DNA of 64,000 bases from Fragilaria crotonensis (lineage: Eukaryota; Bacillariophyta; Fragilariophyceae; Fragilariales; Fragilariaceae). The notes below the pieces were generated by a model. The model worked only from the letters and a program-made list of their open reading frames with translations. It was not told the origin of the DNA and searched no databases. Numbering within the stretch: the first letter of the stretch is position 1; the number at the start of each line of letters is the position of its first letter. The position numbers were made by a program, and so were the translations under genes. The stretch covers positions 43,782 through 107,781 of the forward strand of contig JAKSYS010000138.1 of the NCBI GenBank assembly GCA_022925895.1. The letters run 5' to 3'. Shown piece after piece: positions 1 to 64,000 of this stretch.

Positions 1-483
1 ACTTCACCAATTTTGTAAGACTTGCCCGTGTAGTAAAGAATACGTTCGGTAGTGGTGGTCTTTCCTGCATCAATGTGGGCCATGATACCAATATTACGGT
101 AGAACTCAAGGTCGATTTCACGTTGTTTGGCCGACGAAGCAACCTTCTTGTCGACTGTTTGAGCGACCATATTGAGAGCAGTAAGGCTCTAAGAGTGGGA
201 GTGACGGCAGCATCAGAAAACGAAGCAACAGATCATACTCCAGATAGGAAGGCATCACTGCGAAAAGCAATCTTCCACAAGGATCGATTCATTCCATCCT
301 TCAGTGTATGAACTCACCTTGTCAGACGCGACAATTGACCCTTGAGCATTGACAACACGGTTGAACCCGTGAGTTGCTGGGCTCAACGGCGCTTTCAAGA
401 AAGCAGCCCCGGGGGGCAAAAGCCCCAACCGAGGCGAGCGCCATGGCGAGAGCAGCAGCTCCTGCAAGTCCCTTGGAAACCAT
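1..483 (-). CDS. Plastid-targeted elongation factor G, 5' part (partial at window edge)
   Basis: Translocase GTPase of organellar protein synthesis. Only the N-terminus lies in the window. The ATG at 483 opens a hydrophobic signal peptide followed by VGAFAP, which matches the ASAFAP-type cleavage motif of diatom plastid precursors. Exon 1 ends at about 315 (GTGAGT donor) and exon 2 begins at 188 (CTCTTAG acceptor), joined in phase 0. Exon 2 carries [20 protein letters not shown], the G1/P-loop of EF-G. The presequence frame and the following transit-peptide frame differ by one base at the C/G run 407-416 (GCCCCCCGGGGC on the minus strand), so either the run is miscounted or the presequence is broken. 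A second, mitochondrial EF-G lies at 17.8-20.1 kb. Family and plastid location are secure; the frame break is unexplained. Confidence 0.9.
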
Positions 484-1112
484 TGTGCTAAGTGGAGTGA
501 CTAAGAGAGGAGTGAAGGGGAAGTGAACTCGTAGGTGGTACAAGCTACTTGTTCTATTCCGAATGTGGTCAGATCTGACATCGGAGTGGATCTGATGGAG
601 GAAAGGTAAACTGACGCATCTTCCACTCGTACGACAACGCAATATCACGACGGAAGGACGGTGTGCGTGGCACTCCAACTCATCCACAAAATTCCTGTCG
701 TCCTACAAACCACCGTGCAATGCAGGAATGACGAATCTCAGACAAATCAAAAATGAGCAAGAGCAGCAGATTCTTATCTATGGGTGCACGTGACACGCGA
801 CTGCACATCATTTCATAATACGACTGTACAGTAGCTTTCACAGCATGTCGGTACATCAACTGATGTACTGGAGTATTCTATACCGGTAGCGTTGCTCAAC
901 GGTAAATAGTTGCTTGATCTCATCAGTAGACGAGAATCTGTTGGAAACCTTGATCCACTCAACGAATCTTGTCTTCAGACGAAGTCCGTCGACCATGGCG
1001 CCATTGGAAAACCAACGAGCAGTCTCAACCAGCCAACATTAAAGTATATAAGCATCAAAAAGAGCCTGCACAAGTTCGATGATCCCCTGTACAGAGCTAT
1101 TTGTTGCATTAA
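484..1112. other. Intergenic region between plastid EF-G and CK2 beta
   Basis: About 630 bases upstream of EF-G and downstream of CK2 beta, both on the minus strand. It should hold the EF-G promoter. Short ORFs here (for example 910-1176) show no recognisable motif. I see no RNA gene. Confidence 0.5.
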
Positions 1113-2517
1113 CTACTTTCTGTTTGGTCGGGCCTTCGATTTGCGGGTTGAAGGACGCTGCTGTTCTATTTGTTGAGGCCCCTCCTCACGATGCTTGTGG
1201 TAAAGCGAGGAGCTGTGGATCCTAAATCCGTAGACACGAGGAATATAGAACTGCGTCGGCTTGGCTGGGACCATGTCCTGTAGGAAGGAGAGAAATTAGC
1301 CTACAGAGTTGAGATCAAGATTGGGCAATTGGAACCACAGCACATACCGGGTGGGTCATTAAATACAAGTGAGGAAACGTTGTCCCAAAATAGGCACCAT
1401 CAATGTTGGCCTGCCGAGTCGACTTCGGAAAGAAAAGTCCGTGGCAACGAGGACAGAAAACGTTGACTGTGTAATTACGAGGTAAATCACTTAATCCCAC
1501 GGGCAGAACCGGCTGGCCCTGACAGAAAACGTGAGGACATCGCCCGAAGGACGCAACTCTATACTTTTCGTACATCGCATGCATTCCTCGGTTGGTAACG
1601 ATGTATCTGAAAGGTTGTTAGCAATGAAATCCGGACGTGCGAACGGTAAAACACAACATCAGCTTACCTGGCATGAATCAAGCCGTAGAGCATCTCCACT
1701 GCTGACTCAACGATCTCTTGTTGTTCCTAGATATAAACAAAAGACGTTAGTCCACATGAGAAACCAGAATTGCATCTTCACTTGCAACAGCAATTTGTGC
1801 ATTTTACGACGTCCGCCAATCAGCACATGCTGTCGACGATGGCCTTGTATAAAAGGCACAAGAAGTAGGACCACGGGTGCAATGATGCCTTTTGAACACA
1901 GAAAAACCTACCTCCGTCAGAGTATCCTCCATCGGCATTTCCACGTCGAGCACCATATCAAGAGCATGATCATAATACGGCACCAAACCGTACAGTCCAG
2001 TCAGATTGAAGTCGTCTTGAATGTAGTCTTCATCAACTTCACAGAAGAATTCGTTTCCGCGGAGCGAACAGAACCACGTAATCCAACATCCATCATCATC
2101 ACTGGCTGAGATTTCCGACGACTCTTCCTCGTCATCTTCGTCTTCCTCATCTTCTTCTTCATCTGCAAATTTCTCAGCAGCGGCAGCTTCAATAGTTTGG
2201 CGTCTTGTTGGTGCCTTCGCCTGCGGTGGTTGAGCCGCCGCAGCTGCAGCAGCAGTATTCTGAAGAACTTGAAGCGCCTGCGAAGCTTCAGCCGATGCAT
2301 TTGTGACAGTAGGATCGCGGGCACTGGGGGGCAAGGCTTCCAGAGAATCAGCAGTCCTAACCATGGGTATGTCTTCCCCAAATTGTCCACCTTCCAAGGA
2401 CAACCGCTCCATCATGTCACCCGGAACTTCGGATTTTCGTTTCATGGGACGATCAATCTCGGCTATATCATCTTCCTCTGTATTTGGTTTCGATTCTATG
2501 CCGCCATTGCTTGACAT
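1113..2517 (-). CDS. CSNK2B: Casein kinase 2 regulatory (beta) subunit
   Basis: Regulatory subunit of the CK2 Ser/Thr kinase tetramer. Four exons fit GT-AG rules and keep frame: 2517-1912, 1726-1668, 1606-1348 and 1277-1113, giving about 362 aa. The first 160 residues are a low-complexity extension with an alanine run and an acidic tract. The conserved core starts at [14 protein letters not shown] and continues with [18 protein letters not shown]. Zinc-ribbon cysteines are visible as FGRCPHVFC and FCPRC, and the C-terminal part [15 protein letters not shown] matches the dimer/alpha-binding region. An upstream in-frame ATG at 2556 exists, but MSSNGG at 2517 is the likelier start. The N-terminal extension is longer than in animals and plants; the core is intact. 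Confidence 0.95.
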
Positions 2518-3536
2518 TGTATTGAGAACACTACTACACAAGAGTCGGAAATGCACGACACGAACCTCCCAAAGTCGTTATCGTTACAACAAGTCGTTTG
2601 CTGCGAACACCTACAAAAAGCTCCCACCCCAATTTCAGCATGACTTCCGCCACTTCCGCAACTTCCCAATGCCGGATCAAGGACAGAAAGCAAAATCCTC
2701 TTGTCATTTTATTGAGTGCAGCTTGGAATATTAAGTATATATGCAGTATAGAGTAAATATAACTTGAAAAACAGGTGGTTTGCAATCGAACAGATTTTTA
2801 AACGGCGCAACGATGCAAAGAACTAAACATTCGTATGTCATATATACGAGGGTCTCTACTAGAGCATGACTACTGGATATATATGTGTTGCAGGTTAGGC
2901 GTTAGGCCGACCACTTGTGCAGGACTCGTATGTCTCCTTGCAGTATTCAAATTTACATCGAATTTGCTTTTGTGATTTGGTACGGAGTACACCTATCCTC
3001 TAGAGTAGTAGAGTCAAGAGTACTACATGTGTGTATAGTTGGAATACCCCACACATTTATGATGATGCATAGTTGCATAGATGACGGACATTCTGAACCC
3101 ATGTGCAGTTCCGTTGTACAGTATGCATATCAGCAACGCATAACAGTACGGTACCCTTGTACTGTCTCATGTGAACACTGGCGAAATCCGACCAGTTCCT
3201 GTCTGTTGCGGATACTTCACATCGTATGTCATTTATGTCAGATAGTTATAGACACCAAAACGAGGGTACCAGCTCTACCAGCTACTCGTACCAGGTACTC
3301 GTACTGGTACTAGTACTGTACCAGCACCTGAATTCACAATTCACACTCAGTCTGTCCACAGCCCACAGCCCACTGCCCACTCTGCCCACTCTCGTCCACG
3401 ACGAATGCAAGAGTGTTACAAATTCGACTCGGGTCCTGCACCGATTACCGTGTCATTCCGTCATTCCCTTTCGACATCCAGCAGGTTCCCACCTTGTTTC
3501 TCGACCATCTCTCCCTGTTCATTCGTTTAATCCATC
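2518..3536. other. Intergenic region with GTAC-rich island, divergent promoters
   Basis: About 1 kb between CK2 beta (minus) and prefoldin 5 (plus), so it holds both promoters. From about 2,970 to 3,330 it is rich in GTAC, GGTAC and TACCAG words (for example CTCGTACTGGTACTAGTACTG near 3298). The last 190 bases before the prefoldin ATG are C/T-rich. No coding evidence. Confidence 0.55.
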
Positions 3537-4013
3537 ATGACCGATCGAAACAGCATAGATCTGGATAATATGAGTTTGGACGAACTCAATAACTTGAAAC
3601 AGCAACAAGAACAGCAACTCCAAGCGTTCACCCAGCGGTACGCTCAATTACGTGCGGCTGCCGCGCGTTTGGCAGCGTCGGACCGCGCCGTCCTCGAGTT
3701 GGGACCAGATTCGGAAGGGAAGCAAGTCATGGTGCCACTCACCTCATCACTCTACGTTCCGGGCAAAGTTAGAGATCCACAATCCCTACTAGTCGAACTG
3801 GGAACTGGATTTTATGTGGAGAAGAGCACCCAAGATTGTTCCGAGTTTCTACAGAGGAAACTCAAGCTTGTGGATGCAAATTCGGAGAATGTTATGAATG
3901 CTATTCAAGATGTGAGGACTAACATTGAATCGATTCATTCGGCTATGCAGGGCAAGCTTTTGGAGATTCGGGCTAGGCAAGAAGGTCGAAGATTACAAAG
4001 TATTCATGAGTAA
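3537..4013 (+). CDS. PFDN5: Prefoldin subunit 5
   Basis: Alpha-class subunit of the hexameric prefoldin chaperone, which delivers unfolded actin and tubulin to CCT in the cytosol. Single exon, 158 aa, the usual length. The order is an N-terminal coiled coil (about residues 10-50, LNNLKQQQEQQLQAFTQRYA), the beta-hairpin core (VMVPLTSSLYVPGKV and LVELGTGFYVEK), and a C-terminal coiled coil (residues 105-155). The start at 3537 follows a C/T-rich leader and has no in-frame ATG upstream. No intron or frame break. Confidence 0.93.
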   Translation: MTDRNSIDLDNMSLDELNNLKQQQEQQLQAFTQRYAQLRAAAARLAASDRAVLELGPDSEGKQVMVPLTSSLYVPGKVRDPQSLLVELGTGFYVEKSTQDCSEFLQRKLKLVDANSENVMNAIQDVRTNIESIHSAMQGKLLEIRARQEGRRLQSIHE

Positions 4014-4694
4014 TCATCCTGATTCATGTCCATCCTTGCTTTGCAGATGTGATGAAAAATAAGAAAGTAAAGCACATCCTCTTCCGTTATGTTCATTACT
4101 CTGATGAGAGCGTAATAGTACTCAGAGAACAGTGTACATAATGATGTAAATCGCCGACATCAGTAGTTACAATTCGGTCATTCCTGATCTTGAAAACGGC
4201 GTTCTCGGGTTGTCTCCATAGTCCGTAGGGCACTCATATTTCTCTAACAATGGCAATCCAGTAAATACGAATTGATGTCACGCACCATGCGTCGAATGCA
4301 ACGAAAAGAAGTGGATGCCGATTCGGGGTTCGGAACCGTGAGATGGAAGGACGAGATTTCCGTGTTTCGATGAGAACCGTCAGATGTCATCACGTGGCCA
4401 TGGGCTTCAGTCACAGTCGTGAGTTCTTAGCTCGCGTCTCCACCGGGACTCTTGTGGTCGATAAAGATGCGCTTCTGTTAAGAAGGAACGGACACGATCG
4501 CACTCTCAGCATGTCCTTGCAAGTCAGACGATGCGTTCTGAGAAGGTTTAATCGGATCTATTTCCCGACTACCAGGTACTGGGACTACTTTGTTGGAGAA
4601 GGAAATTCTTAATGCAGTATACTAATCAGTGGGAGATGCAATGAAGCTTGCAACACTCAAAACTCTGACAACCGTAGCTGCATCAAAGGCACGC
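4014..4694. other. Intergenic region between prefoldin 5 and paralog A
   Basis: Convergent 3' ends lie on both sides. An ORF of 89 codons at 4343-4612 (+) has no recognisable motif, no paralog in the window and no clear codon bias; I do not call it a gene. Confidence 0.45.
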
Positions 4695-5598
4695 TTAGAC
4701 TCGTCGAACGAACTCTGCGCGAGGATGCAGACCACGATAAAGGTAGAGCGTTCCCGTCAACATGTTAACTTTGACAACTTCTTCTCCATCGTCAGACTTG
4801 ATTCGTTTCGCGCTTTGCTTTGGGGGTGATATACGCCGCTTCTTTAACACATTGGATTCAACGGATCCTGGTGCTGCAACGAGTGATGGGTTGACATCAC
4901 TATCAATTTTGGCCTGACGACGAAGGCTGCGTTGTTCTCGTGCGGCCTGTCTGACCACAGGGACGAAGCTGCTTGGGGCTTCGGCGTGGATCTCAGTGGA
5001 GACTTGAATGTCGGAAAATGAAACAGATTTGTTTTCCTTCTTCTTATCACTCTGGTCGTAGCTCCCCTTTTCATCAGGCTTGTCTCCGTCGTCTGATGAC
5101 ACTGAACTCTTCGATGTTTTCTTGGATTGGATGGAGGAGCTTGATGATATGGACGTACGAACACGACGAGGTGCTTGTCCATGTCCAACAGGTGTACCGT
5201 CTTCGTCTGCGGCCTTGATTAGCTCTCCGAACGCCTTCTCGTAGAGTTCCTCGTCCTTGTGCGGGTGGTCGTCGAAAGTCACCAGCCATCTCGGGTTTGG
5301 AGTTACACCAACTGAAAGCCTGTACGCGAGCCTTCCATGGACGACAGCACCATTGCGAATTATCTTGAGGAGCGATCAAGAAGAGGGATAGTCAGAAATC
5401 GGATTGCGGTACAAGAAATGCCGACCCACTAGGTGCCTACACACTGCTCCGCCTCGAACTGAAATCTGACGCTTCGATGATGTATTGTCGCCCACCCCAA
5501 CTGCTGAACACATTTCTTACCTCAACAACATCACCAACACTGTATGAGGAAGTTTTTTTCCGAGTACCGCGGCTTGAACGGCGGAGTGGAGGTCCCAT
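4695..5598 (-). CDS. Unknown nuclear-type protein, paralog A of a head-to-head pair
   Basis: Two exons: 5598-5521 (26 codons, donor GTAAGA) and 5363-4695 (acceptor CTCAAG), about 248 aa. Family not recognised. The N-terminus is basic (RRSSRGTRKK) and leads into a compact segment, YSVGDVVE then IRNGAVVHGRL and NPRWLVTFDD, whose alternation suggests a small beta-barrel (Tudor/PWWP/chromo-barrel-like; weak inference). Next comes KDEELYEKAFG, a long Ser/Lys/Asp-rich disordered middle, REQRSLRRQAK, and a C-terminal tail with VNMLTGTLYLYRG then RAEFVRRV. The same beginning, intron position, intron phase and tail occur in the divergent gene at 6332-7150. The basic composition fits a nuclear or chromatin role, but function is unknown. 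Confidence 0.75.
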
Positions 5599-6331
5599 GG
5601 TCAAAGTTTTCTCAACGAAGACGATTATCATCATTCGGGGTCACGAGCATCAAACGAGCGATTTTTCAACATCCTCCACTCACGTTCCAAACTAATATAA
5701 TAATACCCTATAATGGTACGGGACCCACGTGGACGATTAGAACACGCCGGCCGACTTCACTTTTTATCAATGAATTCCTAAATCCGGGTTGTTCTTTGTC
5801 TATCTCTTAATTGTTTCATTCCCCTGTCGTAGCTTCAGGCAATATGCAGTATTCGAAGTCCGTTCATACTACGGTCCTGTACATTGAACGTTAGAAGTCG
5901 GAAATGCTGCCAAACTCCAACCTCCTCGTCCCCCCGGCCCCCGGTTGTCCTCACCAAAATACAAATACGCTGTAGCATATATGAATATAGAATATAGTAT
6001 GTCATATATGTACAGTTGTACTCCGAACTCCGAGTACAATACCAGTACTCGTACTATGTTGTTGTGTCAGTACTTGCGGTATGCCATTACATAGGGAGCG
6101 ACAGTTACTCCGAGCTCCGAGTGCATGACTAACCAATGTGTAGATACATACGTACTCCAGTACATAGTACTCCAAAGTACATGACCTTTATCCCTCTCTG
6201 TATATGACAGTGAAATCCTTAACTCTACTATTCATGAATTCCGCCACGAAAGTGCTTCAACCCGATTTCGAAGCATAAAGCAACCCAAGTGACAGGAAAC
6301 GAGAAATCAGTTGTATTGTATCACTCCCACC
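5599..6331. promoter_or_regulatory. Shared divergent promoter region of paralogs A and B
   Basis: 733 bases between two head-to-head start codons, so both promoters must lie here. The centre (about 5,980-6,190) is a GTAC/GAGTAC-rich island, for example CTCCGAACTCCGAGTACAAT and CCAGTACTCGTAC. A short C-rich tract is at 5,925-5,950. No coding evidence. Confidence 0.5.
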
Positions 6332-7150
6332 ATGTCATCCGAGACCGTGCGTAGATCGGCTCGTCGCACGACGAAACAGGTGTCAGCCTACAACGTCGGC
6401 GACGTTATAGAGGTGAGTCTGTCGCATTCGCTTTGTCCCGCGTGATCTTGGGTCAAAATTCCACTGGTTCGGTGTGATTACGCGTTTACACGCCATCCTT
6501 CTGACATTACCATTGTTGGAACGTGTCGACTCTATCAGGTTACAAGAAACGACACAGTTGTCAAGGGAAGGCTTCTTCAGCAACTCTTTGAAGGAAAAAC
6601 TGCAAATCCCCGTTGGCTCGTGGCATTCGTTGATGAGCCATCGTGGAAGGATGAGGAGCTCTATGAAGCGGTGTTTGGAAAGCACTGGCCAAAGGAAACA
6701 GAGGCCCATCCGAAGCCAGCACGATCTCGAAGCAAGCCCCCTGTCAAAGAGTCACAGAAAAAGACTTCCAAGAACGGAATCGTTAAAAACTCACCATCCT
6801 CTGACGCCGAAGCCTCTCACACGTCCAGCATAAAGGAGAAGTCAGTGTCATTCACCGAGACCACTCGCGCTGTTTCCGAAGGTGATTCCTCCCCCAGAGA
6901 GAATCGCTCGGAAAGGTCATCGGCACGAGAACAACGATCGAAACGCCGACACGCTCAGGTTGAGCAGCATGTTGTGGGTCAACCCCAATCTAATCACAAG
7001 AGACCCATGCCCCCTCCAAAGTCCAATCCCGACAACAAGAAATCGCGCAAAGACCAGAATCAAGAAGTCGTCAAAGTGCCAATGCTCACGGGAACTCTCT
7101 ACCTTTATCGTGGTCCAGTTCGACGCGCTGAATTCATTCGACACGTCTAG
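6332..7150 (+). CDS. Unknown nuclear-type protein, paralog B of a head-to-head pair
   Basis: Two exons: 6332-6412 (27 codons, donor GTGAGT) and 6539-7150 (acceptor TATCAG), 230 aa. It mirrors paralog A: basic start (RRSARRTTKQ), YNVGDVIE at the same phase-0 intron position, then RNDTVVKGRL, NPRWLVAFVD, WKDEELYEAVFG, a disordered Ser/Lys/Pro-rich middle, REQRSKRRHA, and the tail VPMLTGTLYLYRG with RAEFIRHV. Only the start and the tail are well conserved between the two, which marks them as the functional parts. Inverted local duplication is the simplest origin. No known family recognised. Confidence 0.78.
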
Positions 7151-8287
7151 CGAATAGTGTCAACGACCGAGAACAGGCCTTCTCTCAGCACTTCTTTACA
7201 TCGTCACCGCTCGGCGCGCTTGCATTTAGCGCCACTCCTCATGAACGTGTGCTATCTGATCAGCAATTTCCTATTATCTAACAAATCCGTTGGTTGTATC
7301 AACCTTACCTAGAAATTATCGGCATACCACGCCTCTACTCTATCATGTTCGGTAAAATGAGCCCACTAGCCCAAGGTCAGGCGCCTTGGTTGATGCACTA
7401 AAACTTTCCCGTCTACACGCATACGTAGGCCAAGCATTCAACGCTCGAGTCGTTCGTGTATCATGAAAGCTAGGAATGGAATTGATCGTTCACCTCGGTC
7501 AACTTGGTGAGAGCTTTTCAATCATACCCATGCCTTGCGTAGAAAAGTGCCAGATAACATGCTCAGAAGACTGCCTTCCTCGTCATTCGTCGGGATGGAA
7601 AATGTGCCGTAAACTTGGTCATGGCTTGGATGGATAATCTGTTTCCCGAATCTCTTTTGGTCTTCGCAATTGGAGTTGTTCGAATAGATGCGTTTCAAGA
7701 CGCTTGTACCCAGCGTGTTACACCATCGACAGAGTTCGTTTCAGACGACAAAATTTTCAATCTGGCAGGTCAGAAAGGGGCTCGCACTGAGTAAAAACAT
7801 GCGAACCCTGATAACCCGCGCTTCATTCATCATTCCCTTATCTTGCGCGGCAATAACACGTCAAACCTCTACAGTAGAGTATGTGATCTCCTCTTAGTCT
7901 GACATAAGTAAAATTGAAGGCGGGCTCTACTTCGAAAAATGACGTCACCTTAATCCAATCCGACACACCCCGAGCCGATGTCAGTATAAATAATTAAACA
8001 AACTCGAATACAGTTTATATTTTCCTAAATAAACGTTTCGGCGAAGATATCATCTGCCCGTTAATACAACGGAGTAGTCAAGTAGAAGGCACTCACAAAA
8101 CTGTCGACCGTAGTTCTGTGAAAAACTGGAAGACCACGGTCGCCAAAGCCTTCCATCACATTTGCTCCAAAGCGGGTGGTGTGTTGAGTGTTCATATCCA
8201 ACTCACAATTTTAGCCATCTGAATCCTTTTCTTCTTTGATTGTCGCTTCAGCGTGTAGGTCCATTTCGAGACCGGCGTGTTGACACA
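7151..8287. other. Intergenic region upstream of FYVE-ANK-RING gene 1
   Basis: About 1.1 kb with only short unconvincing ORFs (7688-7897 is the longest on the plus strand). AT-rich toward 7,980-8,040. The in-frame codons 8240-8287 lack an ATG, which is why gene 1 is started at 8288. Confidence 0.5.
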
Positions 8288-10492
8288 ATGGTATTGAATC
8301 CAACGCACGCCACGCAAAGTCCGGCCCCGCATCGGCGTTCTGATAATGCCACGGGTGGCCCTTCGCGAGATGATGGAGAATGGACGGACTTTGACTCCTC
8401 ATCTTTCTCGGGCAGTATCAAGCAGAGTCGTAAGAAGGGCACTGATCGAGTTGCGGCAGGAAAGCGTGGAGCGGTCCGATCATCTGCAACATCGTCAGTG
8501 ACACCAAGCTGGATGAAAGCACCCATCAACAGCGATGCCTCTTGGATACCGCTTGCACCTCCTTTAGTTGCAACACAAGTCGATCATAGACTCACTATCA
8601 ACGAACACGAAGGAGATGATGCTCCTCGCGAGGGACCAGAGTTGATAGCTCCGCCATCGCCTGCCGTGCACCGGAGAGCTGCTCGCCAGGAGCAAAATCA
8701 TCATGACGAATATGAGTCCAGGAATGACAAGGAATTAGGCACGATATCATCGAGCTCGCAGTACCCCAGGCGATCTGGGTTGGCGCATGGGGTCGAAACG
8801 CAATCACGCGACAACAATGGAACCCCGGTCCGCAGGGGTCGAACCACTACACGCGTTCCTTCAGAACCTCGACCTCGATCCAACAGTAGATCGAGTCCGG
8901 CGTATATCACTCAAACTCAGGACTCACGGACGAGACCTTCCACTCCAACCGGTAGGGGACGTTCGCGAAGCCACACCCCAGCGGCAGGCAACCGTCCTGC
9001 CCGTATGGCTCTAGCTGAACGTTCACCGGAATTGATCCAAGCAGTTGATACTGGATGCTCAAGCAGTGTCGGACGAAAGCTTCCGAGACCTACCCGCACT
9101 CCCCGTGTGCCAAGGAGCGCCGGCGATGACAGAAGTGTCCGAACCATGGAAAGCGCCCGAACTCTGGATGCCAATATCGGTCGTAACGTCACATTCGGCT
9201 CTTCCTTACCCCCAAAATGTGAAATGTCGCCAATGTCCGCAAGGAAAGAAGGCGGCTTCATGGAAAAACTATTCGGTACACAAGGTGGCGCCGAGGCAAA
9301 AAAGATGTTCCGCAGGGAAAGCTCGTTGACAACGGGCAGTGACGTTTCTTTTCGGCTCCCTCAGCGAATTCATACAAGGATCTTGCTATCGGCCACTGTT
9401 TATCACAATACTGCAACAAATTTATGGATAACCACCATCAACACGAACCAACGAGGCGTCAATACGAATCCTGCTGCAGCATCGAAGTTCCTTAAAGCGT
9501 TCTCCTTCTCGTCTGAGAAAGAAGCCCGCGAGTCTGCGATTGCAAACGCGCCTCCAAAGATGCTTCCATTCAGCGAAAATGAGAACTGCTTCATTTGCAG
9601 TGGAAAGTTTGCCGTCTTCCGACGTCCGAGTCATTGCAGGAATTGTGGGGTGTGTATCTGCAGTGGATGCACGACGACTTGGCCGTCAAGAATGATTCCT
9701 GAGATGTACAATCTCAAGAATGAGACCAATGTGAATATCTGTAATAGCTGTGATTGGCTGAGCTATGCCTTCAAGAAAGCTTTGATCAAGGGGGACATTG
9801 AGGAAATAATCGCACTGTACGGAACTGGAAACATCAACGTGCGATCTCCCTTCCCTGCGGGAAAGAGAGACAAGAAAGGGGAAACCATGCACCCTATTCA
9901 CTGTGCTGTCGAGGGGGGCAACCTCAACGTCCTAAGGTGGCTGCTGGAGGAGCGATTTTGTCCGGTCAAAAGAATTGCAAGCGGAAATGGCAAGCAGAAG
10001 AGAGGAGAAGATATCCCTATTCTTACATCCAAGGGTCGCTCGGTTTTGAGCATTGCAATGACTAATCTCAACGTGGAAATCGTCCGATACTTGGTTATCG
10101 ATAAGAATGTTTCTGTCTACGAAATGAAGGACTTGACCTTGTGTTTGCGTGTTCTTGAGTCTGCGTTAGTGTCGATTCCACGCCGCACTGTTCCGCTGCG
10201 AACCAGGGATATTGTGGCTCGATGGGCAGACGACGGATATGCTGGCGACGTCGCCTCCGACATCTCTGGCAGCATTCATGAGGTCGCAACTCACAATGAA
10301 GAATCCACTTTCGCGGGAAGCCGATGCACCACTGAGGTCGGCGACGCATGCATTATTTGCTATGATAGGGCTATTGATTGTGTCATTACGCCATGTGGAC
10401 ACCAAATCTGTTGTATGGCATGCGCGGAGAATATGAGGAGTTGCCCAGTTTGCAATACAGAGTGTGCATTTATTCGCATCTTCAAACCATGA
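8288..10492 (+). CDS. FYVE-like / ankyrin / RING protein 1 (probable E3 ubiquitin ligase)
   Basis: Single exon, about 734 aa from the ATG at 8288. Residues 1-350 are disordered and Ser/Arg/Pro-rich. A family-specific domain (about 360-430) contains LWITTINTNQ, KFLKAFSFSS and PPKMLPF. A FYVE-like zinc finger follows (about 434-487): CFIC, FRRPSHCRNCG, CICSGC and CNSCDW; it keeps the cysteine pairs but lacks WxxD and the full RRHHCR. Ankyrin-like helices (about 535-607) include HPIHCAVEGGNLNVLRWLLE. The C-terminal RING (687-734) reads CIIC, TPCGHQICCMAC and CPVC and ends in FIRIFKP, as in CARP/RNF34, IAP and MDM2 RINGs, where that tail helps dimerisation. Role inferred: ubiquitin transfer, perhaps on endosomal membranes. 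It starts a three-gene cluster with 12346-15747 and 15894-17160. Confidence 0.85.
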   Translation: MVLNPTHATQSPAPHRRSDNATGGPSRDDGEWTDFDSSSFSGSIKQSRKKGTDRVAAGKRGAVRSSATSSVTPSWMKAPINSDASWIPLAPPLVATQVDHRLTINEHEGDDAPREGPELIAPPSPAVHRRAARQEQNHHDEYESRNDKELGTISSSSQYPRRSGLAHGVETQSRDNNGTPVRRGRTTTRVPSEPRPRSNSRSSPAYITQTQDSRTRPSTPTGRGRSRSHTPAAGNRPARMALAERSPELIQAVDTGCSSSVGRKLPRPTRTPRVPRSAGDDRSVRTMESARTLDANIGRNVTFGSSLPPKCEMSPMSARKEGGFMEKLFGTQGGAEAKKMFRRESSLTTGSDVSFRLPQRIHTRILLSATVYHNTATNLWITTINTNQRGVNTNPAAASKFLKAFSFSSEKEARESAIANAPPKMLPFSENENCFICSGKFAVFRRPSHCRNCGVCICSGCTTTWPSRMIPEMYNLKNETNVNICNSCDWLSYAFKKALIKGDIEEIIALYGTGNINVRSPFPAGKRDKKGETMHPIHCAVEGGNLNVLRWLLEERFCPVKRIASGNGKQKRGEDIPILTSKGRSVLSIAMTNLNVEIVRYLVIDKNVSVYEMKDLTLCLRVLESALVSIPRRTVPLRTRDIVARWADDGYAGDVASDISGSIHEVATHNEESTFAGSRCTTEVGDACIICYDRAIDCVITPCGHQICCMACAENMRSCPVCNTECAFIRIFKP

Positions 10493-12345
10493 GGTCTATG
10501 CTTCAAGGAGCTCTGTCTGCAGAGAACAAGTAGCGTATCCTCTCTGATGTGACGCATTCCATTGGAGTGTTTCATGAGACAACAGATTTTGTCCAAATAA
10601 ACTTACTCCGGCATTTTTAGTGCAGCAGGGCTACCTCTACTACTACTAGGAGTACTTCTAGTAATGACTTAAGCAAGATACAGAGCTTTTGCGCACAGAT
10701 GCTCTCATCATCAATAGTTGCTGGCAGAGTACTTGTACCGCATAGAACGTTATGGTGTGTAGCAAAGTTCGTAACGACCATCCCGTACAACAGCAAAGCT
10801 TGCTTAAGCATGAAGAAACGCGCTTATCGTTGTTTGGTTCAAATGCCGTGCTGAAATGCCTATCATGCACGACCACCTTCCTATAGTACGAATCTCCAGA
10901 GCTCCGCCCACCGTTTCTACAACGGAGGGTGCAATCCAACTTCACCTTGTTCCACAAATGTAGCAGCATCATGCAGTTTTTTTCAAGACATGCTTTACAG
11001 CTTGACCGACCTTCGCGTTATTTTTGTTACATTGCATGATGAGTTGACAGACAAACTGACTTTTTGGGATAGTCAACGGGGTCGATGAGAAGGCGAGTCA
11101 GAGGAAGGAAGGTAAAGCAACCAAACACGTCATCAAACAAGCTGAAGTTGCCTCATCAGCGTCAATGTGCGAATAAAGGTTTTGACTTGAAACAGTACAA
11201 AAGAAGCATGAGGCGAACGCATTCTTCAAGCACTTTGTTTGAGCATGCGACATGGTACTACTCTTGTATTGACTTTCTGTGCTTGGAATTCGTTTCTACT
11301 CCAAGTATTGGTCAGTGTTCTGACACCAGCAGGAGGTTGAGCTCGGATGAGTTGTCATTCGGACTTGGATCCTCCATTATCAAAACAGGAGGGTTCATCA
11401 CCGGTAGATACATTTCAGAGCAGTCTTTTGTGTCTTCAGTGGTCTTGGACCACGACATTGCTGTGGTGGAAACAACAATCCCGTCTACACTGATTTGAAG
11501 CATTGCACTGATTTCGAAGGCCGCACCACTGTTAAATGAAATCCTGATGGGCAGCAGGCACAGTTTGTTTGAAATTGTGGTATCTCGGTGCTTTATTCCT
11601 TATCATTCCCTCGAGCATGATGCGTAATCTAACACTAACTATGCATCCCTGCAATTTTTTCGTTACGTGCCTTCGAACTCGGAATATTACGTATCGTCAG
11701 GTAAAAAGTAGCAGTATTCTTGTTGTTAACCATGGCACATGCACTACGGTTACCAGCCTCGTTGTTCAGACAAGTGCTGTGTGCTATCTTGGCTCTGATC
11801 ACCTTCGTCCTGCCATGAGATGTCATCCGATACACGCGACAATGGAGGATATATCCGATATCTCGGGTATCGCATAGATGACGTCGGTTAGTCGTAGTAC
11901 CGTTACATATTGATACAACGGTACAACGTACTCCAGTACTGTGCGTAAGAATTTGGGCTTACCGTACTATTTGTACAGTATTTGAGTATCAAAGTTGCTT
12001 GTACAGTACGCATGTACTGTAGTGCAATGTACCTTGTACGAGTACTGAAGTATCACGGACACCACAATCTCACCTCGAACCCTTAACACTCTATTCCCCG
12101 GAAACCCTAATCCTGAGATGCTTTAAGTCGTATGCATGTACTTGCATTGTAACGGGTCGAAGTTGGCAGGCCAGAGTGTTGGCCAGTTATCAAGAGTGCA
12201 GACCGAAACAGCACACGCAATACCACGCTCGAGAGGGGGCCCATCGATGAGGGACAGTTTCGATCGAACTACGATCGCTAGAATTGATTCACAGCCATAG
12301 CAAGGAGTCTGAGCTTTCTGAATCAGAGCAATAGATTCTAAGTCG
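10493..12345. other. Intergenic region between FYVE genes 1 and 2
   Basis: About 1.85 kb. A 137-codon ORF at 11085-11498 (+) and its antisense 11312-11503 have no known motif and are not called. From about 11,880 to 12,060 the DNA is a GTAC-rich island (GGTACAACGTACTCCAGTACTG and similar). No transposon ends recognised. Confidence 0.45.
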
Positions 12346-15300
12346 ATGAAACGAAGAAGCGAAATGGACAAGAAACGAAAACCGTCGTCCGCTTCTTCGC
12401 TCCCACCAGCATTATCATCCTCGTCGCAGCACTACCTGACCAATAACGAGGATCTGCAATGCTCATCAACGGGATATTATTTGCATGGAGGTCCTGACGA
12501 AGCACACGCTACCGCAGCATGTGGAGTCCAGGTGGAAGAGTCAGCGGAAGAGGTACTTCAAGCATCGATTAACTTTAGGAACGCACGCTCAAGTAATTCT
12601 TCTTATCTCAGGAATGGAGGGACCGTATACGCCCGAATGTTGTACCCATCCTTGGATGCAACGTCTTTTGACGCTCTTTCAGGAGAAGAGAAGCGAGAGG
12701 AGACAGAATTTGTCACGGTGGGAGCGTCAGCGCTCCCTGACGTAGTCTCTGTTTACTTCGAGGACGACGATCCTGTAACCCGAAAGCTATTGGAAGAAGA
12801 GCGTTTGATGCAGTCTGTGCGAACTGGATCTATGATGACATCCAAGGCGGTAGCGTCCCACGTGGAAGCTGAAGACTCGAAGCCTCCAGCTCAACAAGTT
12901 GCGTACGCATCAGCATATAACGAGGATGAATCTCCTGACGATATAAACCTCGGAGTGAGAGCTGAGTTGGTTGGTGAATCGGACTTCTCGTCGTATCATG
13001 CCTTTTCCTCATCGTCCATGAATGCAGTTGCGATGTCGAACGACGGCATTTTGACAGAGGAAGCGATAGTTCTCGACTCGAAGCCTGCTGCGTTACCGTC
13101 CCGGTGGAGCAATGAATCTGCGGAAGCAACTGTTCTTGGAGATTCCCCGCAAAATGTAGCTGTGTGGACAACACGTCATACAGGAGAAAATCTCGAAGAA
13201 ATAGCAGTGACTGGAAGAGACGAAGCAGAGGCAACGATTGTGGAAATTGCTGAAGACATTCATCCGGCGGATTTAGACTCGGATGGTGTTCAGGCTGAAC
13301 TTATCGGGAGGGATTTCAGCCATGTCGCATCTCATCAAGGACATCAGTCTTGGGACATTTCAGAGCGAAGAGCTGTTGTATCAGAAGTATCGCCTGGGTA
13401 TGCGATTGCGTGCGTAGAAAATGCTGTTGCCGACGAATCAATTCAAGGGACCATTGTTAGCTTCTCTGATGATTTTCACTCGGCTGGTCAAGGCGCATCG
13501 AGCCTGACAGCTCAATATGTTGGTAGGGATTACAGTCAAGGTGACTCGCTGGTTTGGACTGATTCTGATCAGCCTTTCGTGAATTCCGCAAGTCAAGTCT
13601 TTTCGGCGGGGGAACAACACGCAATGGTCGTCGAGATTACGGAAAACCTCCACCCCGCCGACCTTGATGAGCCGGCAGTCCAGGCGGAGTTTGTCGGGCG
13701 CGACTTTAGTCAAGGTGAGCTTCTCGAAGGAAGTCAGGCTTGGGCTGAACCTGCCGGTCGACAGGCGAATGTTGTATTCGACGATTTCGCGGTGGTCACC
13801 GCGTCTAATTTTGATAGAGTAGGTGGTGGCACGGGTAACGTTGAGGCAGATGCAGCTGTTGTGGCGTTCGCTCATGGAATGGAACGCAATGGTCCTAGTG
13901 CGGAACCGGTAGGACGCATTGTTGGGCGTGCTGAGTCGTTTCCGGGAACCCCTCAGCACGCGCATGCTCTGCTGGTATCTCCGGTCGGAATCGGCCACAG
14001 ATCCGTGTCTGCTCCAGGCTGTCACACTCCTTTGGAATATGACCACAACAATCTGACAGCAAGACTTGCCGCAGATACGCACCCGATGAATGCCATGCAT
14101 CCAGTGAAGGAAACGCCCCCACCGATTCCACCGCGTTCTGCAGCTGGACGGGAACTCTCCTATAATAGCAACGGAAGTCAGTTTTCGATGGGTAGCTCTA
14201 ATGGAGAAACCGGGAATGGCGTTCAACAGTCCGCTTCCTCTCGAAGCGCAAGTGCTGGTAGCGTCTCAAACAGCGGAGAGCTCCTATCACAGGCTCAGAG
14301 GGCTGTTAGTCGGAGTAGAGCAAATGTTTTGAGGCACACAAACAATGTCAGAGATCGATGGTTTGGGTGTGATCCAAACAGGACCAACTTTGATTTATCA
14401 CACTCGGCGGGATCGATTCTGTCCAGGACCTTGTTGCCGTGGTCTGTGTTTCCGAGTGAAACAACAGGAATGTGGGTAGCCACTGTCAATACGAACCAGA
14501 AGGCTTTGGATAGCAATGACATTGTGGAAGCGTCGAAAGCTCTCCGAGCGTTCTCAGTTCCGACAAGAGAGCAGGCTGAGGCATTGGCCAGTGCATGGGC
14601 GCCGCCGCGTATGCTTCCATTTGCCAAGAATAGTAGGTGCTTCATCTGCGAAGCCAGATTTGCTGTTTTCAAGCGACCTTGTCACTGTCGAAACTGCGGC
14701 GTGTGCGTGTGCTCTGCTTGTACAGTGCAGTGGCCCTCAAAGATGATTCCCGATACCTACAATATAAAGCAAGAAAGCATTGTAAACATTTGCAAGAGCT
14801 GCGATTGGTTGTGCTCAGCCTTTCGAATGGCGTTACTTGATGGTAATCTTGAGCAGGCCGTTGTCATTCATTCAACGAACAACGTCAATTTAGTGACTCC
14901 CTTCGCAAACGTTAAGGGCGAACTCTTGTAAGTACCGTTGCAGTAATAATCAGAATCGATCGCTGATCCTCACAATTTTCATCCTCAGCTATCCGGTCCA
15001 TTGCGCCGTGCTAGGTGGTAGTCTAGACCTCCTCCAATGGCTTGTGGACACTCATTGCTGTCCATTGCGCTCCATACGTATCAGCGGGAAAACAAGACAG
15101 TCCTCTGGGAGCTTCACTCCGATTTTAACCTCGCGCGGACGTTCGTTGCTTGGGATCGCAATTGAAAAAGAAAAGATTGACCTGGTAAGGTACCTCGTTG
15201 TGGACAAGGGTATGCCTCTTGCAGGAGAAAAGGATTTGAATACGAGCACGCTGATTCGTCTGCTCGACCGGATACTTCGAGAACTCCCGCCATACAACAA

Positions 15301-15747
15301 AAGTGAATTGTTTCCACCCACGTCTCCAAGACCAGGGAAGAATGCTTCTTCCGGAAATATGACACCGGTTCCACCGACGGTTCCACCGACTCCAACTCGT
15401 TTGGGTTCGGTTGCCGATTCCGGCTCAGGTCGGCAATCGGAAGAATCGTGGCGTGCTGATGAGGCCCTCGCCTACGAATTGGCTGAACAAGCACGGCGCG
15501 AACAGGACTCACAAGGGTCTGTCGACGATGCCGTAAGTGGATGAATGATGAAGGAGCATTTGTCTGATTATGTCTAACCTTGTTTCGTTTTCGCCATCAG
15601 TGCATCATTTGCTTCGCCAACTCAATCGACTGTGTGGTCACACCATGCGGTCATCAAATTTGTTGTATGCAGTGCAGCACTAATATCTCTCGCTGCCCCG
15701 TATGCGGTGTGGACTGTTGCTTCATCAAAGTCTTTCGAGCCAACTAG
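12346..15747 (+). CDS. FYVE-like / ankyrin / RING protein 2 with long repeat-bearing N-terminus
   Basis: Three exons: 12346-14927 (donor GTAAGT), 14989-15532 (donor GTAAGT) and 15601-15747 (acceptor CCATCAG), about 1,090 aa. The first 680 residues are acidic and disordered but contain a degenerate repeat of about 60-65 residues: a strand-like start (TIVEIAEDIHPADL, TIVSFSDDFHSA, MVVEITENLHPADL) followed 15-25 residues on by AELIGRDFS, AQYVGRDYS or AEFVGRDFS; a partial copy (AELVGESDFS) lies near residue 205. The C-terminal half has the family domain (MWVATVNTNQ, PPRMLPF), the FYVE-like finger (about 764-820; CFIC, FKRPCHCRNCG, CKSCDW), an ankyrin segment split by intron 1, and a RING encoded by exon 3 (CIIC, TPCGHQICCMQC, CPVC, tail FIKVFRAN). 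Probable E3 ligase; the N-terminal repeat is of unknown function. Confidence 0.85.
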
Positions 15748-15893
15748 GCAGGCTTTACCTAAATGCCGCTCCTGGATGTTGTTCATGTAACTTTTACTTT
15801 GCAAAATGTGTACCTTATTCTACTTGTTGATTAGATTGGCAGTCTCAAGTCCCGGAAGCAGATTCTCCGATGCAAACATCCCCAGTCTCATAT

Positions 15894-17160
15894 TCATTGT
15901 CGAAAGATTTTGAGCGTGTTGCATTCTACGTTACAAAGTGGGCACCTTGTGAGCTTGCTCCCGCAACCGAAGCAGCAAAGTTGATGTCCACATGGGGTCA
16001 TGACACAATCCATGGGATGTTCGAAACACAAGTTGCACTATACGTGAACGATGTGTGTGAGCGACCTTACATGATGCACTAGGCATTGCACGGCCATTGT
16101 CCACACTTACGGCATCATCAATAGTGGCGACAGATTCTTCGGCGAAGCTCTCAACTATGGCAGGCATGTCCGCATTAACTTCTGACGCGTCCCGAGTAGT
16201 AGAAGCCCCGCATCTTAGGAGGGCCTCCAGGGTACTAGTCGCTAGATTTGGATTGCTGGCGTCCTTGAGAGACATATTATGTTTGACGACGAGGTATCTG
16301 AGGATGTCGATCTTTGGCTTGCCAGTCATTGCAAAGTCGATCAACGTGTTGTCGCAAGAAGTTCGAAGACTCAGATTGCGACCAGTCCTAGGATTTCGCT
16401 TGACAGAGATCGGGCATTCGTGTGTCTCCACCAACCATTGAAGGAGCTGAAGGTTCCCTCCTTTGACAGCGCAGTGCACAGGGAACCTAGTCGAAGGCGG
16501 GACGAAAGTTAGTGAAACCTATTGGCTGAAGGAAAGGGGGCATGCGTCGTATCTCACTCACATTGCTTCGTGGTTGATATCTGCGAAGCAAGACCTTAAA
16601 TTCACGTTTCCGGAGGCAAACAACGTCTTTGCGTCTAGTATACTTCCTCCCTTGAGAAGAGTTATACAAAACGAATTGCTTAGCCAGTCACATCTGGTAC
16701 ACACACGGGCAGTGAGCGATTGCTGTGAAACGTAGGTCTTCGGTAGCATGCGAATTGCCCACCTAGTGCTGCACTTGTCACAAATACAAACCCCGCAATT
16801 CCGACAGGAACATGGTCGACATTTAGTGGTGTAGCGGACTGCACAAATATGACAAGTTTCAGTGAAAGGATGCATCTTGGGGGGAGAGTAGGCCTTTGCA
16901 AACTTCTTTGCTTCAATTTCTGAGGCGAATTTAAAATACATGGTTCTCGATTGGGTGATACCTGTTGGCTCTGTTCGCTCGTGACGTGAGATTGTTGCAA
17001 CCCAGTGCCTCGTCATTGTGTTGAAGTGAACAGAATATGGCTCCAACGTACGCCGCTGGACCCCCTCCGGCATTAACGAAACATCAAAGCGCGTCGACAC
17101 AGGAGCCATTTTTGGTGTTGCATAAGCTGTCTGGAGAGGAAGCGATGGACGTTGGTGCAA
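15894..17160 (-). CDS. FYVE-like / ankyrin / RING protein 3, short form
   Basis: Three exons: 17160-16562 (donor GTGAGT), 16486-16111 (donor GTAAGT) and 16037-15894 (acceptor CGTATAG), about 372 aa. Intron positions and phases match gene 2 (after the ankyrin entry and before the RING). It lacks the long N-terminus. Visible parts are the family domain (HWVATISRHE, PPKMHPF), a FYVE-like finger (CHIC, CRPCSCRNCGVCICDKC, CTRCDW), an ankyrin segment (HCAVKGGNLQLLQWLVE) and a C-terminal RING in exon 3: CNLC, TPCGHQLCCFGC, CPLC, ending LKIFRQ. Without exon 3 the gene looks as if its RING were lost. It is convergent with gene 2, their stops being 147 bases apart. An ORF upstream to 17404 might add a 5' exon (weak). 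Confidence 0.8.
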
Positions 17161-17842
17161 TCAACTCAGAGTAGAATGGAAGGTGGTGCCTGGTTCTATG
17201 TACTGGCTTCATGAGTTCAATGGAGACGTCTTCGGTGCAAGCTGCAACAACGAACGATTCTTCACGGATAGAAAAGGATTCCTGTTGCCTGTCGCAAATT
17301 AACCGCTTCCATGTCTCCTTGAGGTGAGACGACATCAAACACATGTAGACACCGAACTCCGACGATGCATTTTCAATTTGCAATAGCCCAAACGTGAAGT
17401 GCATTGATTATGCAAATACAGTACTTCGAGTACGACAAAGCCACTCTTTTGGTGTGACGCTGATGACATCTTGTACAAAGCATAGATATATCATATATGC
17501 ATACACATGATAAATCTACGTTACACCTTAGTCTCTAGTAGTACGTTGTACTTGTACCCAAGTACAAGTACGCCGTACTCGCTAAACAGCTGGTGCGTCC
17601 GTCCAACGGTTGCCTTGTCACATCCATTGTACTAGTACTCGTACCTGGTACTAGTACCATAGTCGTGGTCAGTAGTCAGTAATGCAATAATTACACCTCA
17701 TGCCCAACGTAACTATCAAGCAGAAGAACCTCAAGGCCAACATGCTGGAACTCTAACAACTTAAGCTGAGAAAGTTTAGACCTAACCGAATACTTGGACT
17801 ACCGATAGAAGCAGTTATAGCAGGTCTCCAGGTGCTTTCTCA
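17161..17842. other. Intergenic region with GTAC-rich island
   Basis: Lies between FYVE gene 3 and mitochondrial EF-G, both on the minus strand. The stretch 17,530-17,670 is dense in GTAC words (CTTGTACCCAAGTACAAGTACG; GTACTAGTACTCGTACCTGG). A minus-strand ORF to 17404 could be a leader exon of the FYVE gene but has no diagnostic motif. Confidence 0.45.
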
Positions 17843-20147
17843 TTACTCCTTAGCCTCGCGCTCCTTCTTGTACTTGGCCATCAATTCCTCTTGGACGTTT
17901 CTTGGAACCGGGACATGTTTCAAATACTCCATAGTAAATTCTCCCTTCCCTTGCGTTTGACTGCGAAGCTCTGTGGAGTACCCAAACATATTAGCAAGTG
18001 GCACCTCGGCTACAATCTTGATACCACTTCCATCGTCGTTGACATCGCTAGATTGAATCATACCCATTCGCTTGTTCAAACCAGCCACCACAGTTCCCTG
18101 AAAATCGGAGGGCACTTCTACCTCCACGGACATAACGGGCTCCAGCACGGCGGCGTTCGCTCGCTTCATGGAATCTCGAATTCCGTTTGCCATAGCAATG
18201 CGGAATGCCATATCAGAGGAATCAACGGCATGGCTGGCACCATCTAGAAGGACCACACGAACACCTTCAACTTCTGCGCCAACCAAGGCACCAACTACCA
18301 TGGCGTCCTCCATTCCTTTTTGGCACGACGAGTAGTATTCAGGAGGAATGTTTGTTCCGGTACAGCGATTGACGAATTCATTCACCTTGTTGGATTCCTT
18401 CATTTCTTCTTCAGTTAAAGGCTCGATGAAGCCAATAACTTTGGCATACTGACCAGACCCGCCAGTTTGCTTCTTATGCAACCAGTCGTACTCGACCTTC
18501 GTGCTAATTGTCTCTTTGTAGTTGACATTCGGTTGTCCGACTTCACACTCGACTTTATATTCACGATTCATTCGTTCAATGTACACTTCCAGGTGAAGTT
18601 CGCCCATCCCACTGAGGATCGTTTCCTTCGTTTCGGAATCAACCTTGACTCGCAAGGTTGGATCTTCCTTGGAAAACTTGTTCAAAGCCTTGGCAAAAGC
18701 GTCTTGCATGTCCTTCTTTTTGGGCTTGACAGCCAAACTCATCACTGGTTCGGGCACAAACATGCTACTCATAGCCAGGTTCATTGCTCCGTCTGAGAAA
18801 GTATCCATGGACTTGCAGTCCACCCCAAACATGGCTACAACTTCACCTGCGACGGCCTCGTCAATCTCTTCCATATCATCCGAATGCATTCGAACAATAC
18901 GAGCCAACTTGATTTTCTTTCCGTCGCTGACATTTGTTATCACTTGACCCTTCTTGAGCTTTCCTTGGTAAACACGCATATATGTAAGTTGTCCGAAGTT
19001 AGTTTCTTCCAGTTTAAAAGCAAGGGCCAAAAGAGAGCCGTTGCTATCGCCCGATACCTTCACAGGGATTTCATCGTTGTAGCGATCCAATGCGAAGTTT
19101 TCTTTCTCTTGTGGTGCTGGAAGGTAGTCTACAACACCATCTAACAGCGACTGAACACCCTTGTTCTTGAAAGCAGACCCCATAAAAACGGGAACAAATT
19201 TGCAAGCAACCGTCTGACGGCGAATCGCTGCCTTGAGAAGCTCGGTGTCCGGCATTTCTTCCATCAGAAACATTTCAGCAATTTCATCATCGCAGTCCGC
19301 AACTCGCTCAACTAATTCAAGTCGCTTTTCTTCCACTTGCTCCATAAGTTCAGCAGGTATATCTTTCTCGATAACCTTTTCACCTTTTTCCCCGTCAAAG
19401 AAGTAAGCCTTTTGCTCTATCAAGTCCACGACACCTCGGTGCTCGCCTTCAAGTCCAAGAGGAATCTGAACAGCAGCCGCATTCAACTTTAGCTGATTTC
19501 GAAGATCACCAATAACTTTCCAAGGGTTTGAACCTGTTCGATCCAACTTGTTGACAAATGCTAGGCGAGGAACATTGTACCGCTTCATTTGACGATCCAC
19601 GGTCAACGATTGCGACTGAACACCCGAGACCCCGCAGAGGACCATAATGGCTCCATCCAAGACACGCAAGGCGCGTTCAACCTCAATAGTAAAGTCAACG
19701 TGACCGGGAGTATCAATGATATTAATGTGGCAATCCTTCCATCGGCAAAAAGTGGCAGCCGATTGAATGGTGATACCTTTTTCTCGCTCTAGATCCATAG
19801 AGTCCATCTTGGCTCCGACGCCATCCTTGCCTCGAACGTCATGAATCGAATTGATTCGCCCAGTATAGTAAAGAATGCGCTCAGTGAGAGTTGTTTTGCC
19901 GCTGCGAATTAGATGTAGGAAAATTTCGTGAGTACAGTGGCACGAACCCGCAGATGCATTGGCATTTCAAGGAGAAGCAAATTTGATTAGTGTACCTGTC
20001 AATGTGAGCACTGATGCCTATATTTCGGTGCTTGTGATTTTCAGAAGAGAACCAGCGCTGACCATTGATTATGGATGAACACATTGCCGACCGAAAGACC
20101 GGTGCTCTGTGGGACGCGAGACGAAGCATCGTCGCTACAGTCGCCAT
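17843..20147 (-). CDS. GFM1: Mitochondrial elongation factor G
   Basis: GTPase that translocates tRNA-mRNA on mitochondrial ribosomes. Two exons: 20147-19996 (donor GTACAC) and 19901-17843 (acceptor TTCGCAG), about 736 aa, the normal EF-G length. The N-terminus [19 protein letters not shown] is an Arg-rich amphipathic mitochondrial presequence with no signal peptide. The split P-loop joins as [20 protein letters not shown]. Others seen are [12 protein letters not shown] (switch I), [20 protein letters not shown] (G3) and FVNKLDRTG (G4). The C-terminus ends [14 protein letters not shown], with the typical [12 protein letters not shown] before it. The reading frame is clean over 2 kb. An in-frame ATG at 20189 is an alternative start. 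Confidence 0.95.
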
Positions 20148-22402
20148 GGTGTTAAAGGTCGTTGTTTTGGAGGAATGGTGGATATTCACTCCTCAGTGAT
20201 GCTTGTGGATCTGAGAGTTCATTCGTTTAGTAGGAACCGCTGACAACAGTCCGGATTCCATTTTCTCTTACTCTTTCCAACAGCATTGAGGAATCAACCA
20301 AACTTTTCCCATCACGGTCGAGAGAGGAAGAAAAATCACAAGAGATTCACGGTTGGCTTGCCATTTTCTACTCTGACTCATTACCGGTTATCTTTTCAGT
20401 CTTGCTTTCTTGAAATTCGACCTCCTACCGATAAACGCGCATCGTATGCGCAATACTACAGTACACGGTATCGTAAGGTAACACTTGCACTACAGTACTC
20501 ATAGTACGTACAGTACCTGGTACCTGGTACCTGGTACCTGGTACTAGTACCTGGTAGTACCAATTACCAACGTTGGTGGTCACGACATGGTGGCGGTGGA
20601 ATGACGGCCTACAAACGGGTGAACAAATTCGAACACATGGAATTGATACATTCCATATGGGAGTAGTGCAGATCCTAACGCAGTCTGATGTATCGTCATC
20701 ATTTAGGGAAGCTGAATGTTCGCGTCAATTGAGCAGTCCAGCAGATTATGGAAGTGGTGCCAAGAAGAAGGGAATCATGAAAGAAGGCATGTTTTTTGCT
20801 TTGTAATCTTTGATACCAGAAAAACCATTTGATGACCTGAAGGCCAAAATTCCGGACCTATGAATCTGGTTAGCTACTGTTAACATAACTAATCACTGCT
20901 TACTGAGGGAAGTACATCAAACCTGGCTTTATATTTTTTCAAGCAATCATGATTCTGCTTGGATCTAGCTTTTGTCCTTCTTGGACTGTTCTCGCACATT
21001 CGTCAAGGAGCTGACTACTCATTCTCGCTGACAGGTACTGTTCATTCATCAAGCATTTTGTCAGTGCCTTCATTGCATGCTGATGTTTGTCTCAAACGTT
21101 ACGCAGCAGGATGTGTTGGCTGTTGTGCTATTTGCTGAGGTTTTGGTGACATTCATTCACCAGCTGCCAGGCACCACCGCATTTGGCTTGTTGTTGTTGA
21201 CTGCTGAACATATATAGAAGAAGATCATAGCTAGCTCGTCATCATCAAAATGAATGTATTTGCTTTCTGCTGCAACAGTCACTGCAGAAACAGATGATGG
21301 CACTCCTACCAACACAACTAATGGGCTTGTTGCTGGCGAGTCGTTCCACTAGTTCCTGCCTGTTAAGGGGGTTCTTGCTTGCTGTTTAGTGTGGGACTGG
21401 ATTCCAATTCATATTGGAAAGAAGATCAAGACTTCCATCTTCACAAATGTCAAGAAGACTTGTCACTATGGGCATTGTTATCTACTATTGTTAGGAATAC
21501 GCTTGCAGTTGTTACATGCACATCAGTCTGCCTTGTGGAGAAGCATAATTGAAGACAAAGAATGGAATTGCTGATGAGAACATTGGGTTAGTACTGCTGG
21601 AGCTGGGGAACAACCACTCCAAATCATGTAGCATTCTATTTACGGCAAGAATGGAATACTGACAACAGGGCTTTGGTTTGAAAATTGATAGCATTGTCTT
21701 CCTCCTCCATGATGACAGGCTTCGGTAAAGGTTGTGCCACAATTACAACAATAATTGTGAGTCCAATTGCACAAAAAATGAACAACCGGAAGGCACTCTC
21801 AGTAAAGCAAACAAACAAGAGTTATTCTAAAATTGTGGGTTTTCGGTGTACGTAAAATCGACTCCAGTCCGCCAACCGCGCAGCAGGTTACAAAAAAAAA
21901 CTTTCTTCTGGGGAGATTTTGAAAATTGTAGATGGAAACAAATGGGAAATGACCCCCAATCGAGATGACTTCTCTGAATGAAACCGATATGCTCTTTGCA
22001 CATAGCGTGGACATTGCTGCAAACGTGGTCGTGGATTCATTTAATTACGAGGATTCTTTACAACACGTCAGAGTTAATTTTTACTTACAACATGGATGGG
22101 CTTAAGCAGGTGTACTTAAAGCTCGGATCCATGAATAATGTGCTTATATGAATTTGTACTTAGAGCTCCGATCCATAAATAATGTGCCTTTATGACTTAT
22201 ATGCCGAGAACTTATCGTGCCCGATGTCCGAAATAATCAATAAATATAGAAAGTAGTATAGGTTAAATCTTCCAACTCATCACTCGGCTACATGCATTTA
22301 TATAAAAAGGAGAGGGTGTTGAAAAAAGATCACTTCATATTCCCGAGCGAGTCTATAAAACGGCCTTCACGACGTGAGTCAACATCCGCAACCGATTCCA
22401 CC
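20148..22402. other. Long gene-free region, partly AT-rich
   Basis: About 2.25 kb. A GTAC-rich block at 20,450-20,570 includes a tandem heptamer (separate entry). From about 20,870 to 22,290 the DNA is AT-rich with ORFs of at most 76 codons and no recognisable domain; composition resembles the transposon-derived tract at 44-50 kb, so it may be decayed mobile DNA (inference). A TATA-like TATATAAAAAGG is at 22,299-22,310, about 90 bases before the next gene. Confidence 0.45.
20513..20553. repeat. Tandem heptamer GTACCTG
   Basis: Four perfect copies of GTACCTG at 20513-20540, then GTACTA and a further GTACCTG (20547-20553). Each junction creates the palindrome GGTACC. It is the clearest case of the GTAC-built repeats seen between native genes in this window. 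Confidence 0.9.
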
Positions 22403-22711
22403 ATGTCCGGCAGAAACACGACAGCGAAGGAAGACATCCCTATCCGCGGACCAGCATGGACAAACGCCCCGATATTGCGAACCTCGGCAAAGACTGAGTT
22501 GCGAGAAGTCAAGGGTTTGTCGGCACTACGACAAGAATTCAACGGGTTCTTTAACCAACTCAAGGAGGGCTTTGCCAAAGAGGCTTCGGCCACTGTCGAC
22601 ATTGCTGGGGCATCCCAATCAAACACGAGCGTTGCCGACGAAGATATGTCCGTCAACCATCAATCGCTTGGGGCTTTCGATTTTTTGCAAGATCTAGAGA
22701 AGCAAAAATGA
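22403..22711 (+). CDS. Small protein of unknown function
   Basis: About 102 aa from MSGRNTTAKE at 22403; an in-frame ATG at 22292 would give 139 aa, but a TATA-like element (22,299-22,310) lies inside that extension, so the shorter start is preferred. The sequence has a proline/alanine-rich start, a predicted helix with LREVKGLSALRQEFNGFFNQ around residues 33-55, and ends AFDFLQDLEKQK. No membrane segment or known domain. Codon use and the lack of stops suggest it is real, but it is unrecognised. Confidence 0.5.
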   Translation: MSGRNTTAKEDIPIRGPAWTNAPILRTSAKTELREVKGLSALRQEFNGFFNQLKEGFAKEASATVDIAGASQSNTSVADEDMSVNHQSLGAFDFLQDLEKQK

Positions 22712-23081
22712 CTTTATCATGTTTAGAAGTCTAAGTTATAGCATCGAAATTTCTTCTGCTGTGACGGGTGCGTCATACTAGTACTGGTTTCGCTGCTACG
22801 CATGAACATAGTCTTGTACAAAAACATCAGTAGAAAATTTCTGTTACATGCATTCTCTTGAACTGGGTCGTTATATCCTCATTTTGAAAAGATGAAGGTC
22901 CCTGTGCTCTGACGCAACATCCCCGGTTTGGAAAAAGGGTTAGAAAGTTGCTGTTTACGTTGAACAACTGGCGCCGCATCCATTGAAGAGAATGCCAACC
23001 AACTCTGCCCAAAGGGAATCAACCTAAGGCCTTCCCAAGCAATAAACACGTAAGGTGTGGTTTGTTTCGTCGACTGAGCTT
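22712..23081. other. Intergenic region, convergent 3' ends
   Basis: 370 bases between the small unknown gene (plus) and the Abitram-like gene (minus). ORFs at 22827-23085 (minus) show no motif. It should hold both 3' UTRs. Confidence 0.45.
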
Positions 23082-23696
23082 TCACGTCGAATTGATCGTT
23101 TCATCATGGTTGTATGACTGCGCGCAAATCTTCTTGCTGACTTTCGCTTCTGTTTCATCGCAAGTGCGATCCAACGTCCTAGGCGGAAAACCTCCCGTGA
23201 CTGGTTGAATAATGGCAAAATATCCGTCTAGAAGAGGATCACGTTGAAGTAGCTCTGGACACATATTGTCATTGATTTCCACTACAGTACCCCAGACACC
23301 TGCATAAACCGGTAGGACGGTCCCGTCTTCCAGCGTGAGGTTTGCCATGACTGTTGTGGGCAAGACCACGCCAGGGAGCGTGCTCGGCAGGAGACCCCTT
23401 TTGAGCAAGGCCGCTTGGCGTTTGCGACGTTCGGCGGCGCTTTTATCGGGAGCAGGCTGTATAAGGTAGTCTATCGATACGACCCGTTGCGATAGGTCTT
23501 GCTTCCATGTTACGACACACAAGCCGTTGGCATGCGTGTGAACCACCAGTTTGGAGGACAACACACAAACATCATAAGATGATGCAAAAAACGAATGTGG
23601 GGTTCCTGGATTTCCTGTGTCAGGTCGAGGTGCTATGCTAATGACATCTCGGTAGATATCTTGAACTGGATCTTCTCGTTGTCGTTTCTTCCCCAT
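23082..23696 (-). CDS. Abitram (FAM206A/Simiate)-like protein
   Basis: About 204 aa, single exon, starting MGKKRQRED. The order of conserved pieces fits the Abitram/Simiate family, which has a glycine-cleavage-H-like beta fold: SSKLVVHTHANGLCVVTW near residue 47, then VVSIDYLI, a Lys/Arg-rich loop (KSAAERRKRQ), a middle strand block with DGTVLPVYAGVWGTVVEIN, and DGYFAIIQP. In animals the protein is nuclear and binds actin; here the role is unknown. Assignment is by remembered pattern, not a search. Confidence 0.7.
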   Translation of the reverse strand: MGKKRQREDPVQDIYRDVISIAPRPDTGNPGTPHSFFASSYDVCVLSSKLVVHTHANGLCVVTWKQDLSQRVVSIDYLIQPAPDKSAAERRKRQAALLKRGLLPSTLPGVVLPTTVMANLTLEDGTVLPVYAGVWGTVVEINDNMCPELLQRDPLLDGYFAIIQPVTGGFPPRTLDRTCDETEAKVSKKICAQSYNHDETINST

Positions 23697-24218
23697 GGTG
23701 TGAGGTGTGAAGTATTGCTGTTTTCGGTGCCGTTTCTATTGTGGTCGGAGTTGTAGCCCACCGCAAGTACTCCAGTACTTGTATCATACTCTCTGTGCCT
23801 ACCGGTATATCCAACTCTGTCCATCAGGATTTGCAGTATCACTTGTACGTTACAGTTGAGAGTCTTGTACCGGTACTCGCACTCTCGCACTACTCTACCG
23901 GTTCGAGTTTAGGCGCACAGCGCACGGTGATGATGTACCGGGAGCTGACTCTGTTGGGCTGCCCGGTGCGACGTGCGACAAGAGACAAGTTACGACGCTG
24001 TTATGACGGAATCTCATCTTCGTAGAATTTCACTTCTTGATAACCTGAAGCACCACAGCCAATCAGACATCAGACGTGAAGTCCCAATATGACCTCCCGC
24101 TCATCCATCTTTTGGAGCTCCGCAGTCCATCAGATGTGAACTGTGACTAGTCGTGCCGCACACCGGGATCCATGCTCCTTTGCACCTCACTTGCGTTCCC
24201 CTCGACTGAAGAAGGGTG
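23697..24218. other. Intergenic region, divergent promoters
   Basis: About 520 bases between the start codons of the Abitram-like gene (minus) and the Sua5-like gene (plus). It includes a GTAC/ACCGG-rich part at 23,765-23,900 and no convincing ORF. Confidence 0.45.
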
Positions 24219-25507
24219 ATGCCATATTTACCATTGTCGATTATTTTGAGTTTCTACTTGATGCTACTTGGTCGACGAAGCGTTGCGTTTCAATTGAAAA
24301 CAAACGTTTCCAATCGACGAGGTGCACGACGCATTGCTACTAGCATGTCGTCCTTGTCATCATCGCGACCATCTATCACAACGGATGATGCTACTACAGC
24401 GAGACAAATTCGAGCCAAAATCATGCCTATGGATAAGTTGGAAGAATGTGGGGAGAGGCTGCGACAGGGTCAACTCGTTGCCTTTCCTACGGAAACGGTC
24501 TACGGGTTAGGTTGTCATGCCTTGGATGAGCAAGCTATCCTTCAAGTTTTTGCTGCGAAAGAACGTCCCCTCACGGACCCTCTTATAGTGCACGTATCAT
24601 CATCTGATGACGCTAGTCCTTTATGGGACAATCCCACCGATTCTGCCCTACAATCTCTCACGCAAACCTTTTGGCCGGGCCCTCTAACTCTGGTTGCCAA
24701 GGCAGCACCTCACATCCCACCACTGCTGATGGCGCATACAGGATATGTAGCATGTCGTTCACCGAAGCACGTGCTGGCACAAGCCTCCTCGTCGCAGCTA
24801 AAGTCCCCATTGCAGCTCCAAGCGCCAACAAGTTCGGTCACGTCAGCCCCACCAGCGCTGAACACGTCTGGGACGACTTGAAATACGAAAATGTCTGGAT
24901 TCTTGAAAGTAATGGCGTTTGCAACGTCGGCGTCGAAAGCACAGTGGCAAAATTATCTGTGGATGACGACCAACATGGTGTCATTACCATCCTCCGACAG
25001 GGTGCAATTTCAATACAACAAATAGAGAAATGCCTCGCACAATCTGGACTTTCGAGTCAGTACCGAGTCGAACTTCAAACCAAACGCGTCTCACCCGACC
25101 ACATTGCTACTGTCGCTCCTGGCCAATCCGTTCGTCACTATTCTCCCAACATTCCCAGTTTCTTGGTCACGGCGAAATGTGCTGCTGCCGCCGTGTCCGA
25201 TGAGGAACAGAAACTCTTGAACACCGCCATCGTCATTGACTTTGGAGGCATTCTTATCCATTGGCAATCACACGCGTTGGCGTATCGAGACTTGAGTGTG
25301 TCTGGAAATTCGGACGAAGCCGCGCAGACGGTCTTTGAAACGTTGCGATGGGCAGAGCAAATTGAGGGTGGAACCAGGATTCTGTTTCCAGATCTAGATC
25401 CCGATGCGATTTCGAATGATGATGACGCACTAGTCTTGGCCATTAAGGACCGATTGACGCGTGCTGCAAGTGGAGTGGCGATCGATTCACTGGTTGGACC
25501 CAATTGA
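24219..25507 (+). CDS. Sua5/YrdC threonylcarbamoyl-AMP synthase, frame-broken
   Basis: Makes threonylcarbamoyl-AMP from Thr, bicarbonate and ATP for the t6A37 modification of ANN-decoding tRNAs. The ATG at 24219 opens a hydrophobic signal-like segment followed by RRSVAFQL, an ASAFAP-like site, so plastid (or other organelle) import is likely. The YrdC core follows: LRQGQLVAFPTETVYGLG, AAKERPLTDPLIVHV, FWPGPLTLVAKA, and, in another frame, APSANKFGHVSPT. The C-terminal half holds SPDHIATVAPGQSVRHYSPN, typical of the Sua5 extension. The two halves are offset by one base at about 24784-24786 (GCACAAGCCTCC): one base is missing between LAQ and LLVAAKVP. Either a consensus error or a broken gene; both halves are otherwise well preserved. 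Confidence 0.82.
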
Positions 25508-25607
25508 CTTTGTGGCTAATGGTACAGTAGAGATCACTATGATATTTTGAGTTAAGCCAATTTGTTAAGTGATAACGTCAGTAGTACAACATTTCCAATC
25601 CACACTC

Positions 25608-26021
25608 CTACTCCTTCGGTGGCAAGTTCAACAATTTGCAAACCTTTTCTGGATCGCTGCAATTGAAGAAATAAACTTGCTCCTTCTGGTTTTGGTTGAG
25701 AACGGTAATGCGAACACCAGGCCCATCCTTCACGATGTATCCGGTATCCCCTTTGAGGTTGTAACGAATACCCCAGCCTCCCCATTGGGTCAGTCCACGG
25801 ATTTCCGGAACTTGAGTGGCAGATACAATCTGAGACCTGGCGGCGGATTTCCGGGCCATGTTCCAGCTGTATCCAAAGGAGAGAAGTTCTTCCGTAACGT
25901 CGACACTGTATGTCCAAAAGGCAGGGAGCAGAAATGGGACAAGAACCAAAAGGGGTAGAAAAGGAGGCTGGAACTCCTCGTGATAGAGCGAGGCTGCGTT
26001 CGACTCGGTGGATTCCTCCAT
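25608..26021 (-). CDS. Small single-pass membrane protein
   Basis: 137 aa from the ATG at 26021 (the frame extends to a GTG at 26030). One hydrophobic helix, about residues 22-42 (FLPLLVLVPFLLPAFW), follows a short acidic N-terminus. The C-terminal half contains EIRGLTQWGGWGIRYNLKGD and then a VRITVLNQN strand and NCSDPEKVCKLLN, a pattern like the short PH-like/DUF modules of small bacterial membrane proteins, where a GWGIR segment precedes a 'GxRxxIGTDDP'-like stretch. No specific function can be assigned. Stop at 25608, just past the end of the convergent Sua5-like gene. Confidence 0.6.
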   Translation of the reverse strand: MEESTESNAASLYHEEFQPPFLPLLVLVPFLLPAFWTYSVDVTEELLSFGYSWNMARKSAARSQIVSATQVPEIRGLTQWGGWGIRYNLKGDTGYIVKDGPGVRITVLNQNQKEQVYFFNCSDPEKVCKLLNLPPKE

Positions 26022-26683
26022 GGCTTGCACGATTTTTCACGCGGTCTGTTTCTCCCTCGTTGTGGGATTGTGGTCGAGGGGTGCCACGACCAAAGTGTGC
26101 TCGGAGTACGTGAAGGAAGGAGCTTTGTGCGGGTGTTTTTGTTGTTGTTGCTGATAGCAGATCTGGCTACAGTACATATATACACCGAGTATTGTACCAA
26201 GTAGTACTTGTACGATCAACGGCGATCAAACAGGAACGCGAACTCCGTCCGTGCCACATTTGAGTCGTGTATCGTTTATCGCGAGAGCAGAGTCAGTTTC
26301 TCACCAATTGAAACGCTGGTGTCAGCAATTGTCTGCCTGTAAACGAAGGGTATGAAATAGAGGAACAAGCGCCAAAATGCTGGACCCAGTGACGCCACGT
26401 AATAGCGGGTAATCGAAGTACTGCATTGGAGTTCCCTTTTCATCCCAGTTCTATAATCACATGGAAAGGCTCCGATAGATCGGACGATTGTGCAGACACT
26501 ATCTAGGTCTCGCTTCATCTCAACTCCGTCAAATTGCTGCCCCAGAGGGGACAAGGGATGACAAGCTGCGAGGAGTCATTGAGTCATAATCGAGGAGAAT
26601 AATTCTAGATTCACCCTATGCATTATTTGTCAGAACAGGTGCAACGGAACTAGCTCACTGAAACAAGGTTTCCTCACACTACG
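26022..26683. other. Intergenic region
   Basis: About 660 bases between two minus-strand genes, so it holds the membrane-protein promoter. ORF 26276-26554 (minus) shows no motif. A short GTAC patch occurs near 26,190-26,215. Confidence 0.45.
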
Positions 26684-28060
26684 CTATCTCAGAGTACTGT
26701 CCTCCCACCAGGTTGGGACTGGTGCCTCAATTTTTGGTATACCAGGAACATGAAGAGAAGACGCGTGCAAACAAAACCGTTCCTTCAGCTTGACACCGCT
26801 GCTAACGTTCGGGTCAGATGTTCTATTGGCATATTTCGTGTCGCCAACAATAGGTGCCTGCAATCCTTCCGCGCAATGCACACGAACTTGATGTTTGCGA
26901 CCTGTCATGGTTTGAATCCGCAAAAGTGCTTTGTTAGATGTCACGCGTTCGTCAACCGAGTAATGTGAAAGAGCCGGTCGGCCCTGGACCGGAAGGTCTA
27001 TTGAACCCGAGTCAGGAATATCAGACTCTGGCAGGGTGACAAGTGCACTGTATTCCTTCTTGATGTTGCGCAGGAAAAATTCAGCTACTAGCTGTGCGTG
27101 ACGCTCGTCCGTTTTGGCCAAAATCATGCAGCCGGACGTGCCTCGATCAATCCGATGCACTAAGCCACGACCATCGACGTTGATAGTAGACAGGAGAATC
27201 CCTACATCCAGCAACGCTGCTTCAAGGGAAATGTCCAAATCCTCAGAGTCGCTGCCTTCTCGTTGATGCTTTCGCCTTGAAGCGGTCAATTTTCCAGATC
27301 CTGTCGTATGCTTGTGCACGCATACCATACCGCTGGGTTTGCTGACAATAAGGTCATGATCAGACTCGTGCAATCGCTCAACACCATGTAACTCGAACAG
27401 TTCGTCGGCTCGATTGCCACCTTGTTTACGCGCAGATGCTACCAATGATTTGCGTCTTTTGGACCCACCCTGTTTCTTGGCGAGACGCTGGGCTCGGTCG
27501 AGCGCCATGTTGCCCAAGATGTGATACTTTTGTGACAAATCTGGTCGTGTCATGGCATTGTACACTAGTGACAGTGCCACAATGTCAGGCTCCAGATCCT
27601 CCAATGAATCGTAGATATCGAGCAGCTGCCACGCGCGTTCGGCGCCGAGTTCAATATCTTGCAATTGAGAGCATGACCCAATCCAGGCGTTGAGCACTCC
27701 CGCTGTTTGCCCCCTGACAGGGACAGCATCGAGTGTGGATAAAACCAAGTCGTGAACGTCGTATCGTTCGATTTCAAGACCAGCTGCCAGTTTGAGAACA
27801 CCATCCGTCTCACCTGCTTTCCATGCTTCGTGAATTTCATGTTTCAGTGCTTCTGGCTGCAAAATGGACTGCATCGACGTTGCTGTTGACTTTGTTGACA
27901 GTGGGCAGCGTCTCGAATGTTGTGGGATGAATGCTAGCGCTGGTTGCGTCGTTAACAACAGCCCGCATGTTGTCGTGAACGATAACGACCTTTCCATGCT
28001 CAACACCATTGTTTGACGAGGCGAAAGGGAAGGAGAAAGGCGTGCAAGTCGTTCAATCAT
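26684..28060 (-). CDS. RluA-family pseudouridine synthase, plastid-type precursor
   Basis: 458 aa, single exon. Isomerises uridine to pseudouridine in RNA. A hydrophobic signal segment ending PALAFIP (about residues 28-46) resembles the diatom plastid presequence; the ATGs at residues 18 and 22 are alternative starts. Residues 60-200 are a helical region (IHEAWKAGETDGVLKLAAGL; RAWQLLDIYDSLEDLEPD) like a degenerate PPR/TPR stretch, not typical of RluA. The catalytic domain starts near residue 230 (HDLIVSKPSGMVCVHK), has the motif HRIDRGTSGCMILAKTD (about residue 300, catalytic Asp) and ends with TGRKHQVRVHCAEG and PIVGDTKY. Reading frame clean. RNA target unknown; likely organellar rRNA, tRNA or mRNA. 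Confidence 0.9.
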   Translation of the reverse strand: MIERLARLSPSLSPRQTMVLSMERSLSFTTTCGLLLTTQPALAFIPQHSRRCPLSTKSTATSMQSILQPEALKHEIHEAWKAGETDGVLKLAAGLEIERYDVHDLVLSTLDAVPVRGQTAGVLNAWIGSCSQLQDIELGAERAWQLLDIYDSLEDLEPDIVALSLVYNAMTRPDLSQKYHILGNMALDRAQRLAKKQGGSKRRKSLVASARKQGGNRADELFELHGVERLHESDHDLIVSKPSGMVCVHKHTTGSGKLTASRRKHQREGSDSEDLDISLEAALLDVGILLSTINVDGRGLVHRIDRGTSGCMILAKTDERHAQLVAEFFLRNIKKEYSALVTLPESDIPDSGSIDLPVQGRPALSHYSVDERVTSNKALLRIQTMTGRKHQVRVHCAEGLQAPIVGDTKYANRTSDPNVSSGVKLKERFCLHASSLHVPGIPKIEAPVPTWWEDSTLR

Positions 28061-28785
28061 GCCCTTTCGTCAACAGCATGTTTTTCTTGATAGTTGAAGG
28101 TCGTTCGATAGGACCACGAAGCATAAGTTTTGCGAAATGTGGCGCAGCGAGTGAAGGTTGTTTCTTGGGTGGCTGATGAGCCTACCAGTACTAGCTATAG
28201 ACCAGTACATCATCTATCCCTGTCCTTAGGAATAATGAGATGATAGTACGCTGTACTCTCGAGTCTCGAGTATGCTGTATGCTTACAGCATGCTACAGTA
28301 CCAGGTACAGTATCCAATATAACGATCAACCCATTCGATGCGTCGTGCGTCGTGCGTCGTGCTGTCGTGCAACGTGCAACACGGGATCGATGCAGTGCAA
28401 GTAGTGCCGTACAAAGGTACTGGTAGCATCATCATTAGCAATTTGCGTGAGATGGTGAAAAATTACTACTGTATATGGAGGGACATCAAGGTACCGGTAG
28501 TAGAGTATAGTCTTCTACGTCTACTGTACAGCATTGTTGTCGGGTTCTTGGTACCTGGTTGCAGTACCTGCGGTACTTGTAGTACGTAGTATTTCACGTG
28601 CAATCTACGGTAGTAAGGAGTAGTACAGTAGTCAGTAGTCCATTGGGCTCGGAGGACTCTAACAGCAACAATCAACCACCGACTCGGACGAAGCATTCTT
28701 GCAGATTGTCAATTTGATGAATGATGCTTGATGCCACATAAATCAATATACCAGCGACGTAATAGTCGTTCTTTCAATTCCTCCA
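28061..28785. other. Divergent intergenic region with GTAC-rich island
   Basis: About 725 bases between the RluA-type gene (minus) and tRNase Z (plus). From about 28,190 to 28,640 it is dense in GTAC, GGTACC and TACTG words, with a GCGTCGTGC tandem run at 28,340-28,370. No coding evidence. Confidence 0.5.
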
Positions 28786-31175
28786 ATGACTAGTGCCGTT
28801 CGTATCCTGACAACTGCTAGTGTTGATTCAACTCCATCTCTCCTTCTAGTAGCCCCAAATGGCGACAAAATCCTTGTTAATTGTGGCGAAGGCTGTCAAC
28901 GAGCCTTTCGAAGCGTCCGGCTTGAAACTCAAGACCGTGAAACGTATCTGTCTGACTCGTCTGCATCCAACAGTTCTCGGAGGGCTTCCTGACTATTATT
29001 GACGCTGGCAGATGCCTGAGAATGCCACGTTGGCAGTGGCAGCTATGCAACAAGAAAAAGCAAACAGGAGCAATAACAAACAACCTCAGAACAACGGAAC
29101 GACTGACAAGACGACGAATGCTTCGAATGAAGTATCTTCAGGAACGGATGGAAGGAAGCAACAACAGATGCCTTCAAACGAATCGAAACATCGAACTGAA
29201 GAAGTTACAGGAGGAATAGAGTTACATGGTCCCGTTGGGACGCAAGCCTTTGTACACTCCTTGCGCCACTTTATGAGGCGAGATCGGTTTGAATTTGTCG
29301 TCCGAGAAGGCGAGCATGACCAGCCCCACGCAATAATACACGAACCGAAACGGAAAAAGATGAAAAAGAGCAATTCCGACTCTGATGCTTTCGTGGACTA
29401 TACTATCCGAGCGTTGGCCTTCCAACACGCACTCGACGACCAAGTGTCAGTCCCCATTCAGTCATTCATTTTTCAAACACCGCCCTTGGTGGGACGATTT
29501 CGACCGGATCGGGCCGCTGAATTGGGAATCCCAAAGGACCGCTCTATTCACAACTTAAGAATGGGAATTGCGTCACATTTGCTAAGGACGGAAGGAGATC
29601 ACTGTGCAGCCTCATCAAGTACTGGAAGCTGGCCATCCTGGGCTTGCCATTGTGGTCGTTTACTGCCCAACGAAGCATGTTTTGCGACAATTGCAAGAAA
29701 ACAAGCGACTCCAGTCCTTTCAGAACATTCAAAATATGGAGACGCAGTTGGATCTCATGGTGCACATGACCCCTCGTGACCTGACTATAGATATCGAATA
29801 TCAATCATGGGTCCAATCGTTTCCTACGTGTACAACCCACATTTGGATGGACGCCAACGAAACACTGAACGGCAACCAAAACACAGAAAGCACTCCATTT
29901 GTGGCCGCTAGTCTCGGTGGTATGATGAGATCTTTGATTCATGCTGACATTTACCCCTCGCCACTTCATGACGTCGTAGAAACTCCTCATCATGATGTTC
30001 CGGGAACAATGACTGTTGGAAAGCGCCATTTGGAATACATCCTCATTCCACGTTCCAAAGCTGGTATCAAGGATGATGCGGTGTCTGAGCTATGGAAAGA
30101 AAAGGTAGAAGCTGCGAAACTGTTTGTTAAGTTATCCGGAGCATTAGAATTCGCGGACAAATCGATGGTACTGCCTACCTTGAGGAACGAATCAGGGTGT
30201 GGCGAGATTCTCTTTACGGGTACGGGATCAGCGTTGCCATGTAAACATCGCAACGTGACGGGAATTTGCGTGACCTTGGAGCGACACCAACGAATCCTCT
30301 TGGATTGTGGTGAAGGAACAGTTGGACAACTGTTGCGCTCCGACAACCAAAAAGCATTCCGTGATTCGTTACTCGAAAGCATTCAAGCAGTCTGGATTTC
30401 CCATCCCCACGCTGATCATCATTTGGGAATCCTTCGCCTCCTCTCAGAGCGAAAGACGGGCGAACCGCTGATATTGATCGCACCGCCCAATTTGTTCGAC
30501 TTCTTGGTCGAGTATGAAGCAATAGATCCGACGGTGTGTGGCTCGTATCGTTGGCTGAATTGTTATGATTTGGTAGCCCCAGCCACACCCGATCCAGTAT
30601 TGAGCCAACAGCTGGAATTACGACTGGGCATAACGTCGCTCCTCGCAGTCCCAGTCTCTCATTGTCGTCATGCTTTTGCTCTAGTGCTGGATTCTCCGAA
30701 GGAATTACTGGGCCGCATCGCGTACAGTGGGGATTGTCGACCCTCGACCAAGTTTGCGGATCTTGGCCAGCACGCGGACATTTTGATTCACGAAGCAACC
30801 TTTGAAGATGGCATGGAAGAAGAAGCCCTACTGAAAAAGCACTGCACGGTAGGGGAAGCCCTTTCGGTCGCCACGAGGATGAACGCAAAGGCCGTGCTCT
30901 TGACGCACTTTTCACAGCGCTACCCCAAAATGCCGCTCTTGATTAAATCGGATGCTGCCAACGAGGAAAGCCAGTTAGTAACACCAGTGGTGTTTTGTTT
31001 CGATTTTATGAAACTAACCCCAGTCTCCATTCCGCAGGCCGCCAAGCTTACGGATGCCATGCGGTTGCTGTATCCCGAAGAAGTCGACAAAAAGTGTAAT
31101 GACGACGACCAGGAGGTCGACGCCAAGACGATCATGTCCATCCCAGGACTGTTTGCAAGGAGTGAACTTCTGTAG
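28786..31175 (+). CDS. ELAC2: Long-form tRNase Z (ELAC2-like), with several frame breaks
   Basis: Endonuclease that removes the 3' trailer of pre-tRNAs. The N-terminal inactive beta-lactamase domain starts at 28786 (GDKILVNCGEGCQRAF), continues in other frames (ICLTRLHPTVLGGLP near 28,950; ELHGPVGTQAF and LRHFMRRDRFEF near 29,220-29,290), and the linker has VQPHQVLEAGHPG (29,603). The active C-terminal domain has GTGSALPCKHRNVTG, LLDCGEGTVGQLLR, the metal motif SHPHADHHLG (about 30,400), YSGDCRPS, LIHEATFEDG and LLTHFSQRYPK. At least five single-base offsets are needed: near 28,915, 28,992, 29,013, 29,536 and 29,593. From 29,600 to the stop the frame is open for 520 codons. All active-site motifs are present, so either the gene is recently broken or the consensus lost bases. 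Confidence 0.85.
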
Positions 31176-31677
31176 TTCTGCTACGCGCCTCAGAAGATCT
31201 TATAACCACGTTGTCCTTGCAAGTCAGTTTAGTTTTAACCAGGTCGGTGGCATCTTGCCTCAAGAACGACAATGGAATCCTCTTGAACATAGATCTGACC
31301 GCAAAACGTGAGATGTTCCAGTCGTCTATGATAGCCACAACAGGACGTGGATGCTTATACTGTACGATGCTGCAGTAAAATGACATGGCGTGCTTGTTAC
31401 TTCAGTCCCACCAAACGCAACAAGGATTGAAGTTAACGGAAAAGTGCAATTATTACCTGCAATTGGAGCTCTCATCTCATTATGCACATATGACCCGACC
31501 GGGATGTAAACATCGGAGCAGGAACAAGTTGTTCATCCAATCATATGCGAATGACGAAGGAGAAGCCCACCAGCATCTCACATCCCACGTTGAACCAATT
31601 AGGTTCGATCTTGCACTTCTACCAATCGCATCATTGCTAAGAACGTTACCGCAAGCTCAAATCCCTAAAGAATTGTG
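31176..31677. other. Intergenic region between tRNase Z and the orphan gene
   Basis: About 500 bases with no recognisable coding or RNA feature; short ORFs only. It should hold the tRNase Z 3' UTR and the promoter of the next gene. Confidence 0.45.
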
Positions 31678-33351
31678 ATGGCTGCCTCGATCAAGGCTAC
31701 CGACTGCTGGGGCACCTGGACGGATTACTATAGTCGCAACAGACGAGATGGTGGGAGCATTGAAGCTATGTTCGACTCCAACATGAGGACACTCTCGCTG
31801 AAATCCGCCAGTCACCTCAATGATGTGGACAAGCTTACCCAGACAATCGTCGAAAGTGCGAACTTCAATATGCTCATCGTCCCCGGAGAAGTTGGAAATA
31901 TGCAATTGCTGCACCATGGATTTGCCTGTGGTAGTGGGGAGGGATTGGCTCTTGCTTTTGTCAATGGGAATATCGAGACAGCAACTTTCAAGACCTTTTC
32001 GCGAATCCAGGCTGTGGAGCCAATCACGGGTGATTTCGGAAGACGCAAGTCAGGAAACTCCTCGGCTTGTCCAAGCCTCAGAAGCATGTTCGCAGTTCAG
32101 TCCGCTGAAGAGTTCAGGGAACTTCAGTCAGAAGGCAACCATGTTCTAGACAATTATCCTAATCACCACCTGATTAGCGCTGAAATCTTCCTCATTGCTA
32201 AAGGTGCAAAGAGTATTTCAGCGAAGGAATTGGCATATACTCTTATCAAGAAACATAAAATCTCATACAATGACAGCAAAGGACTCAGAGGAATTAAGGA
32301 ATCGGAAGCAGAATGGTTTGAAAGCCTCTTGGCCATGCTCTGGGCATCCGAGAATGCATTGCTGAAGCCAATCTTCCTCGAAGATGTCGCTGAGACTCTC
32401 GTGATGAACACCATGATTCGAAACGTAAAAGAAAAGTTGACACGCGCTGCAGCGACGACAGCTCAGTCTGCCGTCGGACGCTTGGACGAGATCCTCCAGG
32501 ATCACATTACGATCATGGGAATGTTGGCCATGAGGAGTCTAGGTCCAGCGGGGAGTGACCCAGAGGAGGAGGAGGAGTCCAAACTCGAGACGATGTTGCC
32601 AATTCAGAATACACTATTCACGGACCTCTCCACGGCGGACATGGATGATCCGCCGGAGATCTCAGAATTCGTGAGGTCTCTTACCAAGAGCACGACCCGT
32701 CAGCAAGCCACAAACTTACTACGGGAGGAGACCCGAGACTGGGATGGGACCTATTCGGTTGATGGGTTTCACAAGTTTTTCTCCGACGGGTTCCTCTCGC
32801 AGAAAAGCAACCCGATGGAACCGGGAGGCTTTAGTATATTTATGTTTCACCCAAAAGGTGTGGAGCTTGGTGACGGCAACTTGAAGGATGGCTATTTTTC
32901 GCCCAAATCGGAGTATGATCTCCGAATTCAGCTGCAAACTGCCTTGAACATGCTTGAACTGATGACGTGCAACGGATCGATAGCCACAAAAGGCCTTTCT
33001 TACGTCCTGGAGCCCCGCCGCTGGGCCTCCATTGTCAATATGCTCACTGCTCGATTCGAATCGGAGCCTGAATTCGGTGCCAAGTTCTGCTTCGCCATGG
33101 ATCGCCCACTCCAAATCTTCTTTAAAAAGGTAATTCTCTGGGATGATATCTGCACCCAGGGTGAGCGACAGTACCTGTTGGACAAGGCAAAAGACCTGCT
33201 CGAGCGCATTGAACTTGGACAGGAAATTAATGTTATCCTCCCACCGACAATTCAATCACTTGCCAACCTCTCGGGGGCGACCTTGAAACGCGATGCCACC
33301 GTCCTCGAAACCAAATCCCAAGACGAACGTGGCAAACGACTGAGGCTGTAG
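31678..33351 (+). CDS. Orphan 557-aa protein
   Basis: Single long open frame from the ATG at 31678 (the GTG at 31675 just precedes it). Not recognised. It begins WGTWTDYYSRNRRDGGS, has hydrophobic beta-like runs (FNMLIVPGEVGNMQLLHHGF; GEGLALAFVNGN), a helical middle with an acidic Glu run (residues near 300), GGFSIFMFHPKG, and a basic end (DERGKRLRL) that could be a nuclear signal. No membrane segment or catalytic motif stands out. It directly borders the transposon island, is intronless and is composition-shifted to fewer GTAC words, so a mobile-element origin (gag- or nucleoprotein-like) is possible, but no terminal repeats or polymerase adjoin it. Function unknown. Confidence 0.7.
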   Translation: MAASIKATDCWGTWTDYYSRNRRDGGSIEAMFDSNMRTLSLKSASHLNDVDKLTQTIVESANFNMLIVPGEVGNMQLLHHGFACGSGEGLALAFVNGNIETATFKTFSRIQAVEPITGDFGRRKSGNSSACPSLRSMFAVQSAEEFRELQSEGNHVLDNYPNHHLISAEIFLIAKGAKSISAKELAYTLIKKHKISYNDSKGLRGIKESEAEWFESLLAMLWASENALLKPIFLEDVAETLVMNTMIRNVKEKLTRAAATTAQSAVGRLDEILQDHITIMGMLAMRSLGPAGSDPEEEEESKLETMLPIQNTLFTDLSTADMDDPPEISEFVRSLTKSTTRQQATNLLREETRDWDGTYSVDGFHKFFSDGFLSQKSNPMEPGGFSIFMFHPKGVELGDGNLKDGYFSPKSEYDLRIQLQTALNMLELMTCNGSIATKGLSYVLEPRRWASIVNMLTARFESEPEFGAKFCFAMDRPLQIFFKKVILWDDICTQGERQYLLDKAKDLLERIELGQEINVILPPTIQSLANLSGATLKRDATVLETKSQDERGKRLRL

Positions 33352-34720
33352 TACTAGAGTGGGCTTTACCCCGTCCAAACGAGCGGAGACTCTACTTTTC
33401 AGGATTACCTGTACACATCCTCCGAATTAGGTGGTGACTATTGTTGTCGGTCACAGTTTTTTGGTGAAGCCAGGGTTAAGGTTGCGTTCCGAAAGGTGGC
33501 CCCCGTCGTACTATCGTAGCGGAATCCTGAGGATAAATGAGGATCCAGTCGTGCAGATCGTTCGAACGCCTTCAACACATCGTACGTTTCTTGTACAAAT
33601 ATGGTACAGTACCTGGTACTACTAGAGTAGTCGATACTTGTACCTTGTACCCATGCATTGCAAAAATTTAGGTACTTGGATTACGGTACTGCTACGAGTA
33701 CGAAGTCTTCATGCCAGTAGACCAATAGGTTCTTGGTCTATGCTTATTATATTTGTATGGTAAAATGAAGGACCACGTAGTACAAGTAGTGCAGTACCTG
33801 ATCGTTGTACCCTGGTACTGTACCTCCAGACCAGAGTCCTGCACTGGGTACCCATACCCAGTACCCACCCACTACCCACCCATACCCATGGTTAATGGGT
33901 GGGTATGGGCATGCCCAACCAGTCGTGGGTGGGTAACAGAGACGGGAATTTCTGAAAACATCAAACCCATGGGTACCCACGTAAAGCTACGCTCACGGAA
34001 GTACCAGCCCAAACCCACCCAGAACCCATACGATCTACCAAGACCAACCCAAACCCACCCAAACCCAGTAGCCAGTCCTGGAGTACATGGTTCTACTACT
34101 ACCGGTAGCAAACATCTACTGTCATTTTTTGCTATGATTTGCCGGCCCACCCAGACCCACCCATGAAATCCTGAGCTCACCCAAAACCCACCCTTAACCC
34201 AATGGGTTTGGGTGGGCCGTGGGTTTGGGTGGGCTGGGTTTGAAATTCCCGTCTCTGATGCATAATAAGTAGTGGGTATGTGGGTATGAATGACCCTTCA
34301 TGAACCCCCATTTTATCACATTTATGTACAACGACATAGACATAAGACATACAATACTTCCTATGTTTCTTCTCATTTCCCCCCCGGATTAAACGTCTCT
34401 CTGGACTCTGGAACTGGTAAGGCACGTCCACCTGGGTAGATTCGTAGATTCCCGATACGCATTTGCAAGAGCTTCTGCCTTCCGTTGACGAACTTTCTAC
34501 CGTAACTACGAGTACCTTCAACAATTTGCCCTTTAGACGACATCCGAGTGTGCTCTGAGCTTATTTGTATATCGAAACAAAATGTGTAAAACAAAACAAA
34601 CGGGACTATGCATACATCTTTCGCGAAACGTTTTGCGTACTACTATGACGTAGGCAAACTTTTTTACTATGTACTACGTACGTATAAGGATTTCATGCTC
34701 CGAAATATGCAACACCATAG
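33352..34720. other. Gene-free region between orphan gene and retrotransposon
   Basis: Starts with a GTAC-rich island (33,590-33,860), continues with a C/G-skewed inverted-repeat region (separate entry) and ends in AT-rich DNA at the GAAGG target site. No coding evidence. Confidence 0.5.
33840..34290. repeat. Inverted-repeat region of CCCA/TGGG words
   Basis: Both ends hold runs of ACCC, CCCAAACCC and their complements. A perfect 16-base inverted pair, CAGAGACGGGAATTTC (33937-33952) and its complement (34242-34257), brackets about 290 bases. A local palindrome sits at 33,870-33,910 (CCCATACCCATGG ... ATGGGTGGGTATGGGC). It could be a foldback/MITE-like element or recombined minisatellite; no clear target duplication found. 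Confidence 0.7.
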
Positions 34721-34725
34721 GAAGG
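34721..34725. repeat. Left target-site duplication (GAAGG) of the copia element
   Basis: GAAGG at 34721-34725 is repeated at 41618-41622, directly outside the LTR ends, as expected for a 5-bp duplication at Ty1/copia insertion. Confidence 0.85.
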
Positions 34726-35224
34726 CGTTCAAGCAGGCTGTGTTATTTTGGGAAAGTTCCCCAAAACACCAAAATAACTTATTTCGGGACATTTTTGAAA
34801 CTTATTTTGGGAACTTTAATTGGGAACATTACAGTACACAGTACAGGGTGAGTCCTACGTGATTGCTACGTCGATCTTCAGTACATCGATGATATCATAC
34901 AGTAATACAGAAATTCAGTACTACTTTGACCGAGTCGCCAGTACGACGCCAGTCCAAAAAAGATTCGGGCGATGGCCAGTTGATCTCTACTGAATCCTAC
35001 GTATTCTACACGGTTTAAATCGGGAACTTTTAAAATGTTTAATTGGGAACAAATTCCCAAAATAAGAAAAAGTCCCCAAAATAACACAGCCTGCGTTCAA
35101 GTATTGACGGTACGGTACGATAATTACCAGTACGCATACGCGTAAGAATGAGTAGGATCACAATTTTATCGGTTATCGTTTTACTACTGCTGGTAAGAAT
35201 CCTCCGTTACGTACGGATTTGAAC
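34726..35224 (+). repeat. 5' LTR, split by a nested TIR element
   Basis: The LTR proper is 34726-34733 plus 35102-35224 (131 bp). Its first 8 bases (CGTTCAAG) are duplicated on the far side of the 360-bp insertion. It matches the 3' LTR closely but lacks the 37-bp segment found there at about 41,547-41,585. Confidence 0.9.
34734..35093. mobile_element. 360-bp non-autonomous TIR element (MITE), 8-bp target duplication
   Basis: Ends CAGGCTGTGTTATTTTGGG (34734-) and its complement (-35093) form terminal inverted repeats of about 19 bp, followed inside by further inverted similarity (GGGAAAGTTCCCC / CCCCAAAATAAC). The flanks CGTTCAAG at 34726-34733 and 35094-35101 are an exact 8-bp duplication, as in hAT-type elements. 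It inserted 8 bases into the 5' LTR after the retrotransposon landed. No coding capacity. Confidence 0.88.
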
Positions 35225-35635
35225 AGTTTATCAGACCCAAATAGGTTACGGAATAGACGAACAACGTTAAAGGGAAAACGAATGAGCGAAAGTTATGCAA
35301 CCGCCTTGTAGATCTAGGGATGTGGTAAAACCTATGCTGAGGCTCGTATATCACCTACGCACTGCGGCACGTAACGGAAAAACGTGATACTCGGTAATCG
35401 TTGCTCGTGAATATCTTTTGGCCAATGGTGGGCGACAACGACCGGTATCAACTGCTCACGTTTTATAATTGACCGTGGTTAATGGTCACCGTGATGCACT
35501 TTAATTGCTGAGGTCGGGACTGATCACCCCGTACCGGCGCCCGGACTGTGACCCACCTCACAACCCGCTCGTAGTAGCGTGGGCCGGATACGAACATAGC
35601 CCAGTTGCACTCACTTATCAGCGATTGCCGTACAG

Positions 35636-36952
35636 ATGGACGCTGAACCTGAACCGGAGTTTCCCCCACCGATTCCCGAAGTCCATGTTGCTGAAGAGAA
35701 CCCGGTTCACCGTGTACTTCAAATTTGCGGTATCGCGAACAATGCAAACCGTTTAACGTTTTTAAACATTGAAGGCCTTGATACGATTGAAGCGTTTGGT
35801 TCCATGAGCGGTGACACGGATGTTACGGAAATGGCTAAACGTATGGCTGCAAGATCCAGTGTTGCTACTGGCAGGGTCATCCTTGGTACTATGCAGATCA
35901 ACAAGAGGCTGCAGGCGCTGGTATACTGGGTGAAGGATAACACCAACCGCGGGATCGAGATTGACCCTGACAGGTGGACTGTGGAAGAAATGGCGCGTGC
36001 CATGGACCGGAAGGAGTCTGAGTATAACTATGGTAAGATTGATGTTGATTTAATCGACCCTGGGAAGTGCCAAACAGACTTCGCTTGGGACAATTGGCAG
36101 ATTGCCTTTGTCAACAAGCTGAGCGCCACGATAGGCGCAGCAAAATTCCCGATTGACTATGTTGTTAGACCCGAAATTGATGACGATTACAAACCGCTGA
36201 ATGACGATGAACAGAGACGTTACCAAATTCCCCTTACCGGTGAGAACTTTTAGCGGGACAACAAACTTGTGTATACCTTGTTGAAGTCAGCTTGCATCAA
36301 AACCGACGCTTGGACTTGGATTCAATCATATTACAGAACTTCCAATGGCAGGCAGGCTTGGCTTGCCTTGGTGGCGCATTATGACGGTACAGGTGAGTTG
36401 AACAAGCGGGTGGAAAGGGCCAAGGAAGAAATCTCTCGCCTTCACTACAAAGACGAAAAGGTATTCCCGTTCGAACGTTACATTACGAAGTTGAAGGAGA
36501 ATTTCTATATCTTGAGTAAGGACAAAAGTGAGGCATTAACCGGTAAGCAACAGCAGGTTGATTGTTTGATGCGGGGTATTCGTTCATCCGATACAAGTAT
36601 TACCTCCGCCAAGATCAACATCTTTCAGAGCTATCGATCGGATTTTGACGGTGCTGTGAATTTTATGTCCGGTCTTGTTGCGAACCTCCATGCATCTGCA
36701 CAACTGGATTACGCAAACCGAAACTCCGCCGGTAACAAGCGACGCTACGTTAGTGCCACGGACTCCACTGGTGGACGCGGTCGTGCCCGGACAGGCGGAC
36801 GCTCGGGACAGCGAGTGGTCGGCATAATGGCCGTGGTCGTGACAATCGTGGAAGCGGACGTGGACGTGGTGAGTATCGCCGTACATTTGCGAATAATGTG
36901 GACATCTCAGACCTGCACCGCAACTTTTCTGCCGACGAATGGGAACGTCTAG
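35636..36952 (+). pseudogene. gag region of the copia element
   Basis: The open frame 35636-36253 ends in TAG and continues in the same frame from 36254 to 36952, so one in-frame stop splits the gag protein. It has an acidic Pro-rich start, a capsid-like helical body (QINKRLQALVYWVKDN; WDNWQIAFVNKLSATIGAAK; RQAWLALVAHYDGTGELNKR) and an Arg/Gly-rich basic region near 36,770-36,870 that shifts frame. A Ser/Asn-rich linker follows at 36,989-37,216. No CCHC knuckle recognised. Confidence 0.75.
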
Positions 36953-37246
36953 GCACCATGAGATCCTACGTGTTACAACTCCGAGAAGGTGGATGGCGGC
37001 AGAGGTAATCGCGGCGACAATCGGTCTGGCAACAATACGTCCACCAATCGGGCTACAAGCAGTGTGTCCACTACCAACAACAACAATGAATCGAATGATA
37101 ATGCTACAACCGGCGGTGGAAATTCCGTCGTCTCTGAAATCACTGAGCGCGGATCTCAGAACGGTCGCAGCTTTGGCCGTGGCGCATACAACAATTCGAA
37201 CTCTAACTCTACTTGACACGCTGGAGCTAGTACTCGACGCGCCGCC

Positions 37247-40200
37247 ATGCCTGTAATCTCGAGCGCGCGACGTGCTGGCACCCACCAATTATATTCCCAA
37301 CCGACAACCCCAGGGCAACTTGGCACCAATGAAATCGATAATCATGCGGACACCATTTGTGCCGGACCTAATTGGCGTTTGCTCGAACTCACCGGCGAAT
37401 ATTGCACTGTTGCCCCTTTTTCCTCTGATTACTCTCCCAAACCGGATATTCCGATCGCGCGATGTGCCACCACTTACACATGCCCAGCGAACGGCGACTC
37501 TGTTGTTCTCGTTGCCGATCAGGTCCTTGGGTTTGGAAACGACCTCCATTGCTCTCTGATTAATCCTCACCAGATTCGCGCAAATGGTCACGGTGTTTGC
37601 GATGACCCCTGGTGGGACCCCAATCGAGACCTTGGAATCACACTTGATCACTTCTTCATCCCTCTCACCCTTTCAGGACCAAATTTGATTTTCGAATCCC
37701 GAGTGCCGACTGATTGGGAGTTAGAGAATCTTGCTCTTATCGAACTCACCTCTAACATCTGGAACCCGGCTGACATGCACATACTTGCATCGCACTCTCA
37801 CACGCCCCGTCGTCACGCTGCAACCGTTTCCTCTGCCATACAACGTACCGTTTTGTCGGAGTCCGCAACGCTATTATCCACTATCTCGTGTGCACTTGAC
37901 CCCCGTTGTCTTTCTGCTCTCTACACACAGGCGATCACAGTCCTGAATGACGCGCCTACGGGGACAGTACATGGTATAGGCGCAACATTTTCAAGCAAAC
38001 GGCATTCGAGTATCACCGCCGAGACCCTGAGCCGCAAATGGAACATTGGGATTGACACGGCGAAAAAGACACTACAAGTTACGACGCAACGTGGAATTCG
38101 CACTGCAGTGCATCCGTTACATAGGCGGTATCGTGTCGATCACCACCTGTATCTGAATCGTCGACGCCTTAACGGCAACTGGTTTACGGACACTCTGTTT
38201 TCTAAGGTAATATCTATCCAAGGTAATGTATGCGCGCAGGTCGTTACAAATGGGCAATTTACAACTGTACACCCCATGGAATCAAAATCAAAGTTGCTCA
38301 CGTGTTGACCGAATTTGCGGATGATGTCGGTATTCCTGACTCGTTGCTTTCTGATGGCGCACCTGAAATCGTTGGACCGAGAACGGACTTCATGAAGGAG
38401 GTAAATCTACTAAAGATTCGGCTGAGACGCTCAGAGGTGGGACGATCGAACCAAAATTATGCCGCCGAACGCGAGATCGGCGAGTTGAAAACGCTGGCGG
38501 AATCGAATGCTCAAACGCAAGGTTCCCCCTCGATTGTGGGATTATGGTCTCGTTTATGAATCTAACATTCTCAACAGAATCCCGCGTGGCTCCCATCAGA
38601 GGACGGGTTTAGAAATGGTAACCGGTGAAACTCCGGACATCTCGAATGGTTGGATTTCGAATTCTACGACAGGGTTTGGTTTACGATCAGAAGAAAATTG
38701 AGATCGATGGCTCCGGTCGACGTCTTGCGCGATGGCTCAGGTTGCTCATCGGGTCGGCAGCGACCTCTGTTATTGGCTCCTCCTCGAATCCGGTAAGATA
38801 ATCGCTCGTACGACAGTACAACACGTCGTCCGGACGACTATGTTAATGAGGATACGAAATTGGAAATTGAACGTTTCGATCAAGCCGTTGAGGAACGTTT
38901 GTCAGATCAGATTTCATAATACATGAGCCAAGCGACTTTTACATACAGGACGAATACACCAACATTGGCGTTTCCTATACTAATGACAAAGATTACGACG
39001 ACATGAATGTGCCCGACGCGATGGAGGCCGACGACTTGGACAATGAGATCACGGATAAGTATTTGAATGCCGAATTAATTTTTGATGTCGGAACTGGAAG
39101 TGAACGAAAAGGGCATGTCGTTAAACGTGCCAAAGGAACCTCTGGTGAGCCAATTGGTCGTGCCCATACTAACCCCCTCTTTGATACTCGGGAGTATGTC
39201 GTTGAATTTACGGACGGCACTACCGAGAACTACTTCGCCAACGTAATTGCAGAGTGTATGTACGCACAAGTTGATTCGGAAGGGCGACAATTTCAATTAC
39301 TACAGGAGATCACTGGACAATTCTGCTATTTCTGTAGCGAACGGTTTCGTGACAAGCAGGAATGGCAACCGGATCCCGAAAGTTACCACACGCGGTTGGT
39401 CCCTCCTGGTCACATGGAAGGATGGGTCATCCGATTGGATACCGTTGAAGGACATAAAAGATTCGTATCCGGTACAAATAGCTGAATATGCTGTGACTAA
39501 CAATATTGCTCATGAGCCGGCATTTAACTGGTGGGTTCACACTGTCTTGCGGAAAAGGAATCGGATTGTGGCAAAAGTGAAGAGATATTGGAGAACGACA
39601 CACAAGTTTGGTATACGCCTGCCCAAGTCCGTGGAAGAGGCGCTTGCGATTGACGAAGAGACTGGTACTGACTACTGGCGCAAGGCATTAGGTAAGGCAA
39701 TGAGCAAAGTCAAAGTTGCATGGAAGCCGATGGATGGAGTGACGCCTACGCAGGCACGGACCGGGAAAGAACCAGGTCTGATTGGATTTCAGGAGATACG
39801 TTGCCATATTATTTTTGATATAAAAATGGATTTCACGCGCAAGGCACGGTTCGTCGCAGGTGGACATACGACGGATACTCCGGGCTCGCTTACATATTCA
39901 AGTGTCGTCTCACAAGACAGCGTGAGATTGGCATTTTTGATTGCCAGGCTCAACGATCTTGATGTTTTGGCCGGCGATGTTACGAACGCTTATTTAAATG
40001 CAGCTTGTCGTGAAAAGATTTGGTTTGAGGGCGGCCTTGAAACTGGGGCAGACCAGGGTAAAGTATTGATCGTTACGCGCGCGTTATACGGGTTGAAGTC
40101 GTCCGGTGCCGCGTGGAGAGCGGATTTAGCAGCAACACTGCGTGACTTGAATTTTACGTCTACCAAGGCTGATCCGAATGGGTGGATCCGGAGTGCTGAT

Positions 40201-41309
40201 ACTCATTATAACATGGTCCTCGTTTACGTTGATGACATTTTGATATTCGCGAAAGACCCAAAGGTAACTATGAACGAATTGGGTAAGCTTGAAACCAGAA
40301 AGTGGTAAAGAGCCAGAAATTTATCTGTGCGCGAACATGGAAAAGGTACAATTGCCTAACGGTAAGCTCGAATGGTCTATGGGAAGCAAAACGTATGTCA
40401 AGAATGCCGTGAAGGTTGTTGAGGCTCTCATTGTGGAAGACGACTCAACGGCGACGTTGAAAACGACTGCACGGAATCCTTTTCCGAGCGGCTATAAACC
40501 CGAATTGGACATTACCCCCGAATTGAACGACGAGCTGGCAGCGCGATTCTTACAACTCATTGGGATATTGCGATGGGCAATCGAACTGGGCCGCATTGAC
40601 ATTTTTGTCGAAGTCTCACAAATCTCACAGCATCAGGCAATCCCACGGAAGCGACACCTTTAAGCAGTTTACCACATATTCGCATACCTTAAGAAACATG
40701 AAAATGGCGCGCGGATTGTTTTTGATCCGAAGACCCCGATTATCGATGAACGCGTATTCCGATCTGATGCAGACTGGAGCAATTTTTACGGGGACGTGAG
40801 CGAAGAGCTACCGCCGAACATGCCCGAGCCAAAAGGAAAGAGTGTATGTATCTCATGTTTCGTGGATGCCAATCATGCCGGAAATGTTATTACTCGACGA
40901 TCGCATACGGGGATCCTTGTTTACGATCAGAATGCTCCGATCCTCTGGTTTTCCAAACGTCAAAATACCGTCGAATCTTCCAACTTCGGTAGTGAATTCG
41001 TTGCTTTACGAACGGCGAAGGATATGATCGTGGCTTTGCGGTATAAACTCCGCATGTTTGGAGTCCCAATCGATGGTCCAGCGAATGTTTTTTTGTGATA
41101 ATAACGGCGTCGTGAAGAATACAACAATCCCAGAGTCGATGTTGGCCAAGAAGCACAATGCCATAAATTACCACGTTATTCGTGAGGCAGTTGCGGCGAA
41201 AATTCTTCGAGTCGGTAAGGAGGATGGAATGACAAATCTTGCTGATCTGTTTACGAAAGTCTTGACCTCGGATCGGCGACGTGCACTTTGTCGGCACATT
41301 ATGTATTGA
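37247..41309 (+). pseudogene. pol region (protease, integrase, reverse transcriptase, RNase H) of the copia element
   Basis: Protease: NEIDNHADTICAG near 37,335 (catalytic Asp in HADT). Pre-integrase and integrase: RKWNIGIDTAKKTLQVT, HRRYRVDHHLYLNRRRLNG, then DSLLSDGAPE near 38,340 after a frame change at about 38,230-38,300, and further pieces to about 38,930. Reverse transcriptase: 39,490-40,300 with KARFVAGGH, SVRLAFLIARLNDLDVLAGD, RALYGLKSSGAAWR and YVDDIL (40225-). RNase H: CFVDANHAGN (40,856), ILWFSKRQNTVESSNFGSEF, and DLFTKVL near 41,250. At least five frame shifts separate these blocks. Confidence 0.85.
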
Positions 41310-41449
41310 GTACAACAACCTAGTAGGTTATTGGCATTCCGCAAGGGCGGTGCCTTTTACCTCCTGGCGCGGCAACGACCGTGGGTTCATATTGACCAGG
41401 TTCGTGGGAATAAATCATATGCGTTTATCACTTTACGATTTACGGGGAC

Positions 41450-41617
41450 CGTTCAAGTATTGACGGTACGGTACGATAATTACCAGTACGCATACGGGTA
41501 AGAATGAGTAGCGATCACAATTTTATCGGTTATCGTTTTACTATTGCTGTTGCTTTCTCGAGATCCCTTTTGAACACTTCCTAAGGTAAGAATCCTCCGT
41601 TACGTACGGATTTGAAC
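41450..41617 (+). repeat. 3' LTR of the copia element
   Basis: 168 bp, CGTTCAAGTATTGACGG to GGATTTGAAC, preceded by a short purine tract (ACGGGGA). It is collinear with the 5' LTR (131 bp) apart from an extra segment of about 37 bp and several substitutions. Followed by GAAGG (41618-41622), the right target duplication. Confidence 0.9.
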
Positions 41618-41787
41618 GAAGGGGTACGTGGAGACTAAGGTATGTCAAAACAATACGGAGACTCCACTACTAGAATTACCGAAACATTGTAGTACTGTAG
41701 TTATACTACGGTAGAGAGATTGCAGCCACATTCGAAATTCCTAAGTTGCGAAACCCATCGCATGTATCATTTGAATTATCTAATCAC

Positions 41788-43921
41788 CTAAATTTGAAGA
41801 TTGGGATTGAGAGTCCCATTGTTTTTGTCTTTCCGGAGTCTATTAATAATCTCCGTCACACTTGTTTGAGGGCCATAGACATTGTAGATCATGTCTATGG
41901 CCCGTTGCAAACTGTGTCCCAAGCTCACAAGGTTGCGAATCACATCCCAGATCACCTTCCGTCTCGAGTACTTGTACTTCACCTGCCCTCGCTCGGTTTC
42001 GGAGAAAAGCCTTGCAGGCTTTCTCCCCCCGACCCCGTGTAGATACTCATTCCACAAGTCGTAAAGACTTCGTGGATTCGGCATGAGGGTTGCGGGACTC
42101 GTCATCGCGAGGGCAGGCCGGAGCAAAGCACGTTCGAGAGCCTCGGCACCCTGATCGTCAGCACCAGCAGCTGCAGCAGCAATTGCAGCTGCAGTAGCTG
42201 CCGTTGCTGCTGCTCCCCTCGGTGGTCTTGGCACACGTTGCGCTGGCTGCAGTGCAGCCCTCCTGACATTTCCATTGATTATGTGGAATCCTCGTTCCAT
42301 CGCTTGCAGCATTCCAGCAATATTGTTTCGAATTTCAATGTTCTCGCGTCGAAGACTCAAAAAACCGCTTTGCAACTGAAGCATCCAGTTTTGAAGTTGG
42401 TCGCCACTCGCTTGATTGTTCTGTAGAAGTCTCTGGTTCAGTCTTCGCATGCTTGATTGTCTCGCCTGCAGGTTCTCCATTTTCATTCTCCGCTCCCACA
42501 GCATCACCTTCGATACTTGTTGTTGGAATCTCATCAATGAAGACTGTACCTTGATTGCCGCTCACTAAAACTGGCACCTTCGAAATCGGATTCTGACCTT
42601 CGGCAATAACAATTCCCGTTTCCGACAATTCCCTCTTCACTCAATCTCGGTCTCCTGTTGAAATGAAATCAGAAGCAACACTCAAAAACACAAGCCAAAG
42701 CACAGCCTTACCCAGCACAATTGCTGTTGAATCCGGAAGTCGTAGTAGCCGAATGTTAGGAACGACTTTCGTTAGAATAAATGTTGTCATGACATTCGAG
42801 TTGCAAATTGAATTATTGATCAAGTAGTAGCAAGCTCCGCCCATACACAGTTTCTCCGCCACCTTGCAATCTGGATAGGGCAGTTCGACATCGTCGTATC
42901 GATCCGAAACCCGTCCTCCCTTTCCAACGGCCTCTCGTGTCCTTGTTGTCCTTGGAGATTCCGCATCGACGAACATGTGTGGAAGCGAACTTGCGAATAG
43001 AGTGACTTCAAGAAGACCTCGGACCGGAACTCCTCCATTCGCAATACTTTCTGACCGAATATATTCTGTGCATTTTCCTTGGCCTTGAGCCCGCCACCAG
43101 GTACTGTGATATCATCAGAGAATGCAAAAACGTAAGGCGAGGCCATCGCCGTCGCATTTGATCTCAAGTTGAATTCAAGCCACAAACCCAAACTGATGAA
43201 TACGCAGAAAATTGGGTTCATACTCCCAAGCACAATCTGCCACGGTGCATCCCTTTCATCCTGTACATTCTTACTCCAGTTTAACCTTGTTTTCAATGCA
43301 TTCTCAAAATTGTCGTGAACACGAATGTGGTCCATCACAACCTGTGTAGTATCATCAATTCTGGCAATCATGTGAAACTGAAAGTTGATAAGCGCCGGCA
43401 TTCCAAGCTTCCAAATCCCTGAACTATGAGAACCACCAAATGTCTTGAAAACTTCATGCAAACGTCGAAACTCCCTCTCTTCCATTGGACGCCGCGTCTT
43501 CGATTCTGCTCCTTGTTTCCTCGCTTCCAGCTTCCTTAGATACTTAACAAAATTGTTCACTTCAGCACACTTCGTAGGATTTCCATCATTTGAACCTGTT
43601 CTCCAACCATGCAAATGATCTGGCATATAGAATGAAATAGCTTTTTCCAAAGGCAACAGTGTTAGCACGTACCAAGGTCAAATTGCCAACTGTGGCCCGG
43701 GTCAGGAACTCAAAAGTTCTTATGTTCAACCATCGCATCAGTTCTTCTGAGGTAACCTGCCTCTTCGTTGTCAGTATACACTCGCCCATAGTCATATTGC
43801 TCCCTGGACCCAACCGATGGACGCTCGACATCAAACTGTCCAAGATTTGCTTGTAAACCTTCTGACCTCTCATGGTGATCCGTGTCTTGAATGGTGTCAA
43901 AAATAACAAGAAATCATGCAT
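41788..43921 (-). mobile_element. Crypton-type element relic: tyrosine recombinase plus GCR1-like domain
   Basis: Read from 43921 down. An N-terminal helical part (MTMGECILTTKRQVTSEELM) passes by a frame shift near 43,640 to the recombinase body: PMEEREFRRLHEVFK, then FQFHMIARIDDTTQVVMDH, with the first catalytic Arg in the ARIDD motif, and MASPYVFAFSDD. The C-terminal part shifts frame near 42,975 to GRVSDRYDDVELPYPDCKVA, which includes the expected catalytic Tyr, and GGACYYLI. After one in-frame stop (42641-42643) a linker leads to a coiled coil and a GCR1-C-like DNA-binding domain (LYDLWNEYLHGVGGRKPARL; SETERGQVKYKYSRRKVIWD; IINRLRKDKNNGT) at 41,790-42,130. Tyrosine recombinase plus GCR1-like domain is the Crypton signature. 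Broken by shifts and a stop, so inactive. Confidence 0.82.
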
Positions 43922-45007
43922 TCGATATCAATAATCATGTTGTTCTTTTCTGGTACACATTCTACGATTCTACGAAGGATGCCAGGTTGCATCCGAAGCA
44001 AATTTGGATACGAAATTATGACCCTACATGCGTCATGGTTGCATACAAGTATTATCTCATACAGTATTAATTTTCTCGCCTCCGAGAAAACCCACACAAC
44101 AATACCACTTGGGGTGCATTTCCCAGACAATACGAGAGTAACTCTCTAGTCTACTGTAGTAGGAAGTATAGTCACGCAGGATGTTAACGTAGTAGGGTTT
44201 GGTATAGAATGTACTGTACTCATGCGACAATAGTCAGCAAACTGGTCGTGGACACGCCAAGCCACCCTCCGATTGCAAGGCTGAAATCTGAGATGGGGAT
44301 TGGTATCTCCACCATAAACAATACCATTTTGTAGATACACGATCATGTGTCATGCCATGGGGGAAGGAGTATCACAAAACACCAAATGAAGAAGATGGTT
44401 CATTGTGGATTGACATTCCGTTTGAGGGCCTCTGCTGAAAAGGTCTTGACAACTTCTGACTAACCAGCAGCAGTGTTTTAGGCAAAACGTTCAGTGGTGA
44501 TTTGATGTAATGTAACAGCTCAAGAAATTGTCGCGTGTTGTACTCAGTAGCTGAACGACCAACGTTTGCTATGGCTGCTAGCTGATTTCCAAAATCAAGC
44601 CGTTGGTCTGCAACTGAACAAAACATGCATGGGAGTGCACAAGTTGCACTGCAGCTTATCCATTGAACAAGACATGTAGCTCAACTGAATAGCCTCCATA
44701 TGCGGATCAGCATCCTCAGGCTAATCTGGAGCAGGAATGGATACAACTTTTTGTTGAGTATGATATGAGGCAAAACCACATCATGATTGCATTTTCTGGT
44801 GTTTGCACAAGTTGTCAGCAACTTGACTGATTGCAGCATGTCAATCTTGACTTGCTGATTGTGTCAAGTTGTATGCCGGATGCAGGCGGAAGACTTGGAT
44901 GTTGGTGGTGCGGGGTACAAGATACCAAAGAAAAGGAGAGGTGCCAGTGGGACAAGCAAGTACTAACTACTAATACAAGTACTTCCTTGTCGAAACGATC
45001 GATCTCT
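43922..45007. other. Intergenic DNA between transposon relics
   Basis: AT-rich, with stop codons in all frames every 60-80 codons. It should include the Crypton's 5' border and the transposase relic's 3' border, but no clear termini were found. No host gene seen. Confidence 0.45.
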
Positions 45008-48000
45008 CTACTTCTTCCTTTTCTTGCTACCAGTGGTATCAAGAGCAGCATCTCGTGCAGTAGTGTTGGCGGCTACCTCTTTGGCGGTCTTGACCGTTAT
45101 GACTTTTGTGCCATTAGCCATCGTGACTACGTTCTCATACTCTTTCTCCAAGGCTGTATCATAATAACTATTGGTAATGGAATCCCAGACCTGGGGTCAT
45201 GCAACTTTGCGACGGATCAGGAAGAGATGATGACGTTTGTGTTTCGGTATGTTCTCTAAAGCGCATCCGACATCTGGAATGCCAAATGTTGGCGACCTGA
45301 GTGACTCAACGTCCACCAGGTACAATGTTGGTCTTTCACTTGGTGACTGGCAATGCAGAGTATTGGGGTACGCACTATGCACTACCGGGCATGGACGGTG
45401 ATAACCCTATTATTAGTTTTTATATATGGCAATGCAGAGTATAACGCCCTATCAGAGTGTTCTCTCTGCCAACATAACAGAAACAGATTGTTGTTGATGG
45501 TAACAAACTCAGTGAAGCATGGAAGCCGGCTGTTGGGCATGTTTGGCAGGCAGAAATTAGCCAGGTACTCTGTGACTACATGTGACAGATGGGACTTCTC
45601 TGGATCATCAGAGGGCCCCTTTTGGTACCACTCAAATGTGGCAGATTCATAACCATGCATTGAACCATGATGGGGTGAATTTAGGTGCTGCCGTTGGCAT
45701 GGATTGGGTTCTTTTGGACCTGTGGCCCTTCAGTTTGTGATAGTTCACCACGTCTGCAGATGCAAGGGACACAACAATGTTCTCGATGTAACAATGAGCC
45801 GCTTGTTTTGTGAAGGAAATGGCACGTTTGTGTGTGTTACGTGATGTCATCTTTGCGAGGGGAATGTGGGCCGACGCGGCAAATGCACTATTCACGTTGT
45901 CGGGAACACCATGGTCAAGGTTGTCTTCGCAAAGATGCAAGACCAAGTGTTTTTTGATCGTATTGTTTGTCATTCCCGTGGTGCGAGGTGCAACCGTGGC
46001 CACTAGGTGCATCAGCCACTGCACAGCAACATGTGAAGCCTTTACCTGCTTCTTTGCAATGGTCGGTTGCTTCATCCATTGTTGCCATGCTGTTATGAGG
46101 GACGACATGACCAGAATCCAATCTGAAACATGGGCTTCATTCCTCAGCCTTTGCTCTTCGGGAGGTGCAGCTGCTTTACATTTGTTCCCAACAGGGAAGA
46201 TACTGCGGAAATAAGTGGTAGTATGTAGTGCAAATAACTTAACCAGGAGATACCCTACCATCTCGTGTCCCATCAGATTTGAGCCGGAGGAGAATCCCTT
46301 TGGGAAGTTTGTGCGTGGGATGTTGCGGTCACTCTGTCTTGACAATCTACTGCCCAATGTCGCACATAGCCCATTGAACTGTTTCAATGCCACAGAATTG
46401 GTACCACCGGCTTGGGATGAGAAGGCCTCAAGGCAGTTCTTGAACCAGCCAAGGAAAATCAGGTGCAGCATTTCACCCGGACAGGCACCAAAAACCAAAA
46501 ACACCTCGCTGATTGAGTTGACCAAATCGGACTTCATCAAAACCATTCTTGAGATAGTTTTGCAACAGCATCTTGAGCTGCATGGTGTTGCCATTCCTGA
46601 CAAGTTTGTTGATACCTTTTGGCATACAATGGGAAACTTTGACTTTGAGTAACCAGTCAAGTATGTTGGACATTCACAGATGCGACAAAGTTGTTTATGT
46701 TTGAGAAGCATGCAGTGTACAGACGGAACACAACAGGATGGATTGTTCTATTGTAGAGTAGATTCCATTGCAATCCCTTCCTCTGTAATTGCAAAAGCCG
46801 ATTCCTCAAGAATAAACTGGATCTGTATGTGGAGCTCATTCAGGAGATATGTCGGCCAAGTCACATCTTTGATGCGCCTGAGTGGGGCGTCACAAGCCAC
46901 AGTTCCATGCGGTAGGCCTGAAGGTGCATTGAAGTTCGGATATGGCCGGGAGGTGGGCAGGGGCACTATTATTTGTGTACCCAAGGATGCGCATGGCAAT
47001 TGGTAGGCGACGCACAATATGCTTCAAAAGACCGTGGAGAGTGTTATTGGCTCCATCTGGAGCCGACCCCATATCAATGTGGGTCTTATCCATAGCCATA
47101 ATGCAAGGTAGAAGTATGTTGACACCGATATCCTTTACCAAGGCCTTGTATGTCTTTCTGTAACCACAACCTGTGTTGATATCACCAACATGGGATGCGT
47201 TTCCCAATGGTGCAACAAATGGATCCTTTTCACTATCAAATAAAAATTTTCATCTTGATTAAGTGTGGGACATGAGAGTAGTGATGTGAAAACTTCACTG
47301 GCATGGAAGTACACAAATGACACTGTCCTCTGTGAGTAAGGAAGGTACAATTGTTTCTCTTTCGGGATCAATCCATTCATGTAGTACCTTTCATATAAAT
47401 TTCTCATCACCTTCTCACAAGATGGTTGACAACCCTCCTTGAAGGCATGACCACTCGTGTTTGATTTTGCGGCCCAGTTAAGACTAAGGTGAACGCTTTG
47501 AGCTTTCAGATCCCTTAGGAGTTGCAATAGTTCAATTTGGACCTTCTCCTTCAAAGAAAACGCTCAAGACCAAGGGGTTTGATCGCAGCTTAAACAGATT
47601 CTCATACACATCAAAAACACAGTGATCAGCATCATGGCCTTCCTCTTGTTCACTAGGAACATCGGGATGATTATCTTCAACTGAATGGACAAAGTCATCG
47701 TCATCATCTACCACAAAATTGTCATCAACATCGTTCGCATTTCCGATATGAAGCTCATTGTCTTCTTCAATCACACCCTCCCTGATTGGAAGCAAAGCAG
47801 GATGGCGGGATGATGATCTTGAATTCAAACGAGTGTTAGCGACCTCTTGCTGAAAACTACTACCATCATTTGCAATTGTCAGAATTGTTGCTGCTTTGTC
47901 ACATGCTGTGCTGGTGATATGACTACCATAATAATGAGCTGCACAAACCAGGTGAGTGGAAAGCCACTTGAAAGATTTTGTGCAACCAACACAACGCACA

Positions 48001-48077
48001 AATGACAACATCTTGTCATTAGCAGCAAGTGAAGAATGACAAGAAAACAACACAGTTGTATGAAAGGTTCCAAACAA
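45008..48077 (-). mobile_element. Plavaka/CACTA-like DDE transposase relic
   Basis: Pieces in order on the minus strand. 48077-47532: a zinc-finger-like start (FVRCVGCTKSFKWLSTHLVC then H..YYGSH) and a long acidic stretch. 47554-46890: the core with PYSQRTVSFVYFH, HVGDINTGCGYRKTYKALVK, ILLPCIMAMDKTHID and LPIAMRILGYTNNSAP, the order seen in Plavaka-type transposases. 46711-45647: FGACPGEMLHLIFLGWFKN, RTNFPKGFSSGSNLMGHEM and a Trp/His-rich helical region. 45382-45008: LYLVDVESLRSPTFGIPDVG and, at the end, MANGTKVITVKTAKEVAAN with a KKRKK terminus. The pieces lie in different frames, so the gene is dead. Terminal repeats not identified. Confidence 0.72.
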
Positions 48078-49492
48078 TATTCACGTAGAAAAACAGATGT
48101 TTTCTAACGATGATGATGTTGGCAAACTTCACAAAACAATGTTGAAGAGCAAACACAAACAAACTACTTGTAGGACTGCTCTGTTTAAAAATGGAGTCCC
48201 ACTTGATCCAGCAGCTAGTATTAGTTCTGGCACTTCAGCATCACATCATACCTTTGAATTCCCTTGCATGGAAAGCTATTCATGCATTTATAACATTGAA
48301 TACACACATCCTGGATCATCTATGATTTTTACTTCATAATTCTTTGACTTGTTTTTAACAATAACTTGTGATTGATGAATCCCCCTACTGGACCCTGACC
48401 TCAAGTGAAGACCTTCTTAGCTGCCCTTTTGGGGATTTGTAATGCAGCAAGTGGATGGCACAGGATGCTGACTAAATAGTCTTTGCATGAACTGAGACAT
48501 TATCACCAAACGCTCTTTAAAGACTGCTGCTGATGCAAAGGTTGATGTGATTTCGGGGACCGAAGGATTATGATGATAAATGGCATACATTAGGCCGGTA
48601 CTTTGTGGCTGACATGGTCAGCAACAACCATAATCTGTTGTGTCACCAACAATAGTACAGCACCAGCTTCAATAATAGAACCTCTCACACCATGGCTTTA
48701 GAAATCAAATTTTCTTTCTTAGGAATAAATAAAGAAGAGAAAATTAGAACTTTGGGTCATAACAATGGTAGTAACTCCTATCATCAGGAGGAGTTAAATG
48801 CAAGTACATTAATTCAGGAGGAGGAAGGAGTTAAATGCAAATACGTTTATTCTGTTTGGCAAACTGGTGGTTCATTATCAATCAAATGGAAATTCATTTG
48901 TGCAAATGTTTTTTTCTTCATCAAATCCTGAAGAAAATGAGGCAACGTGAAGAATCTAATCTAATCCTGAGCTTGATTTCTTAAATTAGATATAATTCTC
49001 TTACGTGGATATGCACCTTCAAATGAAGACTGGAGAACTGAAAGGAACCAGCAGGACAAGTACCAGTGGACAGTTCAGGAATTTAGTCATCAACCACCTT
49101 CAAAAGATTGTCAGCCAATGGCTCAAGGGCAAGTACTGAGCTCACAAACATCTGTTTTGTAGATTGATTGCGCTTATTGTTCAGAATTGAGATTCCATGA
49201 CAAAGAAGATAGTGAGCGAAGTATGAACGAAGTCAAGCACACTCAATCAAGTAAGGTTATCCACCTCTGTGAAATGACAAAATTGAGTTCCTTGTGAAGA
49301 AGAAAACAGCTTGTGTTTGCGGCTTCCATAGGCTGTACAAAAGTCTGTTGAATGAACTCAAACTGCCAAGCCTTGGAGCTATTGATTGGACCAACGATGA
49401 GCGCCAGAAACGGGACAATGGCGGTGTCATGATATGACAACCATATTATTATGTCATGATTATACTAGCTAGGAGGTGCTTTCACTATCTTC
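48078..49492. other. AT-rich gene-free region within the transposon island
   Basis: About 1.4 kb of AT-rich sequence with ORFs under 82 codons and no motif. A direct echo, GGAGGAGTTAAATGCAA-like, occurs at 48,786-48,800 and 48,823-48,840. Probably decayed element DNA (inference). Confidence 0.45.
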
Positions 49493-49783
49493 ATGGCTGA
49501 GCGAGGTAATGGCACAGGAGCGACACGAGGAAGGCAATGGAAAACTGATATGGCCACAAAAAGCAAGCATCAGCTGTCAGAAGATGAATTTCAAATGATA
49601 CAGAAATATTCACAGCAGGAATTCTTTAATTTTGTGGTCCGACAGAAATTTCAATTTCATATGATTGCTCATCGCATGTATGATACAATAACACAGGTAT
49701 TAGATAGAAAGATTGTCCTGGTGGTTAATGATTCCTCTTTCAATTATCTGAAGATTAGGATGAACCGTTTAAAACATTACTGA
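49493..49783 (+). pseudogene. Second Crypton recombinase fragment
   Basis: 96-codon ORF. The stretch FQFHMIAHRMYDTITQVLDR then RKIVLVVNDSSFNYLKIR matches the recombinase box of the 41.8-43.9 kb relic (FQFHMIARIDDTTQVVMDH then HDNFENALKTRLN), including spacing to the basic end. The catalytic ARIDD is altered to AHRMYD and the frame stops at 49783, so this is a fragment of a related, older copy on the opposite strand. Confidence 0.68.
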
Positions 49784-50896
49784 CAAAAGTGATGTGGCAG
49801 GGCAAACCATTTTTGGGATAAATGGATGCTTCATTTTGCATACTACTACCACTATATGTCTATAATCATTGTGGATGGATTTTAATCTGGGGTCAAACGC
49901 CAATACATTTCTTTTGGCACATGTTTTTAAAGTTCTGACAATGAGTCTATTCCTGCAGGAGTTAAGGAGTAAGTAAAAAACACACCACATGTTGAACAAG
50001 ATTTCCAACATGGAAGGCCTTACTGGTGCTGAAGGTGTTTATGATGTGACCTTGACAAGTCACATGATTCACAAATTAGCAGCCAGGCATGCAAGCCATT
50101 TGGGCTGCAGTAAATATGGCAAGGGTATTCAAGATTGTTGGAGATTGATGCCTCAAGTTTCAGTATGAAGTGACAGAATTGCCATTCCCAGAAGCTATTG
50201 ATGCAGAGCTGTTGCTTTCGTCTTTGTGGTGGATCAGAATTGCGCTATTTCCAGAAGAGCTGAATAACAAATGCTGCAGACAACGATGGTACATCCATGG
50301 TTGAATTTTGAAATGCTTCATTCTGACCAATATCATGTTACAGCACCATGTTTCTGCTGTTCCTAATTCCAAACCTAGGTTATGCTCTCTCATGCATCCG
50401 TTAATGAATGTAGTATTCACTCGGAGTACTGTAGTACTTCCATTGTAGTACAGTAAACAAGTACAGTTGTATGTTGTATGCATACTCTTGTACTCCGAGT
50501 ACTTGTACATTACCTGGTATTGTACATACGCCTATACTTGGATTATAGAGATATGCTCATGGCTTCTGGTTTGATGTTAAACGCTACTTGTACTGCACCT
50601 GGTACTCCAGTACCTCTTAGTTTGTCATACTTCATACTGCAGCACATGTCATACATGTTTTTTTGCGTATTGCTGTATTGCTGTACCAGGGACATGCGGC
50701 ATTCCTTCTTAACCTTAGTCGGCAGTCAATTCGGGGGTTATTGGATACCTTGAACGGCTACTACAACGTTATTTCATAACGTCTTGAAGGTAATCTTGCG
50801 TATTCAGATTCCCATCGAGCACGCCAGTCACACCCCAACAACGTTTTGAGAGACAAAATCTTCAACACGCTTCCAGCGAAGAGGACGATTGCAAAC

Positions 50897-51099
50897 CTTC
50901 TTCGGACGAAGAAGACATGCGAAGAAGGTTTTGAAGTGACACACACCAAAATTTCTACGTTGGTTCAGTGTGCAACATGTACCAGACCAGACTTTCATGT
51001 GAACACCTTCTTCGATGACCTAAGTAGAAAACGACATCCAACGAAGAAGGTTTCTTCGCACGAAGAAGATTTGGAAGCAGGCTTCTTCGGGCGAAGAAG
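50897..51099. repeat. Eight copies of the octamer CGAAGAAG/CTTCTTCG
   Basis: Forward copies CGAAGAAG at 50907, 50920, 51042, 51061 and 51092; reverse copies CTTCTTCG at 50897, 51007 and 51082. Two pairs (50897-50914 and 51082-51099) form perfect palindromes with a 2-base centre. The cluster lies 440-640 bases upstream of the CAF-1 p60 ATG. Confidence 0.85.
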
Positions 51100-51308
51100 G
51101 TCCTTTCAACATTCTTCGTTCCTAAGAAGGTTTCGGAAACGCGCAAGCCAAGCTCACGAGCGCGAGTCTGACATTTTCGATATGCTCAAAAATATTTTGC
51201 CGTTATCCATCATTGGTTTTAAAACAGTCAACGGCAAAAGACGGTTATTATTTCCGTCCTGAGAAGAATTTCCGCATGTCCCAGGGACGGCGCGCAATTC
51301 AAAATGAC

Positions 51309-51355
51309 GCGCCAAAAACTAACATTACTGCGCCAATTTCGCTTCAACGCCAAAA
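51309..51355 (-). promoter_or_regulatory. E2F-like site cluster upstream of CAF-1 p60
   Basis: Three sites in 47 bases: GCGCCAAAA (51309-51317), GCGCCAAT (51330-51337) and ACGCCAAAA (51347-51355). Read on the minus strand the first is TTTTGGCGC, the classical E2F/DP consensus TTTSGCGC. CAF-1 is an S-phase factor and an E2F target in plants and animals, so the fit is functional as well as sequence-based. Located 183-229 bases before the ATG. Confidence 0.65.
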
Positions 51356-51537
51356 CTGTGACCTCGACTTGCATCTTGCATCGCCTCTCATAGAATTCAC
51401 AATTCACACTATTACCTGGTACCAGTAGTGGTGCTGTGCATCGTATATACTCCCTCACCTCTTTGCTGTTTCACGAAGTCGTCTTCAATCATTCCTGATA
51501 CTGCTTCCTTTGGCCAACAAGCGATTAGACACTCACA

Positions 51538-53310
51538 ATGAAAGTGGAAACGCCGCAAATCCTGTGGCACAACGGCACGGACAACGAACAAAACAAGAAT
51601 GCTCCAATCTTTTCGCTTTCGCTGTTAGAGTCCGGTATGGTCGCCCACAACAAATTTGGTCTCGTGCTCGCAACTGCCGGGAACCACGAAGTTAACCTTT
51701 GGCTACTGCTTGTCCCCGAAGGAAAGGAAATTTATTCTAAATTGGACCGCAACTCACCCTTCAAAATGGTAAAGGTAGAGCTGTTAACGACACTGACGCG
51801 ACACGATGCCACTGTTAACGCGGTCAAATTCAGCCCCAACGGATTGCATTTGGCGACCGCCAGTGATTCAGGGTCTATCATCATCTACTCATTCCACCTT
51901 CCAAACGCGGGGGTGGCAACGGCAAGCACTATTGGAGTTCCATCGAAACAGAACAACAATTGTCAATCAAAATCTTGAGTGGCCACGATGCCATTTACGA
52001 TCTCGACTGGAGTGCCGATTCGCGACGCTTGGTGGTAGGCACACTCGATCATTGCCTTTCCATTTACGAAGACGAATCGTTTGCGTTAAACACAACCAAC
52101 AACACCGGCACGGTGGAATTGCAAAAAGAGTCGCTTTGGACCTGCGTTTATCGCAATACCAGGGATCATACTCATTACGTTCAAGGAGTGGCGATGGACC
52201 CACTGGGAACCTACGTGGCGTCCATGAGCTGCGATCGTACCGTTCGCCTGTACTCCAGAAAATTCAACAAGAAGAAGAAAGCAACATCGGATACGAAACT
52301 TGAGTTGGGAAAGGGGAAGCTCATCAAGTATTACATTCCCAAGGTGGACGAAGCACCTGCTGCAGCTGCGACAAGCACTGCTGGTGTTTTGGATGGGAGC
52401 GAAAAGGCCAAACGTGAACCGCTCTTTGCGGAAGAGGCAGCACTGGAATCCTTCTTCCGGCGCCTGGCCTGGACAGCGGATGGCGCTTACCTCGTAACAC
52501 CTGCCGGTTTGTGGAAGGATCAGTGCGCCACATTGATATTCCGCCGTCACTGCTATGACGCCCCCTGCAAGATTTTGCCGGGACATGATAAGGTACGTTT
52601 TGATGCCCCAACAACAGCGAGTTGGTGGAACTCATTTTCTATGCCGATTCCGCGTTCTGATTTTCTGCCAAACCTAGCCCTCTCGAGTCGTGGCCGCCAA
52701 TCCCATCTTGTTCCACTTGCCGGAGGGCGTTCAGCAGCATGCTGGATTACGTTACAAAACCATCTTTTGCGTCTTGACCGAGAAATCCGTGTTGATTTAC
52801 GATACGTACCATACGAAGCCCATTGCCATGGCCCGTGGTTTGCACTATTCTGGATTGACGGATGCCATGTGGACACCAGACGGCCAGTCCTTGATTGTAT
52901 GCAGTTCCGATGGGTATCTATCGTTTGTCATGTTTGAGGAGGGCGAGTTGGGACGAGTTTATGACAAGAAGGAGACGACGAACGATGTGGAAACCAAGGA
53001 GACATTACTGGTGGATATGAATAGAACACCCACCATGACGACGACCGGCACTATTACTTTAGAGAATGTTGCGCTCGTTTCACCCATCGGGGAACGTCAG
53101 CGGCCGGAACCAACAGTCAACATTTTGCAACCTCATCGAAAGTCGGATGCATCGAATCAACGAGTGGTTGCTGGTGTGCCTGCGGCAACGGCAGACAAGA
53201 GTATGTGGCTCAATAATGGGGATGGCGAAGCACCGACGGTGAACGTCTTGGAACCCAAGAAAAAGAAGAAACGCGTCGAACTTACTGTCGTATCACCGGG
53301 ACATCAATAA
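51538..53310 (+). CDS. CHAF1B: Chromatin assembly factor 1 subunit p60 (WD40), one frame break
   Basis: Histone chaperone subunit that deposits H3-H4 behind replication forks. Exon 1 is 51538-52592 (donor GTACGT), exon 2 is 52678-53310 (acceptor AACCTAG), phase 0. WD40 pieces: VNAVKFSPNGLHLATASDSG, LSGHDAIYDLDWSADSRRLV, YVQGVAMDPLGTYVASMSCD, RRLAWTADGAYLVTPAG, then after the intron NPILFHLPEGV and LTDAMWTPDGQSLIVCSSDG. The CAF-1B-specific RKFNKKKKAT/IKYYIPK segment is present, and the C-terminus has KKKKKRVELT like the B-domain tail. The frame shifts by one base between 51,895 and 51,960; a G5 run at 51909-51913 read as six G would restore it. Gene is otherwise intact. Confidence 0.88.
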
Positions 53311-53430
53311 GGACGACTTATGTGGATGGCTTGTCGCGAAGCCTTAATCTAATGAAATGCATAGAAGTCCAACTTCATGTATCATACAGTGTTCTTCTAG
53401 TAACAGGTTGGATAGCCTCTCTACGGTAAT

Positions 53431-54189
53431 TTACATCGCATACAGGGCTTTAACCGTCTTCGCGAATTCTCGACATGCGGTGTCAAGGTCGTCGTTAACG
53501 ATAATGGCATCAAGTTACCCTCTTGCAGACCATAGTCCATTTCTGTTTTTGCCATGGCCGTTCGTCGCCTTAGAGATGCTTCGTCTTCTGTTCCTCGTAA
53601 TGACAGGCGCTTCGCCAAAAGCTCCATGGACGGCGGGGCAATGAAGACAAATCGCGGCTGCCATTCGGAACCCGAGTAGACGGTCTGCTTCTTCAACGCT
53701 TGCACCCCTTGGACATCAATGTCTAACAAGCACCGCCGACCTTGGTTTTGAACGTCGTGCAATGCCTTCCAACTTGTACCATACAAATTCCCGTGTACCT
53801 CGGCATGTTCCAGAAACAGATTTTGTCGCCGAATGTCCTTTTCCATCTCATCCCGCGACACAAAGTGGTAGTGAATGCCGTCAATTTCGCCAGGACGTGG
53901 ATTGCGGGTCGTATGTGACACAGTGAAACCAAAGCTACGATCATGGTCTGCCATAAACCGTTGAATGATGGTTCCTTGCCCACTCCGCTCGGGCCGCACG
54001 ACGAGCGGGTCGAGGACCATACTGTGTGCATCCGACTTGTCGGAAAAGGAGGATGCTGTCGAGAAGCGACTCGAGAATGAGGGATTGCAGAAATGTCAAG
54101 CTCGCCGCGGAAAGTGTGGTCGGCGTTGATAAAATGGGTCGCGATGAAGTGACAAGCGCCGGTACACAGCGAACGAGCATTGTCAACAT
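53431..54189 (-). CDS. Guanylate kinase, organelle-type leader, frame-broken
   Basis: ATP:GMP phosphotransferase of nucleotide supply. A hydrophobic, Thr/Ser-rich leader starts at MLTMLVRCVPALV (54189) and suggests organelle targeting, though ATG 54020 (MVLDPLVV) could start a cytosolic form. The P-loop CGPSGVGK appears only in a second frame (about 53,985-54,005), then the main frame resumes with GTIIQRFM. The body is clear: FTVSHTTRNPRPGEIDGIHY (GMP site), FLEHAEVHGNLYGTS, CLLDIDVQGVQALKK, RFVFIAPPSMELL and LSLRGTEDEASLRRR. The C-terminus shifts again near 53,512, and the expected frame stops at 53431. At least three single- or two-base offsets; all catalytic motifs survive. Confidence 0.83.
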
Positions 54190-55047
54190 GACGATAGTTC
54201 GCAATGGGAACAAGGGCATTACTCTATCGTGATGGAAATCGAGGCGTGGGGCAGCCGCTTTTCAAATCACAACTTGTCCCTAATCCTGGAACAAATTTTC
54301 GCAGTTCGTGATGTGATCAGCAGATGGACTCTTGGTCTGATGTGAAGGTTCTCGTTAGTCAGCGAGCTGACTAAACGCAGCAGAGAACAAATGTACGAGG
54401 ACCGCTGCATTCCGACACGGGAGTTGAGTCTAACGAAGGAAGGAATGGCTGTCGTGGGAGGCCTCGTCAGGATTAGCCTCACCGCGTCAGCGATGACTTG
54501 GACGTACAAAATGCTGCAGGAAGGTCCGGCAAATGACGGTTGATAAACACCATTATTTTGAATTATAATGTTCATGGAAGGATGTGGTATATGGTATATA
54601 TGACTATACGCCTATGCGGATGGTGTTCTCGAGTATGGCATCTGTCCTTGTACTGGATTACTCTACTCTCTACGACGAGTAGCTAGTAGTAGAGTACCAT
54701 GGAGGGCTCTATGATATTCCCTCTATTCTGTACTGGAGTACTAAGTGTAATAGCTAGTAGTAGCGTATGTATAACAAAGGAGTACCAGGTACTACAAGCT
54801 ACAAGCTACAAGTATACAAGTGCTCCAGTAAAAATGAACGACTACTACGGTAGCTATGATAGGAGCAAGAGTACTGACAACGTTAGTACTCCAGTATGAT
54901 ACAACACTACTGGTACTCAAGCGCTTTTGCCAAGTACTGGTATGACATGGAGTACTCTTTGGTACTGTACCAGGTACTTGAGAACGACTACTGCAGTACT
55001 GGAGAGCGAGTACTGTATCACCGTTGCCGGTATTACTCAATGCAATA
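54190..55047. other. Intergenic region with GTAC-rich island
   Basis: From 54,580 to 55,010 the sequence is strongly GTAC/AGTAC-rich (GTACTGGAGTACTAAGTG; CAGGTACTACAAGC). An earlier part (54,250-54,550) has only short ORFs without motif. No host gene recognised. Confidence 0.5.
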
Positions 55048-56105
55048 CAGTCTACTCGCGATATTATGGGCAAAATAGTATGGGCACTCTCGGTAATATG
55101 GGCATTATTCTGGATTTACCACCTCCGATGACGGACAGACCACCTCCATACTGTGTACTGTGTGTGTGGTACTGTACCGGATTATTGCACCTACTGCCTA
55201 ATAATGGCCAGTTCATATGCTTGTTGTACTCATTACTACTCTCTTATTACATCATGTATTGCACTGGCACTTGCTGCTGAGGAGTAGGAAGAGTCATAAT
55301 GATATGCATCAGCAATGCCCTCATCTGTGGGTGGCTTATTCATAGTAGAAAAAATGAAGCACAGTTGGCTGGCAGCTTTACTTCTTTCCAAGATACCTTG
55401 TTTCTGCAAATGCTTCACAGCATTGTTCTCCATTAGATTGAATGCACCTAAAATGTCTGTGTCCCTCTTCCTTTTTGCATCATTTTGGTGGCATCTTTGT
55501 TGGTAAGGCTCTGATTCAAGGTACTAGCTAGCCAAGATTTTTTCTTTGAAGCATTCTTGCTCTTCAGGGTCTCATGGGCAGCATTGTGTGAGAGCAATTG
55601 ATGAGGTGGAGGGTCATCAGGATCAACACCCTTGCTATTTCTGTTGATGGATTGATAGCATCCTCATTTGCTACCTCAATTGTAGGCTCAATAGCATCTC
55701 CTCATCTATCATGTGCTGGTCCCAGCCAAGATGTTACTGCTGCCATAATGACCCACATATTATTGGCATTTGTAGAAGTATCATTTGTATGGTCTAACAT
55801 AATCTCATCTTCAGGGAAAGCATTTTCATTCAGCCATTGCTGTTCGTAGCTAATAGTCAATGTTTTGTGTGTAGGTTTTGAGGGTGCTATATTGCCTTCA
55901 CTCCAGTACTCCATAGCTAGTAGCTGTACTTCTGTACTACGTACTATGGTACAAGACAGGGCCACTTATTCCAGTAGAACACTACTGTACTGTGCCAGTA
56001 CTTAAAAAGCACGTACATATCACGTGTTAATGTATTATGGGTGTTTCGATATTATGGGCACTTTTCGCCAGTTACCAGGGTACCCATAATATCGAGAGTA
56101 GACTG
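55048..56105 (-). mobile_element. Pogo/mariner-like TIR element, 1,058 bp, degenerate
   Basis: Terminal inverted repeats of 23 bp: CAGTCTACTCGCGATATTATGGG (55048-55070; first 20 shared) and its near-exact complement at 56083-56105, one mismatch. TA dinucleotides flank both ends (55046-47 and 56106-07). A CAGT start and TA duplication are typical of the pogo/Tigger branch of Tc1/mariner. Additional ATTATGGGC words repeat just inside the ends. Minus-strand ORFs at 55236-55433 and 55702-55965 are remnants of an unrecognised protein, perhaps the C-terminal part of the transposase (KKSWLASTLNQS; ADAYHYDSSYSSAA). Non-autonomous in this state. Confidence 0.78.
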
Positions 56106-56367
56106 TAGCAAAGACTGAACGTCTCCCTCCTATAATTGGTCCTCCATTGTTCCGTACTGCACTTAGGAGGCAGTCCATTGGTACTTGCACTCCAAAGTCC
56201 AGTGAAACGAGCTAGGAGGAGTCGGGACCTGAGTCTGAGCAAGCGTTGGTTCTTCAAGACGCGCAGCGTTTAGTCGTCTGGAGGACTGCGTTTCACAAAA
56301 ACAACTTTATAACGTTGGAAGTCAAGTAGGGAGTGGAGAGATCGGAAACAGTTCCTAGTATGACAGG

Positions 56368-57215
56368 TCAGCTATCGCCAATTTCCTTTAAATTGATGGT
56401 GGTGGGATTGTGCTTGCGCCGAAATAAGACACTCAAATTGTTGGCAGGCATTTCCACTCGCTCCATGAATTCCAGAAGGTTGGAGGACTCGGCCAGGTCC
56501 ACTACATCTTCCAAATTACGGAGCCCATAGGATGAATCAAGGGAATGAAGCCAAACTTCAAACGCCCTGGTGTTACCAACAGAGGTGGCAGCATAAAGAG
56601 CACGGGAGTCATAGGTGAGATGTGTGAATTTGCTCAGATACTACTACCCATGAAAGCACATACAACAATAAACGTACAGATTCGATTCGACAGCAGTACC
56701 ACCTTCCTGAAAGGGCCATAACAATACAGGATACCACTGCCAGGTTTCAAGAGTCGTTGCGCCGCCTTCAATAAGCCCACAGTGGCCTCCCGGCGAAATG
56801 TGAATCATGTTTATGCACACAATAACATCAATAGATCCATCATCTATCGGAAGGTCGTCTTGCACAATTCCAGTCTCGTCCAATGTGAGCGCGAAAGGCA
56901 ATTGCAAGATTCCAGAGACTGTATCGTCGCGATATGCTTCTATAGATCGCCGCGACTCGACGGTCGGATCAGTTGGGAACCAGATTACGGATTTGGGAAA
57001 CGTTTGGCTGCTGTCGCTGCTGCCCCGATCCTCAAGCAGTGACAAGAGCTGCTCGCAGAAGTAACGACTGTGAACACCTGACCCCGCCGCAATTTCGAGG
57101 ACTCGGGTTGTGATACATGGATTCACCTTCGGGATGAAATATTCTGCTTTTCAAAACGTTCCAAATCACTTCCTTGTTGCGTTGTGCCGAGGAGAATCAA
57201 TCTGGCAGACATCAT
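56368..57215 (-). CDS. METTL26/DUF938-like SAM-dependent methyltransferase, frame-broken
   Basis: Start ATG at 57215 (MMSARLIL). In successive frames come QRNKEVIWNVLKSRIF (57,140-57,190), then VLEIAAGSGVHSRYF (SAM motif I), VIWFPTDP, DDGSIDVIVCINMIHISP (motif IV region), and, after offsets near 56,794 and 56,708, GLLKAAQRLLKPGSG and YCYGPF. Intron: donor GTACGT at 56677-56672, acceptor ACACCAG before 56566. Exon 2 (56566-56368) reads AFEVWLHSLDSSYGLRNLED and ends with VEMPANNLSVLFRRK, the DUF938/METTL26 C-terminal signature. At least four one- or two-base offsets. Substrate unknown in any organism. Confidence 0.78.
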
Positions 57216-57728
57216 GACAGCACTAGACCATCCAGTTGTCGTCCTGAAAGTCGTTCGGAACGGTCGTAAACTGGAAGCTCGAGATAGGAATAAATAAGAA
57301 TGAAGAGCACGATAAAACCAAGTGTGCGACAGAAACCTTCAGAATGAAACAACGACGACGATCGAATCATTTGGCAATGCGCGGATTAGCAGTTCCGAGA
57401 GTGTGTTCTTTATGTCGTATCCAACAAATGCGGAAGATATTCCGAATATGCTACAGTACCTGGTAGCAGGTTCAGAATTTATCCATCACTCAGGTTACCA
57501 GTTACCATGTATAGTCTACCAGGTACGATACTACTACAGTACCGGTAGTATAAGCACCGATAGTCGACAATAATGATTCCACTCACTACCGGTAGAGTGT
57601 GTAGTATGACATACCCTACTACGCATACTGTTATCAACAATCAACAATCCACAGTCCACAGTCCACTCACTCCCAGTGCACCTGAGAGCTGAGAGATTTA
57701 AGACTTGGTGTCATTTGGACAACAGACC
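57216..57728. other. Divergent intergenic region with GTAC-rich island
   Basis: About 510 bases between a minus-strand and a plus-strand gene. GTAC/ACCGGTA-rich at 57,455-57,615; short CCACAGTCCACAGTCCAC direct repeat at 57,650-57,670. No coding evidence. Confidence 0.5.
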
Positions 57729-58952
57729 ATGAGAATGAGTCTAGCAAAGCATTCCATCCCGCCATCATATGCCTGGTTGACAGTCTTCATACCAGCCTTG
57801 GCATACTTCTTGGGTTCTCGACTCCAAGATACGCGTCTGTCGGGTAGATCCATGGGAACTTTAGTACAAAATCAAATCAGCATCGAGCTTATGCTGCCTG
57901 CCCAAAAAATCTTTTATCTGGATTCCAAAACGCCGAAAACGCTCCTGCAAGGTCTTAATTTAGTGCAAGGTCAGGCTCTTGAAGGCGTTGTCGACACAAT
58001 TTGGAAGCATGACGAAGATCTCGGTCGCGGCTTTCTTCTACTCAGTCAATCGGCACATGCGGGTCGCATCTGGCGATGGGAAGTGGGCGGAGGGCCGATT
58101 GCCATTGGCAAGACACTCCACATGGATCCTAGTGGATGTCGATCGAAACATCATCCATGGCGCAACTGCTCCACCGTTGACCATGGAGGATCCGGAGGAC
58201 TGGCCATAGACTTTGGATCCAAGCACACGAGTGCCGAGGGCAGACTCGTTATTGCTGAATGGGGAGAACAACGCATTGTTCGCATGGAGGAATCCGGTGC
58301 TCGGACGCCTCTCATCCTTCAAGTACCCAGTCTTTGTTCCACAGATGAAACACAACAATCGCAACGTCGAATTTATCAATCAAATTCATTGTTGTACACC
58401 ACATACGGCGATTTGATTGTTGCCGACTACGATGTCGATTGTCAGCAAGCGGCCTTGTACTACTTGGACAATGCCATGTCGATCCCGCCACTGGAATCCA
58501 CATGGGAATCCCGATTAGCTCACGAGTGGAATACCACTCAGAATCATGACATTCCTGTCAAGATTTTTTACAGCGCACCGGGATTGACGGCGATTGGTGG
58601 GTTGGCTTTGGATATGACCTGGAAAGGTCTCTACGCTGTGGTAAAAGTCGGTAGTTCCATTAAAGTGTTGCATCTATTTCTTAATGATGATGACGACGAA
58701 CCTCTCTGGGACAGCCGGTACGAAGTTGTGTACGAATGGAGCATTGGCGCGGATGCAAGTGCAACTGCACCAGGGCCTATTGTGGTTGATCAAGGGGGCA
58801 ACCTCTACGCTGGTTTTGGCCAAACGCTCCTTGTCTTGACATCGCAAGGTGCAATCATAGCGTCTCTGGAATTACCAGCACCGGCAACCTCACTTACATT
58901 GGGTCAAGATGGCTTCCTTTACGTTAGCAGCGCTACTATCTCTACCGCATGA
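57729..58952 (+). CDS. Strictosidine-synthase/SMP-30-like beta-propeller membrane protein
   Basis: 407 aa from ATG 57729 (upstream TTG/GTG codons are not used). One N-terminal hydrophobic anchor (about residues 14-34, WLTVFIPALAYFLGS), then a lumenal six-bladed propeller: GGLAIDFGSKHTSAEGRLVI, LVIAEWGEQRIVRMEESG, LLYTTYGDLIVADYD, AIGGLALDMTWKGLYAVVK, PIVVDQGGNLYAGFG and LTLGQDGFLYVSS. This is the plant strictosidine-synthase-like / APMAP architecture; the catalytic Glu of true strictosidine synthase cannot be confirmed, so a hydrolase or lactonase-type role is only possible. Just before the stop the frame may have lost one base: the next frame reads LYRMMVRSQPLK and ends VVKKKK at 59011, a dilysine ER-retrieval tail. 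Confidence 0.72.
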   Translation: MRMSLAKHSIPPSYAWLTVFIPALAYFLGSRLQDTRLSGRSMGTLVQNQISIELMLPAQKIFYLDSKTPKTLLQGLNLVQGQALEGVVDTIWKHDEDLGRGFLLLSQSAHAGRIWRWEVGGGPIAIGKTLHMDPSGCRSKHHPWRNCSTVDHGGSGGLAIDFGSKHTSAEGRLVIAEWGEQRIVRMEESGARTPLILQVPSLCSTDETQQSQRRIYQSNSLLYTTYGDLIVADYDVDCQQAALYYLDNAMSIPPLESTWESRLAHEWNTTQNHDIPVKIFYSAPGLTAIGGLALDMTWKGLYAVVKVGSSIKVLHLFLNDDDDEPLWDSRYEVVYEWSIGADASATAPGPIVVDQGGNLYAGFGQTLLVLTSQGAIIASLELPAPATSLTLGQDGFLYVSSATISTA

Positions 58953-59315
58953 TGGTACGGAGCCAACCTCTAAAGGTTCCTACCAATTTGGTGGTAAAGA
59001 AGAAGAAATGATAGTATACAAGTACTCCAACAAACAGAGTATTCGTCGAGTTTCGAAGCTACAATCATCGTCCGTTCTGAGTTCCTCAAGGGCAGAGTCG
59101 CACATTACTCACACATTCTCTCTGGCAAGTCCACGAGAAGTATATTGCTGCACGGCGGAGGTTTGATTTTTCAGCGGTAGACTACAACATGTACTCTAGT
59201 AGAGGACAGAGTAGAGATCTTGTCACTATAACACGTAGCAGTCTTTATGCATATCCTTACGGACAATTACTCCGACATCAGGAGTACCATGGTGTGCAAT
59301 CAAAGTAGAAACGTC
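58953..59315. other. Convergent intergenic region
   Basis: About 360 bases between the propeller gene and the HACD fusion gene; the first 60 may be its true 3' coding end. Only a few GTAC words. No RNA gene or extra ORF supported. Confidence 0.45.
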
Positions 59316-61698
59316 TCAAATGTAGCCCATCGCTTTGGCAGCAATCGCCGCTCCAGCTGCAGCCACAACACCGATGTATGGCATGGCAAGACGTCCGAAG
59401 TAGATGAAGACACTGGACTCACCGATGCTGTCCACTTCATACGCGCATCTCCAGGTTCCACCGTGGAAACCACCGTATTTGAAAAGCTCATTAGGGTTAC
59501 TGAGCTTGGTCTTGGGGTTGCCCGCTGCCGGGATCATTCAAATCGTAGAACAAAATGGCCGACATGACAGCATTGGAGGTTTCCGGCGCAAAAATCTCGT
59601 AGGGTTTAAAGTACGGCATGCCCTCGTAGGCCCACGCAAAGGTTCGATTCTGGACCACCGACGCTGTTGACGTGGATGGCGCAATGTGGACGACACGATG
59701 CATCCCGCCTTGGAACGTGCCAGAATGGCACGCCAGTGCTGGAGACGCTTGGCCAGTGCGTAGTTGGGACCCTGGGCGACGCTAATGCCATTGACAATAT
59801 AAAACAGGTCCTTGCCGTCGCCTGACGCAACTGGTGTACGTGCATTCTTTCTCAAGAATTTTCCATTGCTCAGGAGGTGCATCAACACACAGTACAGCTT
59901 CTTGGAATAGTCCTTGTAATGAGCGGTTGCAGCTGCGTGTGCCTCTTGGGGAATGATGCAAATCAGTCGGCGTGCAAAGGTAAGCAAGGAAGTGCCCTTC
60001 CTCTTTTCAGTCAAGTCCTGGAAATGGCGTCCATGGCTAGGAAACCTGTACGTGGAGGGCACCATTAAGGTAGGCGTAGGAGCCGACCGTGAAGGATTTA
60101 CCAGGATACAAATCGAAAGCCAATCGCGGATCTTCGGAGTCTCGGTGAAAGATTACAGCCAGATGCTCCGTAGATGGCGTCATCATCCTTGCAGTCGGCC
60201 TGCGGGATCTTCATTGGGAACGTGAGTGTTCCAGGAGATGCTTTGCCACACCGATCAGACGCTTCCAGATGAAATCGCGATCAAGATCAATCGCAATTAC
60301 GTTGGCACCAAGTGCCATCAAGAGTGGAAAGGGTCCCATGGCTGAGCCAGCCCCAAGAAGAACGAAATATTTGTTCGAAAGATCAATCCATCCTGGATTA
60401 TCAACACACTTCTTCATGGCATCACCAGCGCTTGGCTCGATGGTGCCGTAGTCAACCCACTTGGTAATCTGATCCTTCAATTTCTGCCCAGTAAGAATTT
60501 CGCCCTTGTATGGCACCTCCAGAACCTTCTTGCTGGCAGCACCTGTACCCTTAACAAACCCAGTGTGGAACTTTGTCTTTGCCTTGCTGGCCATGGCCTC
60601 CTTGAAATGACAGTAACACCATCTTCATCCACAAATTGAAAAATCTCATACGCCTTGTCGATTCCAGCTTGTGCCACTTGGAGTGCTGCCTCGGGGATTT
60701 ACACTGTGCTTCCACCATGCCTTTGAGGTACTTGACATACCCAAATCTCCATCCCTTGGCATTGGCGATTTTATCAGCAAGCTGTGGATCAACGACCCGG
60801 ACAGCGGCCTCAAAATGGCCTTATTGACGGGCGTTGAGGATCGACCACCCTTGTCATCGGAGATAGGAAAGACGAGACCACGAGGAGGAGGCGGTGGTTT
60901 CGCAAAACGCTTGCGGAATGCGCTCTTGCGGTTGGCAACCATGTTCATGATCATAAAGGGAGAGCCGAAGAAGTAAATAGAAGGGAGAGCATAGGCAAAG
61001 ATTGCTTTGGAAATGGCGGCGCCAAAGGTTGCGGCAAAATCGGGATCGCGGGAGGCGGCAAAGAAGACTGTGAGCTCTCCGGTGATGCCGGTAGGATAGA
61101 GGACGGCAAAAAGGGAGTAACGGAGCCAAAAGAGAGGGAAGGGTGTGCCCTTTGTTGCATCGCCGGTGGCGATAGCGGCGAGGTAAAATGCATAACGAGG
61201 AACCTCCACCATTGACCAAGATAAAATCATCAATCCAGCCCCCCATTGGTCTGTCAGAGTAAAGTGTGGAAAATAGAACAGAATGACGGTCTGTGTTAGG
61301 CATGGTGTTCTTCATTTCGTATCAACTCGATCATTGAATGCCGATGCGTCGCGCAGATCCTCACCTTGAGCCGAGGGCGCAAAGACAATGGCGACAAGAG
61401 CCCAGATGCGGCTGCTAACTTGCATAGCTGTGACCAGGACTGGACTGCGAACAAAGCCAATCGCGGCATGAAGGATCTCCATCAAGGCTGCCAACTGCAC
61501 CCAGGCTAGCATTTCCGCCACCAAGGGGGCATTACGATAGACGTTGGCCAAGCGTTCTGGCAAGGACGATCCACTGTCCTGGACCAAGGACAAAATGGAA
61601 CTTGCCAAGACAACCGCCCAACCGGCGCAACAGGCTGAGTTGTAAAGAATAAGATAAACATCTTTCAGGCCAATCGATGGTGCTGCCTTTGGTGCCAT
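59316..61698 (-). CDS. 3-hydroxyacyl-CoA dehydratase (HACD/PTPLA) fused to a large unknown domain, frame-broken
   Basis: Exon 1: 61698-61365 (donor GTGAGG); exon 2 from 61250 (acceptor CTGACAG), phase 1. The first about 220 residues are the PHS1/HACD membrane enzyme of very-long-chain fatty-acid elongation in the ER: YLILYNSACCAGWAVVL, LMEILHAAIGFVRSP, SSRIW, then WSMVEVPRYAFY and LRYSLFAVLYPTGITGE with the family's Tyr and Glu. A Pro-rich linker (AKPPPPPRG) leads to about 500 more residues: KGWRFGYVKYLKGMVEAQ, IFQFVDEDGVTVIS, YFVLLGAGSAMGPFPLLMAL (Rossmann-like Gly pattern), VIAIDLDRDFIWKRL, and a C-terminal part with FGRLAMPYIGVVAAAG. At least six one-base offsets (near 60,805, 60,700, 60,608, 60,240, 60,030, 59,720). 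The same reading direction through both domains with no gap supports a natural fusion. Confidence 0.75.
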
Positions 61699-62496
61699 GA
61701 TAATATACTCAAATGTGTAGGCTTGCGTGTACTCTCCAGATTGAATCAAGGACGATAGACAATTCACGCAACTCCGCAAAGGCAATAACAAGAACAAGAG
61801 CGATGGATCCCAATGAGATGAGTTGACAAACAAGTACTGGAGTAGTGCACTGATCACTCTTTGCGCTTATACGTAGGTAGAGTTGGATGTGTTGCAGGTT
61901 GCAGGTTGCAGGTTGCAATTGGAATCACCAAATCTAAATCCAAATCCAACCACAATGCTACAGGGTGAGAATGACGGACGCAATCCTCGAAATGACGTTG
62001 GTACACACCTACGACATGGGTCAGTCGTCACCTCGTCATCAGATCATGCGCATCGGTACAAGCAACAAGCAACACAGAACTGCTTGCTGGTTCTACTACT
62101 CCAACTACAAGGATTGGTACTCCAGTACACGCTCTGCTTGTGCACGGTCGTGACCAACCAACGAGGTTACCTTGTACCAGTACTAATACAGCACTACAGA
62201 GTAGGAAGGCATGATTACTGAGATGTTCCTGGATCAGACTGGCAGAGGTTTCAACATGCTATAATCATTTTGGTTTCGCGTTGTAACACGGCGCATCTGA
62301 ACCAAATAATGATGACAAGAAGCGCGACAGGGCGATGCTCGAACCTATTGGAAGGCACAGTAATCATCAAGATTGCGGCATTCAGCTGTGTCAGGACGAG
62401 CCTACTGATCCGGGATTCGTCCATTGAGTTTCGCGTAGTGAGATCAAGGTCATACATATTACCCCAAGAATATCATCCTTAATCATGATAGCCTTC
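61699..62496. other. Intergenic region, promoter side of HACD fusion
   Basis: About 800 bases between two minus-strand genes. Contains the GTTGCAG tandem repeat (separate entry) and a moderate GTAC patch (62,110-62,200, GGTACTCCAGTAC). ORFs are under 115 codons and unrecognised. Confidence 0.45.
61891..61917. repeat. Tandem heptamer GTTGCAG
   Basis: Three perfect copies of GTTGCAG followed by GTTGCA, just upstream of the HACD fusion gene. Short microsatellite-like array; no function evident. Confidence 0.85.
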
Positions 62497-64000
62497 CTAT
62501 GTGGCCTTATTCTTCCAGTGCGCCGGAAACACGTCATCAGGAATGCCAATCTTGTGTCGGAACACTCCCGGCAAGTACTGATCTCCCATACCCTCCTCAC
62601 AAAGAATTGAATTGAGGAACGCGAGTAGTTTGTCAAGAATCGCGGAAGGCTGTTCTTCGTCCAGGTTGTGTCCTCATCAAAAGGAATTTGAAGTATTCGT
62701 ACCGTAAAAGTCGGCTCGGAAGATTTGCCGTGCGGCTCCTCGGATTACAACGCAAGGCCAATAGGCGCCACTGTTTTGATCCTCATAGCTCCCGGAATAC
62801 ATTGAACCATCATCCGCATACTTGCGTAGAATTTCGGAGTCCGTGAGATTGGTCCAGTTAGGATCGCTCTTGTCCCAAGTGCGATGCGTGTCCAAGTCTG
62901 TCGTCCAATACAGACAAGCAGCAAAGAGATGCGAATTCGTCCAATTACCACTGCGTAAATCACCTGATAGCATGGACGAAGGAGGCGAGCGCATGTCATT
63001 GGCTTCCTTTGCAGTCAAGACTGGCTCCTTCGGTTTCCAAGTTGCCACGTGCTTCTTCCAGGCTTCATCCCATTCATCCCCGTAGTCCATCAGCACCTCC
63101 TCGCCGGGCACAATGTTACGAGTCGCAACAATCTCCATGCTCAACCCGCGAAAGGATTTTCGGGAAAGCTCCTTCAGGCTTCCTTGGCGCCATTCATCGG
63201 ACGTGGGATCCCAACCATCTGACCATCGCATCACAGCATTGGGACTACAATTCTTGGATCGCCTTCCACAATGATTGATCAATATGGCGTTGGTATTGGG
63301 ACATAAGAGCAATGTGCTTTCTCGGTGCCCGTAACAGTAATTCAAAACCACTTGATCACCAATCTTGGCGCCATCCTCATCATAAATGGACAGAACGTCC
63401 TCATCCATAATGTGAATCAACGGAGCCGGCACAATCACTTCATTTTTGGCGATGTAGTGTTGCGCAATGCCACCGAGGCCGGCATGAGGAAGATAAGATG
63501 GGCCTTGTATCATGTGCTCGAGACACTTTCCATGGCTGCGAATCCATTCCGGAGTTCGGCGATTGATTCCCGTTCGAAGCGCCAATTCTCGCGTGAGTTC
63601 GTCCGGTTGGTAGTTTTTGGACATGAGCTCCTTGAGTTCCCTTGTCGATTTGGGTACGATCATTGCCACCATTGGATCCGTATTAGCGGGCAAGTCGATC
63701 TTTTTATCCTTACCGCCGTCCTTGGTCAGGTTTTCCACGCACTTGAAATGATCTCCATTGCAACCGCATAGTCCGACGGCATTGGTGTGCCCTTGGCCCA
63801 TTCTGGGCTTCGTTCGTGGGTGCACTTGCCATAGTTCAAGAGCTCTTCTCTCCACCTTTCACTGCCCGATCCACGTAGAAATCTCGCCCTTATTGTGGAA
63901 TAGGCACCCGTACCCGGGCTGTGTCGATGATCCGATCGAGAATCGTCATACGACGGCGACGAATTCGTACGAGATGGAGTCCGAAGACAGTGATGATTGG
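62497..64000 (-). CDS. SET-domain protein, partial at window edge, frame-broken
   Basis: Probable lysine methyltransferase-like protein. An open frame enters at 64000 (RARFLRGSGSERW then GKCTHERSPEWAKGTPM) and passes by a one-base offset near 63,724-63,731 into TKDGGKDKKIDLPANTD. The SET core follows: GLGGIAQHYIAKNEVI, LNYCYGHRE, ILINHCGRRSKNCSPNAVMR (NHxxxxxxxN), and IVATRNIVPGEEVLMDYGDE with the catalytic-type Tyr. A post-SET-like region (FAACLYWTTDLDTHRTWDKS) continues, and the frame shifts near 62,705 (TVRILQIPFDEDTTW) and 62,595 (QYLPGVFRHKIGIPDDVF) to a stop at 62497. A GTG/ATG start at 63855/63801 would be an artefact of the offset. The diatom SET family of this type is poorly characterised; a histone substrate is not implied. 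Confidence 0.78.

Follow-up and report, generated by a model that had tools for sequence, protein, structure and literature searches.

Three neighbouring genes with a shared domain order

The window analysed here, a 64,000-nucleotide stretch of a contig from the diatom Fragilaria crotonensis, contains three predicted protein-coding genes within positions 8288-17109, which we refer to as the trio:

Gene 1, 8288-10492, plus strand: single exon, an open frame of 734 codons, 734 aa
Gene 2, 12346-14927, 14989-15532 and 15601-15747 (12346..15747), plus strand: three exons, 1090 aa
Gene 3, 17109-16562, 16486-16111 and 16037-15894 (15894..17109), minus strand: three exons, 355 aa

Genes 2 and 3 lie tail to tail, separated by a gap of 146 bp, and their splicing was predicted from the sequence. 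Each has two introns (61, 68, 75 and 73 bp), all with GT-AG borders, and the spliced frames are free of stops. Both introns fall at matching alignment columns and in matching phases in the two genes, one after the second codon base and one between codons, which is good evidence for common descent as well as for the gene models themselves; gene 1 has neither intron. A lone TAG that a six-frame reading places inside the RING match of gene 3 is an intron acceptor, and the gene is not broken. Position 17160, first given as the end of the cluster, corresponds to the open end of the first frame in gene 3, and the first ATG past the stop lies at 17109.

The same domain order runs through all three proteins: a small βββα module, a FYVE-like finger, an ankyrin region and a C-terminal C3HC4 RING with a basic-x-Phe tail. 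A first-pass annotation of this DNA had proposed three related genes built in this order; that the genes are real is confirmed by the gene models, Pfam domains and codon constraint, and the order is upheld by Pfam and alignments.

Relationships and copy number

Core identity is 46% between genes 1 and 2, 41% between genes 1 and 3, and 40% between genes 2 and 3. Second codon positions are the most alike (0.64-0.67) and third positions the least (0.31-0.35), so the frames look maintained and not the product of chance; dS by NG86 was not computable for the trio. On the assumption of equal rates, genes 1 and 2 would be sisters and gene 1 would have lost both introns. The N-terminal regions of these two genes show no likeness to one another by blastp (best E 2.3).

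With the first exon of gene 3 as query, the genome returned three places at E <= 10, all within the trio, and the upstream module alone likewise found three places, all of them in the trio. The core of gene 1 gave 12 matches at E <= 1, of which seven lie in the trio and the other five are weak and partial, hitting stretches of finger, RING or ankyrin in other places of the genome. None of these three genome searches turned up a fourth module-finger unit, and the local family expansion that had been suggested holds up as three paralogues side by side. No relatives were confirmed in viral and prokaryotic contig collections, an absence that says little given what these collections contain. As side observations on the same assembly, there are 19 matches to silicon transporters (18 over the cut-off, three of them within one frame of 1456 codons) and 61 to light-harvesting proteins; silicon transporters occur too in some chrysophytes and choanoflagellates. 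Both sets fit a diatom and, with the small number of FYVE matches given below, argue against an oomycete source.

An upstream module outside named families

The stretch of about 65-75 residues ahead of the finger is common to all three proteins and has 16 invariant columns:

Gene 1 upstream module, 9359..9577, plus strand: predicted βββα (AlphaFold mean pLDDT 70.1), no Pfam family
Gene 2 upstream module, 14404..14625, plus strand: 43% identical to that of gene 1, from the alignment of the trio
Gene 3 upstream module, 16852..17064, minus strand: 31% identical to that of gene 2, E 4.5e-4

It had been described as apparently new, and neither Pfam (best E 0.18) nor NCBIfam (best E 0.13) puts a name to it. 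Structure prediction, which had been suggested as a check, was run with the three sequences as AlphaFold input and yields a model of three strands and a helix at the mean pLDDT given above; by ten-residue block, the first two strands score 81 and 87, the start of the third 64, and the end of the third together with the helix 91. Searched as a profile, the module matched no PDB chain at E <= 10, and the best Foldseek row, 2jya (E 0.19, probability 0.87, rmsd 5.3), is not one that we take as kinship. The βββα order and a W...F...EA pattern raised the possibility of an AP2-like module. We dropped it, as PF00847 is absent genome-wide at E <= 1, the top Pfam match (E 0.18) is another family, and there is no AP2 among the best 50 of 206 Foldseek rows. 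A PH/EVH1-like module is also conceivable. The EVH1 domain of ENAH appears in Foldseek at E 2.2-2.9 only and probability 0.05-0.06. FGD5, a protein with PH and FYVE, gives matches to gene 1 and gene 2 that span the finger and about 25 residues ahead of it, a score that may rest on the finger.

A FYVE-like finger with a depleted lipid site

Gene 1 FYVE-like finger, 9569..9751, plus strand: PF01363 at 7.8e-10, over the cut-off
Gene 2 FYVE-like finger, 14623..14805, plus strand: PF01363 at 2.6e-7, over the cut-off
Gene 3 FYVE-like finger, 16690..16860, minus strand: PF01363 at 1.4e-4, 22.3 bits against a cut-off of 27.8, RRHHCR the most degenerate of the three

The eight FYVE zinc-ligand cysteines are present in every finger, and the match to the family exceeds the Pfam cut-off in two of the three (genes 1 and 2). 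Among solved chains, the gene 1 finger lies nearest to WDFY3 and Vps27, that of gene 2 to ZFYVE19 and WDFY3, and that of gene 3 to Hrs. The lipid-binding motifs are another matter. WxxD, with PPKMLPF-like letters at its place, is found in none of the three, and the RRHHCR site is incomplete in all of them (RRPSHCR, KRPCHCR and CRPCSCR in genes 1, 2 and 3), much as the first-pass annotation had it. Each has Pro for the second basic residue and has lost the first His. Genes 1 and 2 retain the first Arg along with the second His and the final Arg; gene 3 retains two Arg and is the only one with RVC. Judged from these residues, it is doubtful that the site binds PI3P with normal strength.

The trio could still be endosomal ligases of the FYVE-RING type, like Pib1, RFFL or Upa1, with a finger that binds PI3P and a ligase that marks membrane cargo at endosomes. 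Such a role would be in keeping with the two FYVE matches over the cut-off, with the remnant of RRHHCR in all three fingers and with the RVC of gene 3. It would also accord with published excerpts in which the FYVE-like domain of RFFL is reported to bind PI3P, with palmitoylation (PMC12211564), and FYVE takes Upa1 to endosomes (PMC4466420). But the same three losses, of WxxD, the second basic residue and the first His, recur in every copy, and we consider this role rather unlikely.

Across the 62-Mb assembly there are at least nine FYVE matches, the trio's three included. Full RRHHCR is present in three of the six others. Among the six, one frame has a TCP-1 domain (Fab1-like), one has WW domains, one is short, and one joins ankyrin to FYVE and matches synaptobrevin weakly; two near-identical ones come after long frames, the one of these that was scanned carrying IQ and ankyrin. 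No RING family was seen in the six frames at E <= 0.01 (two have a sub-threshold IBR match), nor was FYVE or ankyrin found beside RING at E <= 0.01 in 10 frames drawn from 22 non-trio RING matches, with the proviso that each scanned frame is one exon and a domain encoded in another exon would escape the scan. For Phytophthora sojae (P. sojae), 272 FYVE proteins have been reported.

Ankyrin region and RING

Gene 1 ankyrin region, 9860..10108, plus strand: Ank_4 at 2.2e-6, over the cut-off, and Ank_2 at 6.3e-6, just below; Foldseek ankyrin matches
Gene 2 ankyrin region, 14833..15211, plus strand: sub-threshold Ank_3, Ank_4 and Ank_2; split by the intron 14928-14988
Gene 3 ankyrin region, 16282..16584, minus strand: sub-threshold Ank_5 at 6.2e-4; split by the intron 16561-16487
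Gene 1 RING and tail (FIRIFKP), 10343..10489, plus strand: PF13920 at 1.1e-9; XIAP at 1.2e-8
Gene 2 RING and tail (FIKVFRAN), 15524..15744, plus strand: PF13920 at 5.5e-7; MEX3C at 1.1e-6, XIAP at 2.9e-6; intron 15533-15600 inside
Gene 3 RING and tail (LKIFRQ), 15897..16119, minus strand: PF13920 at 6.8e-8; BIRC3 (cIAP2) at 3.5e-6; intron 16110-16038 inside

Ankyrin families exceed the Pfam cut-off in gene 1 only and are sub-threshold in genes 2 and 3. For the ankyrin part of the gene 1 core model, whose overall quality is poor (mean pLDDT 52.8), Foldseek brings up ankyrin chains both designed and natural, with no row at E 0.001 or better.

For the RING, zf-C3HC4_3 (PF13920) is above its cut-off in all three proteins, with all eight C3HC4 zinc ligands at the family's spacing. 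The nearest solved RING is XIAP for gene 1 and BIRC3 for gene 3; for gene 2 it is MEX3C, with XIAP a close second. The RING of the same poor gene 1 core model superposes on XIAP at 1.9 Å and on IDOL at 1.8 Å (Foldseek). The tails read R-I-F, K-V-F and K-I-F in genes 1, 2 and 3, each followed by two or three residues to the end, with the Phe 10 residues past the last zinc Cys. In XIAP and cIAP1 the tail Phe lies 11 residues past that Cys. With IAP chains among the nearest RINGs and a basic-x-Phe in every copy, the IAP-like RING and tail proposed at first pass are borne out; no BIR domain is found in the three proteins at E <= 1 (Pfam).

The kinship with animal CARP/RNF34 that had been implied alongside finds no support here. 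Orthologues of CARP1/2 (RNF34/RFFL) with an inserted ankyrin would, like the trio, combine a FYVE-like finger and a C-terminal RING within one chain, but the fingers match ordinary FYVE chains and the RINGs match those of IAPs, MEX3C and IDOL. A CARP or rififylin name occurs in none of the 14 finger matches of gene 1, the 13 of gene 2 or the 23 whole-protein matches of gene 3, although the library may contain no such chain. We regard orthology of this kind as very improbable.

Directly after the last zinc Cys, at the linchpin position, the trio has Asn, Gly and Asn in genes 1, 2 and 3, so that none carries Arg, which could mean little activity. Work on RNF38 and XIAP indicates that linchpin identity tunes activity, with Arg the most effective, and that XIAP has Tyr485 there and reduced activity (PMC12326332, in part). 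XIAP too lacks an Arg linchpin, and an Arg linchpin therefore does not define the IAP/IDOL-type group. Two tail residues of cIAP1, Arg614 and Phe616, are reported to act in trans by contacting the donor ubiquitin on the partner subunit, and the F616H mutant to be defective (PMC6349121).

A non-catalytic role is one way to account for the missing Arg: the proteins could be adaptors whose RING just pairs proteins, MDMX-like, and whose ankyrin and finger work as in the oomycete AF adaptors (PsAF5). AF proteins can serve as adaptors, PsAF5 doing so in mitophagy (PMC10912746), RINGs are known to form heterodimers in which one partner is inactive (PMC12326332), and the RING of Upa1 was dispensable under the conditions tested (PMC4466420). 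Against this, all three genes preserve the tail Phe, the zinc ligands of C3HC4 and, within the first CxxC, a hydrophobic residue (I, I and L), the pattern that selection for activity would leave. Both the CxxC hydrophobic residue and the tail Phe have roles in RING activity. To us a purely adaptor function seems to have a small chance of being right, about that of the endosomal role.

A possible mechanism

Beyond what we observe directly, namely the gene models (as predicted), the domains, the copy number and the lost motif residues, we lean towards reading the trio as paralogous single-subunit ubiquitin ligases, each putatively with an IAP-type dimeric RING, ankyrin repeats for substrate docking and doubtful PI3P binding. 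Dimerisation, ligase activity and substrate docking are what we infer from these sequences. Counting against this reading are the missing Arg linchpin, the sub-threshold ankyrin of genes 2 and 3, a tail Phe one residue closer to the last zinc Cys than in XIAP and cIAP1, MEX3C in place of an IAP as the best PDB match for the gene 2 RING, and the poor core model. The RING, of the IAP/IDOL kind, would probably act as a dimer, either homomeric or heteromeric among the three paralogues, and the basic-x-Phe tail of one partner would pack onto the donor ubiquitin bound to its counterpart. With Asn, Gly and Asn in place of Arg at the linchpin, activity would likely be low or dependent on a partner or substrate, as in XIAP; combined with a dimer-type tail, this makes the RINGs look tuned low, or in need of each other or of substrate. 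Substrate docking may fall to the ankyrin repeats, perhaps aided by the βββα module. The finger would persist as a two-zinc module with much of its PI3P pocket lost, serving as a scaffold or for weak membrane contact. It is tempting to go further and speculate that this is a stramenopile- or diatom-specific family in which three neighbouring linchpin-less paralogues must pair via their RING tails for the enzyme to be active, and in which the βββα-FYVE-like unit has moved from lipid to another ligand, but we think this stronger version improbable.

Comparison with known systems

Among known systems, Upa1 from Ustilago maydis brings all three domain types together in a single protein, with FYVE, five ankyrin repeats and, at the C-terminus, RING. 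In the available part of its description, FYVE and RING lie together in aa 1048-1287, so ankyrin apparently comes first, giving an apparent order of ankyrin, FYVE, RING where the trio has FYVE, ankyrin, RING (PMC4466420). By the same description, set beside the trio, Upa1 has PAM2 motifs and a FYVE that works on endosomes (PMC4466420). Yeast Pib1p and animal RFFL/RNF34 resemble the trio in joining FYVE or a FYVE-like domain to a C-terminal RING (PMC4466420, PMC12211564, both in part); unlike the trio, Pib1p and rififylin are without ankyrin repeats, as far as the accessible text goes (PMC4466420). The Pfam SAP family is absent from the trio proteins at E <= 1, and ankyrin occupies the stretch between finger and RING. 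In CARPs that stretch holds SAP-like helices.

Another likeness is to XIAP, cIAP1/2, BIRC7 and IDOL/MYLIP, which share with the trio the RING sequence and the modelled RING fold. IAPs and IDOL have BIR or FERM domains where the trio has finger and ankyrin, and past the last zinc Cys cIAP1/2 have Arg (by alignment) and XIAP has Tyr, as against Asn, Gly and Asn here. The basic-x-Phe tail is shared with cIAP1 (PMC6349121, in part).

AF (ankyrin-FYVE) proteins such as PsAF5, and Rabankyrin-5, likewise combine ankyrin with FYVE, a pairing that in the trio is over the cut-off for both domains in gene 1, sub-threshold for ankyrin in gene 2 and sub-threshold for both in gene 3. In the available text of the AF protein paper, 10-12 such proteins are counted in the typical oomycetes surveyed and four in a diatom, Nitzschia inconspicua; PsAF5 and PsAF6 have TPR as their third domain, where the trio has RING, and the word 'ring' has no occurrence in the main text (PMC10912746). 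A survey of FYVE partners, seen in part, includes both Ank and zf-C3HC4 (PMC2837644).

The pairing of FYVE with RING is old, as Pib1p and rififylin illustrate. The combination with ankyrin had been put forward as new: the set is not, being known from Upa1, but the order with ankyrin in between looks new, and the open-licence literature, mostly as titles and the starts of abstracts, yielded no protein described as having FYVE, ankyrin and RING in this order. The upstream module, which Pfam does not name, and the dimer-type tail on a RING that lacks the Arg linchpin also look new. To our knowledge, diatom ubiquitin ligases have been little studied. The trio is a variant of the FYVE-RING ligases and not a new kind of system, and as such it lets one test whether FYVE-RING fusions arose repeatedly, with ankyrin placed differently, and how a dimer-type RING works without the arginine linchpin.

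Sequence features around the trio

Directly upstream of the three clustered FYVE-like/ankyrin/RING genes (the trio) lie two head-to-head open frames:

4698-5375, minus strand, open frame paired with 6446-7147 (+)
6446-7147, plus strand, open frame paired with 4698-5375 (-)

Their products are 41% identical (95/232 columns), and the two form a second local duplication; no Pfam family was found in either at E <= 0.01. Within the trio, gene 2 carries repeats:

12943-13935, plus strand, long N-terminal region (residues about 200-530) with repeated units

GRDFS/GRDYS-like units recur there at residues 321, 393 and 451, with a weaker one at residue 210. Further along the window is a copia-like mobile-element piece:

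39247-40305, plus strand, reverse-transcriptase frame (RVT_2, 5.5e-19)

Other frames elsewhere in the genome

Two similar frames carry a C-terminal RING:

L001:364-1647, RING, and in this member of the pair the frame also starts with a ubiquitin domain at its N-terminal end
L003:340-1647, RING, similar to the L001 frame

The FYVE frames outside the trio include these:

L031:4041-5888, minus strand, ankyrin-FYVE frame whose C-terminal part weakly matches synaptobrevin, under the cut-off (8.9e-5)
L029:1965-4480, long frame (IQ and ankyrin), then FYVE frame
L030:2168-4656, long frame, then FYVE frame

The L031 combination would be an unusual, membrane-fusion-like set. The L029 and L030 loci are very similar, the IQ and ankyrin matches being those of L029, and both probably encode myosins whose tails carry ankyrin and FYVE. 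A silicon-transporter match at L025 is the last part of a longer frame:

G000:C97:29749-33762, silicon-transporter frame, 1456 codons

With three such matches in one frame, this is a fused multi-transporter.
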